A stretch of 64,000 bases of DNA, taken from assembly GCF_032248455.1 (NCBI RefSeq), contig NZ_JAVTTP010000001.1, positions 558,001-622,000 on the forward strand, in the 5' to 3' direction. Below, piece after piece: positions 1 to 64,000 of the stretch (its first letter is position 1; each line of letters starts with the position of its first letter). The DNA is from Pricia mediterranea (GTDB lineage: Bacteria; Bacteroidota; Bacteroidia; Flavobacteriales; Flavobacteriaceae). The position numbers and the translations under genes are program-made. The notes beneath the pieces are model-generated. The model made no database searches. It was not told the origin of the DNA and worked only from the letters and a program-made list of their open reading frames with translations.

Positions 1-276
1 CTCCTTCGAAAACTGGTCCGGATCCATTTCCAAATGCTCAATCAAGCTTTTGTAGTTCTCAAAGTGACGGAGAAAAATTTGGGAAATATTCCGGTGCCGT
101 CCCGCGAACTCCCGCAAAGTACGCTCAAGCTCGTTATTTACCGTAGCCTCGTCAAGGTCCAGTACCCGACGGATCAACTGCGAGGTACGCTTGTCGCCGT
201 TGCTGAAGAAGCGGGCAACAACCCGACTGGAATCTGGAAAAAACTGAGTATTTCTTCTTTGAATGGGTACGTACAT
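1..276 (-). CDS. GH130 family glycoside phosphorylase, N-terminal fragment
   Basis: The first 92 residues of a minus-strand protein that continues off the left edge; ATG at 276. It opens with MYVPIQRRNTQFFPDSSRVV, then ARFF, RRVLDL and GRHRNISQIFLRHF. This matches the conserved N-terminal region of Bacteroidota GH130 proteins (PDPSRVIARFF...RHRNI..IF.RHF), which is recognised family knowledge. GH130 enzymes phosphorolyse or hydrolyse beta-mannosides such as mannosyl-glucose or mannosyl-GlcNAc; the substrate cannot be inferred because the catalytic part is outside the window. The helical N-terminal extension is typical of the longer GH130 subgroup. It lies 115 bp downstream of the FUSC gene on the same strand. 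The family call is fairly secure, the exact activity is unknown. Confidence 0.8.
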   Translation of the reverse strand, partial: MYVPIQRRNTQFFPDSSRVVARFFSNGDKRTSQLIRRVLDLDEATVNNELERTLREFAGRHRNISQIFLRHFENYKSLIEHLEMDPDQFSKE

Positions 277-391
277 TATCTATCTGGTGTCGTTGATTTT
301 TAGTCTTTGGTTCGGTGCAGTACTACGGGGCAGCAGTGCTACTGGGCAAATGTACTACTATTTCATTTTTGTAACGAAAGAGAGCTACAAG

Positions 392-2569
392 TTATTGTCT
401 TGTCAACTCCTCCGCCAAGCGCATCATCTTCTCGCTCATCGAAAACAACCAATGCATCTGCTCTGCAATCAAATGGGCCTCTTGGTGGTTGCGTTCGGTG
501 GCATAAACGGCTGCGGAATATCCCGAAACCAATCCCTTCTCGGGAATTTCATTCAATCCGGTCGAAGTTCGATTTCCCAATATCTGAAGCACCTGGGCCA
601 GATTGGCGTCGATTTTTCCTGCGCTTTCCCGAAAGGTTTGCGAGGCTTCCGTGGTATTGTGATTTTGGATGTAGGTGCTCAGGGAAGACAGTGACGCTAA
701 AAAGGTGTGGTTCAGCACGACCAGCTCGTAGATTTTATCGAGGTTCTTCTGTTTTGAGCGGGGCTCCTGGGCCATACGCTGAAAAGCCGAACTCAGGTTC
801 GAGGTCTCAAGGAACGCTTCCTTGCGGGAGATCTTAAATTCCGTAGAGGCCTCCCCCTTCCGTTGGTAAAACTTTGAGATGCAGTTGAAGAAAGCCTTAT
901 TGGCCTTGACACTGCTCTTAATATCTTCCCCAATTTCCAAAAAGCTCCAGGCGGGCCATAAAAAAAGTAGCGCTACGTAAGACAGTGCGGCCCCTATCAG
1001 CGTGTCCAGCACCCTGAACTGGATCACGGTCAACACATCGGGACGCATGATGGCGTAGATAAAGATAATGCCCAAGGTAATGAACGTCGCCGCCGCCTTA
1101 TAGTTGCGCTGTACCATTGAAAAAGCGATGACCATCGAAAGAATGCCCAAACCTCCGTATAAATAAGGGTCATGAATCAAAAATACCAATCCCGAAGCGA
1201 TGGCCCCGCCGATCAGCGTACCGATAATCCGGTCTTTGGTCCGGGATTTGGTAAGGCCGTAGCTAGGTCGCATGATGACGATGATGGTCAAGAGAATCCA
1301 ATATGGGTTCTGAAAATCAAAAAACACCCCTATGCCGTATCCGATCATTACGGTGACCGCCAACCGCAGCGCATGCTTGAAAATATTGGACTCGAAACTC
1401 AGGTTTCGCAGCAGCAATTTGGGATGATACTCTTGGGAAGTGACAAAGCGTCTTAGATCATCTTCCTTGATGATGTCTTCCTTCCGCAGAACTGAATTTC
1501 CTAACAACCACTTTATCCGTTTTAATTTTTCAAATTGTTTTTCTTGGTATTCATACAGGTTTTGTAAAATGAGATGGTCTTCAACATCATTCGGCTTGAC
1601 ATCTTCAGTGAAGGTCACGATCTGGCGGCCTACGCTTTCAAAACGTTTCGCAAGCTTTTTATGGGATGGATATTTACGGGTATTTTGACCTGCTTCCCCG
1701 ATGATGCGCAGCTGCCGTGCAATTTCGAAAATCAGGTCTTGAAAACCTTTGACGTATCCGGGATGCTTTTCTAGCAGAGCGTCCATTTTATCGTAGTGAA
1801 CCGGGTTCGCCATGGCCGTTTCAAGGATTTCTACCAATTGTACGAAAACCAATAACCGCTTCCCGGTATAATACGACCGGCCGGAACGCTGCCTTGATTG
1901 GAGGAAAATCTCCCGAAGGGTAGCATGATTTTCGGTCAGGTCGCTCTGTAGTCGCAAGAGTCGGGACTGTAGTGCCTCACGATCGCCTTCGGGACCGACC
2001 AGTTCGCCCCGGGTCTGTAAAAACTCTGAAGTGAGCCGAAAAGTTTCCGACAATATCTCCTCGGTCGGTGCCTTCGGGTCGAGCCGGTACCAAAGCGTTG
2101 ACAGCAACAAATACCAAAGCCCCCCTACCCCGATCAAAAGGGCATACTGATATATTTCAAGCGTTTCTACCGTATGGGCAAAGCTCAGTACCAAGGCCAA
2201 TAGACCGGAAAAACTGATTAACGAAGCCCGAAAACCATAGACGGCGATAAAGGAAATGGCAAAAACCAGTACCCCCAGTACGGGAATCAGAAATAACGTC
2301 TGAAAATGCAGGTATCCCCCGATAAAAGTGACTACCGTGGCCAACAGGGCGGATAACAAGATGCCATATTTCTTGTGTCGATAACTGCCACTGGTATCAC
2401 TGGGAGAACTCCAAAATGCTCCGAAACAAAGGGCCAACCCAATTTCAAAATACCCTGACCAAATACCGAGAACTACCGGTATGGTTGCAGAAACACCGAT
2501 CAGCACTGCTTTTGAAAAGCTTGTGCTTTTTAAGAACAGTAACAGCTCTTTCCTTTTTTCAGGAAGCAT
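392..2569 (-). CDS. FUSC family (YccS/YhfK-like) inner-membrane protein
   Basis: About 725 residues. An N-terminal block of hydrophobic helices (roughly 15-170, containing SSPSDTSGSYRHKKYG) is followed by a soluble helical region (about 180-390), a second membrane block with PYWILLTIIVIMRPSYG and TKSRTKDRIIGT, and a C-terminal cytoplasmic helical region. This duplicated membrane/cytoplasmic layout is that of the FUSC/aromatic-acid-exporter superfamily; E. coli YccS and YhfK are the nearest well-known members. The function is a presumed efflux or envelope role with no known substrate. ATG at 2569 (MLPEKRKELL) is preferred; a TTG six codons upstream would add MNRKAD. It follows the glutamate-synthase-like gene on the same strand after 277 bp and is probably transcribed separately. 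Confidence 0.85.
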   Translation of the reverse strand: MLPEKRKELLLFLKSTSFSKAVLIGVSATIPVVLGIWSGYFEIGLALCFGAFWSSPSDTSGSYRHKKYGILLSALLATVVTFIGGYLHFQTLFLIPVLGVLVFAISFIAVYGFRASLISFSGLLALVLSFAHTVETLEIYQYALLIGVGGLWYLLLSTLWYRLDPKAPTEEILSETFRLTSEFLQTRGELVGPEGDREALQSRLLRLQSDLTENHATLREIFLQSRQRSGRSYYTGKRLLVFVQLVEILETAMANPVHYDKMDALLEKHPGYVKGFQDLIFEIARQLRIIGEAGQNTRKYPSHKKLAKRFESVGRQIVTFTEDVKPNDVEDHLILQNLYEYQEKQFEKLKRIKWLLGNSVLRKEDIIKEDDLRRFVTSQEYHPKLLLRNLSFESNIFKHALRLAVTVMIGYGIGVFFDFQNPYWILLTIIVIMRPSYGLTKSRTKDRIIGTLIGGAIASGLVFLIHDPYLYGGLGILSMVIAFSMVQRNYKAAATFITLGIIFIYAIMRPDVLTVIQFRVLDTLIGAALSYVALLFLWPAWSFLEIGEDIKSSVKANKAFFNCISKFYQRKGEASTEFKISRKEAFLETSNLSSAFQRMAQEPRSKQKNLDKIYELVVLNHTFLASLSSLSTYIQNHNTTEASQTFRESAGKIDANLAQVLQILGNRTSTGLNEIPEKGLVSGYSAAVYATERNHQEAHLIAEQMHWLFSMSEKMMRLAEELTRQ

Positions 2570-2587
2570 GTCGGCCTTTCGATTCAA

Positions 2588-2846
2588 AATGATGCTTTAT
2601 ACAGTTAGTGCCCATCCGACAAATTACCCATCCCCGAATAAGACATTAAGCAGTAGAACCTAGGTTTCGAGCCGGCTATACCTAAAGATCATCGGAAACT
2701 ACACTGGGATGACAATCCGCCCAGCAACCATGGCTTAGGGCCTACCTTTCAACATCCCATCTACCACCCGCAGTTGATACTCACTCTGGCCCCTATTTAA
2801 GATATTTTAAATATGGGAAATGCGACTGCACGCGGCCGGCTCTTCC
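2588..2846. other. Intergenic spacer, no gene seen
   Basis: The 259-bp gap between the FUSC gene and the glutamate-synthase-like gene. No convincing reading frame is seen on either strand. An AT-rich stretch near 2798-2816 could hold promoter elements, but no TAnnTTTG match oriented toward FUSC was identified. Confidence 0.4.
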
Positions 2847-4436
2847 CTATTTCATGATCCGGGTCAGCTGGTAATAGCGTTTGTAATGTTCGGGGATAGT
2901 ATCGATCTCCAACAAGGACCCTTCCTCCATATACGGATAGATCTCGTCATAGGTCTGCACATTGTACATGCCCACCCGTTTGCTAATATGCCCCCTTGTC
3001 AGTTCGCTTGGGTTATCGAGGCCCGCTGCAGCAACCAATTCCAGAAGACTGTGGATGGTGGCTTCGTGATATTTCTTGATTCGCGGGGCCTTCTCATCGA
3101 CCACCAGCCCCCTGACCAGCGACCTGTTCTGGGTAGCGACCCCGGTCGGGCAAGTGTTCAGATTACATTGAAGGGCCTGGATGCATCCTACCGCCAACAT
3201 CATGGCCCTCGCGCTGTTACAGCCATCGGCCCCCAGGGCGATGGCACGGGCAATATGGAAGCCAGAAATGATTTTGCCCGCCACGATGACCTTGACCTGG
3301 TCGCGTAGGCCGAAGCCCACCAAGCTATCGTGCACGAAAATGAGTCCTTCGCGCAAGGGCATGCCCATGGTATTCGAGAATTCCACGGGAGAGGCCCCCG
3401 TACCCCCTTCCCCACCATCCACGGTAATAAAATCGGGGGTAATGCCGGTGTGGATCATCGCTTCACAAAAATCCATGAATTCCTGTTTTCTGCCGATACA
3501 AAGCTTGAAGCCGATTGGTTTTCCATCCGAAAGGTCGCGCAGTTTTTTAATGAAATGCATAAACTGGATCGGATCGGCAAAAGCGGAATGGGATGGGGGC
3601 GAGTGCACCGCTATACCCGGTTTGATATGTCGTACCTTGGCAATTTCCTCGGTGTTTTTGATTGCGGGCAGAATACCGCCATGGCCCGGCTTGGCACCCT
3701 GCGACAATTTGATTTCGATCATCTTTACCTCGGGCCGGATAGCATTCTCGCGAAAGGTCTTTTCGTTGAAAGTGCCATCATCGTTGCGACACCCAAAGTA
3801 GCCCGTACCGATTTGCCAAATCAGGTCCCCCCCATTTCGAAGGTGGTATCCACTGATGCCCCCCTCGCCGGTATTGTGCGCAAAGTTACCCATTTTGGCA
3901 CCCTTGTTCATCGCTAAAATGGCGTGGTCGCTCAACGAGCCAAAACTCATTGCGGAAATGTTCAGCAAGCTCGAGGAGTAAGGCTGTTTGCAATCTTTTC
4001 CCCCGATCAACAATCGAGGGAACTCCCCGATCTCCTTAGGGTTATTTTTGGCATACATGGAGTGTTCCATCCACTCATAGCCGGAATGGTACAGATCCAT
4101 CTGCGTACCGAAGGGCTCGGTATCGGTGGCGCCCTTCGCCCTACGATAGACCAAGGATCTAAGAATACGGTTCAACGGTCTGCCCTCTGTATCGGTTTCG
4201 ACGAAATATTGTTGTATCTCGGGCCGGATGGATTCCAGCATATATCTGAACCGACCGACCAGAGGAAAATTACGCCGAATGGTATGCTTCTTTTGAAAGA
4301 TATCGATAAAGCCAAGCATAATCAAGGGACCCACTATAAAAAATAGCCATAAAATAGGCGCCCAAACCAAGGCTATGGCCACAATGATAATGACCGAACC
4401 GATTGAGGTGAGAATGAAAAGTTCACGGACTTTCAT
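2847..4436 (-). CDS. FMN-binding glutamate synthase family protein
   Basis: A protein of 529 residues with two N-terminal membrane helices (about 8-50), then a domain matching the FMN/3Fe-4S synthase core of GltB. Visible motifs: GNFAHNTGEGG, SQGAKPGHGG, VDGGEGGTGASP (flavin-binding region), and CNLNTCPTGVATQ, which carries the cysteines that bind a 3Fe-4S cluster in GltB. It lacks the amidotransferase domain, so it is one of the stand-alone membrane-anchored GltB-like proteins whose substrate is unproven. The ATG at 4436 is chosen because an exact -7 element sits at 4458-4465; the upstream in-frame TTG at 4460 would lie inside the promoter. Probably a single-gene unit. Confidence 0.87.
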   Translation of the reverse strand: MKVRELFILTSIGSVIIIVAIALVWAPILWLFFIVGPLIMLGFIDIFQKKHTIRRNFPLVGRFRYMLESIRPEIQQYFVETDTEGRPLNRILRSLVYRRAKGATDTEPFGTQMDLYHSGYEWMEHSMYAKNNPKEIGEFPRLLIGGKDCKQPYSSSLLNISAMSFGSLSDHAILAMNKGAKMGNFAHNTGEGGISGYHLRNGGDLIWQIGTGYFGCRNDDGTFNEKTFRENAIRPEVKMIEIKLSQGAKPGHGGILPAIKNTEEIAKVRHIKPGIAVHSPPSHSAFADPIQFMHFIKKLRDLSDGKPIGFKLCIGRKQEFMDFCEAMIHTGITPDFITVDGGEGGTGASPVEFSNTMGMPLREGLIFVHDSLVGFGLRDQVKVIVAGKIISGFHIARAIALGADGCNSARAMMLAVGCIQALQCNLNTCPTGVATQNRSLVRGLVVDEKAPRIKKYHEATIHSLLELVAAAGLDNPSELTRGHISKRVGMYNVQTYDEIYPYMEEGSLLEIDTIPEHYKRYYQLTRIMK

Positions 4437-4457
4437 GAGGTTTGTTTTTGGATGCGA

Positions 4458-4489
4458 CAAAGGTAATAATAGGTTCTATATTTTACCAA
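4458..4489 (-). promoter_or_regulatory. Predicted sigma-A promoter of the glutamate-synthase-like gene
   Basis: On the minus strand TTG (4489-4487), 21 bp, then TACCTTTG (4465-4458), an exact match to the Bacteroidota pattern TTG-N19-21-TAnnTTTG. The predicted transcription start lies about 15 nt before ATG 4436. Confidence 0.6.
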
Positions 4490-4619
4490 CATCCCAAAAA
4501 TTTAATGGAATTCCGAGAATCTTTTATCGAAGTCGGATTTTTTACTAAGGTTTGGATAAGAACACCCTCTAAAACCTTACTTTTCTTTGAATTTGTTGCG
4601 AAACTTGAGATGGCAAGCC

Positions 4620-5330
4620 TTATTTCTTGCCCCTTTTATCCCACCAAATGTAGATGACAAAAATTAAAAGACTGATCAAAGACCCCCAAAGCAGACCTGT
4701 TTTTAGCCTATCGATATTTTTTCCCAATATCGCGATAAACACGGTAAGTGGCGCAATCCCCACCAAGGTAGCTCCCATGAACTTCCAATAGCCCATACGC
4801 AACAGGCCGCCCACAAAACTAATGGCATCATTGGAAAGAAAGGGATTGAGTCGGGTAACTATTACGGCCCAAAAACCGTAATCATCAATAAAATCTTCCA
4901 CTTTTTGTTCCGTTTTTTCACCCAGGATGCGGGTGACGAAGGTTTCCCCCAAATAGCGTCCGATAACATAACCTACCGACGAAGCCGCGAAGACTGCTGC
5001 GAAAATGATAAGGCTTCCCCAGACCGGCCCGTAAGCCAGTACGGATACAACCATTAACAAAATCGTAGGAATCACCAACAGAAACATTTGTACGATCATC
5101 GTCAGAATCAAAAGAAGGGGACCGAACCCTCCGAAACCACTAACCCATGATGTTATGCGTTGCTTATCATCACTGGTCAAGACCGACCAGGCCTCATCGA
5201 AAAAATCGCCCACTTGCGGAATAAAAAAATAGGCGGCAACAAGGCCACCTACCAGGCCAAGGGAAAGGTACAGTGGCAACCGGCTCTTATCTGGCGAATC
5301 CTGCTTTTTTGAATTGTCTCCCACTCCCAT
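4620..5330 (-). CDS. TVP38/TMEM64 family (DedA superfamily) membrane protein
   Basis: A protein of 236 residues with six or so hydrophobic helices. The VTT/SNARE-associated domain is recognisable from the re-entrant segments AASSVGYVIGRYLGE and TRLNPFLSNDAISFVGGLL, followed by GYWKFMGATLVG. DedA-superfamily proteins act in the cytoplasmic membrane, and several are lipid-carrier flippases or scramblases; the substrate here is not predictable. The start codon overlaps the stop codon of the upstream SdiA-regulated gene by one base (TAATG at 5332-5328), so the two are translationally coupled. The C-terminus is basic (WWDKRGKK), consistent with a cytoplasmic end. Confidence 0.87.
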   Translation of the reverse strand: MGVGDNSKKQDSPDKSRLPLYLSLGLVGGLVAAYFFIPQVGDFFDEAWSVLTSDDKQRITSWVSGFGGFGPLLLILTMIVQMFLLVIPTILLMVVSVLAYGPVWGSLIIFAAVFAASSVGYVIGRYLGETFVTRILGEKTEQKVEDFIDDYGFWAVIVTRLNPFLSNDAISFVGGLLRMGYWKFMGATLVGIAPLTVFIAILGKNIDRLKTGLLWGSLISLLIFVIYIWWDKRGKK

Positions 5331-6190
5331 TAGTTTTCGGTCAACTTCATTTCACTGATGCTCGCGTTGTTGCCATTTTTGCCTTCGCTCGAGATAAAGA
5401 GCCTGCCGTCGGGACTAAAGGTGATGCCTTCGGGCTGGGGAAAGAGACGGTTGTCCAAGACGTGGGCACTCTTCAAGCTTCCATCCGAATTCATTATGAG
5501 CAGTTTTGGCTTGGTGCCTTCGATTAAATACATAAGTCCGTTAACGGGATTGATTGCCATATCAGAAGGACGAAAAGTCTTGTGAAGCTTATTTTGCCGA
5601 AATCGTTTTAGAACCTTATCCGTCATCTCGATCTTAAATACAAATCCAGACTGCATTTTTTTTGTATTCAACGAAAAGGCATAGATTCCCTTGTAATTTT
5701 CCGAGTTTTGATCGTAAGCCTTGGGTGCTAACAGCAAGCGATTGCCGTCGGGGTCAAATTCCAAGGTTTCCACGTCTTGTTCGGCCGTGAAAAAGGTCTC
5801 GTAGGTTTTGACCGTCCTGCCTGAACTCCTAAACTCGGCCACCTCGTAGAGTAGTCCGTCGCTACGCAGAACATACGCATCCGTATTGGCAACGGCAATA
5901 CCCTCGTAATCCCCCGATCCGGCAAATTCTATTATTTCCTCAACACCTTTGTCCTTTAGGTTATAGATAAAAATCAGGCCATTTTCATCTTGAACGGCGG
6001 CCACCCTATCCTCATCCAACCAGTCAATCCCGGATATTTCACGTAGCTGGGTAGGAAGTTCCCACCGCTGGGAGACGGTATAGTGAATGTCACCACGTTT
6101 TCTCTGCGGCGCCTTCTCCGTGAAAGCGATTGCGATTATCAAAATGCCGAGGGCTAGGCCCAGCAGTGTCCATAGCTTTGTTCTGTTCAT
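5330..6190 (-). CDS. SdiA-regulated domain (YjiK-like) membrane-anchored beta-propeller
   Basis: A protein of 286 residues. One N-terminal membrane anchor (LLGLALGILIIAIAF, about 9-23) is followed by a six-bladed-propeller type domain with REISGIDWLDEDRVAAVQDE, GSGDYEGIAV, RPSDMAINP and FPQPEGITFSPDG. The order of the REISG, DYEG, PSD and QPEG motifs is that of the SdiA-regulated/YjiK family (PF06977-type), presumed extracytoplasmic with unknown ligand. It is translationally coupled to the TVP38-family gene downstream through a 1-nt stop/start overlap, suggesting that the two products work together at the membrane. The family call is good, the function is unknown. Confidence 0.82.
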   Translation of the reverse strand: MNRTKLWTLLGLALGILIIAIAFTEKAPQRKRGDIHYTVSQRWELPTQLREISGIDWLDEDRVAAVQDENGLIFIYNLKDKGVEEIIEFAGSGDYEGIAVANTDAYVLRSDGLLYEVAEFRSSGRTVKTYETFFTAEQDVETLEFDPDGNRLLLAPKAYDQNSENYKGIYAFSLNTKKMQSGFVFKIEMTDKVLKRFRQNKLHKTFRPSDMAINPVNGLMYLIEGTKPKLLIMNSDGSLKSAHVLDNRLFPQPEGITFSPDGRLFISSEGKNGNNASISEMKLTEN

Positions 6191-6556
6191 AATCAGAATT
6201 AGGTTTTAAGGAAAACCGAAAGTGAAAAATAGTCATTTTTGCTCTAATCGTCAAAGCTCAGACAGCGCTCAAAACGCCCCAAGAGCAACCATCAACGACG
6301 CAACGACGTATCGATACATAAAGCGGCGAACCGTTAAACTAGCCTTGAACCTATAAAAACTGAAAATTTCGGCCCTGAAGACCATAAAAGGATACTGGCC
6401 GTTCAGTCGAAACCCAATACCGAGGGCTCCACATCGCCCGAAACAACGAAAACAAGTAGTAGAATATTGGCATCGGCTTGAAGCTCGACCTGCATCACAG
6501 CGCAAACCTATACCATGAATCTGTAAGGAATCTGGAACGGAAACAGTAATCGCGGT
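6191..6556. other. 366-bp intergenic region, no gene seen
   Basis: Lies between the start of the SdiA-regulated gene and the end of the histidine kinase gene, both on the minus strand. The short open frames on either strand do not resemble a protein. It must hold the promoter for the SdiA-regulated/TVP38 pair, but no exact TAnnTTTG box was found. Confidence 0.4.
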
Positions 6557-7831
6557 TTACGCTTTAGGAAACACCAGCTCGAAGACGTGCCGCCGATCGG
6601 AATATTTGTATTGCAATTGCACTCCGTAACGGTCTGCAATGGCCTTGGAGATGGAAAGACCAAGACCGGTAGACCGGTGGTCGGTCGAAGTTTTATGGAA
6701 CCGGGTAAAAAGCAGTCCGCTGTCCAGTTCGCTTCCCACAGCATAATTACTGACTATGATCCGGTCGAATGCGATGACTACCTCCACCGGGCTGTCCCCC
6801 GTTCCGTGCACGATGGCGTTCTTGATCAGATTGGTCAGCAGCACAGAGGCCAAATCGGGGTTCATTCGAAACTGCAAGCCGGACATCGGTCGCAGGTTCA
6901 GTTCAATGTTGCGGTGCGCGGCAAAATCCGAGAAATCCGCAACGATCCGTTCCGCGAGGCCGTTCAAATCGATGGATTCTCGATCGATATGCTGGCGGTT
7001 ATCTATCTTTGAGAGTAGCAGCAGGGAACGGTTCAAACGGGTCAAGCGTCCGAGGGTTTCAAGTACTTCCGCCATTTCCTGGGATTGTTCCTGGTTCAAT
7101 TCCCCTTTTTCGAGCAATAGTTCAAGTTTGTTGATGCCTACGGCCAAAGGAGTCTGCAACTCGTGCGCGGCATTTTCTATAAACTGCTTTTGGGCCTTAT
7201 AAGTCTGCCGCGATGTTTCCGTCAAACGTTCCACACTCTTGTTCAGCAGGGCGAATTCGACGATTGAGGTCGGTTCGGGGGTTATGGGGCCGTCCCTTTC
7301 AATTCGGAAATCCCTCAATTTTTCGATAAGGGCGTAAAAAGGGCTCCACACTCTTTTCAGCACCAGATTGTTAAGCACAACTATACTGATGACCAGCAGC
7401 AGGTATAAACCGATAAGATAGTAGATAAGATTTTCGATCTGGTCGTCTTCCTCGACCATTGAGGTCATCAATTTGATTTTATAGTAGGCCCCGTCTTGCT
7501 CGAAAACGCTCTCCAGAATCCTTACGGGTTCGTAATCGTTTTCGTTCTGCATATAAACCAACGTATCAAGGTACCTGTCCTTAAATTGGCCATGACTTTT
7601 AGAGCTTGTTTTTTGAATGGTAAAACTCCCTATCCCAAAATTTTTCGTCTCTAAAAGGGAGGAATCCTTTCTTGCCTCCTGGATGATCAGCATCTTTTGA
7701 TTTTCCAGACCGTCATCCAAACTGTCGTAAACCTCATCGAGCATCGCGAAATAAAAAATGATGGCCCATACGGAAATCAAGAGCACCGACAACAGGGCGA
7801 AATAGGTCGTGGTGTAGTTTAGAAGTTTCAT
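6557..7831 (-). CDS. OmpR-system sensor histidine kinase
   Basis: A protein of 424 residues. A membrane helix at about 8-30, an extracytoplasmic sensor region of about 100 residues, and a second helix at about 136-157 precede the dimerisation domain, whose H-box AAHELQTPLA has the phospho-accepting His at residue 223. The ATPase part shows NLIKNAIVHG (N box) and STGLGLSISKAIADRYG (G box). A PF00672-type HAMP segment is not obvious. It is encoded 10 bp after the response regulator and clearly co-transcribed with it. The signal is unknown. It is the usual size for a class I kinase, with all catalytic motifs intact. Confidence 0.93.
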   Translation of the reverse strand: MKLLNYTTTYFALLSVLLISVWAIIFYFAMLDEVYDSLDDGLENQKMLIIQEARKDSSLLETKNFGIGSFTIQKTSSKSHGQFKDRYLDTLVYMQNENDYEPVRILESVFEQDGAYYKIKLMTSMVEEDDQIENLIYYLIGLYLLLVISIVVLNNLVLKRVWSPFYALIEKLRDFRIERDGPITPEPTSIVEFALLNKSVERLTETSRQTYKAQKQFIENAAHELQTPLAVGINKLELLLEKGELNQEQSQEMAEVLETLGRLTRLNRSLLLLSKIDNRQHIDRESIDLNGLAERIVADFSDFAAHRNIELNLRPMSGLQFRMNPDLASVLLTNLIKNAIVHGTGDSPVEVVIAFDRIIVSNYAVGSELDSGLLFTRFHKTSTDHRSTGLGLSISKAIADRYGVQLQYKYSDRRHVFELVFPKA

Positions 7832-7841
7832 GGTAAGGGAT

Positions 7842-8519
7842 TTAGGCTACCGACAGCTTGTATCCGACTCCGTAGACCGCTTCGATTTGGACGGTCGCTC
7901 CCGCCTCGGTCAGCTTTTTGCGCAGGTTCTTTATTTGGGAATAAATAAAGTCAAAGCTATCGGCCTGGTCGATATGGTCGCCCCATACGTGTTCCGCCAG
8001 GGCGGCCTTGGTGACCAAACGTAATTTGTTAGCGATCAAATAGGTCAGCACGTCGAATTCCTTGCGGTTCAAGGCCACCCCATCGTTCCCGATTTCGAGG
8101 CTGCGTCCCTCAGCATCGATGCGTAGGTTTCCGATCTCGATCAAACTGCTTCCTTCAAAACTCCGTCGGCGTACAACCGCCCTTACCCGGGCGCGGAGCT
8201 CGGCCATGTGGAAGGGTTTTGACAGGTAGTCGTCCGCCCCAAGGTCAAGACCTTTAATGCGGTCATCCAAAGAATCCTTTGCCGATACGATAATGACCCC
8301 ATCGGCCTTTTCCATTTGTTTCAATTGCTGCAAGAGTTCGAGTCCGTTGCCGTCCGGCAGGCCAATATCCAAAAGGATGCAATCGTAATCGTAGGCCCCG
8401 ATCTTATCGTTGGCCGTTCTAAAATCTGGTGCCGTCTCTACCACATATTGTTCCCGCTCCAAGGTCTGCCGCATCGTATCCCTCATCTGCGGCTCGTCTT
8501 CAATAATCAGGATTTTCAT
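7842..8519 (-). CDS. OmpR/PhoB family response regulator
   Basis: A protein of 225 residues. The receiver domain has the acidic pocket EDE at 7-9, the phospho-accepting Asp 51 (LLDIGLPDG) and the conserved Lys 101 (SKPF). A C-terminal winged helix (about 130-225) contains LNRKEFDVLTYL and an EHVWGD-type turn, as in OmpR/PhoB proteins. ATG 8519 (MKILIIEDE) is the natural start; an in-frame extension upstream has no family support. It heads a two-gene operon with the kinase. The divergent intergenic region upstream carries three TTCAC boxes at 21-bp spacing, an arrangement expected for an OmpR-type target, so this regulator may control the acidic repeat protein gene at 8813. Confidence 0.93.
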   Translation of the reverse strand: MKILIIEDEPQMRDTMRQTLEREQYVVETAPDFRTANDKIGAYDYDCILLDIGLPDGNGLELLQQLKQMEKADGVIIVSAKDSLDDRIKGLDLGADDYLSKPFHMAELRARVRAVVRRRSFEGSSLIEIGNLRIDAEGRSLEIGNDGVALNRKEFDVLTYLIANKLRLVTKAALAEHVWGDHIDQADSFDFIYSQIKNLRKKLTEAGATVQIEAVYGVGYKLSVA

Positions 8520-8673
8520 AAGGCCTGGATTTGGAACAACAATATAAAGTAATTCTAGAAAGAAACGGTAATTGTTGCGTATTCCAACCTCTAAACTTGG
8601 CATGCCGTTGACGCCCGGCTTGATTATTAAGACGGTTTGGTCCGATAAAAAGCTCTAATCTTCAACAAGTCGA

Positions 8674-8725
8674 TTCACTTCACCCATCAAAATTGGCGGT
8701 TCACTTGCCGTTTTGGTCGTTTCAC
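8674..8725 (+). promoter_or_regulatory. Three direct TTCAC boxes, 21-bp period (putative response-regulator operator)
   Basis: TTCAC occurs at 8679-8683, 8700-8704 and 8721-8725, exactly 21 bp apart (two helical turns), with an extra overlapping copy at 8674. Two boxes extend to TTCACCCA. They lie 35-80 bp upstream of the -7 element at 8760, the usual position for activation by an OmpR-type regulator, and such a regulator is encoded divergently. The binding assignment is inferred. Confidence 0.5.
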
Positions 8726-8734
8726 CCAGAAAGT

Positions 8735-8767
8735 CCCCTTTCGAGGGGCGTTACGCCCGTATATTTG
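8735..8767 (+). promoter_or_regulatory. Promoter with two overlapping inverted repeats
   Basis: TATATTTG at 8760-8767 is an exact -7 element for the gene at 8813. Just upstream are CCCCT-TTCG-AGGGG (8735-8748) and GGGCG-TTA-CGCCC (8746-8758). They share GGG, so only one can form as a hairpin at a time. No clear TTG -33 element is present, consistent with an activator-dependent promoter. Confidence 0.5.
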
Positions 8768-8812
8768 CCCCAGTAAACGAAAGGAAATAGAATTAAGTGA
8801 AGTATAAATACC

Positions 8813-9229
8813 ATGAAAAAAGCAACAACATATATAGGAATTGCTCTTCTAGGGTCGATTATGATGTCCTTTTCCGGAACGCCGGACTGTAAGACCAATT
8901 GCGAACCCCTGCCGATCGATGAGATTATCTATATTGAACCACAGGAAGATCTTGAACTGGACTTCGATACCGAAGAGTATCTACCCGAAGACTTTAATGC
9001 CTACGAAGGCATGGGCACTGACCTAACGGACATCGTTTTTATTGAGGAAGAGGAAGAAATAGATCTCGGATTTGATCCCAAGGCCTATCTACCGATCGGT
9101 TTTGACGCCTATAAGGGTATGGAAATCGATTTGGAAACTGTCGAATATATCGAGGAAGATGAAGATGTTGAACTGGAATTCAACGTGCAGCATTTCCTTC
9201 CAGAAGATTTTGATGCGTACTCCAGCTAA
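8813..9229 (+). CDS. Small exported acidic protein with three 36-residue repeats
   Basis: A protein of 138 residues. A signal peptide (MKKATTYIGIALLGSIMMSF, cleavage near SGTPD) is followed by two cysteines (26 and 30) and three tandem repeats of exactly 36 residues (37-72, 73-108, 109-138). Each repeat contains Y/F-I-E-(acidic)4, a short strand-like LELDFD or IDLGFD, then YLPxxFDAYxGM. The mature protein is extremely acidic. It is not a known enzyme family; similar YLPxGFxxY units occur in short exported proteins of Flavobacteriia (memory-based, not searched). It stands alone with its own promoter and a strong terminator, divergent from the OmpR-type two-component operon. Cation binding or a periplasmic stress role is possible but unproven. 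Confidence 0.85.
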   Translation: MKKATTYIGIALLGSIMMSFSGTPDCKTNCEPLPIDEIIYIEPQEDLELDFDTEEYLPEDFNAYEGMGTDLTDIVFIEEEEEIDLGFDPKAYLPIGFDAYKGMEIDLETVEYIEEDEDVELEFNVQHFLPEDFDAYSS

Positions 9230-9258
9230 TGCGGATCACCGATTCCGATGTAAACAAC

Positions 9259-9292
9259 AAGCCGTCCCAGGAATTATGGAGACGGCTTTTTT
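9259..9292 (+). terminator. Rho-independent terminator after the acidic repeat gene
   Basis: AAGCCGTC (9259-9266) pairs with GACGGCTT (9281-9288) across a 14-nt loop, and the T-run 9287-9292 follows. Confidence 0.85.
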
Positions 9293-9643
9293 ATGTTTGT
9301 TTTACCAGTATCTATGAACTCATTTAAACTTTTTATTTGGAACCGATAATTTCGGCTTTTGTGCCCCAATGAAGGCTTTTTTGAGCAGCATAGCCATAGC
9401 ACTGGTGTGATAAAAAGATAAAATTAGAGCGCAAAATGTGAAATTTGCAGGTAAAATAGAAAGTCTTAACGGGTTCAAAGTAAGTTGGTCTTTCTTCCTT
9501 GCTCTTTCCGTCCCTTTTTTCCGTTGGCAAGCCTTTCAATGGCTGGCAAGGTCATGATTGCCCATTTCATCTGTGGCAGAATCTTTTTGGTCTTCCCTTC
9601 AGGAAACCCGATTTCTAAATGACTCACTTAAAGTGTACTTTTG
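9293..9643. other. Intergenic region without a supported gene
   Basis: About 350 bp between the terminator and the lytS-like promoter region. A 68-codon minus-strand frame (9333-9539) has no recognisable family, signal or ribosome-binding context. CACTT-A-AAGTG (9625-9635) is an 11-bp palindrome near its right end. Confidence 0.4.
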
Positions 9644-9709
9644 AACATCGCGTGAAACATCCTATCAAAGAATTTGTACATCCCATGATATATTTTTTGG
9701 AACATCCCT
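9644..9709 (+). promoter_or_regulatory. Repeated AACATCC boxes upstream of the LytS-like kinase gene
   Basis: AACATCG (9644), AACATCC (9656), TACATCC (9677) and AACATCC (9701) form four direct near-repeats in the last 80 bp before the start at 9726. LytTR regulators commonly bind direct repeats, so autoregulation is possible, but spacing is irregular (12, 21, 24 bp). Confidence 0.35.
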
Positions 9710-9725
9710 CTAAAAACCCTTTTCC

Positions 9726-10763
9726 ATGCCCTTAACCCAGGTCAAACAATCCGCCATCATCAAGATAGCCGTGCTGATCGCCATCTTGGCCTCCTTACCG
9801 AAGACTATTTTATTATATGAAATGCTCATGGACGGCGACTTGGGACTTTCCACGATTTGGATCATGGATATGCTCTACCGTCTGATCTTTTTCTTTCTGT
9901 TCTCTTGGGCCATATTGGAGCTGAACGCCAATATCGGTTATGCCAAATATAAGTGGCCGACCAAAATACGCTTGGCCGTTTTGATCTTGGTCAATATTGC
10001 CATATTGATGGCGGCATTGGCCCTCTTTAGAATGCTGTACCCCGTCGTGCTAGGTATCGAAATCTCAGAGCGCGATAACGGCTTTTTAAACTTCACCTAT
10101 ATCAATCTGTTGATTGCCCTATTCTTTATCGGGAGAATCTTACGCTTGCGGACCGATAAGCAGGAAAGCCGGATAGAGAACGAGCGGCTGAAGCAGCAAA
10201 GCCTGCAGAACGAGCTCATTGCGCTTAAGAATCAGGTCGATCCCCATTTTCTTTTCAACTCCCTTAATTCCCTGACTTCCCTGATCCGTGAAAATGAAAA
10301 GGCCACACAATTTGTCAAAAAACTCTCCCACATGTACCGCTACATTTTACAAAGCGGCGAAAGCGACCTGGTAAGCGTCAAAGAAGAGCTCAAGTTTACG
10401 GAAAGCTACACCCACCTGATTCGCACGCGCTATCGTGACCGGTTCACCATCGATATCCAGATTGCGGAACGATATCTCGATCGTGAGATTCCGCCATTGG
10501 CTTTGCAGCTGCTAGTGGAAAACGCTGTAAAACACAATGAAATATCCACAAAAAACCCGTTAAAGGTCTATATTTACTCCAAAAATGGATCTCTCTACGT
10601 CGAAAACCCGATACAGCTGCGTACCGTCTTGAAAGAAGGAACGAAAAACGGACTTCTTAACCTGAACAAGCGTTATGTACTACTGCTCAAAAAAGAACTC
10701 AAGGTGAGCACCGAAAATGATACCTTTGTCGTTGAACTGCCTTTGGTCAAGGGTTCGAAATAG
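9726..10763 (+). CDS. LytS-type sensor histidine kinase
   Basis: A protein of 345 residues. Four hydrophobic helices lie in the first 140 residues, then a coiled-coil linker (about 145-170), and the His_kinase domain with QVDPHFLFNSLNSL, whose phospho-accepting His is residue 174. The HATPase part has PPLALQLLVENAVKHNE. This is the minimal LytS/YehU-like architecture without an extra sensor domain; the ligand is probably sensed within the membrane. It precedes a LytTR response regulator by 82 bp, forming a typical pair. The start at 9726 is the first ATG after the leader that carries the repeated AACATCC boxes. Confidence 0.92.
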   Translation: MPLTQVKQSAIIKIAVLIAILASLPKTILLYEMLMDGDLGLSTIWIMDMLYRLIFFFLFSWAILELNANIGYAKYKWPTKIRLAVLILVNIAILMAALALFRMLYPVVLGIEISERDNGFLNFTYINLLIALFFIGRILRLRTDKQESRIENERLKQQSLQNELIALKNQVDPHFLFNSLNSLTSLIRENEKATQFVKKLSHMYRYILQSGESDLVSVKEELKFTESYTHLIRTRYRDRFTIDIQIAERYLDREIPPLALQLLVENAVKHNEISTKNPLKVYIYSKNGSLYVENPIQLRTVLKEGTKNGLLNLNKRYVLLLKKELKVSTENDTFVVELPLVKGSK

Positions 10764-10845
10764 TGATAAAAACTAGGCTAAGATCTTGATCGCGACAATA
10801 CGTCCGATTGCGATAGCACCCGAACGACGATGAATTCCGAACTAA

Positions 10846-11607
10846 ATGAAAGTACTGATTATAGAAGACGAGCTAGCGGCCAGTGATAACCTTGCGTATT
10901 TGCTGCAGTCCATCGATAGGAATATCGAGGTAATAGCCGTTTTGGATTCGGTAAAGGCTTCCGTAGATTTTTTCTCAAAACCCCATGAAGCCGAACTGGT
11001 GTTTATGGACATCCACCTCGCCGACGGTATTTCTTTCGAAATTTTTGAACGTACGTCCATTGACGTTCCCGTAATCTTCACTACTGCTTACAACCAATAT
11101 GCCTTAAAGGCCTTTAAGTTCAACAGTATCGACTACCTATTGAAACCCATCGACAAAGACGAGCTGGCGGATGCCCTGCAGCAGTTCAAAATACAGAACA
11201 GCGAAAAAAGCATCGACGACCGACAGGTGAAAGGTCTGCTCGATTTGATCCAGACCGAACGCAAAAATTACAAGACCACTTTTTTGGTCGGGCTGCGCGA
11301 TCAGCTGATTCCTCTGAAAACGGATAACATCGCCTATTTCAGAATCGATACCGGTATCGTTAAAGCTATCACTTCGGATAACAAATCCTACACGGTCGAT
11401 GAAAAACTTGAGGATATCGAAAAAGAACTGAATCCCGAAAATTTTTACCGGGCCAACAGGCAATTTATTATCCACAGGGAGGCGGTGGTCAACCTCAAGG
11501 CCTATTTTAACGGCAAGCTTATCGTAGAAGTAACCCCGGTCTGCGATGAACGTATCGTGGTCAGCAAGGCCAAGGCCTCCGAATTCAAGGAGTGGATGGA
11601 GAATTAG
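10846..11607 (+). CDS. LytTR family response regulator
   Basis: A protein of 253 residues. The receiver domain has ED acidic residues near the start (LIIEDE), the phospho-accepting Asp 55 in VFMDIHLADG, a conserved Thr/Lys region (FTTAYNQYALKAFKFNSIDYLLKPI), and a C-terminal LytTR DNA-binding domain (about 150-250) with IAYFRIDTGIVKAIT and FYRANRQFIIHREAV. It is the cognate regulator of the LytS-type kinase encoded just upstream. LytTR proteins in Bacteroidota often regulate neighbouring membrane protein genes, but no target can be assigned here beyond possible autoregulation through boxes before the kinase gene. Confidence 0.94.
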   Translation: MKVLIIEDELAASDNLAYLLQSIDRNIEVIAVLDSVKASVDFFSKPHEAELVFMDIHLADGISFEIFERTSIDVPVIFTTAYNQYALKAFKFNSIDYLLKPIDKDELADALQQFKIQNSEKSIDDRQVKGLLDLIQTERKNYKTTFLVGLRDQLIPLKTDNIAYFRIDTGIVKAITSDNKSYTVDEKLEDIEKELNPENFYRANRQFIIHREAVVNLKAYFNGKLIVEVTPVCDERIVVSKAKASEFKEWMEN

Positions 11608-11638
11608 ATTTTTGGGATTTTACCCGTATCTACCGCAA

Positions 11639-12526
11639 ATGGACCATAAGCTGAAAATATTTAGGGAGGTCGCTTTGGCCAAGAGCTTTACCAAGGCTGC
11701 GGAGCACCTGTTTCTCTCCCAACCCGCCGTGTCAAAGACCATCAAAAATCTGGAAACGGATTACGGGAAGGCCTTTTTTCTACGTCAGGGCAACACCATC
11801 GAACTGACCGCGGAAGGGCGGGTGTTTTTGGAATACACGGAGAAATTGTTGGATACCTATGCGGCTATGGCGGACGAATTTTCCTCTGATGGGCACAAGT
11901 TGCCGTCTCAGGTCAAAATAGGCGCCAGTACGACCATCGGGCAATACGTGCTTCCCAAAATAATGGCGAAAATCCAAAAAAACCACCCGGCGATCCAATT
12001 TAATCTTATCTGCGGGAATACGGACAAAATTCAGTCCCTCATCCTTGACGGGCAGCTGGACTTCGGAATCGTCGAAGGCGACAACCATAACACCCGTCTT
12101 CACTATGAGGTGTTCGTTAAGGACGAACTGGTCCTGGTCACGGGCACCGGAAACGACAAGGTCAAGACAGAGACCACCGACACCGCCCACCTTCAGGAAC
12201 TTCCCTTTGTGGGACGGGAGCTCGGATCAGGTACCCGGGAGGTCATTGCCAATACCCTCGCAAGGCAAAATGCCGGCCCCCTGAACATCCAATCCGTTTT
12301 AGGCAGTACGGAAAGCATCAAATCTTATGTTCAGTATTCCGACCGCTACGCCTTTTTGCCCATCCATGCCATCGACCAAGAACTGCTGGATGGCAAGCTA
12401 AGGGTTATCGATGTCGAAGGCCTGAGTATCGAGCGCTGGTTCTACTTCGTGAACCGACAAGGATATCAGTCCAAAATCGATAAAAAACTTCAGCAGCTTT
12501 TGGTGGAATGGTATAACAAAAGGTAA
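11639..12526 (+). CDS. LysR family transcriptional regulator
   Basis: A protein of 295 residues. The N-terminal helix-turn-helix shows the standard LysR layout (FREVALAKSFTKAAEHLFLS, QPAVSKTIKNLE). The effector domain begins at about 92 (VKIGASTTIGQYVLPKIM) and includes ELGSGTREVI, typical of the CysB/CbbR/YeiE branch with an anion ligand. ATG 11639 is chosen because it gives a normal LysR N-terminus; an upstream GTG frame extends into the preceding gene. It is followed 74 bp later by a YeiH-type transporter on the same strand. In E. coli, YeiE and YeiH show the same pairing, so the regulator probably controls that transporter. Confidence 0.92.
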   Translation: MDHKLKIFREVALAKSFTKAAEHLFLSQPAVSKTIKNLETDYGKAFFLRQGNTIELTAEGRVFLEYTEKLLDTYAAMADEFSSDGHKLPSQVKIGASTTIGQYVLPKIMAKIQKNHPAIQFNLICGNTDKIQSLILDGQLDFGIVEGDNHNTRLHYEVFVKDELVLVTGTGNDKVKTETTDTAHLQELPFVGRELGSGTREVIANTLARQNAGPLNIQSVLGSTESIKSYVQYSDRYAFLPIHAIDQELLDGKLRVIDVEGLSIERWFYFVNRQGYQSKIDKKLQQLLVEWYNKR

Positions 12527-12600
12527 TACCCTATCGCTTATTGCTTTGCATTTCTGTTATGGAATCTGCCGTTCTTTGTAACATAAAAATTAAAGATGTT

Positions 12601-13530
12601 ATGAAGGCACACGGACCCATAATCACAAAAGTTATTTTTGCGACCGGAATCCTGCTCTGTATGAGCGGATGGATCAGCAGTCCCCTTGCCCTGATCTTGG
12701 GATTTGTCTCAACCCTGTTTTTGGGACAGCCGTTCGAACGTTTTATCCACGGAGGAATCCAGTACCTGTTAAAGATTTCCGTAGTGGGACTGGGATTCGG
12801 CATGTTCTTGATAGAAACCCTAAAAACGGGCAGGGAAGGTCTTAACCTGACCATTTTGACCATCGCCTCGACCTTGATCCTGGGATGGTTTTTGGCAAAA
12901 TTCTTAAAAATAGAAAAACATTTAGGGCATTTGATATCCTCGGGAACCTCTATTTGTGGGGGAAGTGCCATTGCAGCGGTATCACCGGTCATCCACGCCA
13001 AACCCAAGACGATTTCCGTATCGTTGGGGGTCGTTTTTCTGCTCAACTCCTTGGCCCTGTTCATTTTTCCCGCAATCGGACACTATTTCCATATGACCCA
13101 GCACCAGTTCGGAATGTGGGCGGCCGTCGCCATCCACGATACCAGCTCCGTCGTAGGCACCGCGGTGGATTATGGGGAAGAGGCCCTGCGGGTGGCCACT
13201 ACGGTCAAACTGGCGCGAACCTTATGGATAATTCCGGTTTCCGTACTCTCTATGTTCCTATTCAAAAGCAAGGACGGAAAGATCAAGATTCCCTGGTTCA
13301 TCCTCTTCTTTATCGGGGCCATCCTCTTGAACAGCTACCTGCCACTGCCCGACACCCTGACCCGTGGCATTACCGATCTCTCCAAACGGCTGTTGATCGT
13401 CACCCTGTTCCTGGTCGGCAGCACCCTCTCGATAAAGGACATCAAACAGACCGGTTTCAAACCCTTCGTGCTGGGCGTTTCTTTATGGGTATTTATTTCG
13501 GTGGCCTCGTTGATGTTCATTCTTTACTAG
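12601..13530 (+). CDS. YeiH family putative anion (sulfate/sulfite-type) exporter
   Basis: A protein of 309 residues with about ten hydrophobic helices and the family motifs ISSGTSICGGSAIAAVSPVI (central conserved segment), AAVAIHDTSSVVGTAVDYG and VKLARTLWIIPV. This is the conserved-hypothetical-698/YeiH family; sulfate or sulfite export is a database-level prediction, not proven. ATG 12601 begins just before the first helix; ATG 12559 is an alternative. The LysR gene lies upstream and a terminator follows at 13598-13632, so the LysR/YeiH pair is a self-contained unit. Confidence 0.88.
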   Translation: MKAHGPIITKVIFATGILLCMSGWISSPLALILGFVSTLFLGQPFERFIHGGIQYLLKISVVGLGFGMFLIETLKTGREGLNLTILTIASTLILGWFLAKFLKIEKHLGHLISSGTSICGGSAIAAVSPVIHAKPKTISVSLGVVFLLNSLALFIFPAIGHYFHMTQHQFGMWAAVAIHDTSSVVGTAVDYGEEALRVATTVKLARTLWIIPVSVLSMFLFKSKDGKIKIPWFILFFIGAILLNSYLPLPDTLTRGITDLSKRLLIVTLFLVGSTLSIKDIKQTGFKPFVLGVSLWVFISVASLMFILY

Positions 13531-13597
13531 GAATGCAAAACACGGCATTTAAGGATGTCTTTATTCTTACGACTTCTTTTCGGTAATTTCGGTTTAT

Positions 13598-13632
13598 AAG
13601 GGCGGATGGATTTCTTTCCGCCCTTGGTTTTA
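13598..13632 (+). terminator. Terminator after the YeiH gene
   Basis: AAGGGCGG (13598-13605) and CCGCCCTT (13618-13625) form an 8-bp stem with a 12-nt loop, followed by GGTTTTA. Located 68 bp after the stop codon. Confidence 0.7.
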
Positions 13633-13660
13633 CAGAAAAAATGGAACTCCTCATTTAAAA

Positions 13661-14353
13661 ATGTGTAACTTGATCCAAATGACCTGTACGGATATGCTAA
13701 TCGACCTGAGCCATACCATAGAAGACGGACTGACTACCTACAAAGGACTGCCCGCCCCGATTATCTGTGACTATCTGAGCCGGGAGGAATCAAAAAAACA
13801 CTACGCTGAGGGTACGGAATTTCAAATCGGAAAAATAGAAATGGTCGCCAATACGGGAACCTATCTCGATTGTCCGTTTCACCGATTTGCCGATGGAAAA
13901 GACCTCTCCCAGATCAAACTTGATAGCTTTACCGACCTCGATGCCATCGTAATCCATGTGCCTTTTTCCGAAACCTTGGCCATCACGGAGGAATTCATTA
14001 AACCTTACGACGTAAAAAAGCGGGCCGTGCTGATCCACACGGGATGGGACAAGCATTGGAACACAGACAAGTATTTTGAAAACAATCCCCATCTGACCGA
14101 AAAAGCGGCCGAATACCTAAAAGATTCCCAAGCAAAATTGGTCGGTATCGATTCCGTTAACATCGATAGTATGGAAAGCAACGCGAGACCCGTCCACACC
14201 GTTCTTCTCGGCGCTGAAATTCTGATCGTCGAACATCTTTGCAACTTAGGATCCATACCGGACATCAACTTTAAATTTAGTGCGATACCCCCAAAATTTA
14301 AGGGGGTAGGTACTTTTCCGGTAAGGGCCATGGCCAAATTGAAAGGGGAGTAG
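13661..14353 (+). CDS. Cyclase family (KynB-like) metal-dependent hydrolase, variant motif
   Basis: A protein of 230 residues with the cyclase fold signature LIDLSHTIEDGLTTYKG at the start, DCPFHRFADG, VLIHTGWDKHW, and LVGIDSVNID near the C-terminus. In classical family members the metal-binding motif is HxGTHxDxPxH; here it reads NTGTYLDCPFH, so two of the expected histidines are Asn and Tyr, while Asp and the last His remain. A subgroup with this NTGTY form exists from memory, so the enzyme may be active with altered metal binding. Possible activities include arylformamidase-like or related hydrolysis. ATG 13679 and ATG 13694 are alternative starts; 13661 has an A-rich leader. Confidence 0.82.
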   Translation: MCNLIQMTCTDMLIDLSHTIEDGLTTYKGLPAPIICDYLSREESKKHYAEGTEFQIGKIEMVANTGTYLDCPFHRFADGKDLSQIKLDSFTDLDAIVIHVPFSETLAITEEFIKPYDVKKRAVLIHTGWDKHWNTDKYFENNPHLTEKAAEYLKDSQAKLVGIDSVNIDSMESNARPVHTVLLGAEILIVEHLCNLGSIPDINFKFSAIPPKFKGVGTFPVRAMAKLKGE

Positions 14354-14399
14354 GACGAGAACGGGCCTGGCGTTACATCGAACATAGGGAAGAAGAGAT

Positions 14400-14856
14400 A
14401 TGGAGCGTACCAAGATCATCATGGCCCACATTGTGGCTACGGCCGTCGGCACCCTGACAATAAGCTGCTTTTTTATTTTTTCGTTGATTGTCGAGATTAT
14501 GGGGGAAACCTTGTTCATCAAACAGGTAAAAACAGGTATACTCTGCTGTTTGCCCATTTTGTTTATCGCCATGCCCGTATTTGGACTGACAGGCAAAAAA
14601 CTAGCGGGAAACTCCAAAAATCCCTTAGTCCTGCATAAATTGCGGCGGATGAAGCTAGTGGCCCTCAACGGCGCTATCTTGATATCGTTGGACACCTACC
14701 TGTATTACCACGCCATCTAATGGAACCATCGACGCCACCTTCTTGTATGTTCAAATCGTCGAACTCGTTATCGGCGCCATCAACCTCGGCCTGATCGGCA
14801 TGAACATCAGGGCGGGAATGAAGTTGTCGGGTCGTTTGGCGAAAAATGGGATATGA
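14400..14856 (+). pseudogene. Small multi-helix membrane protein, frameshifted near its end
   Basis: Frame 1 runs 14400-14720 (106 codons) with three hydrophobic helices and motifs VKTGILCC and MPVFGLTGKKLAG. It stops at TAA 14718-14720. The next frame (14719-14856) immediately continues a convincing protein, NGTIDATFLYVQIVELVIGA then INLGLIGMNIRAG and LSGRLAKNG, supplying the missing fourth helix and a basic tail. Removing T14718 joins the two parts exactly at LYYHAI/NGTIDATF. The intact product would be about 151 residues, function unknown. Either a genuine single-base insertion or a sequencing error; the first part may still be made. Confidence 0.75.
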
Positions 14857-15014
14857 ATCTCGCTCATGATTTAAGCGAACATCCTGTACCCCATTTACTA
14901 TACCGAGCAAGGCACACCACTCAACGAAGCCGGAGGAACAGCGATTCCCGAATACATCGGACTCCACAACTCCTTCCGACCGACCTGACCCCTGTAACGG
15001 TTTTTATTGAATTT

Positions 15015-15989
15015 CTACTCCCCATTCCGTCTGGCCGCCTCCCATCCGATCAAGGCCGATTTTCGGGTGTCTCCCCACATATAGCCGCCCAGATTTCCCG
15101 ACGCCCTGATTACCCGATGGCAAGGGATCAAGAAGGCTACGGGGTTGGTTCCGATGGCGGTCCCGACCGCCCGGGAGGCCTTGGGTTTTCCGATTTCCTT
15201 GGCAATCGTGCCATACGTGGAGACATCTCCCATGGGAATCTTCAAAAGGGCCTCCCATACTTTCAATTGGAACGGAGTAGCATTCAGGTGCAATTTTATT
15301 TGATCCAATTGGCTCCAATCGTGCTGAAAGATAAAAAGCGCGTTTTGTTGGATGCTGTCCACAACTTGTCGATAATTTGCGTTCGGAAAGCGTTTTTGGA
15401 GTTGTAAGAGCGCAGCGTCCTTACTCTTTTGATCATCTTGCCTGTCACCTCTCCGCTCATGATCATCCTCACTGGCCCACGTGTCATTACAAGTACCAGC
15501 CAAATTTTTTCCTCTTCCCTTAGAATTATTACCACTCAAATCGTTCTCCCCATCCCCATAAAAAGCCATATGGCATATGCCCTTCGAGGTCGATGCGACT
15601 ATAATGTTCCCGAACGGACTCTCGGCAAAACTATAGTTAATGGACAGGTTTTCGCCCCCGCTCTTGAACTCCCCCGGGGTCATGCCCTCGATATTGACGA
15701 ACAGGTCGTGTAAGCGGCCCGTTCCCGATAGCCCAGTTTCTAAGGCCGTGTCGAAGAGAGTGGCCTGTTTGTCCTGCAACAACCGCTTTGCATATCCGAT
15801 GCTGAGATACTGTATGAATTTTTTGGGACTGACCCCGGCCCAGTCGGTAAACATCCTTTGGAAATGATAGGAACTCATGTGTAGGTATTCGGCAATTTCG
15901 CCGAGGGAGGGTCGGGACTTGTAATGGGTCTTGATATAGGCTATCGCCCGGGCAATCCGTTTGAAGTCTATTTGTTCTTGTGCCGTCAT
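15015..15989 (-). CDS. AraC-type DNA-binding domain fused to O6-methylguanine-DNA methyltransferase (Ada-like)
   Basis: A protein of 324 residues. Residues 1-100 are an AraC helix-turn-helix pair (SLGEIAEYLHMSSYHFQRMF, GYAKRLLQD). From about 110 follows the methyltransferase domain, with active-site IPCHRVIRASGNLGGYMWG near the end; the Cys accepts the methyl group. The N-terminal Ada phosphotriester (four-Cys) domain is absent. The methyltransferase ribonuclease-like subdomain holds an unusual hydrophilic insertion of about 45 residues rich in Asp, Arg, Gly and Lys (after ICHMAFYGDGEND, before LLQLQKRFPNA). ATG 15989 is preferred over a TTG at 16010. Likely role: repair of alkylated DNA and induction of repair genes. 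Confidence 0.9.
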   Translation of the reverse strand: MTAQEQIDFKRIARAIAYIKTHYKSRPSLGEIAEYLHMSSYHFQRMFTDWAGVSPKKFIQYLSIGYAKRLLQDKQATLFDTALETGLSGTGRLHDLFVNIEGMTPGEFKSGGENLSINYSFAESPFGNIIVASTSKGICHMAFYGDGENDLSGNNSKGRGKNLAGTCNDTWASEDDHERRGDRQDDQKSKDAALLQLQKRFPNANYRQVVDSIQQNALFIFQHDWSQLDQIKLHLNATPFQLKVWEALLKIPMGDVSTYGTIAKEIGKPKASRAVGTAIGTNPVAFLIPCHRVIRASGNLGGYMWGDTRKSALIGWEAARRNGE

Positions 15990-16217
15990 TTCTACTGTTC
16001 TGTTTTCCAAAAATAGGACGGTTTCAATGGTTTTAAAACCCGATTCTTGCTAAAGGGCATCCCTGAACTTGAATAATCGTACATTCATTGCTTACCGTGG
16101 AAATCGATGACGACACCTTCATCGTTTTCTTACCTCTGTTCTTGTACTGCATCATCCGGACATATCGTCGTTTTTCTCAATTGGCGGATATACAATTAAG
16201 CGGGCAATCAATTAATC

Positions 16218-17249
16218 CTATTCCTTCTTCCGCAACAAAAGCGCATAGGCCTCCATCCCTTGCGTGTGTTCGAAAATCACCTTCAAAACCCCGACCACCG
16301 GCAGCGCGATGATGGCACCCACCAAGCCCCATATCCAAGAGAGAAGGATGACCCCGAAAATAGTGACAAAGGGATTGAGGTCGATCTCGTCCCCGATGAT
16401 CCACGGCGTCAACACATAATTTTCGATGACCTGCGCTGCCGCGATGACCCCGATCACGATAAGGGCAGGGGTCGCACCCGAATAGAGATAGGACAAAATA
16501 ATGGCGATACCGCCTCCAATGATGTTTCCCACATACGGAATGATGGAGAACAGCGTGGCGAACAAGGCTAGAAAAAGCGCAAAGGGCACTCCCCCGACCT
16601 TAAATCCGATAAAATAGATAATAAATAGGAAAACCATCATCTTTCCCTTGCCGGCCAAATAGTTGGTAATGACGTCAGAGGATTCCTCAAGAATATTGCC
16701 CATTGCGGATTCGTTGGATGCCAGCCGTTTGAAGAAGCGTACGAACAGGGACTTCTGCATCAACAGCAGTATCACATAAATTAGGATGATAAAGGACTGG
16801 GACAATACAGTGGACAATGAGGAAGCGAACATAGAAAGCAGGGTTTCTAATTTACCCATGAAATCAATGTTACTCCTGACGTACTGTTTATAATCGACGT
16901 TTAAATTATCGTTTAACCATTGGGTAATACCCTCCAAACGTTGGGAGGCCTTCTCTTTTATGGTTTCCCATTGGTCGATCATATTGCCGAATTGTGTGCT
17001 GATCAACCACGAGAGCAGCAGAAAAATGACGATCGACAGCAGGATGGATAAGGTTATGGCCGCCCAACCGGGGATGCCCCATTTCTTGAACCTTTCGGTG
17101 GGGCCATTCAACAGCGACGCTAGCATCACTGCTACCGTCAAAGGAAGCAAGAGGGGGGACCCGAAATGCATTAGGGCCATGATGCCTACGACCAATGCTA
17201 AAGTACTTAGCAGTTTGTTGCCATCGATATGTATCTTTTTATCTTTCAT
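16218..17249 (-). CDS. AI-2E family transporter (TqsA/PerM-like permease)
   Basis: A protein of 343 residues with about eight membrane helices and the family layout: two early helices with HFGSPLLLPLTVAVMLASLL, a helix LSILLSIVIFLLLSWLIS, an extracytoplasmic loop, then GKGKMMVFLFIIYFIGFKVG, ATLFSIIPYVGNIIGGGIAI and ENYVLTPWIIGDEIDLNPF. The last three are the conserved core of the family. Members export autoinducer-2 or act as cation/H+ antiporters, so the substrate is not inferable. ATG 17249 (MKDKKIHIDGNK) is used; a longer frame upstream is not family-like. Transcribed divergently from the outer-membrane protein gene at 17501. Confidence 0.88.
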   Translation of the reverse strand: MKDKKIHIDGNKLLSTLALVVGIMALMHFGSPLLLPLTVAVMLASLLNGPTERFKKWGIPGWAAITLSILLSIVIFLLLSWLISTQFGNMIDQWETIKEKASQRLEGITQWLNDNLNVDYKQYVRSNIDFMGKLETLLSMFASSLSTVLSQSFIILIYVILLLMQKSLFVRFFKRLASNESAMGNILEESSDVITNYLAGKGKMMVFLFIIYFIGFKVGGVPFALFLALFATLFSIIPYVGNIIGGGIAIILSYLYSGATPALIVIGVIAAAQVIENYVLTPWIIGDEIDLNPFVTIFGVILLSWIWGLVGAIIALPVVGVLKVIFEHTQGMEAYALLLRKKE

Positions 17250-17467
17250 AATCTTACATGGTTCATACAAAAATGATGTATTTCCTAGCGCCATCAAAAT
17301 GAAGGTACCCTTAAAAGCCCCATTTAAGACTGGATGGGCTAAAATGAATTGCGATTGCGACACGCTTTTCCTGCGATGGCATTCCTCCCGGTATTGTTTG
17401 GTTTCGATTGGTTTTTATTGCTATAATAATCTTCGCAATAGCGTCAATTTCATGTAGGAATCCTCTC

Positions 17468-17475
17468 TATGTTTG
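17468..17475 (+). promoter_or_regulatory. -7 element TATGTTTG
   Basis: An exact TAnnTTTG match 25 bp before the start at 17501. No clear TTG is seen at the -33 position. Confidence 0.45.
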
Positions 17476-17500
17476 CCATTAAACTTAAAACATAAAACCT

Positions 17501-18235
17501 ATGAAAAATTTTAAACACACAGATAGTATTGCTTACAGGCAGAGCGAAACTCCCGGGCAAACCCATCCAGTAGATAAGCGTTCACGAAATTCCGTGAAGC
17601 ATGTGATTTTAATGACTTTGGCCATGGTTTTCGGAGCGATGGGAATCTCCAACGCGCAATTAAGCGAAGGCGATTTTATGCTAGGTAGTGATTTAGGAAG
17701 CGGCCTGGTCACTTCCCCGGGCAGCGGCCTGTTGGGATTTAACTTCGGTCTGAACGATGGTGCGGGCTATAATATCGGACTTAGCCCCAAGGTAGGTTAT
17801 TTTATCAAGGATAACTTTCTAATCGGGGTTACAACTAATTTGGGTTTCACCAAATCGCCCGAGTCCTTGGGCGAATCGACCAAGACAACGGTTTATGGAG
17901 TACAGGCGTTGTCTAGATATTACCTTTTTCCTGGCCAAGTAGGCGTTGAAAATCTATTGAGAAAAGGTCGATTTTTTATTGAGGCCAACGGAGGTATCTC
18001 GGGGGTCAATGTGGTTGATGGACCATCGACCAACGGCTTTGCACTTGGATTCGGCCCTGGATATTCGTACTTCATCACCGATAACGTAGCTTTGGAGACC
18101 TCGTTCAAGTACAACGGACTCGCTGGGGGCGGCGATACGAGCTATCAACATAGTCTCGGTCTGAATTTGGGGATACAGATTTTCTTACCCTCCTCACAGG
18201 TCGAAAACAGAATCGATCGTGAAATCGATAACTAA
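17501..18235 (+). CDS. Outer-membrane beta-barrel protein
   Basis: A protein of 244 residues. An unusually long basic N-terminal region (about 34 residues) precedes the hydrophobic signal core (ILMTLAMVFGAMGISNAQ, ending near residue 53). The rest is alternating beta-strand sequence rich in Gly and aromatics (LGFNFGLNDGAGYNIGLSP, GYFIKDNFLIGVTTNLGF, ALGFGPGYSYFITDNVALE) ending in LGLNLGIQIFLPS, as in small 8-stranded barrels of Bacteroidota. No specific family is assigned. If translation began at the methionine within the signal core, the signal would be truncated, so the long N-terminus is kept. It has its own promoter and may be cell-envelope-stress regulated, which is not shown by sequence. 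Confidence 0.8.
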   Translation: MKNFKHTDSIAYRQSETPGQTHPVDKRSRNSVKHVILMTLAMVFGAMGISNAQLSEGDFMLGSDLGSGLVTSPGSGLLGFNFGLNDGAGYNIGLSPKVGYFIKDNFLIGVTTNLGFTKSPESLGESTKTTVYGVQALSRYYLFPGQVGVENLLRKGRFFIEANGGISGVNVVDGPSTNGFALGFGPGYSYFITDNVALETSFKYNGLAGGGDTSYQHSLGLNLGIQIFLPSSQVENRIDREIDN

Positions 18236-18360
18236 TGGAATTATCGTCCGGACATTACACTGGAAAATTTAAAAAGGAGATATCTTTAGTAGTAAGATCC
18301 CTTCCTAAATTTCCAAAAGCATAATGACTATCATTCCCAAATGATTACAGTTTTGGCTGT

Positions 18361-18368
18361 TATATTTG
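18361..18368 (+). promoter_or_regulatory. -7 element TATATTTG
   Basis: An exact TAnnTTTG match 26 bp before ATG 18395 of the PepSY-like protein gene. Confidence 0.5.
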
Positions 18369-18394
18369 ACCCAAATTAATAATTCGAAAAAAGT

Positions 18395-18841
18395 ATGAAT
18401 ATGAAAAATTTAAGTGTAGCACTAATCGCCCTGTTGGGCACCGCGGCCGTTTCGGCACAGGATCTGAATCCTGCAGACGTACCGCAAGATTTAAGGGATA
18501 CCTTTGAACAAGCCCATCCTAACGCTTCCGATGTGGAGTGGGAACGGGAAGGTGACAGCTATAAGGTTGAGTTCGAAGTCGATTATCAAGATCAAGAGGT
18601 CTGGTACTCTGCCGATGGCCAGACAAATAAAATGGAGAAGGACATCAAGGAAGACGAACTTCCCCAGGCCATCTCCTCGGCTATCTCGGACAAATACGCA
18701 GATTACAAAGTAGATTCCATAGAAATGACCGAAGAAAACGGCAAAACCACCTACGAAGTGGAGCTCGAAAAAGGATGGGACGACGAAATCAACGTGGTCT
18801 TCGACGCCGATGGGAAGGTCTTGAACGAATGGAAGGACTAA
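18395..18841 (+). CDS. Exported PepSY-like (BLIP-like) protein
   Basis: A protein of 148 residues with a Sec signal peptide (LSVALIALLGTAAVSA) and two copies of the PepSY-like unit: residues about 30-75 (PQDLRDTFEQAHPNASDVEW, KVEFEVDYQDQEVWYSADG) and 85-148 (LPQAISSAISDKYADYKVDS, KTTYEVELEKGWDDEINVVF, DADGKVL). The Asp-rich final strands DADGK and YSADG are typical. Such proteins are common, abundant periplasmic proteins in Bacteroidota with no proven role; inhibitor or chaperone-like binding has been proposed for PepSY domains. Monocistronic, with a promoter (18361) and a terminator (18878-18912). Confidence 0.9.
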   Translation: MNMKNLSVALIALLGTAAVSAQDLNPADVPQDLRDTFEQAHPNASDVEWEREGDSYKVEFEVDYQDQEVWYSADGQTNKMEKDIKEDELPQAISSAISDKYADYKVDSIEMTEENGKTTYEVELEKGWDDEINVVFDADGKVLNEWKD

Positions 18842-18877
18842 ATAGTAATTTTCATTTGATAGTTGGTTGGTTGGAAG

Positions 18878-18912
18878 GGACCGGAACATTGTTTCGGTCC
18901 TTTCTTTTTTTC
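18878..18912 (+). terminator. Terminator after the PepSY-like gene
   Basis: GGACCG (18878-18883) pairs with CGGTCC (18895-18900), extended by flanking A/T pairs, followed by a T-rich tract. Confidence 0.8.
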
Positions 18913-19077
18913 TCCAATCCCATGACAAAAATTTAAGACGCTAAAACATAAGACAAATACGTTAACGGGGTCACTCCGACCCTATGACTTGCCTCATCCC
19001 ATCGACCGTGCCCTGAAAAATTGGGTCCCATACACTTCGAACTAAACGCAAAACTGCACCCTCCGGTCCATTACTTC

Positions 19078-19587
19078 TCATTTCGAATCATAGGCGATAT
19101 CCAAAATCTCGAAAACCCGATCACCCCTAATCAATTTTAAAACCACCTTGTCCCCCACTCTTTTGTTCGTTAAAAGTTTGGCGATCGGCGAAACGAAAGC
19201 AATCTTGCCGTGGGCGATATCCGCCTCATCGACGCCCGTAATCTGATAACTATGGGTTTTTTTTGAGCCATCGATTTTCAAACTTACCGTGGCCCCGAAG
19301 CGTACCTCATCATGCGGTTGACCCTTCGGCTCTACCACTTTTGCGCTCCTGATTCTGTCGTTCAACAGCTGTAATTTCGCATTGAGGTGATTTACCGCTA
19401 TACGCCTTTCGCTCTCGTTGTCAAGGTCGATGGCTTCCCGTTCCGAAATCATACTATTTTTCTCCGATAAAAGTGCTTCCATTCCCCTTGGGGTGACATA
19501 ATTGGTCGCTCCCGCCGGTAAATCCGCCCGAGGTGGTACAATGGGTACTTCCTCTTGGTCATCCTCTTTAACAAAACCCCTACTCAT
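19078..19587 (-). CDS. GreA/GreB family transcription elongation factor
   Basis: A protein of 169 residues or slightly fewer. After a charged leader (MSRGFVKEDDQEEVPIVPP) comes the coiled-coil region (YVTPRGMEALLSEKNSM, NHLNAKLQLLNDRIRSAKVV) and the C-terminal Gre domain with VRFGATVSLKI, YQITGVDEAD, GKIAFVSPIAKLL and KRVGDKVVL. The C-domain signature SPIAK/LLNKRVGD is standard for Gre factors. These proteins stimulate RNA polymerase to cleave backtracked transcripts. The N-terminal coiled coil is short, as in the GreB-like/Rnk-like side branch, so a variant role is possible. ATG 19587 is used; an ATG at 19623 would add 12 atypical residues. Confidence 0.88.
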   Translation of the reverse strand: MSRGFVKEDDQEEVPIVPPRADLPAGATNYVTPRGMEALLSEKNSMISEREAIDLDNESERRIAVNHLNAKLQLLNDRIRSAKVVEPKGQPHDEVRFGATVSLKIDGSKKTHSYQITGVDEADIAHGKIAFVSPIAKLLTNKRVGDKVVLKLIRGDRVFEILDIAYDSK

Positions 19588-19831
19588 ATCCGAATTATTA
19601 TTAAGTTGCAAAATTGAGCGCATTGCATAATCCTACCCAAAAACCTTGGTCAGTCCATCTTGCGACTGACCTTATTCCCCCAACCCCCAAGTTATTCTGC
19701 CATCGCACGTCGGAAGCCAAGCTTTTACCCGTGAATTCCCAAGTTAAGAATATTCTCAAAAATAAGAACCGCTTTGAACCGGTTTTGCTTATATTAACAT
19801 CGAATTAGCGCCTATCATTCATCGTACCCGC

Positions 19832-20344
19832 ATGAAATATACCATTACCTTACTTGTTCTTTGTCTTGCCGTTCTCTCATGCAATGAAGAACCTGGCAAA
19901 CTCAGCTCGACCGATGCCGTAAACTGGGAAAAGCGAAAGCTTGCGGAACCCGTTTCGGACTCATTGGAAATCGGACACACTTTTCTATCGATCTATTCCT
20001 CTATCTATATGCGCAACGACCAAGAGCAGTCCGACCTGACCGCTACCGTTAGCCTGCACAACCCGAACCGGAACGAAGACATCTTTATCGATAGGGCGGT
20101 ATACTACAACACCCAAGGAGAGCCGATCCGTACCTATTTCGACCATACTATTTTTATAAGGCCCTTGGAAACGGTACAGATCGTCATCGACGGTACCGAC
20201 AAGGAGGGAGGCACCGGAGCCAACTTTATTTTCGATTGGAAGAAAAAACCAGCCAGTAACGAGCCCCTTTTCGAGGCTGTAATGATCAATACCTTTAGCT
20301 CACAGGGGCTATCCTTCCTGACCGAGGGCAAACGTATCAAGTAA
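19832..20344 (+). CDS. DUF3124 lipoprotein
   Basis: A protein of 170 residues with a lipoprotein signal (LLVLCLAVLSCNEE, lipobox Cys 17). The mature part matches DUF3124: FLSIYSSIYMRNDQEQSDLT, ATVSLHNPNRNEDIFI, AVYYNTQGEPIRTYFD, EGGTGANFIFDW and FEAVMINTFSSQGLSFLTEG. The function of DUF3124 is unknown. It is followed 116 bp later by a membrane protein with a TrkA C-terminal domain on the same strand, but a separate promoter (20420) precedes that gene. A link to potassium-related membrane function is a neighbourhood inference only. Confidence 0.88.
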   Translation: MKYTITLLVLCLAVLSCNEEPGKLSSTDAVNWEKRKLAEPVSDSLEIGHTFLSIYSSIYMRNDQEQSDLTATVSLHNPNRNEDIFIDRAVYYNTQGEPIRTYFDHTIFIRPLETVQIVIDGTDKEGGTGANFIFDWKKKPASNEPLFEAVMINTFSSQGLSFLTEGKRIK

Positions 20345-20419
20345 TCCGGATCTGACCAAATCGTGAAAGCACATACATCAAGATGTTTATTTTTCCCAGT
20401 ATTATATTCATCTCGTTTG

Positions 20420-20427
20420 TAAATTTG
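20420..20427 (+). promoter_or_regulatory. -7 element TAAATTTG
   Basis: An exact TAnnTTTG match 33 bp before ATG 20461 of the TrkA-C membrane protein gene. Confidence 0.5.
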
Positions 20428-20460
20428 CAATACCGATCCAGAAACTTAAACGTATAGCCT

Positions 20461-21240
20461 ATGGTAGCAGCAATAACCTTATTTCTGGTCGTTTCCCTAT
20501 CGGCCCTTATCACGAAAATAGCGGCAATCGCCCTTATACATACCGGGCTCTCTACCGATATCGCCCGCTTTCAGGCGCGCTCGGCCTACACCGGGGCGGG
20601 TTTCACCTCGAACGAGACCGAAAATATCATGAGCCATCCGGTGCGCCGTAAAATTATTTTCACATTGATGCTCGTGGGCAACGCGGGTATCGTAACCGTC
20701 ATGTCATCGCTTATCCTGACCTTTGTCCTGCCCGACACGCTGCTCAATCGGTTATATGGTCTGTTGATCGTAATTGTGGGTATGAGCATTCTCTGGTGGG
20801 CGATCAGAAGCAAGTGGATCGACCGCGGATTATCTAAAATTATAAATAGGATGTTAAGGCGCTATACCGATCTCGAAGTCAAGGATTTTGCCGCTGTTCT
20901 ACATTTAAAGGACGATTTTAAGATCAGTGAAAAGAAAATAGCTCCCGATGATTGGATGGCCGACCGGACGCTTATAGAGCTCAACCTTCGAGAGGAAGGT
21001 ATTACCGTGTTGGGCGTAGACCGCATTGGCCACGACTATTTCGGATCGCCTTCCGGAGAGTTCAAAATACTCCCCGATGACGTGGTAACCATCTACGGCA
21101 AGGCCGAGGGAATCAATAGTGTGTACAACCGTAAGAAAAGCTACAAGGCGGAGCACGAGCACGAAGAGCATGTTAAAATGGAAGAAACCCGCCAGCAGAT
21201 GCAAAAACAGCGACAAAAAGAAAGCAAGCCCGCGGACTGA
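20461..21240 (+). CDS. Membrane protein with TrkA C-terminal (RCK_C) domain
   Basis: A protein of 259 residues. Three hydrophobic segments (about 2-30, 60-90, 95-120) surround the segment SAYTGAGFTSNETENIMSHP, HPVRRKIIFTLMLVGNAG, which resembles the pore/loop region of Ktr/Trk-type subunits but is much shorter than a full channel. After a basic linker, residues about 150-225 form an RCK_C ligand-binding domain (LIELNLREEGITVLGVDR, ILPDDVVTIYGKAEGI). The tail is a charged His/Glu/Lys/Gln-rich helix. Likely an ion-related regulatory membrane protein; transport by itself is uncertain. Confidence 0.82.
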   Translation: MVAAITLFLVVSLSALITKIAAIALIHTGLSTDIARFQARSAYTGAGFTSNETENIMSHPVRRKIIFTLMLVGNAGIVTVMSSLILTFVLPDTLLNRLYGLLIVIVGMSILWWAIRSKWIDRGLSKIINRMLRRYTDLEVKDFAAVLHLKDDFKISEKKIAPDDWMADRTLIELNLREEGITVLGVDRIGHDYFGSPSGEFKILPDDVVTIYGKAEGINSVYNRKKSYKAEHEHEEHVKMEETRQQMQKQRQKESKPAD

Positions 21241-21370
21241 TCCGGTACCGCTGCCGTCCGATACCTTGAATGGCTCGGTGACCCCCTTAATTTGAAACGT
21301 TTGCAACAAAGGTCCTGATACCGCCTATACCTCCAACTGCCCCTCGGGGAACACTTGAATTTCCGTTACG

Positions 21371-22528
21371 ATGCCAAAACTTTCCGATTCCGTACTCTAC
21401 CTTATGAGCATTTCAGCGGGACTGGTGGTCGCTAATCTCTATTACAACCAACCGCTATTACATCAGATATCGGTCACTTTTGAGGTGAGCGAATCCGCCG
21501 TAAGCAATGTGGCACTTGCTACGCAGCTGGGGTATGCATTGGGACTGCTGTTCGTCATTCCATTGGGCGATAAGGTCTCCAACAAAAAAATCCTCCAGTT
21601 CGATTTTTTGCTCATGGTGGCCTCGCTGCTTGCCGCCGCTTTATCCCGCTCCCTTTGGCTGTTGATTTTGAGCAATTTACTTATCGGGTTTTCCTCTGCC
21701 ATCCCGCAGCTTTTCGTACCCATGGCCGCTAAGCTTGCCGATGAAAAGGATCGGGGCCGTGCCATTGGTATCGTAATGAGCGGCCTGCTGATCGGTATTT
21801 TGGGAAGCCGGGTCATCAGCGGCCTGGTCGGCGAACGGTACGGCTGGCAAATGATGTACTATGTGGCGGCAGTTTTAATGGTGCCCCTGTTAATCCTACT
21901 ACAGCTAAAATTGCCCAAGATCGTACCGGAATACAAAGGCAGCTACGGCAGCCTGCTCAAATCTATCAGGTACTATTTTAAAACGGAACCCTCGGTGCGA
22001 CTGGCGGCGCTCCGCGGGGGACTGGCATTTGCCGGCGTCAGTGCATTCTGGACCACCTTGGTGTTTCTGATGGAAGATTCCTTCGGCTATGGTAGTGATA
22101 TTACCGGGGCTTTCGGACTTTTAGGGGTGGCCGGAGCTCTGGCCGCGGCCTATGTTGGGAAACTGAGCGATAAAATGGATAAGGGCAAAATAATTCTGTA
22201 TTCGACCCTGCTACTGATCGGCTCTTGGGTAGCTTTGTTCTTTTCGGAAAATTCCATGGTAGGGTTGATCATAGGGGTCATTTTGGTGGATCTAGGGTTG
22301 CAGGCCCTGCATATCACCAATCAAAATATAATATTCTCAAAAAATCCCGAGGCCCGGAACCGGGTGAACACCATTTATATGGTAGGATTTTTTGCCGGAG
22401 GAGCGCTTGGAACAAGCCTCGGGGCCTACGCTTGGGAACACTTCAAGTGGACGGGCGTTTCAATATTAGGCTTTACGCTTTCCGCAGCCATCATCTGTGT
22501 GCACCTGATATGCAAGGAGCGTTCGTGA
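21371..22528 (+). CDS. MFS transporter
   Basis: A protein of 385 residues with 12 predicted helices in two halves. It has LVVANLYYNQPLLHQI near the start, the A-motif-like loop PLGDKVSNKKIL after helix 2, and LADEKDRGRAIGIVMSGLLI, followed by GRRL-type turns. The YNQPLL signature is typical of the MFS subgroup often called sugar/multidrug efflux in Bacteroidota, so both export and uptake are possible. It is followed 82 bp later by a cytosine-deaminase-like amidohydrolase and then a nucleoside deaminase on the same strand, suggesting transport of a nucleobase or related heterocycle. Substrate not shown by sequence. Confidence 0.88.
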   Translation: MPKLSDSVLYLMSISAGLVVANLYYNQPLLHQISVTFEVSESAVSNVALATQLGYALGLLFVIPLGDKVSNKKILQFDFLLMVASLLAAALSRSLWLLILSNLLIGFSSAIPQLFVPMAAKLADEKDRGRAIGIVMSGLLIGILGSRVISGLVGERYGWQMMYYVAAVLMVPLLILLQLKLPKIVPEYKGSYGSLLKSIRYYFKTEPSVRLAALRGGLAFAGVSAFWTTLVFLMEDSFGYGSDITGAFGLLGVAGALAAAYVGKLSDKMDKGKIILYSTLLLIGSWVALFFSENSMVGLIIGVILVDLGLQALHITNQNIIFSKNPEARNRVNTIYMVGFFAGGALGTSLGAYAWEHFKWTGVSILGFTLSAAIICVHLICKERS

Positions 22529-22609
22529 TCAAGGGGTGCATCGACAGGGCTGTATGAACAATTGGAGCAGACCGCCCATTTATTTTTTTTTGAATCTACT
22601 ATCTATATT

Positions 22610-23860
22610 ATGCACGACCTCTTTCTTAAAAATGCACGAATACACGATGATAAGGATCCCTCTGACATAGTTGTTGACAAGGGTAAAATCGTAAGCATCA
22701 GAACAGCATCGAAAACCCCGGCGGAACCGGAACAGACAGAGGCATACCGTAATATCTATGACGCCGCGGGACAATGGGTGTGTTCCGGATTCTATGAAAG
22801 CCATATTCATTTGGATAAAGCCTGTATTCTCGACCGCTGTAATCTAGAGGAAGGCACCCTGGACGAAGCGGTCGAGGAAACCGGAAAGGCGAAGTCTGAT
22901 TTTACCGTAAATGACGTATTCGACCGTGCATCCCGCGTTGTGGAAATGGCCATAAAAAAAGGCACTGTGGGACTCCGTACCTTCGTCGAGACGGACCCGA
23001 AATCCGAATTGCGTTCGTTCGAGGCCCTCAAAAAGGTCAGGGAAAAATACGCGTTTGCCATAGATATCGAAATTTGTGCTTTCGCCCAAGAAGGATTGAC
23101 AGATCAAAAAGAAACCCATGAACTGCTCGAACAGGCGTTACAAAATGGTGCCAACTTGACCGGTGGTTGTCCTTATAAGGATGAAAATCCCGAACGCCAT
23201 ATCGAAATGATATTCGATCTGGCACAGAAATTCGGAGTGCCCGCGGATTTTCATTTGGACTTTGATCTAGATCCCGAAAATTCGAGTATCCCAAAAATCA
23301 GCGAGGAAACTGTCAAGCGTCACTATCAGGGAAAAGTATCCATCGGTCATGTTACCAAACTATCGGCCATGTCGCCCGACCAACGCCACGCGATGTCAAC
23401 GCTTTTAAAAAACGCCGAGGTTGCCCTTACCGTTCTTCCCGCTACGGATATCTTCCTGAACGGTAGGGACTATGAATCTTTAATACCCCGTGGCATGGTG
23501 AACGCCGACGAACTTACCGGGATGGGCATTACCGCCACCCTGGCGAGCAATAACATTCTCAATGCATTTACTCCTTTTGGAGATGCTTCATTGCTACGTA
23601 TGGCGAATATGTACGCAAATATTGCCCAGCTTTCAAAAGACGAGGCAATCGCGCGTGTATTCGATATGATTACTATAAATGCAGCGAGATTACTTTCCAA
23701 GCGGACCGGGATAAAAATAGGTGCCCCCGCAAATTTCGTGGTATTGGAAGCAAAGAACGCCGTTGATGCAATTCGGACCGTAGCGCAGCCCCTAGCCGGT
23801 TTTAAGGGCGGTAGGCAGACTTTTTCCAATGCGCCGGCCACAATATATTTTGAAGAATAG
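22610..23860 (+). CDS. Cytosine-deaminase-like amidohydrolase
   Basis: A protein of 416 residues from the amidohydrolase superfamily. Metal ligands and motifs: ESHIHLDKACI (HxH, about residue 64), DFHLDFDLDPE (His on strand 5), SIGHVTKLSAM, and TVLPATDIFLNGRDY, with the conserved late segment TLASNNILNAFTPFGDASLL in place of the usual DN(I/V)xDxxxP. This order matches the CodA/N-isopropylammelide branch. The substrate could be cytosine, an isoguanine-like base or a triazine. ATG 22610 follows the natural beta-strand start MHDLFLKNARIHDD. The next gene is a small deaminase and the previous one an MFS carrier, supporting a heterocycle-deamination operon. Confidence 0.87.
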   Translation: MHDLFLKNARIHDDKDPSDIVVDKGKIVSIRTASKTPAEPEQTEAYRNIYDAAGQWVCSGFYESHIHLDKACILDRCNLEEGTLDEAVEETGKAKSDFTVNDVFDRASRVVEMAIKKGTVGLRTFVETDPKSELRSFEALKKVREKYAFAIDIEICAFAQEGLTDQKETHELLEQALQNGANLTGGCPYKDENPERHIEMIFDLAQKFGVPADFHLDFDLDPENSSIPKISEETVKRHYQGKVSIGHVTKLSAMSPDQRHAMSTLLKNAEVALTVLPATDIFLNGRDYESLIPRGMVNADELTGMGITATLASNNILNAFTPFGDASLLRMANMYANIAQLSKDEAIARVFDMITINAARLLSKRTGIKIGAPANFVVLEAKNAVDAIRTVAQPLAGFKGGRQTFSNAPATIYFEE

Positions 23861-23969
23861 AAACGGATACACCCTATCGTGAAACTCAAATCTTTCATAA
23901 AAAATCGCACCTCCGACCGAACAAAAAAGGCTTATCTCTATCTTGATACGATCATAGAAACGATACCAG

Positions 23970-24473
23970 ATGAAAATTAAAGATGAACTATCCCAGAACG
24001 ACATTAGGCATCTTGAACATTGCCTATCCCTTGCTGAAGAGGCCTTCAAGGCCGGCGATGCCCCGTTCGGCTCCATCCTCGTGGATGCGGATAATGAGGT
24101 TATCGCCACCGCCCGCAACCGAATCAACGAACTTACGGCGCTGGCCCATCCAGAACTAGAGCTGGCGCAGTGGGCCGCGGAAAACCTAAGTACCGCTGAA
24201 CGCAAACGCACCACCATGTACACCAGTGGCGAGCATTGCCCCATGTGTGCCGCCGCCCACGGATGGGCCGGCCTGGGCACTATTGTATATTTAAGTTCCG
24301 CAAAGCAGTTGGGCGAATGGCTGGGCAACGTGTCGATGCCGATACGGTTCGTGCCTGCAGAAGAAATCGTTCCGGACATCATCATAAAAGGGCCCGCATC
24401 GGGACCGATACTAGAAAGCATAAAAAATCTTCAACTGGAATATCATGGGGGTCGATTCCCCGATGCAACTTGA
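23970..24473 (+). CDS. Nucleoside/nucleobase deaminase, CDA-fold zinc enzyme
   Basis: A protein of 167 residues. Cytidine-deaminase fold with AFKAGDAPFGSILVDADNEV, then HPELELAQWAAENL in place of the usual HAE motif (His zinc ligand and catalytic Glu retained, Ala replaced by Pro), and SGEHCPMCAAAHGWAGLG, with two Cys zinc ligands. The HPELELA form belongs to a subgroup of guanine/cytosine-deaminase-like proteins. Its end is 14 bp from the convergent thioredoxin gene. With the upstream amidohydrolase and MFS gene it makes a plausible three-gene catabolic or salvage operon. Confidence 0.9.
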   Translation: MKIKDELSQNDIRHLEHCLSLAEEAFKAGDAPFGSILVDADNEVIATARNRINELTALAHPELELAQWAAENLSTAERKRTTMYTSGEHCPMCAAAHGWAGLGTIVYLSSAKQLGEWLGNVSMPIRFVPAEEIVPDIIIKGPASGPILESIKNLQLEYHGGRFPDAT

Positions 24474-24487
24474 ACATTTTATTCGGC

Positions 24488-24967
24488 TCACTGTAGCAAT
24501 ATATCCGAGAGCTGCTCGACGTTCAGGTATTGAAAATACCGCCCAGTGGGATCGAAGTTCTTATCCATAAAGACTAACGCCGGTACTGAAAAGGGTTTAT
24601 TTTTCTGGCGGCCCATCAACATGGGGATTTGATGGACAGGATTTCTCCTGTTCATTCTTTCGTTGACGAATTTCTGATTTCCAAAGACAATCGTATCCCG
24701 GCTCTCCACGTCCATTTTAACCGCGTAATATTCTTTGTTCAACCGGTGTATGATTTTTGGATCGGTAAACACTTCCTTTTGCATCCGAATACAAGGACCG
24801 CACCAATCGGCATAGAAATCGATAAATACCTTTTTAGGATGCACTCTTAGGGAATCCTCCAATTGTTCGAAGTCGAGCCAGCGCACCGTTTCCTCTTTTT
24901 GGGAATAGACGATACCGCCCAACAATAGACTCAAAATTAAAAATATACGTGTTAGAAAAATATTCAT
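24488..24967 (-). CDS. Exported thioredoxin-like protein
   Basis: A protein of 159 residues with a signal peptide (IFLTRIFLILSLLLGGIVYS) and a thioredoxin fold carrying the active site FYADWCGPCIRM (WCGPC). A lengthened region follows with FGNQKFVNERMNRRNPVHQI and the cis-Pro loop FSVPALVFMD. The insertion relative to ordinary thioredoxin is shared by the TlpA-like/DUF255-like periplasmic proteins of Bacteroidota. It begins 3 nt after the stop of the TonB receptor gene, so the two are co-transcribed; the receptor plug contains a CQTC pair that could be its redox substrate (inference). Confidence 0.9.
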   Translation of the reverse strand: MNIFLTRIFLILSLLLGGIVYSQKEETVRWLDFEQLEDSLRVHPKKVFIDFYADWCGPCIRMQKEVFTDPKIIHRLNKEYYAVKMDVESRDTIVFGNQKFVNERMNRRNPVHQIPMLMGRQKNKPFSVPALVFMDKNFDPTGRYFQYLNVEQLSDILLQ

Positions 24968-24970
24968 AGT

Positions 24971-27271
24971 TTATAAGGATGAGATCTTAATGCCCGCAAA
25001 CACCGTACGCGGTGCCGCGGGTCCATAGACGTAATTACTGTCCCGGTTCTTACCGAGATCAAAATCGTTTTGATAGCTGTTGGTTACATTTTTTACGCCT
25101 CCAAAAAGTTCAAGTCCAGTTTTGAGTTGGGGCACATCGATGGTGTAGCCTGCGCGTAGGCTCAATTCCGTAAAGGTCGGGGTCACGTCGTATTCATCAA
25201 CATCTTGCCCGGTTCCCTCTCCCGCGAAATGAATTATATCCATCTTTCCGGTGTAGATTAAATTGGCACTTGCAGTGAGCTTTTCGAGCGGGGAATAGGT
25301 CAGGGTCGCGTAGCCATAATCGTTGGGGGTACGTAAAAACTCTTTCTTTGCGGGAAGGCCCTCGATATTCTCCACGGCATCATTGAACCGGCTGGATTGC
25401 AGCGTAAACCCTGCTTCCAGTTCTAAAAGATAGTCGTAGTTCGCCCGTGCCTCCAAGGTAATACCCTTGACGGTTGCCCCCGTCCCGTTACGTTTTTCGA
25501 AGCGTTCCCCGAACTCGTCCTGTCCCAATGGAAATTGGTAAAAGGCATCGTTTAAATCGGTGTAGAAGCCTTCGAGGGTAAAACCTCCGATAAAATGCTC
25601 CGAAGCCTTGTCGAAATTGATGGAGGCCGTATAACTGTTTGAACGCTCCTCTTCGAGGTCTTCTGCCAGTGAAATACGGGAAACACCACCTCCCGCAAAG
25701 GCGATGTGCAGGTCCGTATCGAAAGCCTGCGGGGCCCGGAATCCGGTACCCCATCCTAAGCGGAACTGGGTGGTCTCCCTCAATTTATAGAGCAACGACA
25801 GCCGGGGACTGAAAATGGCATTATCGACCAGGTTGTGCTTGTCGATGCGAAAGCCGGCCAGAAAATTAAGATCAGGGGTCATTTCCCAGTCATTCTGTAG
25901 GAACACCCCTAAATTTTTGGTGGTTTGATCGATCAGGTAGTTATACGATTCGATCTCGTCAAATACATCATCATATACGTATTCGGCACCCCCGGTCAGC
26001 ACCGTTGTGCCGTCTAAAAATTCATCGAACCTTTGGTTATATTGTGCTCCGCCCTGATGGGTAACGACTGCGGATATACCGTATGGCGGAGCGGCGAAAA
26101 ATTCCTGCTTTTCGATTTCGCCATCCGGTACGATGCCCGTATAATGGTCTCTATCGGTACGTTGCCCCCCATAATAGAGAATCAACGAACTTCGGTCAAA
26201 ATTCAATTGGTAGTCCAGACTCCCCATCAGTACATGATGGTCCCTTTCTTCGGACTGTTTGGCCAAATAGGCCGGTTTATCGACCATCTCCCCCCCATAC
26301 CGATATTCGTACATACTGCTTAAACTGGCTTCCAATTTTGAATTTTCGTCCGGCAGAAAGAAAGCGTTGACCCCAAAAGAATTGTCCTTCAATTCCGGCA
26401 GCTCCGAAAAATTATCGCCGTTGGCGTCATAAGTTGTCCGGGCACGATGGCTCACAAAGAAATTAGCGCCGGCATTGGCCTCCTCGTTGACTATGGTCGC
26501 ATTGCCGTTGATCAAGTTTTGTATGGCGCCCCCATTGATGTCCTGATAGGTATAACCTAGACTGTACCCGTTCTTTTTTGGGAGCTTGGTAAGTACGTTT
26601 ACCGTTCCCCCGATGGCACTCGACCCGTACAGGGCAGAGACCCCGCCCCGTACTACCTCGATACGCTCGATCATGTTTACGGGGATTTGCTCCAATCCAT
26701 AAAGGCCAGTAAGGGGACTGAATATGGGCCGCCCGTTGATCAGCACTTGCGAGTAGCCGCCCTGCAGTCCGTTCATCCGTATTTGCGTATAGTTACAGGT
26801 TTGGCAATCGACCTCTACCCGTAATCCGGGCTGAAAGCGCAGCCCTTCGGAAAGGTCGGTAGCAGTTACCTGCTCTAAAGTTTCGCTATTGACCAAATTG
26901 ACGATTACGGGGGAATCGGTTTGTCGTTTTTCGGTTCTCGTACCTGTGATCACCACCTCCTCCAAGGTTTCATTGCCATCGGCGAGTACGAAATTTACGA
27001 CGTGCTCGGTACCCTCATCGAGATTGAGGGGTTCGGTTTTGGATGTATAACCTTGCGACTGCGCCACCAATCTCATCTTTCCGCTGGGAACGGTCAATCG
27101 ATACCTGCCGTCCGAATCCGCACTTGCACCTATAGTGGTACCTCTGACGTACACACTTGCGTAGGGCACGGGCCCGTCTTTCGAAGATACCGTTCCCGAA
27201 ATTCGGACCTCGGTGTCCTGGGCTTTGGCCACAGTAGCCAGAAATAAAAACGTCCAAAGTAGTTGTTTCAT
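24971..27271 (-). CDS. TonB-dependent outer-membrane receptor
   Basis: A protein of 766 residues. Signal peptide (about 1-17), a CarboxypepD_reg-like domain (about 24-105, GPVPYASVYVRGTTIGASAD), a plug domain (about 110-230, with DCQTCNYTQIRMNGLQG and QVLINGRPIFSPLTG) and a 22-stranded barrel ending in APRTVFAGIKISSL with a terminal hydrophobic residue. The SALYGSSAIGGTVNVLTK plug end is intact. The Cys-x-x-Cys in the plug is typical of one Bacteroidota receptor family of uncertain substrate. It lies divergent from a DtxR-family regulator and next to a metal ABC locus, so a metal or metallophore is the likely cargo. Confidence 0.93.
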   Translation of the reverse strand: MKQLLWTFLFLATVAKAQDTEVRISGTVSSKDGPVPYASVYVRGTTIGASADSDGRYRLTVPSGKMRLVAQSQGYTSKTEPLNLDEGTEHVVNFVLADGNETLEEVVITGTRTEKRQTDSPVIVNLVNSETLEQVTATDLSEGLRFQPGLRVEVDCQTCNYTQIRMNGLQGGYSQVLINGRPIFSPLTGLYGLEQIPVNMIERIEVVRGGVSALYGSSAIGGTVNVLTKLPKKNGYSLGYTYQDINGGAIQNLINGNATIVNEEANAGANFFVSHRARTTYDANGDNFSELPELKDNSFGVNAFFLPDENSKLEASLSSMYEYRYGGEMVDKPAYLAKQSEERDHHVLMGSLDYQLNFDRSSLILYYGGQRTDRDHYTGIVPDGEIEKQEFFAAPPYGISAVVTHQGGAQYNQRFDEFLDGTTVLTGGAEYVYDDVFDEIESYNYLIDQTTKNLGVFLQNDWEMTPDLNFLAGFRIDKHNLVDNAIFSPRLSLLYKLRETTQFRLGWGTGFRAPQAFDTDLHIAFAGGGVSRISLAEDLEEERSNSYTASINFDKASEHFIGGFTLEGFYTDLNDAFYQFPLGQDEFGERFEKRNGTGATVKGITLEARANYDYLLELEAGFTLQSSRFNDAVENIEGLPAKKEFLRTPNDYGYATLTYSPLEKLTASANLIYTGKMDIIHFAGEGTGQDVDEYDVTPTFTELSLRAGYTIDVPQLKTGLELFGGVKNVTNSYQNDFDLGKNRDSNYVYGPAAPRTVFAGIKISSL

Positions 27272-27310
27272 AAATCGATTTTTTAAAAATAGGTATTATT
27301 AATTAAATTT

Positions 27311-27324
27311 TTAGGTAAAGCTAA
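27311..27324. promoter_or_regulatory. DtxR/MntR-like operator candidate
   Basis: TTAGGTAAAGCTAA matches the DtxR-family consensus TTAGGTTAGCCTAA at 11 of 14 positions (TTAGG and CTAA half-sites kept). It is in the divergent space between the TonB receptor (start 27271) and the DtxR-family regulator (start 27375). Confidence 0.5.
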
Positions 27325-27338
27325 TAATTATTTATAAA

Positions 27339-27357
27339 AAGATAAAATGTATCTTTG
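27339..27357 (+). promoter_or_regulatory. Promoter of the DtxR-family gene within an inverted repeat
   Basis: AAAGATA (27339-27345), five bases AAATG, then TATCTTT (27350 onward): a 19-bp dyad. TATCTTTG (27350-27357) is also an exact -7 element, so a repressor on the dyad would block it. The start codon is at 27375. Confidence 0.55.
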
Positions 27358-27374
27358 CAAAAGAATTGAAACTT

Positions 27375-28031
27375 ATGTTTACCCAATCCGAAGAAAATTA
27401 TTTAAAGGCCATCTTCCATTTGCAACAGGAAACGGATGGCGGCATCTCCACGAGTAGTCTTTCCAACCTGTTGAAAACCAAAGCGGCCTCGGTGACCGAA
27501 ATGGTCAAAAGGTTGGCGGATAAAAAGTTGGTGGATTATCAAAAATATTATGGGGCGCAACTGACCGAAAAGGGCATGCAACACGCGCTGCTCATCGTTC
27601 GAAAGCACCGACTATGGGAATACTTTCTGGTCGAACGCTTGAATTTCAATTGGGACGAGGTACACGACGTCGCGGAACAGCTGGAACACATTCAATCCCC
27701 CAAACTGGTCGAGGAACTCGATGCCTTTCTAGGACGGCCCGCATACGACCCCCACGGCGACCCGATTCCCGATGCCAAGGGGAACCTGCCTGAATCGCCC
27801 AGTAAACGCTTGTCTCAATTAGAAGAAGGCGACCTTGGGATCTGCAAGGGATTCAACGACGAGTCTTCCTCATTTTTAAAATATCTGGCCAAACAGGACA
27901 TCGGCCTGGGCACGCAAGTAAAGGTTGTGAACATCGAGAAATTCGACGAGAGCATGACCGTAAAGTTGCAAGACGGGGAGGTTCAACTGTCAAAGACCGC
28001 TACCGATAATATTTATGTAGAGCAAACCTAA
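27375..28031 (+). CDS. DtxR/MntR family metal-dependent transcriptional regulator
   Basis: A protein of 218 residues. The N-terminal winged helix (MFTQSEENYLKAIFHLQQET, TKAASVTEMVKRL) is followed by the dimerisation/metal-binding domain (HDVAEQLEHIQSP, ELDAFLGRPAYDPHGDPIP) and a C-terminal SH3-like FeoA domain (about 145-218, VKVVNIEKFDESMTV). His/Glu ligand residues of the family (HRLWE, HDVAEQLEH, DPHGDPIP) are present. ATG 27375 is used; a TTG at 27366 is upstream. It lies divergent to a TonB receptor and 124 bp before a metal-binding ABC protein, so it probably represses the uptake genes when metal is plentiful. Mn or Fe cannot be decided by sequence. Confidence 0.93.
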   Translation: MFTQSEENYLKAIFHLQQETDGGISTSSLSNLLKTKAASVTEMVKRLADKKLVDYQKYYGAQLTEKGMQHALLIVRKHRLWEYFLVERLNFNWDEVHDVAEQLEHIQSPKLVEELDAFLGRPAYDPHGDPIPDAKGNLPESPSKRLSQLEEGDLGICKGFNDESSSFLKYLAKQDIGLGTQVKVVNIEKFDESMTVKLQDGEVQLSKTATDNIYVEQT

Positions 28032-28119
28032 AAATCCATGGTTCCAATCGAGGCATCCAAGCAGTTCGGGACAATTCTAATGACGAACCTGCCGATAATC
28101 GGGAAGTAGAAAAGAGCGC

Positions 28120-28135
28120 CTTAAAGCTTTAAGGG
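28120..28135 (+). promoter_or_regulatory. 16-bp perfect palindrome before the metal ABC operon
   Basis: CCTTAAAGCTTTAAGG is a perfect palindrome 20 bp before ATG 28156. It shares TAAAGCT with the DtxR-like site at 27311-27324, suggesting the same regulator. Direct sequence observation; the role is inferred. Confidence 0.5.
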
Positions 28136-28155
28136 ATGAAAATGCAAACCAGTTT

Positions 28156-29067
28156 ATGAAGCATACCGTATATTTAATCACCGTCTTATTAGCATTTAGC
28201 GCTTGTAAAGACGCACCGAGAACCCAAAACGGGAAGCTCAACATCGTCACCACTACGACCATGATTACCGATCTGGTCAAAAACATAGGCCGTGATTCCG
28301 TCAATGTACAAGGTTTGATGGGCAGTGGCGTAGATCCGCACCTGTATAAGGCCAGCGAGGGCGACGTTTCCAAACTCACCGGTGCCGACGTCGTCTTTTA
28401 CAGTGGATTGCATTTGGAAGGGAAACTGGTCGACGTCTTCGAAAAGATGGGACGCAACAGCAATACCATTGCCTTGGCCGAGGTGCTGGACAAGAAGGGA
28501 TTGATCGGCTCCGAATATTTTGCTTCCAGCTATGACCCGCATATCTGGTTCAACATCGAATACTGGAAACAAATCACCAACTACCTCACCGAGGAGTTGG
28601 GTAAAATGGACCCTGACCATGCATCCTTTTATGAAAAAAATGCAGCCGAGTACCTAAAAAAACTCGATGCACTTGAGGATGAAGTCCGCCAGATCATCTC
28701 CACCCTACCCGAAGAAAAAAGGATTTTGGTCACCGCCCATGATGCCTTTAACTATTTCGGAAAGGAATACGGCTTCGAGGTCGTGGGACTGCAAGGGCTG
28801 TCCACCGCTACGGAGGCCGGGGTACAGGACGTCCAAAACTTGGCACAACTCATTATTGACAAGCGGATCAAGTCGATTTTTGTGGAAAGTAGCGTGCCCA
28901 AACGTACCATCGAGGCCCTGCAACAGGCCGTTAAGGCCAAAGGTCATGATGTGGCCATCGGGGGTACCCTCTATTCCGATGCCTTGGGCAACGCAGGTAC
29001 GGTGGAAGGAACCTATATCGGGATGTTCCGGTATAATGTAAAGACGATTATCGGTGCGCTGAAGTAA
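28156..29067 (+). CDS. Metal ABC transporter substrate-binding lipoprotein (TroA/ZnuA class)
   Basis: A protein of 303 residues. Lipobox LLAFSACKD (Cys 17), then cluster A-I features: VTTTTMITDLVKNIG, GSGVDPHLYKASEGD (His ligand), YDPHIWFNIEYW (His ligand), LQGLSTATEAGVQDVQ (Glu ligand) and TLYSDALGNAGTVEGTY (Asp ligand). The His-His-Glu-Asp set is the manganese/iron-preferring type; the His-rich loop of zinc-type ZnuA is absent. First gene of a four-gene operon with ATPase and two permeases; the divergent locus has a TonB receptor and a DtxR-family regulator. It delivers metal to the inner-membrane permease. Confidence 0.93.
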   Translation: MKHTVYLITVLLAFSACKDAPRTQNGKLNIVTTTTMITDLVKNIGRDSVNVQGLMGSGVDPHLYKASEGDVSKLTGADVVFYSGLHLEGKLVDVFEKMGRNSNTIALAEVLDKKGLIGSEYFASSYDPHIWFNIEYWKQITNYLTEELGKMDPDHASFYEKNAAEYLKKLDALEDEVRQIISTLPEEKRILVTAHDAFNYFGKEYGFEVVGLQGLSTATEAGVQDVQNLAQLIIDKRIKSIFVESSVPKRTIEALQQAVKAKGHDVAIGGTLYSDALGNAGTVEGTYIGMFRYNVKTIIGALK

Positions 29068-29133
29068 GTAGGCAGTCGCAGTAGTAATGGAACCTTAAAC
29101 CCAATTGGCGGCAAGCCGAATTAACCATAAGAG

Positions 29134-29874
29134 ATGACAAATCCAACTCCAGCAATCCAGATCGACGACCTCACCGTGGCCTATGACTACAAGCCCGTAT
29201 TATGGGATATTGACCTCACCGTACCCGAAGGCGTACTCATGGCCATAGTCGGCCCTAACGGTGCCGGTAAATCGACCCTGATCAAAGCGATTTTAGGCAT
29301 CATCAAACCTATAGCGGGCAGTGTTCAGGTCTTCGGACAGCCTTATAAAAAACAAATAGACAAGGTTACCTACGTCCCGCAGAAAGGGAGCGTGGACTGG
29401 GATTTTCCGACCGTGGCCCTCGATGTCGTCATGATGGGCACCTATGGTAGCTTGGGCTGGATCAAGCGTCCCGGGATGAAGGAGAAAAAGATGGCCTTGG
29501 AAGCTTTGGAGAAAGTGGGCATGCTGGAATTCCGTGACCGACAGATCAGTCAATTGAGCGGGGGGCAACAACAACGTATCTTTTTGGCGCGCGCCCTGGT
29601 CCAAAATGCCTCTATTTATTTAATGGACGAGCCCTTTCAGGGAGTTGACGCCACTACCGAAAAAGCGATCATCCGTATTTTAAAGGAACTCCGCAAACAA
29701 GGAAAAACACTGATCGTGGTGCACCACGATTTGCAGACGGTTCCCGAATATTTCGACTGGGTGACCTTTCTGAACGTCAAAGGGATTGCCTCCGGTCCGG
29801 TAAAGGATATCTTTAATGACGACAACCTGACAAAAACCTACGGCATTAACTATAAGGTAGCCGTGAACCAGTAG
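29134..29874 (+). CDS. Metal ABC transporter ATP-binding protein
   Basis: A protein of 246 residues. Walker [16 protein letters not shown]-loop [13 protein letters not shown], signature [15 protein letters not shown], Walker [14 protein letters not shown] and the H-switch VVHHDL are all intact. The VPQ(K/R)xxVDWDFPxxVxDVVxMG segment is characteristic of the Mn/Zn/Fe family. It starts 66 bp after the binding-protein gene and ends 3 bp before permease 1, so it belongs to the same operon and powers both permeases. Confidence 0.96.
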
Positions 29875-29877
29875 CTT

Positions 29878-30993
29878 ATGGAATTGAGCGATTTCTTTAC
29901 CGATTACACCCTGCGTACCATCACGCTCGGAACCGCGGTGCTGGGGGCTATCTGTGGTATGCTGGGAAGTTTTGCGGTACTGCGGAAACAAAGCCTGTTG
30001 GGAGATGCCATATCCCACGCGGCCCTCCCCGGCATTGCCCTGGCCTTTATCTTTACGGGCACAAAAGATTCGAATTTTTTATTGATAGGCGCTTTGATAA
30101 GTGGACTGGTAGGCACCTTCTGGATCAAGGGCATCGTAAAACGGACCCGCCTCAAGAACGATACGGCCTTAGGGCTGATACTCTCCCTGTTCTTCGGTTT
30201 TGGGATGCTATTGCTGACGTTCATTCAAAAAATGCCCAATGCCAATCAGGCCGGGCTGGACAAATATCTTTTTGGGCAGGCCGCCACCTTGGTAGAAAAG
30301 GATGTTTGGGTCATGGCGACCATTACAGGAATCAGTCTTATCGTACTCCTTTTATTTTGGAAGGAACTGAAACTACTGCTCTTCGATCCCGATTACACCA
30401 AGACCTTGGGCTTTAACACTAAGTTTCTGGATATTTTGATTACCAGTTTTATCGTACTGGCCATCGTATTGGGCTTACAGACCGTGGGGGTGGTGCTGAT
30501 GAGCGCCATGCTGCTCGCACCGGCCGCCGCAGCCAGGCAGTGGACGAACAATCTGGGTTATATGATCATACTGGCTTCCGGATTCGGCGCCTTTTCCGGG
30601 GTCTTCGGAACGGCAATCAGCGCCAGTCAGGACAATCTTTCTACTGGTCCCGTCATCGTGTTGGTGGCGGCGGGGTTCGTATTGGTGTCCTTTATCTTCT
30701 CCCCGGGCCGGGGACTTTTGTTCCGGGAAATCCGGTTTCGTCGCAACCGGCGTGAACTCCATCAGAGAAAGACCTTGACCTCTATGTACCGTATCGTCAA
30801 GGAACATGAGGATATTACCCGGCCACACGCCATTCGTATCTTGAACAACTTTCAGGGCTTCACCCGCAAAACTTTGAACAAACTGGAAGAGAAAGATTTC
30901 GTCCGTATCGAGGGCAATCAATGGTCGATGACCCAAAAAGGCTTTGACGAAGCAGAATCGATGTATAACCCATCAGACACTGAACATGACTAG
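29878..30993 (+). CDS. Metal ABC transporter permease 1 with C-terminal winged helix
   Basis: A protein of 371 residues. Residues 1-285 are an ABC-3 permease with about eight helices (GSFAVLRKQSLLGDAISHAA, AALPGIALAF, TVGVVLMSAMLLAPAAAARQ). Residues about 290-371 form a cytoplasmic winged helix (TLTSMYRIVKEHEDITRP, NNFQGFTRKTLNKLEEKDFV, GFDEAESM) resembling DtxR-type or MarR-type DNA-binding domains. Such fusions are known for Bacteroidota metal permeases. The winged helix might sense metal status or just regulate transport. Its stop overlaps the start of permease 2 by 8 bp. Confidence 0.93.
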   Translation: MELSDFFTDYTLRTITLGTAVLGAICGMLGSFAVLRKQSLLGDAISHAALPGIALAFIFTGTKDSNFLLIGALISGLVGTFWIKGIVKRTRLKNDTALGLILSLFFGFGMLLLTFIQKMPNANQAGLDKYLFGQAATLVEKDVWVMATITGISLIVLLLFWKELKLLLFDPDYTKTLGFNTKFLDILITSFIVLAIVLGLQTVGVVLMSAMLLAPAAAARQWTNNLGYMIILASGFGAFSGVFGTAISASQDNLSTGPVIVLVAAGFVLVSFIFSPGRGLLFREIRFRRNRRELHQRKTLTSMYRIVKEHEDITRPHAIRILNNFQGFTRKTLNKLEEKDFVRIEGNQWSMTQKGFDEAESMYNPSDTEHD

Positions 30994-32146
30994 TGCACAA
31001 CTCGAAATACAGCTTATCGCAGCCTTGGTCGCCGTCGCCTGCGCCATTCCCGGCACTTTTTTAGTGCTAAGAAAAATGGCCATGATCAGCGATGCCATCA
31101 GCCATTCGATCCTGGTCGGTATCGTATTGGGTTTTTTTATTACGCAAGATCTGAATTCTCCCCTACTCATTTTACTGGCCGCCCTCACGGGTGTCATAAC
31201 GGTCGTTTTGGTGGAGTTTATACAAAAAACCGGACTTGTGAAAGAAGATACTGCCATCGGGCTGGTCTTTCCGGCCCTCTTCAGTATAGGGGTCATCTTG
31301 ATCGCAAAAAATGCCAACGATGTGCATCTTGATATCGATGCCGTACTTTTGGGCGAACTTGCTTTCGCCCCCTTTGACAGGATTGTCTTGGGAGGTTCGG
31401 ATATCGGACCTAAATCCCTTTGGGTCATCGGTTCGATCTTGCTTATAACCGTTGCATTATTGCTCCTGTTCTTTAAAGAGCTCAAGCTAAGCACCTTTGA
31501 CAAGGGGTTGGCGGCCACATTGGGCTTCTCTCCGATCGTCATCCATTACGGTCTTATGACGGTATCCTCTATTACGATAGTCGGGGCGTTCGATGCGGTA
31601 GGTGCCATCTTGGTCGTGGCCCTGATCATCGCCCCGGCCGCTACCGCGTACCTGCTTACCGACGATTTAAAGCGCAGGTTGTTCCTGAGCTGCTTCTTCG
31701 GTGTCTTTGGCGCCATCGGCGGATATTGGCTCGCCCACGCCCTTGACGCATCCATCGCCGGCTCCATGACTACGGTGCTGGGAATCGTTTTCCTTCTGGT
31801 ATATCTATTTGCACCAAAAGAGGGTGTCTTTTCGGTTTTCCTAAAAGAGCGGCAGCAGCGCAAAGAAGTCTCCCTACTCGTGTTCCTATTACATCTGCAA
31901 AACCATCAGGACCTTAAAGAACGCCATGTAAACCACCTACGCGAGCACATCAACTGGCAGAAAGTACAGGCGCAAACGGTGCTGGACCTCGCCAAAAAGA
32001 ACAATTTGATCCAAATCTACGACGACATCGTTTCCCTGACGGACAAGGGAAGGGAGTTTACGGACGAGGCCTTGCGCTATATTACCACGAACAAAGAAAC
32101 CGCAATCGAGGAGTTGAAGGAAAGGTATTTTTTGTTTCGGGGATAA
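30986..32146 (+). CDS. Metal ABC transporter permease 2 with C-terminal winged helix
   Basis: A protein of 386 residues. It is an ABC-3 permease related to permease 1 (GTFLVLRKMAMISDAISHSI, VGAILVVALIIAPAATAYLL). Residues about 285-386 carry a second winged-helix region (VSLLVFLLHLQNHQDLKERH, NHLREHINWQKVQAQTVLDL, IVSLTDKGREF). A dimer of permeases 1 and 2 likely makes the membrane channel with the ATPase. ATG 30986 lies within the end of permease 1 (8-bp overlap), giving translational coupling. The convergent CusB gene ends 20 bp away. Confidence 0.93.
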   Translation: MTSAQLEIQLIAALVAVACAIPGTFLVLRKMAMISDAISHSILVGIVLGFFITQDLNSPLLILLAALTGVITVVLVEFIQKTGLVKEDTAIGLVFPALFSIGVILIAKNANDVHLDIDAVLLGELAFAPFDRIVLGGSDIGPKSLWVIGSILLITVALLLLFFKELKLSTFDKGLAATLGFSPIVIHYGLMTVSSITIVGAFDAVGAILVVALIIAPAATAYLLTDDLKRRLFLSCFFGVFGAIGGYWLAHALDASIAGSMTTVLGIVFLLVYLFAPKEGVFSVFLKERQQRKEVSLLVFLLHLQNHQDLKERHVNHLREHINWQKVQAQTVLDLAKKNNLIQIYDDIVSLTDKGREFTDEALRYITTNKETAIEELKERYFLFRG

Positions 32147-32166
32147 GTTTCCCGTCGTACCGTCTC

Positions 32167-33387
32167 CTAGTGGGGATGCTCCGCTTCTCCTTTTTTCATT
32201 TCCGCCATAAGATAGTACGCATTATTTTGAGCGTACCGGGCATCGGAAGCCTGGGTCTCCAAAAATGTAACCTCGGCCCAATTCCCATCCTGCATCCCCA
32301 GCACCACCTCGGTCGGCACAAAGCGCCAAGCATCAACTTCCTGTACGGCCATGAAAACAAAACTCCGCTCCCCATCGGAGGCAATAGCGCTTTCTGGAAT
32401 TGCCTCTGTCATGGCATCGTTCGTTTGAATACGGCCCTGAATGTACATGCCGGGGATTAGATTGCCCTGCTTGTTCTCGATTTCGGCGTGCACGTGCAAG
32501 GCCTTAGCATCTTGTTCGAAGGTTTTTCCCACCGAATATATCTCGGCGGTCAGCTCCTTTCCGGGAACCGATTGTACGCTAAAAGTGACCTTTTGACCCT
32601 CTTCGATCTTGTAAACGTCCTTTTCGAACACCATCAAGTCGGCATGTACATGGTGGGTGTCCACCACCTGCATAAGATTGGTCTGAGGTTCGACGTACTG
32701 CCCGGTTTTTATGTTGACTTTTTGCACGTGGCCGGCTATCGGGCTGCGCAAGGCGATCCGCTGATAGATGGTGCCTTCACGTACCCCAGATGGACTTATA
32801 CTCAATTGATGCAATTGGGCCGCCAGTCCCCGGGCCCTGCTTCGGGATGTCTCATATTCCGCTTCGGACTTTTGGAAATTGGCGCCGCTACCTACTCCGG
32901 CCCCGTAGAGCCGTTCTTGCCGGTCGAATTCCTTTTTTAGATAGCGGCTGTTGCTGTACGCATTCAAATAATCCGTCTGCTTTTGAATGATATTCGGATG
33001 CGACAGATAGGCGACCGTCTGCCCTTTATCGACCTTATCGCCCTCGATAACCTCGATGGCGACGATGTTCGCCCCTATGACAGATGTAATGGTCGCTTCG
33101 CTCTGGGGCGGGACCTCAAGTTGGCCGTTGGCTTCGACGTAGCCGCCCATTTTGCGCATTTGCAAGGGACCGACCTCCATTTGTAAAGCCTCAAATTGTT
33201 GAGAGGTCAACAGCATGCCCTTCGTTTCCCCATTGGAACCATTTTCCCCTGTAGGGTGGTCGTTGATTTCTCCAACGGGGTCATCTTCGCGGTTTTGATC
33301 CGTTTCTGATACGGAATCGCCGCAGGCCATAAGATTGAAAAGCGTCAGCGCTACTCCTATAATCATGTATTTGGATAGAATATTCAT
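32167..33387 (-). CDS. Efflux RND periplasmic adaptor (CusB/CzcB type) lipoprotein
   Basis: A protein of 406 residues. Signal with lipobox (GVALTLFNLMACGDS, Cys 22), an acidic linker, then membrane-fusion-protein domains: VEANGQLEVPPQSEATITS, IEVIEGDKVDKGQTVAYLSH (lipoyl part), a helical hairpin (YLNAYSNSRYLKKEFDRQER), RSPIAGHVQKVNIKTGQYVE and the beta-barrel with GMYIQGRIQ. No N-terminal His-rich extension. It lies 28 bp after the CusA-TolC gene on the same strand and completes the efflux complex for a monovalent or divalent metal. ATG 33387 is preferred to a longer frame. Confidence 0.92.
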   Translation of the reverse strand: MNILSKYMIIGVALTLFNLMACGDSVSETDQNREDDPVGEINDHPTGENGSNGETKGMLLTSQQFEALQMEVGPLQMRKMGGYVEANGQLEVPPQSEATITSVIGANIVAIEVIEGDKVDKGQTVAYLSHPNIIQKQTDYLNAYSNSRYLKKEFDRQERLYGAGVGSGANFQKSEAEYETSRSRARGLAAQLHQLSISPSGVREGTIYQRIALRSPIAGHVQKVNIKTGQYVEPQTNLMQVVDTHHVHADLMVFEKDVYKIEEGQKVTFSVQSVPGKELTAEIYSVGKTFEQDAKALHVHAEIENKQGNLIPGMYIQGRIQTNDAMTEAIPESAIASDGERSFVFMAVQEVDAWRFVPTEVVLGMQDGNWAEVTFLETQASDARYAQNNAYYLMAEMKKGEAEHPH

Positions 33388-33415
33388 TGTTATAATTTTT
33401 AGTTTGTAATTACTG

Positions 33416-36400
33416 TTAGTCCCTTGTTTCCGGAGTATCTGGTACAGCTCTAAAATAGTGTAGTTCGAATACGGATAATAAATAATTGTCAAGGGCCTCC
33501 AAGGCGTCGATCTCTGTCTTTATGGCATCCCGGATAATTTGCGTGAATGCGGGATAATCGACCGCGCCTTCGGTATAGGCCAGCAAGGCCCCTTCGCGTT
33601 GTTGCTCCGCCAGCGGCAAGGCTTCTTGCTCGAAGAAATGCCAAGCGGATTTCCACGTAGTATAGGACTGGACGGCCGCTTGATAGTCCGAGTGAAGTTG
33701 GCGACGGGCGAAATCCGAATTGACCGTGGCGATGTCGATATCGATCTTCGCGGCCTTCGCCCGGCTTCGTTCCGTACCGGAGAGGAGGGGAATTGAGATG
33801 CCTGCCTGATACTTGTAAAATCCTCCTTGATCGTTGATTTTTTGAAATCCCGCCTCCAGGTTGAAATCAGGTAACAGATCGGCACGGGCGGCCCGATAAC
33901 TGGCTTCGGCCTCGGCCTTCCGGTTACGGGATATTTCGAGCTCGGGATGGTCCTCCAAACCCATTTCCGTCTCCAGCAATCCCATTCCATCATCGTCAAA
34001 CGTATCGGGCACGGAATAATAGGTTTGGGTATTTTTCCCGTCGCCAGGCAAGACCAGCCAAAGGTTGAGTTGCTGCAGGGCAACGGCGAACTCTTTTTTA
34101 GCCAGTAGCAGCTTGTTCTTGATCTGTAAGGCCTGATTTACGGCGGATGAACGTTCCAATCGTGAGATGGCCTCCACCTCGTAATTGAGTTCGACCGCCT
34201 TTTCAAACCGGGTGTATATCGAATCCAGTTCCTTGTACAATTCCCATGTCCGGCGTTTACGATGGGCTTGCGACCATGCCCTTTTTACTTCCCGTTCAAC
34301 CTGTAGCATGGTAAGATCAAGGGCCGTCTCTGCCAAAGCGACCCGTTGTTTTTGCAAGCGTTTCTTAGCCCCGATACCGAAAAGATCGATATTATTTTGT
34401 CCTACCCCGACGAGCGTGTACGTGCCCCTTTCATCGGAGAGTTCCTCGCCACCTGTAAATACCCGGGTAGTGCCAAGGTCGTAGGCGGTTGCGTCAAAGG
34501 CGTTTTGCCGATGTACTTCCAAGCGCTTTGTTTTAAGCAACGGATAGTTCGCTTTGGCCATTTCAACGGCCTTATGCAGGGAAATTTCGGGCAGGGCCTC
34601 CTGTTTTCCGATCTCTTGTGCGGGCAGTAGGGAGGGACAAAGGAAAAGCCCGGCCACGACCACGGCGGTTACAAATTTAGGATTGCTATTCGCCTTCCGC
34701 TCCGAACGCTTCTCGACATACTGATAAAAAATAGGAAGCACGAAAAGGGTCAGCAGGGTGGACGTAATCAGGCCGCCGATCACAACAGTCGCCAGGGGCC
34801 GCTGTACCTCTGCTCCTGCAGACATCGAGATCGCCATGGGCATAAAGCCAAGAATATCGGTCAGTGCCGTCAACATAATCGGGCGAATCCTTCGTTTGGT
34901 GCCCTGTACGATACGGTCTTTTAGATCGGCTACGCCCTCTTCCTTGAGCTCGTTCAAGCCGCTGATCAGTACCAATCCGTTGAGCACCGCCACCCCGAAG
35001 AGCACGATAAATCCCACTCCCGCCGAAATACTGAACGGCATATCGCGCAGCCATAGCGCAAACACCCCGCCAATGGTGGCCATCGGAATGGCCAAATAGA
35101 TCATAAGGGTCTGCGATAGCGACTTTAGGGCGAAGTAGATGAGTATGAATATGAGGAACAGGGCAATGGGTACGACCGTTTGCAACCGATTACTAGCCCG
35201 TTCCAGGTTTTCGAACGCACCCCCGTATCGAATGTAATAGCCGGCGGGAAGATCGAACCGGGCTTCCAATTTGGTTTGGATATCCTCCACGACGGATTCC
35301 ACATCGCGGTCCCGGATGTTGATCCCTACGTACGTACGCCGGTTGGTATTGTCCCGACTGATCTGCATCGGACCGGGGGCATAATGGATATCGGCGATTT
35401 CCCGTAATGGGATGTGAGCGCCGTTGGGCAGGTTGATGAAAAGATTTTCCAAGTCCTCTATGCTCTCACGGTTTTCTTGGTTCAACCGGACGACCAGATC
35501 AAACCGTTTCTCTCCTTCAAAAATCACCCCCGCCTTCGCACCGGCGAATGCGGCTTTCACCAAAGTATTGATTTGATCGATATCAAGGCCATACTGCGCC
35601 AATTTGTTCCTGTTGTATTCAACGTTGATCTGAGGTAGGCCGGCGGTAGCTTCCACCTTAAGATCGGCCACCCCGGGCACCGTCGCGATGATCCTGCCCA
35701 TTTCCTCCGCCTTTGCGGCCAGCACGTCGAGGTCTTCCCCGAACAGTTTAACGGCAACATCTTCGCGTACCCCGGTCAGCAGTTCGTTAAACCGCATTTC
35801 GATGGGCTGGGTAAACTCATAATTTACGCCGGGAAGAATGCTGACCGCAGTTTTGATCTTATCGACCAATTCTTCCTTGCTTTCGGCGGAGGTCCACTCA
35901 TCGCGAGGCTTTAGAATGACAAAGATATCGGCGATGTCCATCGGCATGGGGTCCGTAGGTACATCGGCTACCCCGATTCGACTGATTACCGATTTCGCCT
36001 CTGGAAATTCCGCTTTGACGATCTGTTCCACCTTTGTGGTGACCTCAATCGTCTCGGAGAGGGAACTACCGGGTTTCAACAGGGCGTGGAAAGCGATATC
36101 CCCTTCATCCAACTGGGGAATGAATTCACCCCCCAACTGGCTAAGAACAAGAATCGCCAAGGCAAAAAGGGCCAGGGCAACCCCGACTACCCTTTTCCGA
36201 TAGCGCAGCGACCTGACCAATAATGGCTCGTACTTGCGGCCAACCCAATTCACAAAACGATCGCTATAGTTTCGCTTCGGTTTGGCTTCGTCTTGAGTGA
36301 GAGTCCCTCGTGTTTCATTTTTCCCAGGGATCGCTTTACTCGATGGCAACCTCAAAAACAGGGCGGATACCATGGGCACGTAGGTCAGGCATAACAGCAT

Positions 36401-37876
36401 GGCCCCGATCATCGCAAAGATAAAGGTCAGGGCCATCGGGCGGAACATCTTGCCCTCGACCCCTTCAAGGGCCAAAATGGGTAAAAACACGATCAAAATG
36501 ATCAACTGGCCGAAAAAAGCGGTGTTCATCATTTTTTTAGAAGCTTTTGCGGCGATTTTATCCTTTGTGGATTGGATATTTAAAGGGCCCTCCCCCTCGG
36601 TCCGGCGTTTTTTAACGTAACCCATCATCATAAATACCATGGCCTCAACGATGATGACCGAACCGTCAACGATAATACCAAAATCGATGGCGCCCAGGCT
36701 CATCAGGTTGGCCCACACATCGAACACGTTCATCATGATAAAAGCGAACAAAAGAGACAAGGGGATGGTGGAGGCTACGATCAGGCCGCCCCGCCAATTG
36801 CCCAATAGCAACACCAGAACGAAAATTACGACCAGGCCCCCTTCCATTAGATTTCCGGTCACCGTGCCGGTAGTTTCCGCAATCAGTTCGCTCCGGTCCA
36901 GAAAAGGTTCGATCCGCACCCCTTCGGGTAGGGATTGTTGGATCTGTTCCATTCTTTCCTTCACGTTCTCAATGACCTCGTTCGAATTGGCGCCCTTCAA
37001 CATGAGGATCATTCCCCCAACGGCCTCGCCTTGTCCATTCTTTGTCAGCGCCCCGTAGCGTACGGCGCTGCCGATGGTAACCTCACCGACATCCTTTATC
37101 TTGAACGGAACTCCCGCCTCGGACTTGACCACAATACTCTCGATATCCGATATGCTTCTCGCCAGGCCCTCGCCGCGGATAAAATTGGCCTGATGGTTAC
37201 GCTCGATATACGCCCCGCCCGTATTTCGGTTGTTATTTTTCAAAGCGGAGAATACGTCGGAAATCGTAATCCCGATAGCACGGAGCTCTTGTGGGTCAAC
37301 GCTCACCTCGTATTGCTTTTTGTTCCCGCCGAATGCATTGACCTCCACGACCCCGGGCACCATCGCCATCTGCCTGCGTACGATCCAATCTTGCATCGTA
37401 CGCAACTCGGTAGCATTATACCCATAGCCCTCATCCACTTCAAGCGTATATTGGAATATTTCACTCAAGCCCGTTGCAATAGGACCCATGGAAGGCGTTC
37501 CGAAGCCCTCGGGAATCTCTTCCCTGACCTCGATAAGCTTTTCGGAAACCAATTGTCTCGGAAGAAAGGTGCCGACCGCATCATCGAATACAATGGTAAC
37601 TACAGAGAGCCCGAACCGCGAGACGGAACGGATTTCCTTGACGTCGGGCAAATTGCTCATGGCCACTTCTACGGGGTAGGTGACAAATTGCTCGATATCT
37701 TCGGTGCCCAGATTAGGGGCTTGGGTGATGACCTGTACCTGATTGTTCGTGATGTCGGGCACGGCATCGATGGGGACCTGGGTCATGCTCCAAATTCCCC
37801 CTACAATGAGCACTAAGGTAAGGAGCCCGATACTAAATTTATTGTGAATGGAAAAATCAATGATTCGATTGATCAT
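33416..37876 (-). CDS. CusA/CzcA heavy-metal RND pump fused to a TolC-family outer-membrane channel
   Basis: A protein of 1486 residues. Residues 1 to about 1060 form the full HME-RND pump with 12 helices (FSIGLLTLVLIVGGIWSMTQ, IDFGIIVDGSVIIVEAMVF with the proton-relay Asp, RIGVADVPTDPMPMD, and GVAVLNGLVLISG). About 1075-1092 is a thirteenth hydrophobic segment (VTAVVVAGLFLCPSLLPAQE) that resembles a signal peptide, followed by a TolC domain (about 1100-1486, with long coiled helices, AVEMAKANYPLLKTKRLEV and GISIPLLSGTERSRAKAAKI). The fusion is known from Bacteroidota. It is transcribed after a Cys/His-rich small protein and before CusB; its leader has nested inverted repeats. The metal is not determined (Cu/Ag or Zn/Co/Cd). 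Confidence 0.95.
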   Translation of the reverse strand: MINRIIDFSIHNKFSIGLLTLVLIVGGIWSMTQVPIDAVPDITNNQVQVITQAPNLGTEDIEQFVTYPVEVAMSNLPDVKEIRSVSRFGLSVVTIVFDDAVGTFLPRQLVSEKLIEVREEIPEGFGTPSMGPIATGLSEIFQYTLEVDEGYGYNATELRTMQDWIVRRQMAMVPGVVEVNAFGGNKKQYEVSVDPQELRAIGITISDVFSALKNNNRNTGGAYIERNHQANFIRGEGLARSISDIESIVVKSEAGVPFKIKDVGEVTIGSAVRYGALTKNGQGEAVGGMILMLKGANSNEVIENVKERMEQIQQSLPEGVRIEPFLDRSELIAETTGTVTGNLMEGGLVVIFVLVLLLGNWRGGLIVASTIPLSLLFAFIMMNVFDVWANLMSLGAIDFGIIVDGSVIIVEAMVFMMMGYVKKRRTEGEGPLNIQSTKDKIAAKASKKMMNTAFFGQLIILIVFLPILALEGVEGKMFRPMALTFIFAMIGAMLLCLTYVPMVSALFLRLPSSKAIPGKNETRGTLTQDEAKPKRNYSDRFVNWVGRKYEPLLVRSLRYRKRVVGVALALFALAILVLSQLGGEFIPQLDEGDIAFHALLKPGSSLSETIEVTTKVEQIVKAEFPEAKSVISRIGVADVPTDPMPMDIADIFVILKPRDEWTSAESKEELVDKIKTAVSILPGVNYEFTQPIEMRFNELLTGVREDVAVKLFGEDLDVLAAKAEEMGRIIATVPGVADLKVEATAGLPQINVEYNRNKLAQYGLDIDQINTLVKAAFAGAKAGVIFEGEKRFDLVVRLNQENRESIEDLENLFINLPNGAHIPLREIADIHYAPGPMQISRDNTNRRTYVGINIRDRDVESVVEDIQTKLEARFDLPAGYYIRYGGAFENLERASNRLQTVVPIALFLIFILIYFALKSLSQTLMIYLAIPMATIGGVFALWLRDMPFSISAGVGFIVLFGVAVLNGLVLISGLNELKEEGVADLKDRIVQGTKRRIRPIMLTALTDILGFMPMAISMSAGAEVQRPLATVVIGGLITSTLLTLFVLPIFYQYVEKRSERKANSNPKFVTAVVVAGLFLCPSLLPAQEIGKQEALPEISLHKAVEMAKANYPLLKTKRLEVHRQNAFDATAYDLGTTRVFTGGEELSDERGTYTLVGVGQNNIDLFGIGAKKRLQKQRVALAETALDLTMLQVEREVKRAWSQAHRKRRTWELYKELDSIYTRFEKAVELNYEVEAISRLERSSAVNQALQIKNKLLLAKKEFAVALQQLNLWLVLPGDGKNTQTYYSVPDTFDDDGMGLLETEMGLEDHPELEISRNRKAEAEASYRAARADLLPDFNLEAGFQKINDQGGFYKYQAGISIPLLSGTERSRAKAAKIDIDIATVNSDFARRQLHSDYQAAVQSYTTWKSAWHFFEQEALPLAEQQREGALLAYTEGAVDYPAFTQIIRDAIKTEIDALEALDNYLLSVFELHYFRAVPDTPETRD

Positions 37877-37886
37877 GGGTAGAATT

Positions 37887-38000
37887 TTAATTCAGTTGAC
37901 ATAGCGTGAGCCGCCCGAGGAACGGTCCACGCACTTTAGACCTAGGCAAAGAAAGCATAGGTCAAGATAGGATGTAGCTATCCTATTAAAACTGAATTAA
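37887..38000 (-). promoter_or_regulatory. Nested inverted repeats in the CusA-TolC leader
   Basis: Outer arms TTAATTCAGTT (37887-37897) and AACTGAATTAA (37990-38000) are perfectly complementary. Inside lie three hairpins: GCGTG/CACGC (37904-37908 with 37928-37932), GACCTA/TAGGTC (37939-37944 with 37958-37963) and ATAGGAT/ATCCTAT (37967-37973 with 37980-37986). One outer arm contains the stop codon (37997-37999) of the upstream small protein, the other ends 10 nt before the CusA start. A multibranched RNA element is possible. Confidence 0.5.
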
Positions 38001-38314
38001 GCCCGGGGAGGTTGAAAAAGTGAATGGGGAAAATCGTTGCCCGCACTATCGAAATGGGCGAAGTCCGCTTGTGGAAAAGCAGGTTGGTAAGGGTCATAAC
38101 CGACCAGCTCGAATTTGGTACTATGGGTGTGGCAACAATGGCATCCGCAGAAAGGAGAGCAGAGATCGGAAGTACAGGGGCTATGATCATGACCGACACC
38201 CTGATCTTGCACCAGCTCGGTCTGGGTCGAATCTTCGGTTACCGGTTCGTCTTGACAGGGCAGCACATTGAGCGCCAAGAAATATATAGACAAGATCAGG
38301 CCCAACATTTTCAT
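37997..38314 (-). CDS. Small exported Cys/His-rich protein (DUF6660-type), metal-efflux associated
   Basis: A protein of 105 residues. Signal peptide MKMLGLILSIYFLALNVLPC, an acidic linker, then a compact cluster HDHSPCTSDLCSPFCGCHCC followed by HTH (residues 42-64), with six cysteines and several histidines. It matches the small proteins placed before CusA genes in Flavobacteriia (DUF6660-type, from memory). Periplasmic metal binding is likely. The gene ends within the 5' arm of the leader stem of the CusA-TolC gene, 120 bp upstream of that start, so its translation could influence pump expression. No own terminator is visible; probably first gene of the efflux operon. Confidence 0.85.
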   Translation of the reverse strand: MKMLGLILSIYFLALNVLPCQDEPVTEDSTQTELVQDQGVGHDHSPCTSDLCSPFCGCHCCHTHSTKFELVGYDPYQPAFPQADFAHFDSAGNDFPHSLFQPPRA

Positions 38315-38581
38315 GGCACAAAATTAAGGGGATCGAAGTACGTCGGCAAACTATTTTTAAATTATTGTCAATTTTTTTAGGGGAGCCTAACAAAAAGATA
38401 GATCAATCCGGTCGTTGAAAATCCCGGTCGGGCTACTGACATTACGGACGTAGGGAAGGCGGCATGATTTTTTCTACGGCACAACGTCCATTAGAGCAGT
38501 TGGAAAGAGGATAAAGGCGTATTTCTTGTTTGGGGATTGAGGGTTTTGTAATCTTGTAAAGCCCCGTGAAAAAAAGACCTT
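38315..38581. other. Divergent intergenic region
   Basis: A 267-bp gap between the small Cys/His-rich gene (minus) and the BCCT gene (plus). No gene seen. A TTGACA-like sequence lies on the minus strand in the first 60 bp, but no exact -7 element was found. Confidence 0.35.
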
Positions 38582-40228
38582 ATGGCAAAAAGAATACAGC
38601 GTAGCGATGAAAAAGAATCCATATTCGGACTAAAGGTCAACGGTCCCGTTTTCTTTATTTCTACCTTCATCATCGTTTTGAGTGTTGCCCTCACCCTTAT
38701 ATTCCACGACGGAGCGGAAAGTACCTTTGCCTACCTGCAGCAAGCGGTCGCAGAGAATGCGGACTGGTTCTTTATTCTATCCATAAACATTTTTTTGATT
38801 TTTTTGATTTTTCTTGCCTTGGGAAAATATGGGGCGATTCGGATAGGCGGACCCCGGGCGAAACCTGAGTTTAAGACCCTGTCCTGGTTTGCCATGCTTT
38901 TTAGCGCGGGCATGGGAATCGGGCTCCTGTTCTTCGGGGTGGCCGAACCGGTACTGCATTTTTCGAATCCGGCCACTACGGAACCCGGCTCGGTCGCGGC
39001 TGCAAGCGAAGCCATGGATTTCACTTTTCTGCACTGGGGCTTCCATGCCTGGGCAGCCTATGCGCTGGTGGGGCTGGCCCTGGCCTATTTCACCTATTCA
39101 CGGGGCCTTCCATTGACGATCCGCTCCGTTTTTTATCCTTTCTTAGGGAATAAAATATACGGGTGGATAGGGGATGTCATCGACATTTTCGCCGTCTTGG
39201 CCACCTTGTTCGGCCTGGCCACATCGCTAGGCTTCGGAGTACAACAGATCGCCTCGGGGATGAATTTCGTTTTTGGGATGTCGGACGGTATAATCGCCCA
39301 AATTACGCTTATCGCGGTGATTACCGCTATCGCCACCATTTCGGTCGTCTTAGGGGTCGACAAAGGGGTAAAGGTATTGAGCGAGTGGAACATGCGCATT
39401 GCGGTGCTCCTGCTGGTTCTTGCCGTTGTCTTGGGGCCCACTATTTTTATCTTTAGGTCCTTTGTGGAGAATACGGGCAGCTATCTGTTCAACTTTATAA
39501 AGACGGCGACCTGGAGCGAGACCTATTCGCAAAGCAACTGGCAGAATGACTGGACGGTTTTTTACTGGGGCTGGTGGATCGGCTGGTCGCCCTTTGTGGG
39601 CATGTTCATCGCCCGTATCTCGAAGGGGCGTACCGTGCGGGAGTTCATTCTGGGCGTTCTTTTGGTGCCTTCTTTGGTGACCTTCTTCTGGATGTCCGCC
39701 TTTGGCAGTGTATCCATACAACAGGCCATGGCCGGGAGCGGCATTGTGGAAGCCGTAAACAGCGACGTATCGACGGCCCTTTTCGTATTCTTTGAAGATT
39801 ACCCATTGGCGGCGGCCATCAATATAGTCGCCGTCGTCTTGATCGCCGGATTTTTTATTACTTCCTCGGATTCCGGTTCCCTGGTCATCGACAGCCTGAC
39901 CTCAGGCGGTAAAATCGAGGCCCCTGTGGGCCAGCGTATCTTCTGGGCCGTCATCGAGGGGGCGGTGGCGGCGGTGCTACTATTGGGCGGGGGCCTACAG
40001 GCATTACGGAGCGCCTCGATTATATCGGGACTGCCCTTCGCCTTGATTCTATTGTTGATGTGTTTCTCGCTGTACAAAGGTCTGAAGGAAGATTTCTTAA
40101 AGTTGAAGGAAAAGGAATCCGAGAAAGAACGGGAGAATTACGAAGAAATTCTTTCCGAAATCATTACAAAAAGAAATCGCATCGGCGAGACCTCGGAGAA
40201 GAAATCGGCATCGGCCAAGGGGGAATAA
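38582..40228 (+). CDS. BCCT family betaine/choline/carnitine transporter
   Basis: A protein of 548 residues with 12 helices. Family hallmarks: SAGMGIGLLFFGVAEPVLHF (glycine-rich helix 3), the tryptophan box DWTVFYWGWWIGWSPFVGMF and FIARISKGRTVREFI. The C-terminal tail is highly charged (KLKEKESEKERENYEEILSE), like the osmosensing tails of BetP-type carriers. It likely takes up a compatible solute under hyperosmotic stress using Na+ or H+. The next genes are a Usp protein and a GbsR-type regulator, in keeping with betaine/osmotic physiology. An A-rich leader precedes ATG 38582. Confidence 0.93.
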   Translation: MAKRIQRSDEKESIFGLKVNGPVFFISTFIIVLSVALTLIFHDGAESTFAYLQQAVAENADWFFILSINIFLIFLIFLALGKYGAIRIGGPRAKPEFKTLSWFAMLFSAGMGIGLLFFGVAEPVLHFSNPATTEPGSVAAASEAMDFTFLHWGFHAWAAYALVGLALAYFTYSRGLPLTIRSVFYPFLGNKIYGWIGDVIDIFAVLATLFGLATSLGFGVQQIASGMNFVFGMSDGIIAQITLIAVITAIATISVVLGVDKGVKVLSEWNMRIAVLLLVLAVVLGPTIFIFRSFVENTGSYLFNFIKTATWSETYSQSNWQNDWTVFYWGWWIGWSPFVGMFIARISKGRTVREFILGVLLVPSLVTFFWMSAFGSVSIQQAMAGSGIVEAVNSDVSTALFVFFEDYPLAAAINIVAVVLIAGFFITSSDSGSLVIDSLTSGGKIEAPVGQRIFWAVIEGAVAAVLLLGGGLQALRSASIISGLPFALILLLMCFSLYKGLKEDFLKLKEKESEKERENYEEILSEIITKRNRIGETSEKKSASAKGE

Positions 40229-40296
40229 AGAAGGGATTGGGCCTCATAAAAATATAAGGGTGCCCTTTCGGACTGAACTATTGAAACAGGAATACT

Positions 40297-41145
40297 ATGA
40301 AGCATATTTTGGTAGCGCTGGACCTCAGTAAAATGGATGAAAGCCTCATCCGCTATGCCTCGTTTATGGCGAAAACCTTTCCCCTCGAAAAAGTTTTTTT
40401 CGTTCATAATATCAAAAAATACGAGCTATCGGAGCTGTTTTCCGAACAATTGAAAGACATTGATCTTGATAAAGTGGTGGGCGATGAGCTCAACGAAAAA
40501 GTAGAAGCACTGTTCGAGGCCGAAATGAATTGGGAGGTGCTGATATCCGAAGATCCCTATACGGAATCCCTGATTAACTATATCGTAAATAAATTTGACA
40601 TCGATGTGGTACTCCTAGGTAACAAAAGCAGCCTGAAAAGTACGGGTACCGTAAGCGGAAAGCTGTTGCGCCTGCTCAAATGCGACCTGTTGGCGGTACC
40701 TAAAAATGCTGAAACGGCAATGAAAGAGATATGGGTCGGAACCGATTTTTCTCAACGGTCGAAAAAGGCCTTGCGAACAGCCCAGACCCTTCAGCACATC
40801 GTTTCCGCCAAGCTTACGGCAGCGCATGTTTTTAATGTGCCTATCCATTTTTCACCCTACCTTACAACAGACAGCATGGCCTCAAAAATAGAAAGGCATG
40901 TTACCGATAAATGTACCCGATTCATACAAAATCTGGAACATCCGGAGGGCATTCGGCAGAGGATTATCCCCGGACGGGAGCCCGGAATCGCCAATAGCCT
41001 CATAACGCATGCCCAAAGGGCCGGTGCGGATCTGTTGGTAGTGACCGACAAGGGCAACAACCCCTTCTCCAATCTCTTGATCGGCAGTGTCACCGAAGAT
41101 CTTTTCAACCAGATTTCGGATATTCCACTTTGGATAGCTAAGTAA
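40297..41145 (+). CDS. Universal stress protein, tandem UspA domains
   Basis: A protein of 282 residues with two UspA domains: about 1-140 (MKHILVALDLSKMDESLIRY, VVLLGNKSSLKSTGTVSGKL) and 145-282 (EIWVGTDFSQRSKKALRTAQ, GADLLVVTDKGNNPFSNLLI and GSVTEDLFNQ). The C-terminal domain keeps a G-x2-G-x9-G(S/T)-like ATP-loop; the N-terminal one is more divergent (GNKSS..GTVSGK). The gene begins 68 bp after the BCCT gene on the same strand, so they may be one unit. Probable role: stress-linked nucleotide binding or regulation of the neighbouring transporter, which is unproven. Confidence 0.92.
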   Translation: MKHILVALDLSKMDESLIRYASFMAKTFPLEKVFFVHNIKKYELSELFSEQLKDIDLDKVVGDELNEKVEALFEAEMNWEVLISEDPYTESLINYIVNKFDIDVVLLGNKSSLKSTGTVSGKLLRLLKCDLLAVPKNAETAMKEIWVGTDFSQRSKKALRTAQTLQHIVSAKLTAAHVFNVPIHFSPYLTTDSMASKIERHVTDKCTRFIQNLEHPEGIRQRIIPGREPGIANSLITHAQRAGADLLVVTDKGNNPFSNLLIGSVTEDLFNQISDIPLWIAK

Positions 41146-41171
41146 TTGTAACAAAGAATTGGGATTAAATG

Positions 41172-41203
41172 GTTCGTCACGTTGTAAACTAATACTATCT
41201 TTA
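41172..41203 (+). promoter_or_regulatory. GTTCG-N8-TAAAC operator with -7 element (GbsR-type gene)
   Basis: GTTCG (41172-41176), 8 bp, TAAAC (41185-41189), 6 bp, TATCTTTA (41196-41203). Same geometry as at 41837 and 52121; one half-site and the final base of the -7 box are degenerate. Suggests autoregulation. Confidence 0.55.
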
Positions 41204-41220
41204 TGATAAACAAAACAACC

Positions 41221-41700
41221 ATGTCCACCTCCGACGAAAAAAAACAGCTCATTGAAGAAATCGGCCAGATCAACGAAGAACGGCTGGGACTATCCCCGTT
41301 GGCCGCCCGCATCTATGCGTTATTGGCATTATCTTCTTATGACGGACTCACTTTTGATGAAATCAAGGACAGTATTCAGGCCAGTAAGAGTTCGACTTCG
41401 GTCAACCTCAATGTACTTACCCAGTTGAGCCATGTCGAATACTATACGAAATCGGGTGATAGAAAACGCTACTTCAGGGTGGCCAAGAATTACCACAAAC
41501 AGGCCTTGGAACGCTCCCATCAAGCTTTGGAAAGGGATATAGCCATGTTGGACAAGCTCAACAGCTTCAACAAACTCCACTATCCCGAAAAATTCAAAAA
41601 ACAGAAATCCATCGGCAGCATCGTACAGCAGTACTATAAGGAACAGCAAAAATTGACGAAGAAGACCATCGAAAAGTTGGCCGAATTTGGGAAAGGGTGA
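41221..41700 (+). CDS. GbsR/MarR-type transcriptional regulator
   Basis: A protein of 159 residues. N-terminal helix, then the winged helix: RLGLSPLAARIYALLALSSY, FDEIKDSIQASKSSTSVNL and NVLTQLSHVEYYTKSGDRKRYFR (wing). The C-terminal half is a long helical dimerisation region. This matches GbsR-like regulators, named for glycine-betaine synthesis control in Bacillus. Two ATGs are possible (41203 and 41221); the -7 box overlaps 41203, so 41221 is favoured. Its own promoter and two other promoters in the window share a GTTCG-N8-CGAAC dyad, making this protein the best candidate to bind it. Confidence 0.87.
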   Translation: MSTSDEKKQLIEEIGQINEERLGLSPLAARIYALLALSSYDGLTFDEIKDSIQASKSSTSVNLNVLTQLSHVEYYTKSGDRKRYFRVAKNYHKQALERSHQALERDIAMLDKLNSFNKLHYPEKFKKQKSIGSIVQQYYKEQQKLTKKTIEKLAEFGKG

Positions 41701-41836
41701 ACGATAAAAGTCAGGAAAGGCGCTAATGAAGGTGCATCGTAGTCGCGTTGCGAGACGACCTAATCCAGAAGTAGCTTGTTAGGGTAATTGAAATTATCCC
41801 TTATCATGAACGTTAACAATACTTTAGCTAAAATTA

Positions 41837-41868
41837 GTTCGGTTTGTTACGAACAAAACTTATATTTG
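41837..41868 (+). promoter_or_regulatory. GTTCG-N8-CGAAC operator and -7 element (META lipoprotein)
   Basis: GTTCG (41837-41841), GTTTGTTA, CGAAC (41850-41854), 6 bp, then exact -7 TATATTTG (41861-41868). TTTGTT-ACG-AACAAA (41843-41857) is a second, inner dyad. ATG follows at 41893. Confidence 0.65.
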
Positions 41869-41892
41869 CAGAACTATTCAATGGATAACATT

Positions 41893-42708
41893 ATGAAAAC
41901 AAAATTCGCTACCCTAGCCGCCATCGCCCTAACGATGGTGAGCTGTACCACTACCAAAAAGATGAATCAGCAAAGCACTGACGACAAAACAATGGCTTCA
42001 AACGATATTACCAACAGTACCTGGCAACTTGTCCGGCTGGAGGGGGACACCATCGATCAATCCAATCATGACGGAGAGAAAGTCCGTTTTATCCTGAACG
42101 CTTCGGGTCAGACCGTCACCGGTTATTCCGGATGTAACTTTTTCAGCGGTACGTACTCCTTACAAAGCGGAAACCGAATCGAATTCTCGCAAATCGCCAG
42201 TACCCGAATGGCATGTCCAGATGCCGAAATAAACGAACAAGGCGTATTGGAGGTCTTCAATTTGGCGGATAACTATACGCTAAACGGAGATCAGCTTATG
42301 CTCAACGTTGGAAAACGCGCCCCGCTGGCCGTATTTAGAAAGATGCCGGTCCGAGACCAGATCGTTGAAAAATACTGGAAACTCAAAACCTTGGAGGGGC
42401 AGGATATACAAATGGCCGAAAATCAAGAACGTGAGGTTTATTTTACCCTGAAGACCGATGAAAACCGGGTCCAAGGTTTTGCCGGGTGCAACACGCTATC
42501 CGGGGAATACCAACTGGAAGAAGGCAACCGAATCAGATTTTCAAAAATGGCGACTACCATGAGAGCGTGTCCCGATGTGGAATTCAACGAGTCCAAGTTC
42601 CTCAAAGTCTTTGAACTAGCGGATAACTATACCATAAACGGTGATACGCTATCCCTTAATGTAGGCAGACGCGCGCCCTTGGCCGTTTTCGAGGCGGTTT
42701 ATTTTTAG
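41893..42708 (+). CDS. Lipoprotein with two META (HslJ-like) domains
   Basis: A protein of 271 residues. Lipobox LTMVSCTTTKK (Cys 15 or so). Domain 1 is residues about 40-155 (STWQLVRLEGDTI, GYSGCNFFSGTYSLQ, TRMACPDAEINEQGVLEVFN) and domain 2 about 162-271 (KYWKLKTLEGQDIQ, GFAGCNTLSGEYQLE, TMRACPDVEFNESKFLKVFE). Both keep GCN..SG.Y, ACPD and an ending RAPLAVF, so they arose by duplication. META/HslJ proteins are envelope stress proteins in other bacteria. ATG 41893 gives a proper lipoprotein signal. Probably regulated with the GbsR-type regulator through the shared operator at 41837. Confidence 0.9.
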   Translation: MKTKFATLAAIALTMVSCTTTKKMNQQSTDDKTMASNDITNSTWQLVRLEGDTIDQSNHDGEKVRFILNASGQTVTGYSGCNFFSGTYSLQSGNRIEFSQIASTRMACPDAEINEQGVLEVFNLADNYTLNGDQLMLNVGKRAPLAVFRKMPVRDQIVEKYWKLKTLEGQDIQMAENQEREVYFTLKTDENRVQGFAGCNTLSGEYQLEEGNRIRFSKMATTMRACPDVEFNESKFLKVFELADNYTINGDTLSLNVGRRAPLAVFEAVYF

Positions 42709-43103
42709 TATATTAACAATACTGCGGACCGAACTGATAGATATCATATGAAAACTTCTTTCGGACCTGTACCTTACATTGACCAATAAAATAAATAGCG
42801 ATTCCTTTAGTAGTATATTTCCGCTGATGATATCGGAAAAATCTATTAGCGAAAAAGGAATAAGAATTTATCTGTACGCATTAATGGCTTTTCCAACAAA
42901 GAACTTACTTACAGAAAGAGTATAAATTCTTTGTTAGCGTCGTTGTTACCACTTGCAGAAGGCGTTTATATTTTCCATTCCAATCCGAATTCAACGATTC
43001 TATCGGGGTACCTTTAGAAGACTACCTCGAACAGCCATTGACATGTCTTAACATGAGACGGTGTCCCTATAAAAAGAACAATAAACATCTAAATTATACT
43101 ACT
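42709..43103. other. 395-bp intergenic region
   Basis: No gene seen. AACAAAGAA (42895-42903) pairs with TTCTTTGTT (42927-42935), a 9-bp dyad with a 23-nt loop that may be a weak structure. The leader of the HdeD-like gene begins in the right half. Confidence 0.4.
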
Positions 43104-43739
43104 ATGGAAACACAATTATTAAAATCAATTAAAGACGCGATAAAACATTGGTACGTTCCTTTGCTGGTCGGCATTTTTTTCGTCATCGTGAGCATCGTAG
43201 TATTCTCGTCGCCAATGACCTCTTTGCTCACCTTGTCTATCCTCTTCGCCATTTCCTTTTTGTTAGGGGGCATCGCGGAAATCGTTTTTTCCGTAACCAA
43301 CCGACATCAACTGGACAACTGGGGGTGGTCCCTCGCCTTCGGTATCATTACGTTAATTGCCGGGCTATTACTATTTATGAACCCCGGGCTGTCGGTTATC
43401 ACCTTGGCCTTTTACGTTGGCTTTGTCGTACTCTTCCGTTCCGTCGCGGCCATCAGCTTTTCGCTAGACCTCAAAAGGTATGGGAGCGATAACTGGGGCT
43501 GGCTCCTCGCCTTTGGTATTCTTGGGGCCATTTTTTCCTTTATCCTATTGTGGAATCCTCTTTTTGCGGGAATGGGTGCTGTGGTGCTCGTTGCTCTAAG
43601 TTTTCTTTTCGCGGGATTGTTCAGCATCTTATTCGCCCTCCAGCTCAGGAAACTGCACAAGGCATCCAAAGAGCTCTCCCCAGAGCTAAGACAGCGCTAT
43701 GAGGCTTTGGCCGAGGATATTCGAAGGGAGCAAGGATAA
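43104..43739 (+). CDS. HdeD/DUF308-like membrane protein
   Basis: A protein of 211 residues with six or so helices in three repeated helix pairs: VPLLVGIFFVIVSIVVFSSP, LDNWGWSLAFGIITLIAGLL, FMNPGLSVITLAFYVGFVVL and DNWGWLLAFGILGAIFSFIL. The NWGW-LAFGI unit repeats, as in HdeD acid-resistance membrane proteins. The C-terminus is a charged cytoplasmic helix. Function beyond general stress is unknown. ATG 43104 is preferred; an upstream frame start at 43038 adds a non-family segment. Same orientation as the META lipoprotein gene, but after a 395-bp gap. Confidence 0.85.
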   Translation: METQLLKSIKDAIKHWYVPLLVGIFFVIVSIVVFSSPMTSLLTLSILFAISFLLGGIAEIVFSVTNRHQLDNWGWSLAFGIITLIAGLLLFMNPGLSVITLAFYVGFVVLFRSVAAISFSLDLKRYGSDNWGWLLAFGILGAIFSFILLWNPLFAGMGAVVLVALSFLFAGLFSILFALQLRKLHKASKELSPELRQRYEALAEDIRREQG

Positions 43740-43832
43740 TAGAGAAAATACTGTACAAGCCGGACGGTGTCTAGCTCCCACGACACTTTATAGCATATTG
43801 GAATTCAATAGTAACACTTAAAAGTACGTATA

Positions 43833-44624
43833 ATGAAAACGATTAACGAATTATTCGATTTTCAAGGAAAGGTCACCATCATTTCCGGGGGTGCGGGCGC
43901 CATCGGTAGCGAGGCTGCACGGTTTTTCGCCTCCTTGGGCGCCAACGTCGTCGTGGCCGATCTCAATGAGGAAGGGTCCAAAAAAATAGCGGAGGATATT
44001 ACCAAAGAATCCGGAAACAATGCCTTGGGCATCAAAATCGATGTGACCGATGAGAAACAGATCGAAAAACTGGTACAGGCTACGGTGGACAAATTCGGAA
44101 AAGTTTCCGGGGTGCTCAACAACGTCGGTTGGGGTGCCTATACCGACCTCTGGGGGTCCAATACAGAAAAAATGGTGGATGCATATAAACTGAACACCTT
44201 GGGCGCCTATAACCTGACCCGTTTGTGCATGCCGTATCTGAAGAAAGAGGACAACGCTTCCGTAGTATTTTCGGGTTCCATGGTCGGTAATACACCTTCC
44301 CCGGAGTTTATCGAGTACAGTACCGCCAAGGCCGGACTGTTGAACATGGTGCGCAGTATGGCAGTGGCCTCCGGTCCCGAAGTACGCTTTAATTCCATCA
44401 TCATCGGGACGGTAGATAACGGGGAATCTTCAAAAGAAGCGGGCTACACCCAAGAGATGATCGATAACGTGGTCAAAGGGATCGTTATGAAACGACGCGG
44501 ACTTCCCGAAGATATTGCCTATGCCATGGCCTTTTTGATGAGCGATGCGGCTTCTTGGATCACAGGTGCCGAATTGACCGTGAACGGTGGCGGGGTCTAT
44601 AAAAGTAAAATGCCCACCTCGTAA
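43833..44624 (+). CDS. SDR family oxidoreductase 1
   Basis: A protein of 263 residues. Rossmann start VTIISGGAGAIGSEAARFFA (TGxxxGxG variant with SGG), VVVADLNEEGSKKIAEDI (Asp after beta-2 indicates NAD preference), LNNVGWGAYTDLW (NNxG), catalytic Ser in SGSMVGNTP, Tyr-x3-Lys in YSTAKAG, and C-terminal ITGAELTVNGGGVY. Intact. It is the first gene of a cluster with a broken outer-membrane gene, an amidohydrolase and SDR 2. The next gene starts 2 nt after its stop. Substrate unknown; probably a hydroxy/keto step in catabolism. Confidence 0.92.
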   Translation: MKTINELFDFQGKVTIISGGAGAIGSEAARFFASLGANVVVADLNEEGSKKIAEDITKESGNNALGIKIDVTDEKQIEKLVQATVDKFGKVSGVLNNVGWGAYTDLWGSNTEKMVDAYKLNTLGAYNLTRLCMPYLKKEDNASVVFSGSMVGNTPSPEFIEYSTAKAGLLNMVRSMAVASGPEVRFNSIIIGTVDNGESSKEAGYTQEMIDNVVKGIVMKRRGLPEDIAYAMAFLMSDAASWITGAELTVNGGGVYKSKMPTS

Positions 44625-44626
44625 TT

Positions 44627-45409
44627 ATGGGGTCCACTTTTAAAATAGGAACACTGAGGGTATCGGGCGGGCTTTTCGCCTGCCTGATACTCTTTTTCTG
44701 CTCCTTTCCGGTTTTGGGGCAACAGACCCAGCGGGTCAACCCACAACTTGCCAGGGGTAGCTTTATCAACGATGTCCGTATCGTTCTGGTACAGGATTCG
44801 TTACAGACCCCTGCTACACAAAAAGAGCTGGATAATTTCTACAATGCCTGCTTTATTAAACCGGGAACGACCTTTAATCCCTTGATCACCGATCTGGCCA
44901 TCAGTCGCATCACCCAACAAGACAATGTTAAGAATGCCTATTACGAACTATACGATGCCGAAACGGGAAGCGGCACGGTAAACCGACCCCTGACCATAAT
45001 CATTTATATTGAAATGCTGGTGGAGGGCGAAGCAGGTCTCAAAGAAAAAGGGATGCTGGCCTCTAAAAATATCAGTGATTTTCCACTGCTCTATGAGACC
45101 CCCCAATCGCAATTCAAGTTTTTGGTCAACGGCGGAGTGGGACTCTATAATGACGAGAACGCGCTATTCGGCCAAGGTACCGCCTTTACCCAAGGCAACC
45201 CCATCGCGGACAATCCCGCGGGAAAAGGCAATCGGTTTGGGGCGAGGCTTTTATAGAGCCCGGAATTTCCGCGATTTCGAAATTTGCAAACCGAGGTACG
45301 CCACAGCTACGGGAGCTTTTCCCAAAAGGGCATGTACGTCATCAGTCCGAAGTTATGGTTGGCCAAGATCGCCGGCACCGGACTGGAAAGACATTTCATA
45401 AACCGATAA
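44627..45409 (+). pseudogene. Broken outer-membrane/exported protein gene
   Basis: Opens with a signal peptide (GGLFACLILFFCSFPVLGQ) and 210 codons to a TAG near 45256. The segment QSQFKFLVNGGVGLYNDENA with FGQGTAFTQGNPIADNPAGK resembles a family of exported barrel-like proteins where the text continues GEAFIEPGISAISK; exactly that string appears in another frame just after (45243-45290). A third frame then gives HSYGSFSQKGMYVISPKLWL up to TAA 45407. So at least two frameshifts, and probably a deletion, have broken the gene. It sits 2 nt after SDR 1 and 10 nt before the amidohydrolase start. The original function is unknown. Confidence 0.7.
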
Positions 45410-45419
45410 AAACAATTTG

Positions 45420-47138
45420 ATGAAGAAAATTATTCTATCCCTAGTATGTATCCCCTTGTTATTCGCCTGTAAATCCGATGGAAAACAAGACAGGACAGCT
45501 ACCGCGAATTGCCAAGTGTTCCATAACGGCACCATAATCACGATGGAAGGCGACCGACCGGAGATAGTAGAAGCCATAGTCGAACAAGATGGCAAAATCG
45601 CCTTTGTCGGGAACCTTGCCGACGCGGAAAAAGATTTCCCGACAGCCGAAAAAGTAGATTTGGGCGGACGGACCTTATTACCGGGCTTTATCGACCCCCA
45701 CAGTCACTTCGATATGGTATCGAATACCATGGGGCAGGTCGATTTGAATCCCGAACCGGTGGGCGATGTTACCAATATTCCCGATATCGCCGAAAAACTT
45801 AAAAACTATAAGGCGGATAACAACATTCCCGACGACGAATGGATTTTCGGATGGGGCTATGACGACGGGCAATTAGAGGAAGAAAGGCATCCCACCAAAA
45901 AGGAAATCGATGCCGTTCTTCCGAACAATCCCGTTTACTTGGCACACACCAGCGGACACATGGGGGTCGCCAATTCCATCGCCCTTGCAAAACTGGGCGT
46001 GACCGCGGCAACCCCCAATCCCGATGGCGGAAATATCGGCCGCATGCCCGATTCCCAGGAACCGAACGGCCTGGTGCAGGAAACCGCCATGTATCCCTTT
46101 ATGGGAAACATGTTGCAGATACTGTCCGTCAAGCAAGGGGCCTTCTTCGAAGGCACTCAAAATTACTACGCCTCCAACGGTATCACTACCGCGAACAACG
46201 GAATGACCGATCGCAACGGACTTGCCTTTTTTAAAGAGCAGGCCGCTGCCGGCAAGTTAAAGATCGACCTTATCGCCCTGGGCGGAAACCACGATATAGA
46301 GGCAAATATTAAGGATTCCACCCTACAGTTTAGAACCTATAACAACGGGTTCAAGGTACAAGGCACGAAGATAGTCGCCGATGGGTCGCCCCAAGGGAAA
46401 ACGGCCTACTTTACCGAACCCTTCCTGACCCCTGTATCTGGATGCGAAAGCGACTGCAGGGGACTGCCCAGTCTGTCGCAAGAGGAACTGAACAAGCTCT
46501 TTGTAACCGAATACCAAAACGACAACCAACTGTTCATTCACAGCAACGGCGACGCCACCATAGACATGGTCATCGCCGCCCATGAACACGCCTGTGAAGC
46601 ATTGGGACAAGCATTGGACAAAGACCGGCGTACTATCGTCATCCACTCCCAGTTCGCACGGCCCGATCAATTGGAGATCTTTGTCAAATACAAGATGCAA
46701 CCTTCCTTTTTTACGAACCACGCTTTTTTCTGGGGTGATGAACACGTAAAAAATCTGGGCAGGGATCGCGCCGACTTTTTGAGTCCCATTGTCACTGCTG
46801 ACAGCCTAGGCCTAAAGCCTACCAATCATTCCGACGACACCGTTACCCCGGTGAATCCGCTCTTTGGCATTTGGTCGGCGGTCAACCGGGTGTCCCGCTC
46901 CGGAGCGGTCATCGGCGAAGCGGAAAGGGCGTCCCCCTACCTCGCCCTCGAAGCGATTACGAAAAATGCCGCCTACGAGTTTTTTGAAGAGGATACCAAA
47001 GGCACCTTGACCGAAGGCAAATTGGCTGATTTCGTGATTTTAGATAAAAATCCGCTATCGGTCGAACCCATGGCCATCAAGAATATTCAGGTGGTGGAGA
47101 CAATCAAGGAGGGGAAAACAGTTTTCGAAAAAGAATAA
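45420..47138 (+). CDS. YtcJ-like amidohydrolase lipoprotein
   Basis: A protein of 572 residues. Lipoprotein signal KIILSLVCIPLLFACKS. The amidohydrolase composite domain shows GRTLLPGFIDPHSHFDM (HxH), VAHTSGHMG-like (YLAHTSGHMGVANSI), HSNGDATIDMVIAAHEHACE (His metal ligand), ERPRTIVIHSQ-like and TNHSDDTVTPVNPLFGIWSA with the catalytic Asp. This is the YtcJ/LAF3 branch (PF07969-type), which acts on cyclic or acylated amides; no substrate is established. ATG 45420 follows a TTG at 45417. Middle gene of the decaying cluster but intact. Confidence 0.9.
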   Translation: MKKIILSLVCIPLLFACKSDGKQDRTATANCQVFHNGTIITMEGDRPEIVEAIVEQDGKIAFVGNLADAEKDFPTAEKVDLGGRTLLPGFIDPHSHFDMVSNTMGQVDLNPEPVGDVTNIPDIAEKLKNYKADNNIPDDEWIFGWGYDDGQLEEERHPTKKEIDAVLPNNPVYLAHTSGHMGVANSIALAKLGVTAATPNPDGGNIGRMPDSQEPNGLVQETAMYPFMGNMLQILSVKQGAFFEGTQNYYASNGITTANNGMTDRNGLAFFKEQAAAGKLKIDLIALGGNHDIEANIKDSTLQFRTYNNGFKVQGTKIVADGSPQGKTAYFTEPFLTPVSGCESDCRGLPSLSQEELNKLFVTEYQNDNQLFIHSNGDATIDMVIAAHEHACEALGQALDKDRRTIVIHSQFARPDQLEIFVKYKMQPSFFTNHAFFWGDEHVKNLGRDRADFLSPIVTADSLGLKPTNHSDDTVTPVNPLFGIWSAVNRVSRSGAVIGEAERASPYLALEAITKNAAYEFFEEDTKGTLTEGKLADFVILDKNPLSVEPMAIKNIQVVETIKEGKTVFEKE

Positions 47139-47210
47139 GAGCTGCGCTAAGGGCAGCAAAATAAAATTAGTGTTAGTCCTGTCCGCTTTAAATTCTAAAG
47201 CAAGTTTTTG

Positions 47211-47270
47211 TCCCCTTGAGCGCAGTCGAAAGGTCGAAGCAAAGCGTCTCGACTGCGCTCGACGTGACAT
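47211..47270. repeat. Dispersed inverted repeat of the flavobacterial GAGCGCAGTCGA type
   Basis: GAGCGCAGTCGA (47218-47229) and TCGACTGCGCTC (47249-47260) are perfectly complementary 12-mers with a 19-nt loop. Similar TCGACTGCGCTC-GACGTGAC strings recur between genes of many Flavobacteriia (memory). Could form a hairpin terminator or a REP-like element. Confidence 0.65.
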
Positions 47271-47348
47271 TTTGGATTTAAATTGATTGATTAGGAGATA
47301 TTCCGGACAAACATTTATTATTTATTAACCTTTTAAAAGAGTAGTATT

Positions 47349-48128
47349 ATGAACACTAATGAATTATTCGATCTAACAGGAAAGACCGCCATCGTCACCG
47401 GCGGCGCGAACGGTATCGGCAAAGCGAGCTGCGAGATGTTGGCCGCTTTCGGCGCGAACGTCGTGGTTTCCGATTACAACTTGGAGGACGCCAAAAAAAC
47501 ATCCAAGGAAATTAACGATAACGGCGGCAAGACCATAGCCGTGGATTGCGACGTCACCAAAGACGAGGCGCTGGTCAATCTGGTGGACAAGACCGTTGAG
47601 GAATACGGGGGAATCCACATTCTGGTCAACAACGTGGGGGGTGGCGGTGCCGGTAAGGAAAGTCCCTATGACATCGAGGTCGAGCAGTTCAAAAAAGTCT
47701 TCGAGATGAACGTGTTCAGCATGTGGCGCCTGTGCCAGTTGGTCGCCCCGCACATGAAAAAGGAAGGTTACGGCAGCATCATCAACATGTCATCGATGGC
47801 CTCGATCAACAAGAGTCCCGCAATCAGTGCCTACGCCTCCTCGAAAGCGGCCGTCAACCACATGACCCGCAACCTGGCCTTCGATTACGGTCCCGATAAC
47901 ATCCGGATCAACGCGATTGGACCCGGAGCGGTCCGAACCCATGCCCTGGAGACGGTGTTGACTCCCGATATTGAAAAAGCGATGCTGAAGCACACCCCCA
48001 TCCATCGACTGGGCGAAGCCCAAGACATTGCCGGCGCGGTATTGTATTTCGCGGCCCCGATATCGAGCTGGACCAGCGGACAGGTCATCTTCGTAAATGG
48101 TGGCGGGGTACAGACCCTAGATCAATAA
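47349..48128 (+). CDS. SDR family oxidoreductase 2
   Basis: A protein of 259 residues, resembling 7-alpha-hydroxysteroid or glucose-1-dehydrogenase types. TGGANGIGKASCEML (TGxxxGxG), VVSDYNLEDAKK (Asp, NAD-type), NNVGGGGAGKESP (NNxG), NMSSMASINKSP (Ser), YASSKAAVNHMT (Tyr-x3-Lys), IGPGAVRTHALETVL (PG) and SGQVIFVNGGGVQTLDQ. All catalytic residues intact. It follows the amidohydrolase gene by 210 bp that contain a dispersed repeat, so it probably has its own promoter. Substrate unknown. Confidence 0.93.
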   Translation: MNTNELFDLTGKTAIVTGGANGIGKASCEMLAAFGANVVVSDYNLEDAKKTSKEINDNGGKTIAVDCDVTKDEALVNLVDKTVEEYGGIHILVNNVGGGGAGKESPYDIEVEQFKKVFEMNVFSMWRLCQLVAPHMKKEGYGSIINMSSMASINKSPAISAYASSKAAVNHMTRNLAFDYGPDNIRINAIGPGAVRTHALETVLTPDIEKAMLKHTPIHRLGEAQDIAGAVLYFAAPISSWTSGQVIFVNGGGVQTLDQ

Positions 48129-48220
48129 CAGAATTTTTTGATGGTAACTGGCCGTTTTACGCCTATGGATTACGGCCTTCTTCTACCCCCAAAGGAGGTG
48201 GGTTTTTTAGAAAAACAAAA

Positions 48221-48570
48221 ATGGAAACGACAAAAAAATAGCGGTCTTCGGCGGAGGCATCTCCGGACTACCCCGTCTATCTCAAATACACCGACACAAG
48301 GCAACAACATACGGATTTAGAAACGACGGAACTAGGCATCTTGCAAGAGAACGGACATCGATAAATCAATTTTTCACAAATCTACGTCCGTAATGCGGAA
48401 GGAAATCGAGGCAAAAACCGGAATGGACGGCATGTACTTGGCCGGGGAAGTAGTCAGTGTTCACGGGCGGTGGAAAATCCCGACTATGGAACAGACCGCC
48501 ATGTCAGGGAAACAGGTGGCGCAAGAAATTTTCGATTATCTCAGGGACATTCAGAAGTTAAATAACCTAT
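48221..48570 (+). pseudogene. Remnant of an FAD-dependent oxidoreductase gene
   Basis: METTKK then, after a shift in a run of seven A (48232-48238), IAVFGGGISGL, the dinucleotide-binding start of FAD-dependent amine-oxidase-like enzymes. The middle is deleted, and the last part in another frame gives GMDGMYLAGEVVSVHGRWKI and PTMEQTAMSGKQVAQEI, the conserved C-terminal FAD-binding end (GLYLAGE..HG.. ..EQA..SG..VA.EI). The gene retains only about 110 of the expected 400 or more codons. It lies between SDR 2 and the insertion sequence. Confidence 0.7.
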
Positions 48571-48593
48571 TGATTATCAGCGTAATAATCCGT

Positions 48594-48659
48594 ATCTTAG
48601 AGTAAACAAAACCCCGAGAATGAGTCGTTAGCTCGAAAAACGGGGTTTTTATCTAAGAT
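48594..48659 (+). terminator. Hairpin in the left end of the insertion sequence
   Basis: ATCTTAGA (48594-48601) with TCTAAGAT (48652-48659) and AAAACCCCG (48608-48616) with CGGGGTTTT (48641-48649) form a two-part stem with a T-run, 3 nt before the transposase start. Probably blocks read-through transcription. Confidence 0.65.
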
Positions 48660-48662
48660 GTT

Positions 48663-50021
48663 ATGTCCAAGATACGAAGAATCCGCGATTTCCAGCACAC
48701 TTTTTCATTTTCCTCCCAACAGGAACAGTTGGGAGTTTTCTTTGACCGTTTTTTGGAATCCGATCTGGGCAAGATCTACCGGGCGGTGCCCTGGGACGAC
48801 ATGGTGGCGGCCCTCGGTGTGAAGGAGGCGAAAAAAGGCCCGAAGGCGATCTTCTCCCCCCGGGGCAAGGTCGCCCTGATGTTCCTCAAGCACTATGCGG
48901 ATTGCTCCGACAGAAAACTTGTCGAAGGGCTCAACGGCAACCTGGACTGGCAGTTCTTCTGCGGCATCTATATCGGTGCCGATCGTCTGGAAAACTTCAA
49001 GATCGTGAGCGAGATACGGTCGGAACTGGGGGGAAAGCTCGACATCGACGCCCTGCAGAAGGCCCTCTACGGACACTGGTCCCCGCACATGGGGGACAAG
49101 GGCTCCGTCACGATGGACGCCACCTGCTACGAGAGCAACATGCGGTACCCTACAAATGTAAAACTGCTCTGGGAATGTACCGACTGGCTGCACCGGCTGC
49201 TCAAAAAGGTATGCGGGGAAAAAAAGGTCGCCATGCCGCGCAGCAAGTACCTGAAATGGAAAAAGCGGTACGTGTCCTACAGCAAGATGAAGAGGAAGAC
49301 CAAGAAGAAGCGGGATGCGCTGACCAGGGCCCTGCTCCTGCTGACCGAAAAGTTCTCGGCGGAACTGGACCGTATGGAAGGGGAGCACGGCCTGGCGTTC
49401 ACCGTGGACCAGTACGTGCGCAGGGCCGCGGCCAGGAAGGTACGGGAACAACAGTACGCCCTGTTCCACCACGGCGTGCGGCCCGAGGGCCGCATCGTCA
49501 GCCTTGACAGGCCCTATGTCAGGCCGATCGTCAGGGGCAAGGAGAAAAAGCCGGTGGAGTTCGGTGCCAAGGTGCACAAGTTCCAGGTGGGCGGCATCGG
49601 CTTTATCGAGCACCTATCCTTCGACGCCTTCCACGAGGGGATACGCTTCCGCAAGACCGTCCTGGACGCGCAGGGCCTGACCCGTACCAAGGTCAAGATC
49701 GTAGGGGCCGATGCCATCTACGCGACCAACAAAAATCGGAAGTTCGCCACCGGGAACGGTATCCGTACCGACTTCAAGCGCAAGGGAAGGGCCGGCAAAC
49801 ACGAGGGGCACCGTAAGAAACTGGCGGCGGCCATCACCAAGGAAAGGGCCGCCCGCCTGGAGGGCAGCTTCGGCAACGACAAGGAACACTACGGCCTCAA
49901 AAGAATAAGGGCCCGCACCAAGGCTACGGAGATCCTCTGGATATTTTTCGGCATCCACACCGCCAACGCCCTTGAGATCGGCAGGCGCATGGCCTCGGCC
50001 CGCCTGGCAAAAGCAGCCTGA
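48663..50021 (+). CDS. IS5/IS1182-like DDE transposase
   Basis: A protein of 452 residues. N-terminal helix region with GKVALMFLKHYADCSDRKLV and FFCGIYIGADRLENFK (DUF772-like), then the DDE core: VTMDATCYESN (first Asp), KVKIVGADAIYATNKNRKF (second Asp) and ARLEGSFGNDKEHYG (Glu). A basic stretch (YSKMKRKTKKKRDAL) lies between. Complete and uninterrupted, so possibly active. Base composition is richer in G and C than neighbouring genes, which produces long antisense open frames that are not genes. Family assignment between IS5 and IS1182 is not certain. Confidence 0.87.
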   Translation: MSKIRRIRDFQHTFSFSSQQEQLGVFFDRFLESDLGKIYRAVPWDDMVAALGVKEAKKGPKAIFSPRGKVALMFLKHYADCSDRKLVEGLNGNLDWQFFCGIYIGADRLENFKIVSEIRSELGGKLDIDALQKALYGHWSPHMGDKGSVTMDATCYESNMRYPTNVKLLWECTDWLHRLLKKVCGEKKVAMPRSKYLKWKKRYVSYSKMKRKTKKKRDALTRALLLLTEKFSAELDRMEGEHGLAFTVDQYVRRAAARKVREQQYALFHHGVRPEGRIVSLDRPYVRPIVRGKEKKPVEFGAKVHKFQVGGIGFIEHLSFDAFHEGIRFRKTVLDAQGLTRTKVKIVGADAIYATNKNRKFATGNGIRTDFKRKGRAGKHEGHRKKLAAAITKERAARLEGSFGNDKEHYGLKRIRARTKATEILWIFFGIHTANALEIGRRMASARLAKAA

Positions 50022-50343
50022 GCCTCCAGCAGCCAGGAGGCCCGAGGGAGACCTATGTCCCGACGGGACCGGAAGGGCCCGAAATCCGTCCTCCCGAACC
50101 GAAAAGACCTCAAAGGCGACACCGGAAATCGAAAATGCCGCCCGACCTCTACGGTCGAACGGCACCGACTTTAAATTTTACCGAAAAAAGGGCTTACTCC
50201 TGAATATCCCTATCTCAAAAGCGAAAAAAAAGTAAATATGGAGTTCGCGACCTTGACCAGCACCAAAGGCTATAGAATCATGGAAGGCATCCTAGCTGGC
50301 CTTACGGGTATTTCAAAATTTGTTCCTAATCTAACAAAAAATA
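50022..50343. other. Right end of the insertion sequence and flanking remnant
   Basis: The first 180 bp belong to the insertion sequence. Then an open stretch from ATG 50238 encodes STKGYRIMEGILAGLTGISK, ending about 50405 beyond the next gene start. It may be the tail of a gene cut off by the insertion, but no family was recognised. Confidence 0.4.
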
Positions 50344-51371
50344 ATGGATTCAGAACCTCAAAAGAGAGAAATCGTACTTTCAGAACATCCTTCCGGGGTA
50401 CCCGATGAAAATACCTTCGGGTTCAACGACATTAAAATACCCGAAATTCAAGAGGGCGGGGTATTGCTTAAAAGCCTATACGTTTCCATCGATCCGGGAA
50501 TGAGGGGTTTCATGGATAAGGGGAATGACGATGCGGCCGGTAACAAATTTGAAATCGACAAACCCATTATCAGTCGTACCGTGGCACAGGTCGTCAAAAG
50601 TAGAAATAAGGATTTCGAAAGGGGATGCATCATACACGGGCGATTGGCCTGGCAAAAGTATCAAAGTGCCGAAGCGGACGGCCTTGAAAAAGTCAACCCC
50701 GACCTTGCACCAATTTCCACCGCGGTCAGTATGCTGGGCGTACCAGGATTGGCCGCCTATTTTGGGATGCTCAAAATCGGTCAACCTAATGAAGGGGAAA
50801 CCGTGGTCGTCTCCGGAGCGGCGGGTTCCGTGGGCAGTATCGCTTCCCAAATTGCCAGGATCAAAGGCTGCAAAGTGGTGGGCATTGCCGGATCCCCTAA
50901 AAAATCGAATACCTGGAGAACGATCTGGGATTGGCCAAAGGCATAAACTACAAGAAAACCGATGATATGAAAGCGGCGATAAAGAAAGCCTGTCCCGATG
51001 GCGTCGATGTGTTTTTCGACAATGTCGGTGGGGAGCTCTTCGATGCCGTCTTCGCGAACTTAAACCGGCACGCCCGGATTGCCATTTGCGGACAGATAGC
51101 GGACTACAACGAATCCGACCCGCCCCGAGGCCCCCGTCCCATGCATACCTTAATCGCTAAAAGCGCCCGGATGGAAGGCTTCGTGGTCTTCGATTTTAAG
51201 TCGGAATTCGATACCGCCAAAAAGCAGCTCGCAACGTGGTACAACAAGGATCAGCTGACCTATCGCGAAAATCTGGTCGGAGGTTTCGACCAGATTCCCT
51301 CCGCGTTTATCGGCCTATTTTCCGGAGAAAACATCGGGAAACAGATGGTCAAGGTCGCGGAGGCCGAATGA
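50344..51371 (+). pseudogene. NADP-dependent medium-chain oxidoreductase, frameshifted
   Basis: Part 1 (50344-50946) has the zinc-free MDR start LSEHPSGVPDENTFGFN, LYVSIDPGMRGFMDK, LGVPGLAAYFGMLKIGQPNE and ETVVVSGAAGSVGSIASQIA (nucleotide-binding). It is interrupted after AGSPKK. The next frame immediately continues IEYLENDLGLAKGINYKKTD and DGVDVFFDNVGGELFDAVFA, MEGFVVFDF, up to 51371. One missing A in the run 50899-50904 (six A) explains the break, since seven would restore GSPKKIEYLE. The intact enzyme would be about 342 residues, similar to PTGR/CurA-like enone reductases. Real mutation or sequencing error. Confidence 0.8.
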
Positions 51372-51452
51372 AACAATAAGAAATGTAAACCGACACCGAA
51401 GGTGACCCAAATCAGCGTACCTTGAATTTTAATCGTACAACAACTAAAAATC

Positions 51453-51995
51453 ATTGGAAATAGAAGACTAAAAGAATTTCCAATAAAGTTGCTGAACAAG
51501 CAAGTGATGGTCGAAGCTTTTCAGGCGCAGGTGTACCTTTCCTACGCCTCATGGGCCGAAGTGAACAGCTTTGCAGGTATCGCCAACTTTTTATACGGTC
51601 ATATGCACGAACGGGAGCATATGTTCAAAATTTTGAAGTACATCAACGACCGCGGGGGGGGGAAAGCCAAGATCGAGGCCATCGACAAAGCACCGGAAAA
51701 TCCCAAGGATATTGGGGACTGCCTCCAAAAAATATTAAAACACGAAATCGACAATTCCAAGAAAATAGACCAGATCGTCAACCTTGCCCACGAGGAAAAG
51801 GATTGGGCGACATTTAGTTTCGGACAATGGTTCGTACAGAAGCAAATCGAGGAAGAGAGCTTGGTTAACGGGATTATCGATAAATACAACCTCGCCTCCA
51901 CCGAAGTGGACGGAAATACAAGTCTGTACGAAATGGACCGGGACCTGACCAACGCCTCACAAGAAGCGGAGACCCCTAGGGAAGAGGAATTCTAA
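51453..51995 (+). CDS. Ferritin, start codon abnormal
   Basis: The ferritin fold is seen from LLNKQVMVEAFQAQVYLSYA onward, with ferroxidase residues Glu (VMVE), E-R-E-H in MHEREHMFKILKYI, and QIEEESLVNGIIDKYN. In-frame sequence upstream, NRRLKEFPIKLLNKQV, aligns with the normal N-terminal helix, but no ATG, GTG or TTG precedes it in frame: ATT at 51453 (or ATC 51450) is at the expected place. TTG 51489 would skip about 12 residues. Either a rare ATT start, a mutated start codon, or a sequence error. Ferritin stores iron as ferric mineral in the cytoplasm. The C-terminal tail is acidic (EETPREEEF). Confidence 0.8.
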   Translation: MGNRRLKEFPIKLLNKQVMVEAFQAQVYLSYASWAEVNSFAGIANFLYGHMHEREHMFKILKYINDRGGGKAKIEAIDKAPENPKDIGDCLQKILKHEIDNSKKIDQIVNLAHEEKDWATFSFGQWFVQKQIEEESLVNGIIDKYNLASTEVDGNTSLYEMDRDLTNASQEAETPREEEF

Positions 51996-52120
51996 ACCCT
52001 CAATACAACAGAAAACTTGCGGCAGGTTGCTCCGTTATCCCCAAAAACAAATGTCGTACATGTGCTGTACATAATGTGGAAAAGATGCGCAGAACATTAG
52101 GAAAACTTTTGTTCTAAAAA

Positions 52121-52152
52121 GTTCGTAATATTACGAACCATTTATACTTTTG
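52121..52152 (+). promoter_or_regulatory. GTTCGTAATATTACGAAC operator and -7 element
   Basis: The 18-bp perfect palindrome GTTCGTAATATTACGAAC (52121-52138) is followed by 6 bp and TACTTTTG (52145-52152), an exact TAnnTTTG. Same geometry as at 41172 and 41837. The TTCG half occupies the -33 position (19-bp spacing), so binding would compete with RNA polymerase. Confidence 0.7.
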
Positions 52153-52197
52153 TGGTGGAATTATTAATCTTATTCACCTAAATTAAAATTAAACATC

Positions 52198-52593
52198 ATG
52201 AAAAGAGTTATTAAAAGTTTTAGTGTGTTGTTTTTGGCCACCTTGTTTTTAGCGGCATGCAGCAACGATGACAATGGCAACGACAACGGCTTGGAAGGTA
52301 CCGAAGTGGCCGTCGGCGTTTATAAGGGGTATGTTGGGTATAGCAAGAACGGAGAGCGGATTGAAAACCTACAGGGAACCGTTGAGGTCACCCGCGAGGG
52401 CAATATCTATGACTTCGATTTTTCAAATGATATACCCGATTTAGAGGACATAGCCATGAAAGCAGAGGGCAATATCTTGATCAATAGAGATAAGACCATC
52501 AAAGGTGTGCTTAAAATAGTACAGAACGAGAATAAATTAATTATCGATTACAAAAGTGCCGGAGAACGTTGGGATGCCCAGGCTGTCAAATAG
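52198..52593 (+). CDS. Small lipoprotein, function unknown
   Basis: A protein of 131 residues. Signal peptide with lipobox LFLATLFLAACSND (Cys 21), an Asp/Asn-rich spacer, then predicted beta-strands: VAVGVYKGYVGYSKNGERIE, LQGTVEVTREGNIYDFDFSN, IKGVLKIVQNENKLIIDY. The pattern suggests a lipocalin-like or small barrel fold; no family name can be given. Monocistronic, with a strong terminator at 52667. The promoter carries the window's best copy of the GTTCG-N8-CGAAC dyad, linking it to the GbsR-type regulator. Confidence 0.85.
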   Translation: MKRVIKSFSVLFLATLFLAACSNDDNGNDNGLEGTEVAVGVYKGYVGYSKNGERIENLQGTVEVTREGNIYDFDFSNDIPDLEDIAMKAEGNILINRDKTIKGVLKIVQNENKLIIDYKSAGERWDAQAVK

Positions 52594-52666
52594 TACGCGC
52601 CCGTACCATTGGCCTTAGGCAATCGATACGTTTTGGTTAAAAGCTATGATACCATATCGATTATTC

Positions 52667-52714
52667 GATACGGGCAGTTGTCTTCTTTTGGAAAATTGCC
52701 CGTATCTATTTTTA
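52667..52714 (+). terminator. Terminator after the small lipoprotein gene
   Basis: GATACGGGCA (52667-52676) pairs with TGCCCGTATC (52697-52706), a perfect 10-bp stem with a 20-nt loop, then TATTTTT. Confidence 0.85.
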
Positions 52715-52767
52715 GAACTGCAAACGCGTCCGTTCTAAACTTTTTATAAAATTGTAAATTAGCAGCC

Positions 52768-54171
52768 ATGACGGAAAAGAAAATGAAAAAATTAGGCTAT
52801 CAGGTCATCGACGTCATTGTAGATCATCGTCACAACCTTTCGTCAAAGCGCGTGTTCAATAAGCCGGACTTCGAGTTTCTCGATAGTATGATAAATCCGA
52901 CAATGCCTTTGGAGGCTGACGATCCGACTGCGGTATTCAAGGAACTGAACCAAATGGTTTCGGAGCATGTCACCCATATAGACCATCCACGATTCTTTTC
53001 CTTTATTCCCGGGCCCAGCAACTATTACAGCGTACTGGCCGACACCCTATCCACCGGCCACAACGTCTTCGCCGGCCATTGGATGGGCGGGGCCTACGCC
53101 TCAATGGTGGAGACCCGTACCTTGGACTGGCTCGCGAACATCATGGAATATCCAGAAGGAAGCGGTGGCATCTTTACCAGTGGCGGTTCTATGGCCAATC
53201 TTACCGCCCTCGTGGCGGCACGGGAGAACAAACTGCCGGAAGACCATTCCAAAGGCACCATCTACTATTCGGAACAGACCCACTCCTCCTTGTCAAAGGC
53301 CCTCAGAATATTGGGCTTTAAACCTGAAAACATGCGCAAAATCGATTCCGACGAACAGTTTCGGATCGATACCACGGCACTGCTTACGACCATTGAAAAG
53401 GATGTAAAAAAAGGATTTAGACCCTTTTGCATCATAGGTAATGCGGGCACCACCAATACCGGGGCAGTGGATGACCTGAACGCCTTATCACAACTGGCCA
53501 AAGAACACCAGCTTTGGTTTCACATTGACGCCGCTTACGGCGGGGCCGCGATGTTATCCAAAGAACACCAACACAAGCTCAAAGGCATCGGAAAGGCCGA
53601 CTCGATTACATTAGACCCCCATAAATGGTGGTTTCAGCCTTATGAAATGGGATGTCTTCTCGTACAGGACCGGCAAACCCTGAAGAAAGCGTTCAGCGTG
53701 CAGGCCGAATATCTGGCCGACACTGTCGGGGATTCACGCGAGATCAATTATTACGAACACGGGGTTCAGCTATCCCGTTCGTTCCGAGCTTTAAAACTAT
53801 ATACGTTTTTCCGTTGCGTAGGCCTGAATAAGATCGGGGAAGATGTATCCCGAGGGTTCGAAAATGCCGCTTATATCGAAACGCTGTTACAACAAAAGGA
53901 CTATTGGGAAATCATTACTAAACCTTACTTGGGCATCATTTCGTTCAGGGCGAAGCTTTTCGAAAGCGAGGACAAAAACGATGCACTGAACGCCAAGTTA
54001 TCCCAACACGTACTCGATAACGGCTACGCGATGATCAATACTACCCAACTGAAAGGCCACACCGCTTTGAGAATGTGCCCCATTCATCCGGAAACGACAA
54101 CGGCCTTTTTAGACAAGACCTTTGAAATCATGAACGCGTTTATCGAACGTAAAAATGCCAATTCTTTGTAA
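52768..54171 (+). CDS. PLP-dependent decarboxylase (aromatic-amino-acid/DDC family)
   Basis: A protein of 467 residues, group II decarboxylase. Motifs: HPRFFSFIPGPSNYYSVLAD, GIFTSGGSMANLTALVAARE, SSLSKALRILGF, CIIGNAGTTNTGAVDDL, HIDAAYGGAAMLS, and the PLP lysine in LDPHKWWFQPYEMGCLLV (DPHKW). The family decarboxylates aromatic L-amino acids or glutamate-like substrates, and the DDC-type layout favours aromatic substrates. Intact. TAAATTAG at 52755 is a near -7 box. It is followed by a cardiolipin synthase gene after 85 bp, but no functional link is evident. Confidence 0.92.
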   Translation: MTEKKMKKLGYQVIDVIVDHRHNLSSKRVFNKPDFEFLDSMINPTMPLEADDPTAVFKELNQMVSEHVTHIDHPRFFSFIPGPSNYYSVLADTLSTGHNVFAGHWMGGAYASMVETRTLDWLANIMEYPEGSGGIFTSGGSMANLTALVAARENKLPEDHSKGTIYYSEQTHSSLSKALRILGFKPENMRKIDSDEQFRIDTTALLTTIEKDVKKGFRPFCIIGNAGTTNTGAVDDLNALSQLAKEHQLWFHIDAAYGGAAMLSKEHQHKLKGIGKADSITLDPHKWWFQPYEMGCLLVQDRQTLKKAFSVQAEYLADTVGDSREINYYEHGVQLSRSFRALKLYTFFRCVGLNKIGEDVSRGFENAAYIETLLQQKDYWEIITKPYLGIISFRAKLFESEDKNDALNAKLSQHVLDNGYAMINTTQLKGHTALRMCPIHPETTTAFLDKTFEIMNAFIERKNANSL

Positions 54172-54256
54172 CTTGATCGTCCATCCTTGAGCGCCTGCTT
54201 CCAAAGACCCGATAAATGGGTAATGAAAATAGAGTACCAACCTAAGACCATCTTAC

Positions 54257-55711
54257 ATGAACTGGTTACTACTTTTCGAAATAGTTTACATCATTATCGT
54301 GCTCTTGGTCAGTTTACGGGTCGTGTACGACACCCGAAGTAGCGTAAAGGCATTGGCCTATATCCTATTTATTGTTTTTGTTCCCTTTATCGGAATCATT
54401 TTCTACTTTTCTTTTGGGGTTAATTATCGCAAGAGAAAGTTATATAGCAAAAAAATAGTACATGATGAGCAACTGCGCCAAGAAATTCGGTCCCGTATGT
54501 TCAGTTATTCCGATAAAGTGTTCAACTCTGGGGGGATCGGCGAGACGCACCACAATCTGGCCGAATTCGTAAGACGGTCCGCAAGTAGCCCACTGACCTC
54601 GAACAATGCCGTAAAATTGTTGTTGAACGGGGAAGAGAAATTTCCGGAAGTGCTTAAAGCATTGGAAGCCGCCCAACACCACATCCATATCGAATATTAC
54701 ATTTATGAAGACGATACGACGGGAAATTCGATAGCCGACGTCCTCATTAAAAAAGCGAGGGAAGGAATCGAAGTCCGATTTATGTACGATGCCTTTGGCA
54801 GTAACAGTCTGCAAAGAAATTTTATACAAAAACTCGAAACAGCGGGCGTACAGACCGCGCCCTTCTACGAAATTAAACTGCTGGCCTTCGCCAACCGCCT
54901 GAATTACAGAAACCACCGGAAAATCATTGTCATTGACGGAACGACAAGTTTTATAGGCGGAATCAACATTAGCGATAAGTATCGAAATGACGGAGTTGGC
55001 AAAAGCGAGCTGTTTTGGCGCGATACCCATTTGATGCTCAACGGCCCGGCCACGGCCTTTCTGCAATACCTCTTTCTTTGCGATTGGAATTTTGCAAGCC
55101 AAAATTCCCTCATCTATGACGAGATCTATTTTCCTCCGCCCACGCTCAAAAAGGAAATTGGGAAGGAAATTGTACAACTGGTGCCTTCGGGACCCGATTC
55201 GGACCTCCCCGTTATTCTATATTCCCTCTTGGAAGTCATCGGTGCCGCGAAAAATAAGATTTTAATTACCAGTCCCTATTTCATACCCGGTGAAAGCCTG
55301 ATGGACACCTTGGTCATCGCGGCACAAGGCGGACTGAAAGTACAGATAATTGTCCCCGGGATTTCTGATTCTAAAATGGTCAATGCGGCGGCCCGTTCGT
55401 ATTATACCGAACTTTTAAAATACGGGGTAGAGGTATTTTTGTACAACAAGGGCTTTGTACACGCCAAAACCATGGTCGTTGACGACAACTTGGCCATCGT
55501 AGGTTCCGCCAATATGGACTACCGCAGCTTCGACCTTAATTTTGAAGTCAATGCCCTGATTTACGGAAAGGAGATTGCGGGACAATTGGAATCTGCTTTT
55601 CTAAAGGATTTAGAAGAGTGTTCGCAAATCGACGTTACCACCTGGTTGAACCGGCCCACCTACGTGCGTCTTTGGGAAAAGGTCGTGCGTTTGCTGTCTC
55701 CCTTCCTGTAA
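54257..55711 (+). CDS. cls: Cardiolipin synthase (PLD superfamily)
   Basis: A protein of 484 residues. Two N-terminal helices (LLLFEIVYIIIVLLVSLRVV, AYILFIVFVPFIGIIFYFSF) anchor it in the inner membrane. Two HKD catalytic motifs: NHRKIIVIDGTTSFIGGINI (first) and VHAKTMVVDDNLAIVGSANM (second), each with HxKxxxxD, followed by DYRSFDLNFEVN. The order and spacing match bacterial ClsA-type enzymes that condense two phosphatidylglycerols, releasing glycerol. A C-terminal PTYVRLWEKVVRLLSPFL end is typical. ATG 54257 is the only sensible start. Regulation not visible. Confidence 0.95.
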   Translation: MNWLLLFEIVYIIIVLLVSLRVVYDTRSSVKALAYILFIVFVPFIGIIFYFSFGVNYRKRKLYSKKIVHDEQLRQEIRSRMFSYSDKVFNSGGIGETHHNLAEFVRRSASSPLTSNNAVKLLLNGEEKFPEVLKALEAAQHHIHIEYYIYEDDTTGNSIADVLIKKAREGIEVRFMYDAFGSNSLQRNFIQKLETAGVQTAPFYEIKLLAFANRLNYRNHRKIIVIDGTTSFIGGINISDKYRNDGVGKSELFWRDTHLMLNGPATAFLQYLFLCDWNFASQNSLIYDEIYFPPPTLKKEIGKEIVQLVPSGPDSDLPVILYSLLEVIGAAKNKILITSPYFIPGESLMDTLVIAAQGGLKVQIIVPGISDSKMVNAAARSYYTELLKYGVEVFLYNKGFVHAKTMVVDDNLAIVGSANMDYRSFDLNFEVNALIYGKEIAGQLESAFLKDLEECSQIDVTTWLNRPTYVRLWEKVVRLLSPFL

Positions 55712-55759
55712 TCAATCGCTCAACTCGAATCGACAAATTTTGACATCAAGTTTTTGAAA

Positions 55760-56710
55760 ATGAATAGGTTATGCGTCATCTGCTTGCTAAGTATTTGTTT
55801 TACGGCCTTTGCCCAGCGTTCTTCGGGGGATGGCAAACCCGATAAATTCCGGTTACAGAGATCAGACCCAAATTCGGCAGCTACCTCTACACGGGTTCTG
55901 CATTGAGCGATGCGGGATTGTTAGATGCCGGATATGGGGTATTGAGTATTAAAATGGGATGGCAATCGAGCAATACGGTAAGCTGGTCGAGTCACTACAA
56001 ATAACCCGACCGACAAAAGGGTTTCCCCCTCCGAAATCGAAGCGGACCGCATTGCGTTCGACCGTCCCTACGCCGGACTGCTCTATGGCCGCTTCGAGAC
56101 CGTCTATACCTTTAATCGGTCATTTCTTAAAGGGACGCTGCTTCTCGGCATCATGGGTCCCGCTTCGTTGGCAGGAAAATTTCAGGATTGGTTTCACGAC
56201 GAGATAACCCATGACCCCATCTTCGACGAATGGAAATACCAAGTGCCGAATCAATCCATTTTTAATGCCGATCTCACCTATGGTTATGATTTTTTACCGA
56301 ACCGCAAATGGTTCGATGTGTACAGCGCCATAAACGCCCGCCTCGGAAACCTGTACATCGACGCCTCCCCTACCCTTGGGGTACGATTCGGGAAGTTTAA
56401 CAAACTGGCACATTCCTTGGCCACGGATAATGCAATCCTTTTGAACCCGGCGGATTGGGAACTTTTGGTCCAAGCTACTATCGGTGGCAGCGTAAACCTA
56501 TTTGATGGCACGGCCCAGGGAAGCCTTTTCCGTCGCGATTTCGAATACGCCGTCGATGACTTGAAACTATTCAATGCGGTCACGACCCTGAGCCTCTATG
56601 CTACTTTCAAACGCATTTCCTTGGGTATCGAACATCATTTCCTATACGGAAAGGTGGTCCCTACAGAACGGCATGTCTATGCCAGAACGATTTTCAAATA
56701 TCGGTTTTAA
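55760..56710 (+). pseudogene. Broken LpxR/DUF2219 (lipid A deacylase-like) gene
   Basis: Begins MNRLCVICLLSICFTAFAQ (signal peptide), then frame changes near 55855: another frame gives IRPKFGSYLYTGSALSDAGL and GYGVLSIKMGWQSSN, and a third from about 56002 gives PTDKRVSPSEIEADRIAFDR, PYAGLLYGRFETVYTFN and the barrel up to stop 56708-56710. DRPYAGLLYG matches the LpxR motif DRPYAGWLYG. At least two frameshifts interrupt it, so a full product is unlikely; the long last frame from about 56000 lacks a signal. LpxR removes the 3'-acyloxyacyl group of lipid A. The 3' end overlaps the convergent EamA gene by 17 bp. Confidence 0.75.
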
Positions 56711-57611
56711 AGCGAGGTTTTGGACCGGTGCCTCCCATCCTCAGATATTGGAAGTCAAAAAGAGGCTTGTTTATAAATGTTATTGCAATCCCGAAAAGCA
56801 ATATAATTCCCCCGAAAACCATTTGCAGGGTGATGGCCTCACCGAGAAGCGCCCACGCCAATACGGCAGTGATAAAGGCCTGCGCCAACAGACTCAGCGA
56901 CACCCGGGTTGTGCGAATGTGCCGGATGGCATAGTTGAGCGCAAACCAGGCCATCAGCTGACAAACAACGGCCTGGATGCCCAACACCGTCCAAGCGGCA
57001 GGTTCGAATCCGTAAAACGCTTCCCCCGCCAAAAGATTGATCACCCCCAAAAAAATAGAGGAAGCAAAAAGATTGATGAGCATAAAGGAAGGAATGTTCA
57101 TTTGCGCCAACACCTTTTTGGAGACCAAGAGGTAAGCGGCATAAAAAACACCCGAAAGTATCCCGAAGACAAAGGCCCGATCGAATTCCAGTTGCGCAAA
57201 AAAGTGAAAGCCGACGATCACGACCATCCCCAATAGGGCCACCAAGGTGCCGATCCAAAAATTAACGGTCGGACGGTCCTTTAAAAACAAGAACATTCCC
57301 ATCCCCACCCAAATGGGCGAAAGATTGGTCAGGAGGGAGGCTTGGGTAGCGGTAGATTCTTCTATGGCTATGTTCCAGACCGCAACGTCCGAACCGAACA
57401 ACACCCCGCTCAGGACAGCCAGTAAAGTCAATGGCACACCGGGCCACCGCCACTGCTTTTTTAGGAGCACGATGGGCACCAGTAAGACAAAAGCGATTGC
57501 CATCCGATAAAATGCGGAAATCAGTCCCGAAGTATATCCCAATTTTACAAGGACGGGAAAGATGGAGATTCCGAGGATTCCCACAACCAAAGCGATTCTA
57601 GGTTTTGTCAT
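56694..57611 (-). CDS. EamA/DMT superfamily permease
   Basis: A protein of 305 residues with ten hydrophobic helices in two EamA halves: IALVVGILGISIFPVLVKLG, FYRMAIAFVLLVPIVLLKKQ, LTNLSPIWVGMGMFLFLKDR and, in the second half, LSLLAQAFITAVLAWALLGE with TLQMVFGGIILLFGIAITFI. The repeated (N/S)Lxx(L/A)xxxxLAxxxLxE motif (PIW...DRP; LAQAF..LLGE) is typical of drug/metabolite exporters. Substrate unknown. Its last 17 bases overlap the end of the converging LpxR-like pseudogene. Confidence 0.9.
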   Translation of the reverse strand: MTKPRIALVVGILGISIFPVLVKLGYTSGLISAFYRMAIAFVLLVPIVLLKKQWRWPGVPLTLLAVLSGVLFGSDVAVWNIAIEESTATQASLLTNLSPIWVGMGMFLFLKDRPTVNFWIGTLVALLGMVVIVGFHFFAQLEFDRAFVFGILSGVFYAAYLLVSKKVLAQMNIPSFMLINLFASSIFLGVINLLAGEAFYGFEPAAWTVLGIQAVVCQLMAWFALNYAIRHIRTTRVSLSLLAQAFITAVLAWALLGEAITLQMVFGGIILLFGIAITFINKPLFDFQYLRMGGTGPKPRFKTDI

Positions 57612-57718
57612 TTGTGAACTCTTAGAACCGGCTAAATTAATCCTTATTCCTATTGGGCCATGTTAAGTATTCCTCAAAATAAACACATGATAAATATCAG
57701 GGGACGAACGCGGTCACT

Positions 57719-58666
57719 TCAGTCCAACTCCGACCATACCTTTTCGATAAGTTTCTTTGTCGCCCGGATTCCTTCCGGTTCGGCCATTGTCTCTCCTTCG
57801 AACTCGATACCGATATAGCCGTCAAAACCCGAATCCTTCACCAACTGAAGCATTTTTCGGTAGTCGATGATGGTTTCGTTTCCCTTCTCATCGAAAGCAT
57901 AGGATTTTGCGCTGACCCCTTTGGCATAGGGCAAAAAGTCCGCAACGCCCTGATAAGGGTCGTACACTTTTTCACAGTCGTCGTTCTGGATGCTGCCCCA
58001 TTGCTTGCTCAAACACCAATTGCCAAAATCCGGTAATGTACCCAGAAAGGGACTGTCCACTTGCTGCAGGATGTTTGCCATAAATGCTCCGTCGGACGTA
58101 TGCAATCCATGATTTTCCACTAGCACGTTGATGTCCTGTTTTTCCCCGTACCCGGCCAAACTTCCCAGGCCATCGACCAAGGCGGCCTGTAATTGCGGCT
58201 TGGTACCCTTCCCAAATGCATTGACACGGATGGAATGGCATCCTAAAACTTTAGCGGCATCTACCCATTTAAAATGGTTGGTTACCGCGGTTTTCCGATC
58301 GGTAGCCACCGGATTTCCCAAGTCCCCTTCATTGTCCACCATAATGAGCAGGCTTTTAACACCAACATCATCGGCCCGACCTTTCAATTGAGACCAGAAT
58401 TGGTCGTTCAACGCCTTATCCATGTAAAACTGGTTTACGTATTCGACCGCTGAGACGTTGTAGTCTTCCTTGGCAATCCGAGCAAAATCGACGGCCTGCA
58501 CCTCCCCTTTTTCCAAGGCCCGGTGCAGGGACCATTGGGCCAGGGACAGCTTTAGATCATTGTTTTCCGGTTTACGAAATCCCTTGGCCCAAGACATGGC
58601 CGGAAGAATGGTAGCGGCAGCTGTAGCCAGGACCGACTTTTCCAAAAAATTTCTTCTTGTATTCAT
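57719..58666 (-). CDS. Exported sugar phosphate isomerase/epimerase-like TIM-barrel protein
   Basis: A protein of 315 residues. A Tat-type N-terminus (MNTRRNFLEKSVLATAAATI, twin arginine plus hydrophobic core ending SWAKG) precedes an AP-endonuclease-2/xylose-isomerase-like barrel: DLKLSLAQWSLHRALEKGEV, VSAVEYVNQFYM, INVLVENHGLHTSDGAFMA (Glu), GTLPDFGNWCL (Asp) and GIEFEGETMAEPEGIRATKK. The Tat-exported TIM-barrel group is common in Bacteroidota polysaccharide catabolism; metal-binding Glu and Asp seem present. The exact substrate is unknown. ATG 58666 gives the correct signal; an upstream frame start is not needed. Confidence 0.9.
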   Translation of the reverse strand: MNTRRNFLEKSVLATAAATILPAMSWAKGFRKPENNDLKLSLAQWSLHRALEKGEVQAVDFARIAKEDYNVSAVEYVNQFYMDKALNDQFWSQLKGRADDVGVKSLLIMVDNEGDLGNPVATDRKTAVTNHFKWVDAAKVLGCHSIRVNAFGKGTKPQLQAALVDGLGSLAGYGEKQDINVLVENHGLHTSDGAFMANILQQVDSPFLGTLPDFGNWCLSKQWGSIQNDDCEKVYDPYQGVADFLPYAKGVSAKSYAFDEKGNETIIDYRKMLQLVKDSGFDGYIGIEFEGETMAEPEGIRATKKLIEKVWSELD

Positions 58667-58865
58667 ATCGTTAAAGATAAAACATTTGGCATCATCCACC
58701 TGTATTATAGACCTTCTCTAAACAGCGGCACTGGCCGCCGCCACTTCTTTCTTCATTTTCTCCTTTTCCCGTACCTCGCGGTTGTGGCCCAAGACATTTT
58801 TCTTCGGATGCATTCGCGCAACTATTGAAAATGCCTTTATTCGATATACCACCCCTGAGGCTAGC

Positions 58866-59807
58866 TTACAGGTTGGCAATCGACTTTTTGACGCTCTCGA
58901 ATTCTTCCATCACCTCCGATACGATTTCAGCGGCAGGTTTGATTTCATGGATAAGGGCGGATACCTGTCCGATTTCCAGTTCGCCCTCTTCCATATCGCC
59001 ATCGAACATGCCGCGTTTAGCCCTAGCGCGGCCCAACAGCGTCCGCAGCTCTTTGGCAGTAGCGCCACGAGCGTATGCATCCTGAACATCGCGATAAAAT
59101 TTATTCTTCAGCAGCCGCACGGGCGCCAACTCTTTTAAGGTCAAATGGGTATCACCTTCCCCTGCTTCCACTACCTTTTGTTTAAACAGGGCGTGGGAGG
59201 AAGCTTCGGGACTGGCCACAAAACGACTGCCGACCTGTACTCCATCGGCCCCTATAACCATGGCTGCCAGCATGGCGCGGCCCGTAGCGATACCCCCGGC
59301 AGCAATAAGCGGAATAGCAATGGCCTCACGTACGGCGGGAACCAGGACCAACGTAGTAGTTTCTTCCCGTCCGTTATGTCCCCCCGCTTCAAAACCTTCG
59401 GCCACTACGGCATCGACCCCCGCGTCCTGGGCTTTCAGGGCAAATCTGACACTACTGACTACGTGCGCCACGCGTGCTCCGTTCTCCTTTAAATACGATG
59501 TAAAGGTTTTGGGATTGCCGGCGGAAGTAAACACAATTTTCACCCCGAGTTCGACGATGATTTCCATGAGCTTGTCCACATCCGGGTACATTAAAGGAAC
59601 GTTTACCCCAAAAGGCCGGTCCGTTGCCCGTTGGCATTTTTCGATATGCTCGCGCAATACTTCGGGGTACATGGAGCCGGACCCGATAATGCCCAGGCCC
59701 CCGGCATTCGAAACCGCCGAGGCCAAACGCCACCCACTGGCCCAGACCATCCCGGCCTGAATAAGCGGATAGTCGATGTCGAAAAGTTCCGTGATACGAT
59801 TGTTCAT
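58866..59807 (-). CDS. Nitronate monooxygenase family (FMN oxidoreductase)
   Basis: A protein of 313 residues: TIM-barrel FMN enzyme of the NMO/FabK superfamily. DIDYPLIQAGMVWASGWRLA, NAGGLGIIGSGSM, VSSVRFALKAQDAGVDAVVA, EGFEAGGHNGREETT, IPLIAAGGIATGRAM and GADGVQVGSRFVAS (phosphate-binding). The EAGGHNG motif carries the His of this family. Candidate activities are nitronate oxidation or enoyl-ACP reduction (FabK); sequence alone does not decide. Both adjacent genes are on the minus strand but are separated by about 200 bp and have distinct functions. Confidence 0.9.
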   Translation of the reverse strand: MNNRITELFDIDYPLIQAGMVWASGWRLASAVSNAGGLGIIGSGSMYPEVLREHIEKCQRATDRPFGVNVPLMYPDVDKLMEIIVELGVKIVFTSAGNPKTFTSYLKENGARVAHVVSSVRFALKAQDAGVDAVVAEGFEAGGHNGREETTTLVLVPAVREAIAIPLIAAGGIATGRAMLAAMVIGADGVQVGSRFVASPEASSHALFKQKVVEAGEGDTHLTLKELAPVRLLKNKFYRDVQDAYARGATAKELRTLLGRARAKRGMFDGDMEEGELEIGQVSALIHEIKPAAEIVSEVMEEFESVKKSIANL

Positions 59808-60035
59808 AGTTGTACAATGATTAAGGAAGGTAGTACTGGACCAACTACTCTAAGGTGATGACCTAAGGCAATGACGTAGCACAATAATACTTAAGACGTA
59901 AAACGGGAAAAATCGCAAATAGGCCATCATAATTTTGTCCTATGTCTTACATCCTACAGTCCTATATCCATTCGTGGTAATGGATCCTTCAACCCGACAG
60001 TTTCAGTTGTCTATCAACGATCTTCAATCCGGTTT

Positions 60036-61226
60036 TCAAGAGATAACCCCTGACCCCACCAGTTCGTCTTCCAAGTACCAGGCGACAAACTGTCCTTCGG
60101 TGATGGCCGACTGCTTTTCCTGAAAATCCACATACAAGCCGCCGTCAATTTTGTACAGGGTAGCTTTTTGCAAGGGCTGCCGATAGCGGATCCGCGCCAT
60201 TACCTCCATAGTCTCATCGACTCTAAGTGCCAAATCCGACCGGACCCAGTGCAACTCGTCATCGGTAACGAACAGCGTTCTTCGGTAGAGGCCGGGATGC
60301 GCTTTGCCCTGCCCCGTATAGATGATATTTTCGTCCACGTCGGTATCGATCACGAAAAGCGGTTCTTTGGTGCCCCCGACATTCAGACCCTTACGTTGGC
60401 CCTTGGTATAAAAGTGGGCACCTTGGTGCTCGCCCACTACCCTACCATCCTCTTTGTGGTATAAAGGCTTTTGGGCATGGTAGGCCAGTTCGTCCGACGT
60501 TCCCTTGAATTCCGGAGCGCTAGCATGATACCGAGCGATATCTGAAGGCACCTCGACGATAACCCCTTTTTTGGGCTTCAGTTTTTGCTGTAGGAAGTCC
60601 GGAAGCCGCACCTTCCCGATAAAACAGAGTCCCTGTGAGTCTTTCTTATCCGCCGTGATCAGGTCGTTGTCAGCCGCAATCTGCCGTACTTCGGGTTTGG
60701 TCAGCTCCCCGATGGGAAACAGCGTTTTGGCTAGTTGCTGTTGGGAAAGCTGGCACAAAAAATAGGATTGGTCCTTATTGGTATCCTTCCCTGCAAAAAG
60801 TTGGAAAGTCTCGGTTCCGTCAGAATTTTTCAGGATTCCTTTCCGACAGTAATGTCCCGTAGCTACAAAATCGGCTCCCAACTGCAGCGCGATTTTCAGA
60901 AAAACGTCGAATTTTATTTCTCGATTGCATAGCACATCGGGATTAGGTGTGCGCCCCCTTTCGTACTCGGCGAACATATAATCGACGATCCGCTCTTTGT
61001 ATTCCCTGCTTAAATCGACGGTCTGAAATGGAATACCCAATTTTTCCGCGACGATCAGCGCATCGTTACTATCCTCCAACCAAGGGCATTCCTCGGAAAT
61101 CGTCACCGAGTCATCGTGCCAATTCTTCATAAAGAGCCCTATGACCTCGTACCCCTGTTCTTTTAAAAGATACGCGGCCACGCTGGAATCTACCCCTCCC
61201 GAAAGTCCAATTACCACTTTTTTCAT
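60036..61226 (-). CDS. mnmA: tRNA-specific 2-thiouridylase MnmA
   Basis: A protein of 396 residues. ATP-pyrophosphatase P-loop [33 protein letters not shown] (first catalytic Cys in CNREIKF), [38 protein letters not shown] (second catalytic Cys), [11 protein letters not shown]-like ([15 protein letters not shown]) and the C-terminal beta domain RIRYRQP. The enzyme makes 2-thiouridine at wobble position 34 of Lys, Glu and Gln tRNAs. ATG 61226 begins [11 protein letters not shown]; an upstream frame adds seven atypical residues. Essential-type housekeeping gene, intact. Confidence 0.97.
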
Positions 61227-61572
61227 TTCCCTCCAATTAAAGTGCAAAATTACGAAATCTATTGTATCGACTGACCTAGTGCATGCATCGGTATCCTTAC
61301 CAAGTATGAACTAAAGAATCTCACCTATTGTCAAGGATTTTTATTCACTTCATCTCAAATCTTTATGCTTTGATAAAGAAATGCTAAACCAATCGCATGG
61401 ACAGACTTGGCGAAGTATGACTATATTTTATGTTTATCATTTATAATAAAAAGTTAAACAAAGTAATTTTCATGGAGAATAGCCTGCTATAATGTATCTT
61501 CCGATTGTTAAAGAGTTAACACTTGTTTTCTCAACTGCTAAAAAAGTTACTATTAACCTTAAATTCTATTAA
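61227..61572. other. 346-bp divergent intergenic region
   Basis: Between mnmA (minus) and the three-domain fasciclin gene (plus). No gene seen. AT-rich, with a GTTAA-related repeat (GTTAAAGAGTTAAC at 61507-61520) about 50 bp before ATG 61573, but no exact TAnnTTTG oriented toward that gene. Confidence 0.4.
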
Positions 61573-62973
61573 ATGAAAAGTGTAAATTTAAAAACGTTGT
61601 CGGCATTGTTCCTGACGCTATTCTTGTTCGTTTCCTGTAGTAATGATGACAATGGTGCACCCCAGGTCAAACCTGTCGACCCAACGCCACCCGTGGAAAG
61701 CAACACCATTGTTGATGTGGCCTCGGATACCGATGATTTAAGTACCCTTGTCGCAGCGGTGACCAAAGCAGGATTGGTAGAAACACTTCAGGGCGATGGT
61801 GCCTTTACCGTATTCGCTCCCACCAACGATGCCTTTCAAGCCTTCTTGGATGCAAATGATGATTTCTCAAGTTTGGATGACATTCCTGCCGAAGCACTCA
61901 AACAGGTGCTGCTCAATCACGTTGTGGGCGGGGAAAACAAATCATCTTCGCTAGCGACCGGTTATATCGCTTCGTCATCAACGGCCGGAGTCGATGGCAG
62001 GGCACTTAGCCTTTACGTGAACACCGCCGATGGGGTCATGGTAAATACCGCTACCGTCGCCACCGCCGATGTCGAGGCATCGAACGGGGTCGTACATATT
62101 GTCGATCAGGTTATCGGCCTACCCAATATTGTCGATCACGCGACGTACAATCCCGGGCTGACGGAACTTGTAGGGGCCCTCACCGCCGACGGCAACACGA
62201 CGTTCACCGATTTACTAAGCGCTTCCGATCAAATGTTTACGGTCTTTGCACCGGTCAACGACGGTTTTATGGCCTTCGAGAATTCCGACGGTCATGAAAT
62301 CAACAACGTGCTGTCTAACCACGTAATTTCTGGAGCAGCCCTAGCTGCAGCAGATCTTTCCAATTCGTACGGGAATACCTTAGCTGCGAACGACGATGGT
62401 GACAACTTGAGCATCTACTTCAATACGGATGACGGGGTTACCCTAAATGGGGAGAGCACGGTCGCCATAGCCGATATTGTTGCTACCAATGGTATTGTAC
62501 ACGCAGTGGATACGGTTATCGACCTTCCCACAGTGGTGGATTTTGCGGTTGCCGATAGCGGTAATTTTTCTGCCCTGGTAGGTGCCTTGACCGCTGAAGG
62601 ACAACCCGATTTCGTTTCCATTTTAAGCACCCCCTGGGGAACCGATCCTGCGCCATTTACAGTCTTTGCACCGGTAAACGGAGCTTTTGAGGCATTGGAT
62701 GCCGTACCAGAAGGTGCTGCCCTAACCGCGGTATTACAACACCATGTCATTGCGGGAGCGAACGTTGTGTCCGGAGACCTTACGGACGGACTTACAGCTG
62801 CTACCCTTGAGGGGGATGAGCTGACATTTAATGCTTCGGGGGAGACCTTTACCATCACCGATGGTGCAGGGAACGCCGGGACAAATATCGCTGTAGCGAA
62901 CGTGCAGGCCATCAACGGGGTAGTGCACGCTGTCGATACGGTCTTGATTCCTAATACTACGGAGGAAGATTAA
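61573..62973 (+). CDS. Lipoprotein with three fasciclin (FAS1) domains
   Basis: A protein of 466 residues. Lipobox LFLTLFLFVSCSND (Cys 22), a Pro/Val linker, then FAS1 domains at about 45-184, 185-319 and 320-462. Each has the H1 motif (FTVFAPTNDAFQAFL; FTVFAPVNDGFMAFE; FTVFAPVNGAFEALD) and an H2-type end (NGVVHIVDQVI; NGIVHAVDTVI; NGVVHAVDTVLIP) with a Tyr/His segment LLNHVVGG or LQHHVIAG before. Bacterial FAS1 proteins are cell-surface adhesion or scaffold proteins. A strong terminator at 63004 follows, and a homologous one-domain start lies downstream at 63386. Confidence 0.93.
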   Translation: MKSVNLKTLSALFLTLFLFVSCSNDDNGAPQVKPVDPTPPVESNTIVDVASDTDDLSTLVAAVTKAGLVETLQGDGAFTVFAPTNDAFQAFLDANDDFSSLDDIPAEALKQVLLNHVVGGENKSSSLATGYIASSSTAGVDGRALSLYVNTADGVMVNTATVATADVEASNGVVHIVDQVIGLPNIVDHATYNPGLTELVGALTADGNTTFTDLLSASDQMFTVFAPVNDGFMAFENSDGHEINNVLSNHVISGAALAAADLSNSYGNTLAANDDGDNLSIYFNTDDGVTLNGESTVAIADIVATNGIVHAVDTVIDLPTVVDFAVADSGNFSALVGALTAEGQPDFVSILSTPWGTDPAPFTVFAPVNGAFEALDAVPEGAALTAVLQHHVIAGANVVSGDLTDGLTAATLEGDELTFNASGETFTITDGAGNAGTNIAVANVQAINGVVHAVDTVLIPNTTEED

Positions 62974-63385
62974 TGCAGTTCCGTATCTGCCTTTAGTTGG
63001 AACAAATCCCGTCCAGATTTCATTTGGACGGGATTTTAATTTTTAAGGATAACGACCTCTTCATGGTACAAGGAAACCGATACCGTAACAAGTTTCCTAC
63101 CCGGATTAACACTACCCACTTCATAAATTATTAAAATTATGTTAAAGAATGTAAATGTTTTTTCTGTTTACTTATCTTGTCCATAGCTTAAACAAAATAC
63201 TTGTTTTGCAAATCAGCCGTTACGAATACTGCTGAATACATGAAGGGCCTTCCGGGGTCTAAATACTACCAAAAAACCACTTAGTAGAGGTAATGGATTT
63301 TTTTAAATGAGCTTTTTGTTTGCGACAATAAAAAAGAACTCATATCGAGTTTATTAGTTGAACACTTTATTTAAAATTATTTATT
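62974..63385. other. 412-bp intergenic region
   Basis: Holds the terminator of the first fasciclin gene, then AT-rich sequence up to the next. AACTC-ATATC-GAGTT (63340-63354) is a 15-bp dyad about 30 bp before ATG 63386. No gene seen. Confidence 0.4.
63004..63045 (+). terminator. Strong terminator after the three-domain fasciclin gene
   Basis: AAATCCCGTCCA (63004-63015) pairs with TGGACGGGATTT (63025-63036), a perfect 12-bp stem and 9-nt loop, then TAATTTTTAA. Confidence 0.9.
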
Positions 63386-64000
63386 ATGAAAAAATTGTAC
63401 TCCTGGAAAAGCATAGTGCTTTCCACAATCCTGTTCGTCGGACTATGGTCTTGCAGCGACACTAATGATGACGCGCCCGAAGTCGAAGCCCTACAGAAAA
63501 ATATTGTTGAAACCGCCCAAGCGACCGATGCCCTTAGCAGCTTGGTCGCTGCACTAGCCAAGGCGGACGAAAGGGAAGGTACCGACCTGATCGGAACGCT
63601 GAGCGGAGAGGGTCTCTTTACGGTCTTTGCCCCCACCAATGATGCCTTTGCCGCTTTGTTAGGTGGGCTCGAAGGTTTTGATTCCCTTGAGGATTTCGAA
63701 TCCGACCAAGAAAAAGCTTTGTTGGCCAATATCCTTACGTACCACGTAGTAGGTGCCAAAGCCCTCTCCACGGATCTTTCCGACGGGCAACGGCTTACGA
63801 CCGTTCAAGGGGAAGATGTGGGTATTGACCTCGACGGCAGTGTGTTCTTGGAAGATGCTACTGACGAAAACGCCCAGGTCGCCCAAGCGGATGTTATGGC
63901 CAGTAACGGTGTAGTGCACGTCATCGACAAAGTCCTGGTTCCGCAGGCGGTTCTTGATGCCCTTAACGCTGAAATGCCTTCGGAAGACCTTCAGACGCTC
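63386..64000 (+). CDS. Fasciclin-domain lipoprotein, 5' part
   Basis: The first 205 codons; continues beyond the right edge. Lipoprotein signal STILFVGLWSCSDT (Cys 21), then one FAS1 domain (about 38-185): LSSLVAALAKADEREGTDL, GLFTVFAPTNDAFAALLGG, ILTYHVVGAKALSTDLSDG and NGVVHVIDKVLVPQA. Residues after 190 (AVLDALNAEMPSEDLQTL) suggest another FAS1 domain to follow. It is a paralogue of the gene upstream and probably likewise a surface or outer-membrane-anchored protein. ATG 63386 is preceded by an A/T-rich leader. Confidence 0.9.
   Translation, partial: MKKLYSWKSIVLSTILFVGLWSCSDTNDDAPEVEALQKNIVETAQATDALSSLVAALAKADEREGTDLIGTLSGEGLFTVFAPTNDAFAALLGGLEGFDSLEDFESDQEKALLANILTYHVVGAKALSTDLSDGQRLTTVQGEDVGIDLDGSVFLEDATDENAQVAQADVMASNGVVHVIDKVLVPQAVLDALNAEMPSEDLQTL

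Follow-up and report, generated by a model that had tools for sequence, protein, structure and literature searches.

The window analyzed here, a stretch of 64,000 nucleotides from Pricia mediterranea, encodes a small DUF6660 protein and, 120 nt further on along the same strand, a CusA-type RND pump that carries a fused OEP/TolC domain (Table 1). Pfam matches of the pump are to PF00873 (E 1.5e-284) and PF02321 (E 7.3e-34), and a CusB/HlyD-type adaptor gene presumably lies in the same operon. The DUF6660 protein, hereafter the leader, has a hydrophobic N-terminus, a Cys/His cluster and QPPRA at its C-terminus. Its start codon is preceded by TAATTTTG, which we take to be a -7 element of the Bacteroidota TAnnTTTG type. 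An element of this kind sits 4-5 nt upstream of the leader start in 75 of 89 loci and in 76 of 79 loci of another set (L078 was left out of the start-codon count), and with such a signal the DUF6660 transcript would have little or no leader. Consensus scans of the region returned neither an intrinsic terminator nor a sigma-70 promoter.

Table 1. Features of the leader-pump locus, in window coordinates
Feature	Position	Strand	Remarks
-7 promoter element TAATTTTG	38319..38326	-	ends 4 nt before DUF6660 start codon
DUF6660 leader protein, 105 aa	37997..38314	-	PF20365, E 2.4e-36
Cys cluster codons C52-C61 (CSPFCGCHCC)	38132..38161	-	C52, C58 and C61 invariant in 58/58
Pro-Pro codons P102 P103	38006..38011	-	41 residues past Cys cluster
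DUF6660 stop codon TAA	37999-37997	-	inside 5' arm of outer stem
Outer stem, 5' arm TTAATTCAGTT	37990..38000	-	holds DUF6660 stop codon
Hairpin 1	37967..37986	-	conserved, GGAUAnCUAUAUCC type
Hairpin 2	37939..37963	-	variable
Hairpin 3	37904..37932	-	variable; missing in some loci
Outer stem, 3' arm AACTGAATTAA	37887..37897	-	ends 10 nt before pump ATG at 37876
CusA-type RND pump fused to OEP/TolC domain, 1486 aa	33416..37876	-	putative regulated gene
CusB/HlyD-type adaptor gene	32167..33492	-	PF16576, E 2e-35

The stop-to-start stem and its recurrence

The arms TTAATTCAGTT and AACTGAATTAA pair perfectly along all 11 bp. Folding of the minus strand from 38030 to 37860 recovered this outer stem together with the three inner hairpins, at -45.9 kcal/mol versus -31.0 +/- 3.5 in 200 dinucleotide shuffles (z -4.28; 0/200 as stable). 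A first-pass annotation had described the same stem, with the leader stop codon within its 5' arm and its 3' arm ending 10 nt before the pump start, as part of a translation-coupled switch at 37876-38314; its structure, placement and outer coordinates are confirmed. The three-hairpin interior that it drew exists in the window and is not essential, since at other loci, such as L078, hairpins 2 and 3 are variable or lost. The second DUF6660-CusA locus of the genome (L010) is arranged in the same way (z -5.54), and its inner hairpins have diverged. A mobile element or repeat was considered and rejected, the whole element being confined to these two loci, which hold the only DUF6660 copies in the P. 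mediterranea genome.

Among 91 DUF6660 loci, the downstream gene is CusA in 74; in the remaining 17 the next gene is 44-90 nt away and resembles a TonB-dependent receptor, as Pfam confirmed in both that were scanned. Of 102 profile-match places, 11, mostly the weakest, are absent from this locus set. A run of at least nine pairs at one identical placement was present in 58 of 88 DUF6660 loci and in none of 45 control gene pairs, both counted in the same placement window (a wider window gives 64/88). The arms predicted to lie beside other DUF6660-CusA pairs do recur there. L042, with a frame-shifted end, is out of all counts, L148 is out of the 79-locus set, and the stem counts leave out L063 and L081, whose gaps measure 258 and 379 nt. 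The loci are partly dependent, 71 CusA leaders reducing to 47 at 88% similarity, and the locus sets overlap in part. Stems were individually better than 95% of their own shuffles in 42/71 loci of the CusA class and 9/17 of the TonB class. Folds of L027, L062, L094 and L099 lacked the stop-to-start stem.

Compensatory change across homologous loci, the check proposed for the stem at the outset, was found. Over 65 distinct pairs, own arms formed a duplex of -13.3 kcal/mol versus -10.2 kcal/mol for swapped arms, and none of 10,000 permutations did as well. Compensated variants include TTTAATTCGGT/ACCGAATTAAA, ATTTAATTCAATT/AATTGAATTAAAT and TAATTCAACAT/ATGTTGAATTA. In a phylum-wide draw, where 27 loci could be read out of 58 places and 14 of the 27 lay outside the family, the own-arm run was 8.8 versus 7.5 (0/10,000 permutations); this count retains L224, L230, L232, L237 and L241 with an internal Met as pump start, although their pumps seem to start at an upstream GTG. 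A MAFFT alignment of 28 leaders had 85.6% of cells paired versus 22-45% when slid, and seven pairs changed on both sides versus 2.9 in shuffles (0/500). Three of five covariation measures on that alignment were weak or did not stand out from shuffles: paired cells were at 84.4% in shuffles (18/500 as high as the real value), cells changed on both sides were matched in 68/500, and further pair types in 455/500. Strong conservation of the arm sequence TTAATTCAGTT in the main class leaves few positions there to carry covariation.

A model of the element scored 83.4 bits on the coding strand versus 18 on the opposite strand. In 60 genomes, all 18 of its matches had a QPP-ending leader on one side and a CusA gene on the other, a result somewhat favored by the model itself, which spans the last nine coding bases. 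Conserved position, compensatory changes and strand-specificity together give good support to the earlier proposal that translation of the leader gates the pump start.

The leader protein and its register with the stem

PF20365 was matched by all 58 aligned relatives, which share a hydrophobic N-terminus (MKxxxxILSxYxLALN). Besides the cluster residues, C20 is invariant in this alignment, as is the Pro-Pro (58/58), a feature absent from the first-pass annotation. The cluster is a likely metal site, and P102 P103 are a candidate ribosome pause site. A Pro-Pro within 15 residues of the C-terminus was found in 90/90 readable loci, 79/79 and 27/27 in three sets, L042 and L148 having been set aside for C-terminal ends that look frame-shifted and are without it. 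The Cys-to-Pro-Pro spacing is 40-45 residues in 90/90 loci (sd 0.92) and exactly 41 in 79/79 of a further set; the part ahead of the cluster varies in length with an sd of 5.1. The preceding residue is Q in 80/90 loci, and RAPP or RGPP tails occur in none of the 90. Leaders measure 59-117 aa from profile-match start to stop over these 90 loci, the minimum belonging to L078, whose profile match lacks the N-terminus. DUF2946 was not among the 19 Pfam families matched by the 58 members at E up to 10, and NCBIfam gave no match for DUF6660 itself.

In the window, 5 nt separate the Pro-Pro codons from the first paired base. In all 51 clear stems (51/88 loci) the 5' arm begins 0-7 nt past these codons; CusA-class medians are 5 nt from these codons to the 5' arm and 10 nt from the end of the 3' arm to the ATG. 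In the TonB-receptor branch the stop comes 3-4 codons after the Pro-Pro, and clear stems still begin 0-7 nt after it. The stop codon stands at the start of the 5' arm in many other loci. Forbidding pairing over 13 nt from the first stop-codon base raised the unpaired probability of pump positions -22 to +3 from 0.375 to 0.565, values that are means over 71 loci without a control set; the gain exceeded 0.2 in only 31 of the 71. The front edge of a ribosome lies at about +16. With the first Pro in the P site, only 5 of the 11 window pairs would therefore be covered, and full opening needs a ribosome at the stop codon.

This geometry divides an earlier claim, that stalled or absent translation would leave the stem closed. 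Absence should do so. A pause at the Pro-Pro would instead hold the stem open, because these codons lie just upstream of it and the paused ribosome's front edge would then be in the 5' arm. Closure would arise only from absent translation, or from completed translation followed by ribosome release.

A second leader family and a lookalike

A second, His-rich leader family appears to be a distant relative of DUF6660 by sequence comparison: profile comparison aligned the C-terminal 65 residues (probability 95, E 1.9e-8), and BLASTP gave E values down to 5e-5. Two of its loci, L277 and L289, both end in QPP. Own arms hardly beat swapped arms in this family (141/10,000), because most arms are identical. 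The idea that two unrelated sensors had been swapped onto one RNA element is weakened by the distant relationship of the two leader families.

HYC_CC_PP leaders (NCBIfam NF047658) occur in the same genomes as small Cys-rich ORFs before CzcA/CusA-like or CopZ-like genes, as typed from the N-termini of the downstream proteins, and part of their loci have stop-to-start stems. They differ in that about 15 residues separate the Pro-Pro from the stop, the C-terminus is conserved and of the (Q/E)(T/V)(F/Y)(L/I)I type, and the stem signal is weaker (34/10,000 permutations).

A putative nascent-chain metal sensor

We consider it probable that DUF6660 is a nascent-chain metal sensor of the CutF kind, gating pump translation through the intergenic RNA. 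In the course of events that we infer, which includes export, the identity of the metal, the Pro-Pro pause and the sign of the metal response, the small leader would be made from its near-leaderless mRNA and its export would begin. With the Pro-Pro codons at the ribosome active site, the Cys/His cluster, 41 residues off, would be emerging beyond the membrane channel, where it could bind metal, with Cu(I)/Ag(I) the likeliest and Zn or another soft metal possible. Bound metal would lessen the pull on the nascent chain and lengthen the Pro-Pro pause; the front edge of the paused ribosome in the 5' arm would keep the 3' arm, and with it the pump start, free, and the pump would be translated. Without metal, the leader would be finished, the ribosome would leave, and the closing stem would shut the pump start. 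In many marine and soil bacteria, a gene for a small Cys-rich leader directly precedes one for a metal-efflux pump, and in the folded mRNA the end of the first pairs with the start of the second; ribosome pausing on the leader probably switches on the pump.

Arrest peptides such as SecM, TnaC and MifM allow a paused ribosome to alter downstream gene expression, and with SecM, VemP and MifM the paused ribosome unfolds an intergenic stem-loop. For SecM, TnaC and MifM the cue is secretion or tryptophan, not metal. CutF, upstream of cutO in Rhodobacter capsulatus, is an experimentally supported nascent exported copper sensor, with 45 aa between its motifs and a stem-loop over the start of the next gene (PMC9973294). 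DUF6660 resembles it in being a small ORF with a hydrophobic N-terminus, a Cys motif, a Pro-Pro near the C-terminus at a comparable spacing (45 aa there versus 40-45 here), a stem over the next start and a metal-homeostasis gene downstream. CutF-like proteins were delimited as having fewer than 150 aa, a Pro-Pro within 15 residues of the C-terminus, a Sec signal peptide, a same-strand gene within 1000 nt and a Cys and/or His motif (PMC9973294); at the sequence level DUF6660 agrees in length, Pro-Pro position, downstream gene and Cys/His motif. List D of that report includes Bacteroidota, with ACR_tran among the neighbors given, and DUF6660 may already be in its CutF-like network. Differences are that DUF6660 lacks a match to DUF2946, the CutF/CruR Pfam family, that its tail is mostly QPPxx, that the gated gene is a CusA-OEP pump on a near-leaderless mRNA, and that the start is guarded by a long-range stem whose 5' arm opens at the stop codon of the leader and which shows compensatory changes from locus to locus. 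QPP is a candidate arrest motif; the CutF tail alone seems insufficient for stalling (PMC9973294).

CruR, upstream of bfrG in Bordetella pertussis, is likewise a copper-responsive leader with a Cys motif and a C-terminal Pro-Pro, in which motif spacing matters; copper relieves its arrest, and Rho termination is involved (PMC9426467). It differs from DUF6660 in its RAPP motif, in copper-relieved arrest with Rho termination, and in the TonB transporter downstream. The arrest was toeprinted with the first Pro in the P site, and Bacteroidota are given among groups in which no RAPP/RGPP leaders of Cu-related genes were found (PMC12992588). The mechanism at the pump locus had been put forward as a new way of sensing metals. 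That claim falls, as CutF already exemplifies the principle in print (PMC9973294), as does CruR with the sign reversed (PMC9426467), and the DUF6660 system would follow it. Apparently undescribed are a covarying stem from stop to start and the use of that stem by a second, diverged family of leaders.

Other readings account for parts of these data. Plain translational coupling without sensing, in which each terminating ribosome parts the stem for a moment so that pump output simply tracks translation of the leader, would suit a stop codon located in the 5' arm here and at its start in many other loci, and need assume no stalling. We regard it as unlikely, since it leaves unexplained both why Pro-Pro and the Cys cluster are invariant and kept 40-45 residues apart and the 0-7 nt register of Pro-Pro to stem in the TonB-receptor branch. 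Improbable as well is a system of opposite sign, with the Pro-Pro pause as the default and metal relieving it, possibly with downstream Rho-dependent termination. CruR acts in this way, its arrest being shown by toeprinting, and the TonB-dependent receptor-like neighbors of 17 loci are genes whose expression metal should lower; however, metal ought to raise the output of an efflux pump, a stem located at the pump start suggests control of initiation, not of termination, and the region has no intrinsic terminator. We give very little credence to an intergenic riboswitch that binds metal, beside a DUF6660 that is merely an unrelated metal-binding protein: the four-way-junction-like fold ahead of a metal pump and the conserved hairpin 1 would fit, but hairpins 2 and 3 are variable and missing in some loci, there is no conserved ORF-independent aptamer core, all 18 matches in the 60 genomes directly follow a QPP-ending leader, and an Rfam search returned no match on this strand and one chance match (E 4.1) on the other. 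Just as implausible are arms that act as a DNA operator, terminator or mobile-element end, for which conservation of TTAATTCAGTT in the main class speaks and against which stand the compensated variants, the strand bias of the element model, the lack of an intrinsic terminator and the mere two DUF6660 copies in the genome.

Beyond the window, we would back about as readily as doubt a design shared across Bacteroidota, in which a Pro-Pro-tailed nascent metal sensor with a 40-46-residue ruler, encoded on a near-leaderless mRNA, gates metal pumps (and TonB receptors in one branch) through a stop-to-start stem free to change sequence if pairing and Pro-Pro register are kept. The element would serve two or more leader families that have strongly diverged (DUF6660 and the unnamed His-rich one), and the sign of the response may differ between the pump and receptor branches. 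If the sensor reading is true, DUF6660, a family of unknown function, would be a metal sensor acting only during its own synthesis, and control of metal pumps in many Bacteroidota would be translational. The system would also offer a direct test case for the step from metal binding by a nascent chain to ribosome pausing, with ruler length, Pro-Pro and stem register as three separately changeable parts. These bacteria mostly initiate without Shine-Dalgarno pairing, and the case would come from a group in which structure in the RNA near the start should matter most.

Anatomy of the leader locus

In the window, the CusA-type pump gene follows a small Cys/His-rich leader gene of the DUF6660 family (PF20365). 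The first-pass annotation described an 11-bp outer stem running from the leader's end toward the pump start, with three inner hairpins, the stop codon within the 5' arm and a 10-nt gap before the pump ATG, and all of this was borne out. Folding of the leader region, a check it had proposed, gave z -4.28 versus shuffles, with 0 of 200 shuffles equally stable. Rfam yielded no match on the minus strand of this region. Hairpin 1 (37986-37967 in the window, and in relatives), GGAUAnCUAUAUCC, is the best-conserved inner part and begins at roughly the point to which a ribosome waiting on the stop codon would extend. A second DUF6660-CusA locus in the P. mediterranea genome has the same stem with diverged inner hairpins (z -5.54).

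Features of the window locus (window coordinates) and members of two groups of loci read
Feature	Position or locus	Strand	Remark
DUF6660 leader gene	38314-37997	minus	
Outer stem, 5' arm	38000-37990	minus	
Outer stem, 3' arm	37897-37887	minus	
CusA-OEP fusion pump gene	37876-33416	minus	120 nt after DUF6660
CusB-type adaptor gene		minus	after pump gene
TonB-class loci	L029, L032, L033, L071, L073, L083-L086, L090-L093, L096-L098, L100		
Second-family loci	L259:1114-1506, L252, L262, L266-L295		before CusA genes; tails mostly QPPKV/QPPRA

DUF6660 occurs at 102 places in 91 of 249 same-family genomes, and 91 of these places were read. A CusA-like gene came next in 74 loci (CusA class), 71 of them with a gap of 68-181 nt. 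In the remaining 17 (TonB class), the next gene lay 44-90 nt off with an N-terminus resembling TonB-dependent receptors; the two scanned, at L083 and L097, matched Pfam Plug and barrel domains. DUF6660 was also present on 21 plasmid records, 14 of them from Hymenobacter (examples are NZ_CP037921.1 and NZ_CP092371.1), and adjoined CusA/CzcA in both plasmid regions read (n=2). A further named set of loci (L102-L181) bears names of Bacteroidota, mostly Flavobacteriaceae, except for one MAG titled Parvularcula.

Evidence for the stem as RNA structure

The stop-to-start stem is genuine structure at the RNA level. Unbroken pairing of the stretch that follows the leader's C-terminal Pro-Pro (PP) codons with the stretch preceding the next start reached, at its longest, a mean of 10.1 bp in both 71 CusA and 17 TonB loci, versus 7.2-7.3 in shuffles, and 42/71 and 9/17 individual loci, respectively, beat 95 of 100 of their own shuffles. 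The clear stems of those nine TonB-class loci are quite different in sequence. At the stem placement, runs of at least 9 pairs were found in 58 of 88 DUF6660 pairs versus none of 45 other adjacent gene pairs (gaps 40-200 nt) under the same placement limits. Runs of at least 10 were found in 66 of 78 named-set loci with CusA. When the 5' arms of 65 distinct CusA-class pairs were matched with 3' arms of other loci, pairing was weaker in all 10,000 permutations. Likewise, 0 of 10,000 permutations matched the real arms in a phylum-wide draw (27 loci read of 58 places), a set in which 13 of 27 loci are same-family and the 5 with a wrong pump start were kept in the count.

Both comparative checks suggested in the first-pass annotation thus had positive outcomes: the arms recur beside other same-family DUF6660-CusA pairs, and they carry compensatory changes, such as UUCGGU/ACCGAA, UUCAAUU/AAUUGAA, UUCAACAU/AUGUUGAA and, in the named set, UAAUACAGUU/AACUGUAUUA. 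A MAFFT alignment of 28 leaders offered a modest covariation test, since the main class varies little in the sequence of its outer arms. Both-side changes occurred at 7 pairs versus 2.9 in shuffles (0/500 as high), and the covariation score was 0.082 (2/500). Paired cells made up 85.6%, versus 22-45% when slid and 84.4% in shuffles (18/500 as high). Neither the number of cells with both-side changes (68/500) nor that of further pair types (455/500) stood out from shuffles. Folds of L027, L062, L094 and L099 had no stop-to-start stem. At DUF6660 locus L049, and at L294 and L295, the 3' arm includes the pump start codon itself.

A Pro-Pro tail in register with the stem, and related leaders

The DUF6660 protein bears the hallmarks of a nascent-chain sensor. 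Each of the 90 readable proteins finishes with PP plus 2-5 residues (2 in 66, 3 in 7, 4 in 16 and 5 in 1), with Gln directly before PP in 80 and RAPP or RGPP in none. In a 58-protein alignment, the sole invariant positions were C20, D22, C52, C58, C61, P102 and P103. The last cluster Cys stands 41 residues from PP in 64/90 and 40-45 in 90/90 (sd 0.92); the length of the stretch preceding the cluster has sd 5.1 (90 loci). PP with a spacing of 41 was found in 79/79 readable named-set loci (of 80), and PP in 27/27 phylum-draw loci, with spacing 41-45 in the 26 measured. At L042 and L148 the DUF6660 C-terminal end is apparently frame-shifted and lacks PP; at L042 an intact leader of a second, His-rich family that bears no family name stands between this DUF6660 and the pump.

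All 51 clear stems (at most 5/100 shuffles as long) begin 0-7 nt after PP, with medians of 5 nt (CusA class) and 2 nt (TonB class). The stop codon normally lies 2 codons past PP in the CusA class and 3-4 in the TonB class, and median 5' arm positions relative to it are -1 and -8. Thus, the arm keeps beside PP in either class, and what shifts is its position with respect to the stop. The front edge of a ribosome footprint lies at about +16. A ribosome whose P site is occupied by the first Pro, as in the CruR toeprint (PMC12992588), would cover about 5 pairs of the window's 11-bp stem; one that had advanced to the second Pro would cover about 8, and one with the stop in the A site all 11. Barring pairing over 13 nt from the stop's first base or the codon after PP raised mean unpaired probability at pump positions -22 to +3 from 0.375 to 0.565 (71 loci; no control set), the rise exceeding 0.2 in 31/71 (from stop) and 30/71 (from the codon after PP).

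A covariance model of the element, R1, matched the P. mediterranea genome at the two DUF6660 loci only, scoring 83.4 bits on the coding strand versus 18 on the opposite. Among 60 relatives it gave 18 matches in 12 genomes, all between a QPP-ending leader (15 DUF6660, 3 second-family) and a CusA gene; R1 takes in the last 9 coding bases, which somewhat favours such sites. Second-family leaders occur in 99/249 genomes; in 30 loci read, PP was present in all, the R1 element in 25, and spacing was 43-46 in the 26 measured. Judged by sequence, they and DUF6660 are distant relatives across the C-terminal half. At L262, the downstream frame leaves CusA after ~18 residues, and the pump is perhaps interrupted. 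Three more CusA-like genes of P. mediterranea are preceded by such leaders (fold z -4.8 to -5.0). One (L184, C1 near 3688834) has a leader that is a relative of the second family (E 4.8e-5) and a stem whose 3' arm includes the pump ATG; the other two have HYC_CC_PP leaders. For two other RND genes, 23-25% identical, the 500 nt read showed no leader of this kind. HYC_CC_PP (NF047658; L185, L186, L191-L220) has 4 copies in this genome and a strongly conserved C-terminus, (Q/E)(T/V)(F/Y)(L/I)I-stop, possibly an arrest motif of another type.

Rival readings and the favoured mechanism

Plain translational coupling without sensing is a rival reading, as are CruR-type relief of arrest (PMC9426467), a riboswitch and a DNA operator. 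An operator-like site, TTTGCAnnnCCnTTGCAT, lies just upstream of a TAnnTTTG element at many loci (e.g. L011), with TGCAA-N5-TTGCA in 40/89 loci versus 8/1780 random windows and TTGCA-N4..8-TTGCA in 21/89 versus 3/1780; the window copy (38315-38374) is without TTTGCAnnnCCnTTGCAT. TAnnTTTG itself stops 4-5 nt short of the DUF6660 start codon in 75/89 loci (named set 76/79); therefore, the transcript probably has little or no 5' untranslated region, which leaves no space for an upstream riboswitch.

No paper on DUF6660, PF20365 or HYC_CC_PP was found in the open literature (subscription papers and preprints lay outside coverage), and among the open papers listed for CutF, CruR, arrest peptides or leader peptides in combination with Bacteroidota, copper or CusA, none was seen to deal with the DUF6660 system beyond PMC9973294. 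List D of that paper covers Bacteroidota with CusA-type genes among listed neighbours, and may for this reason contain DUF6660. As described there, copper bound to the exported nascent chain of Rhodobacter capsulatus CutF makes the ribosome pause longer at the C-terminal Pro-rich motif, and the stem that covers the following start is opened. The DUF6660 leader and stem fit this anatomy, and we therefore favour, by analogy, a metal-dependent QPP pause that opens the stem and permits pump synthesis. This reverses the sign proposed in the first-pass annotation, in which stalling would leave the stem closed. Without metal, the leader would be completed and the stem would stay closed; metal bound to the leader would cause a pause at QPP, the stem would open, and the pump would be made.
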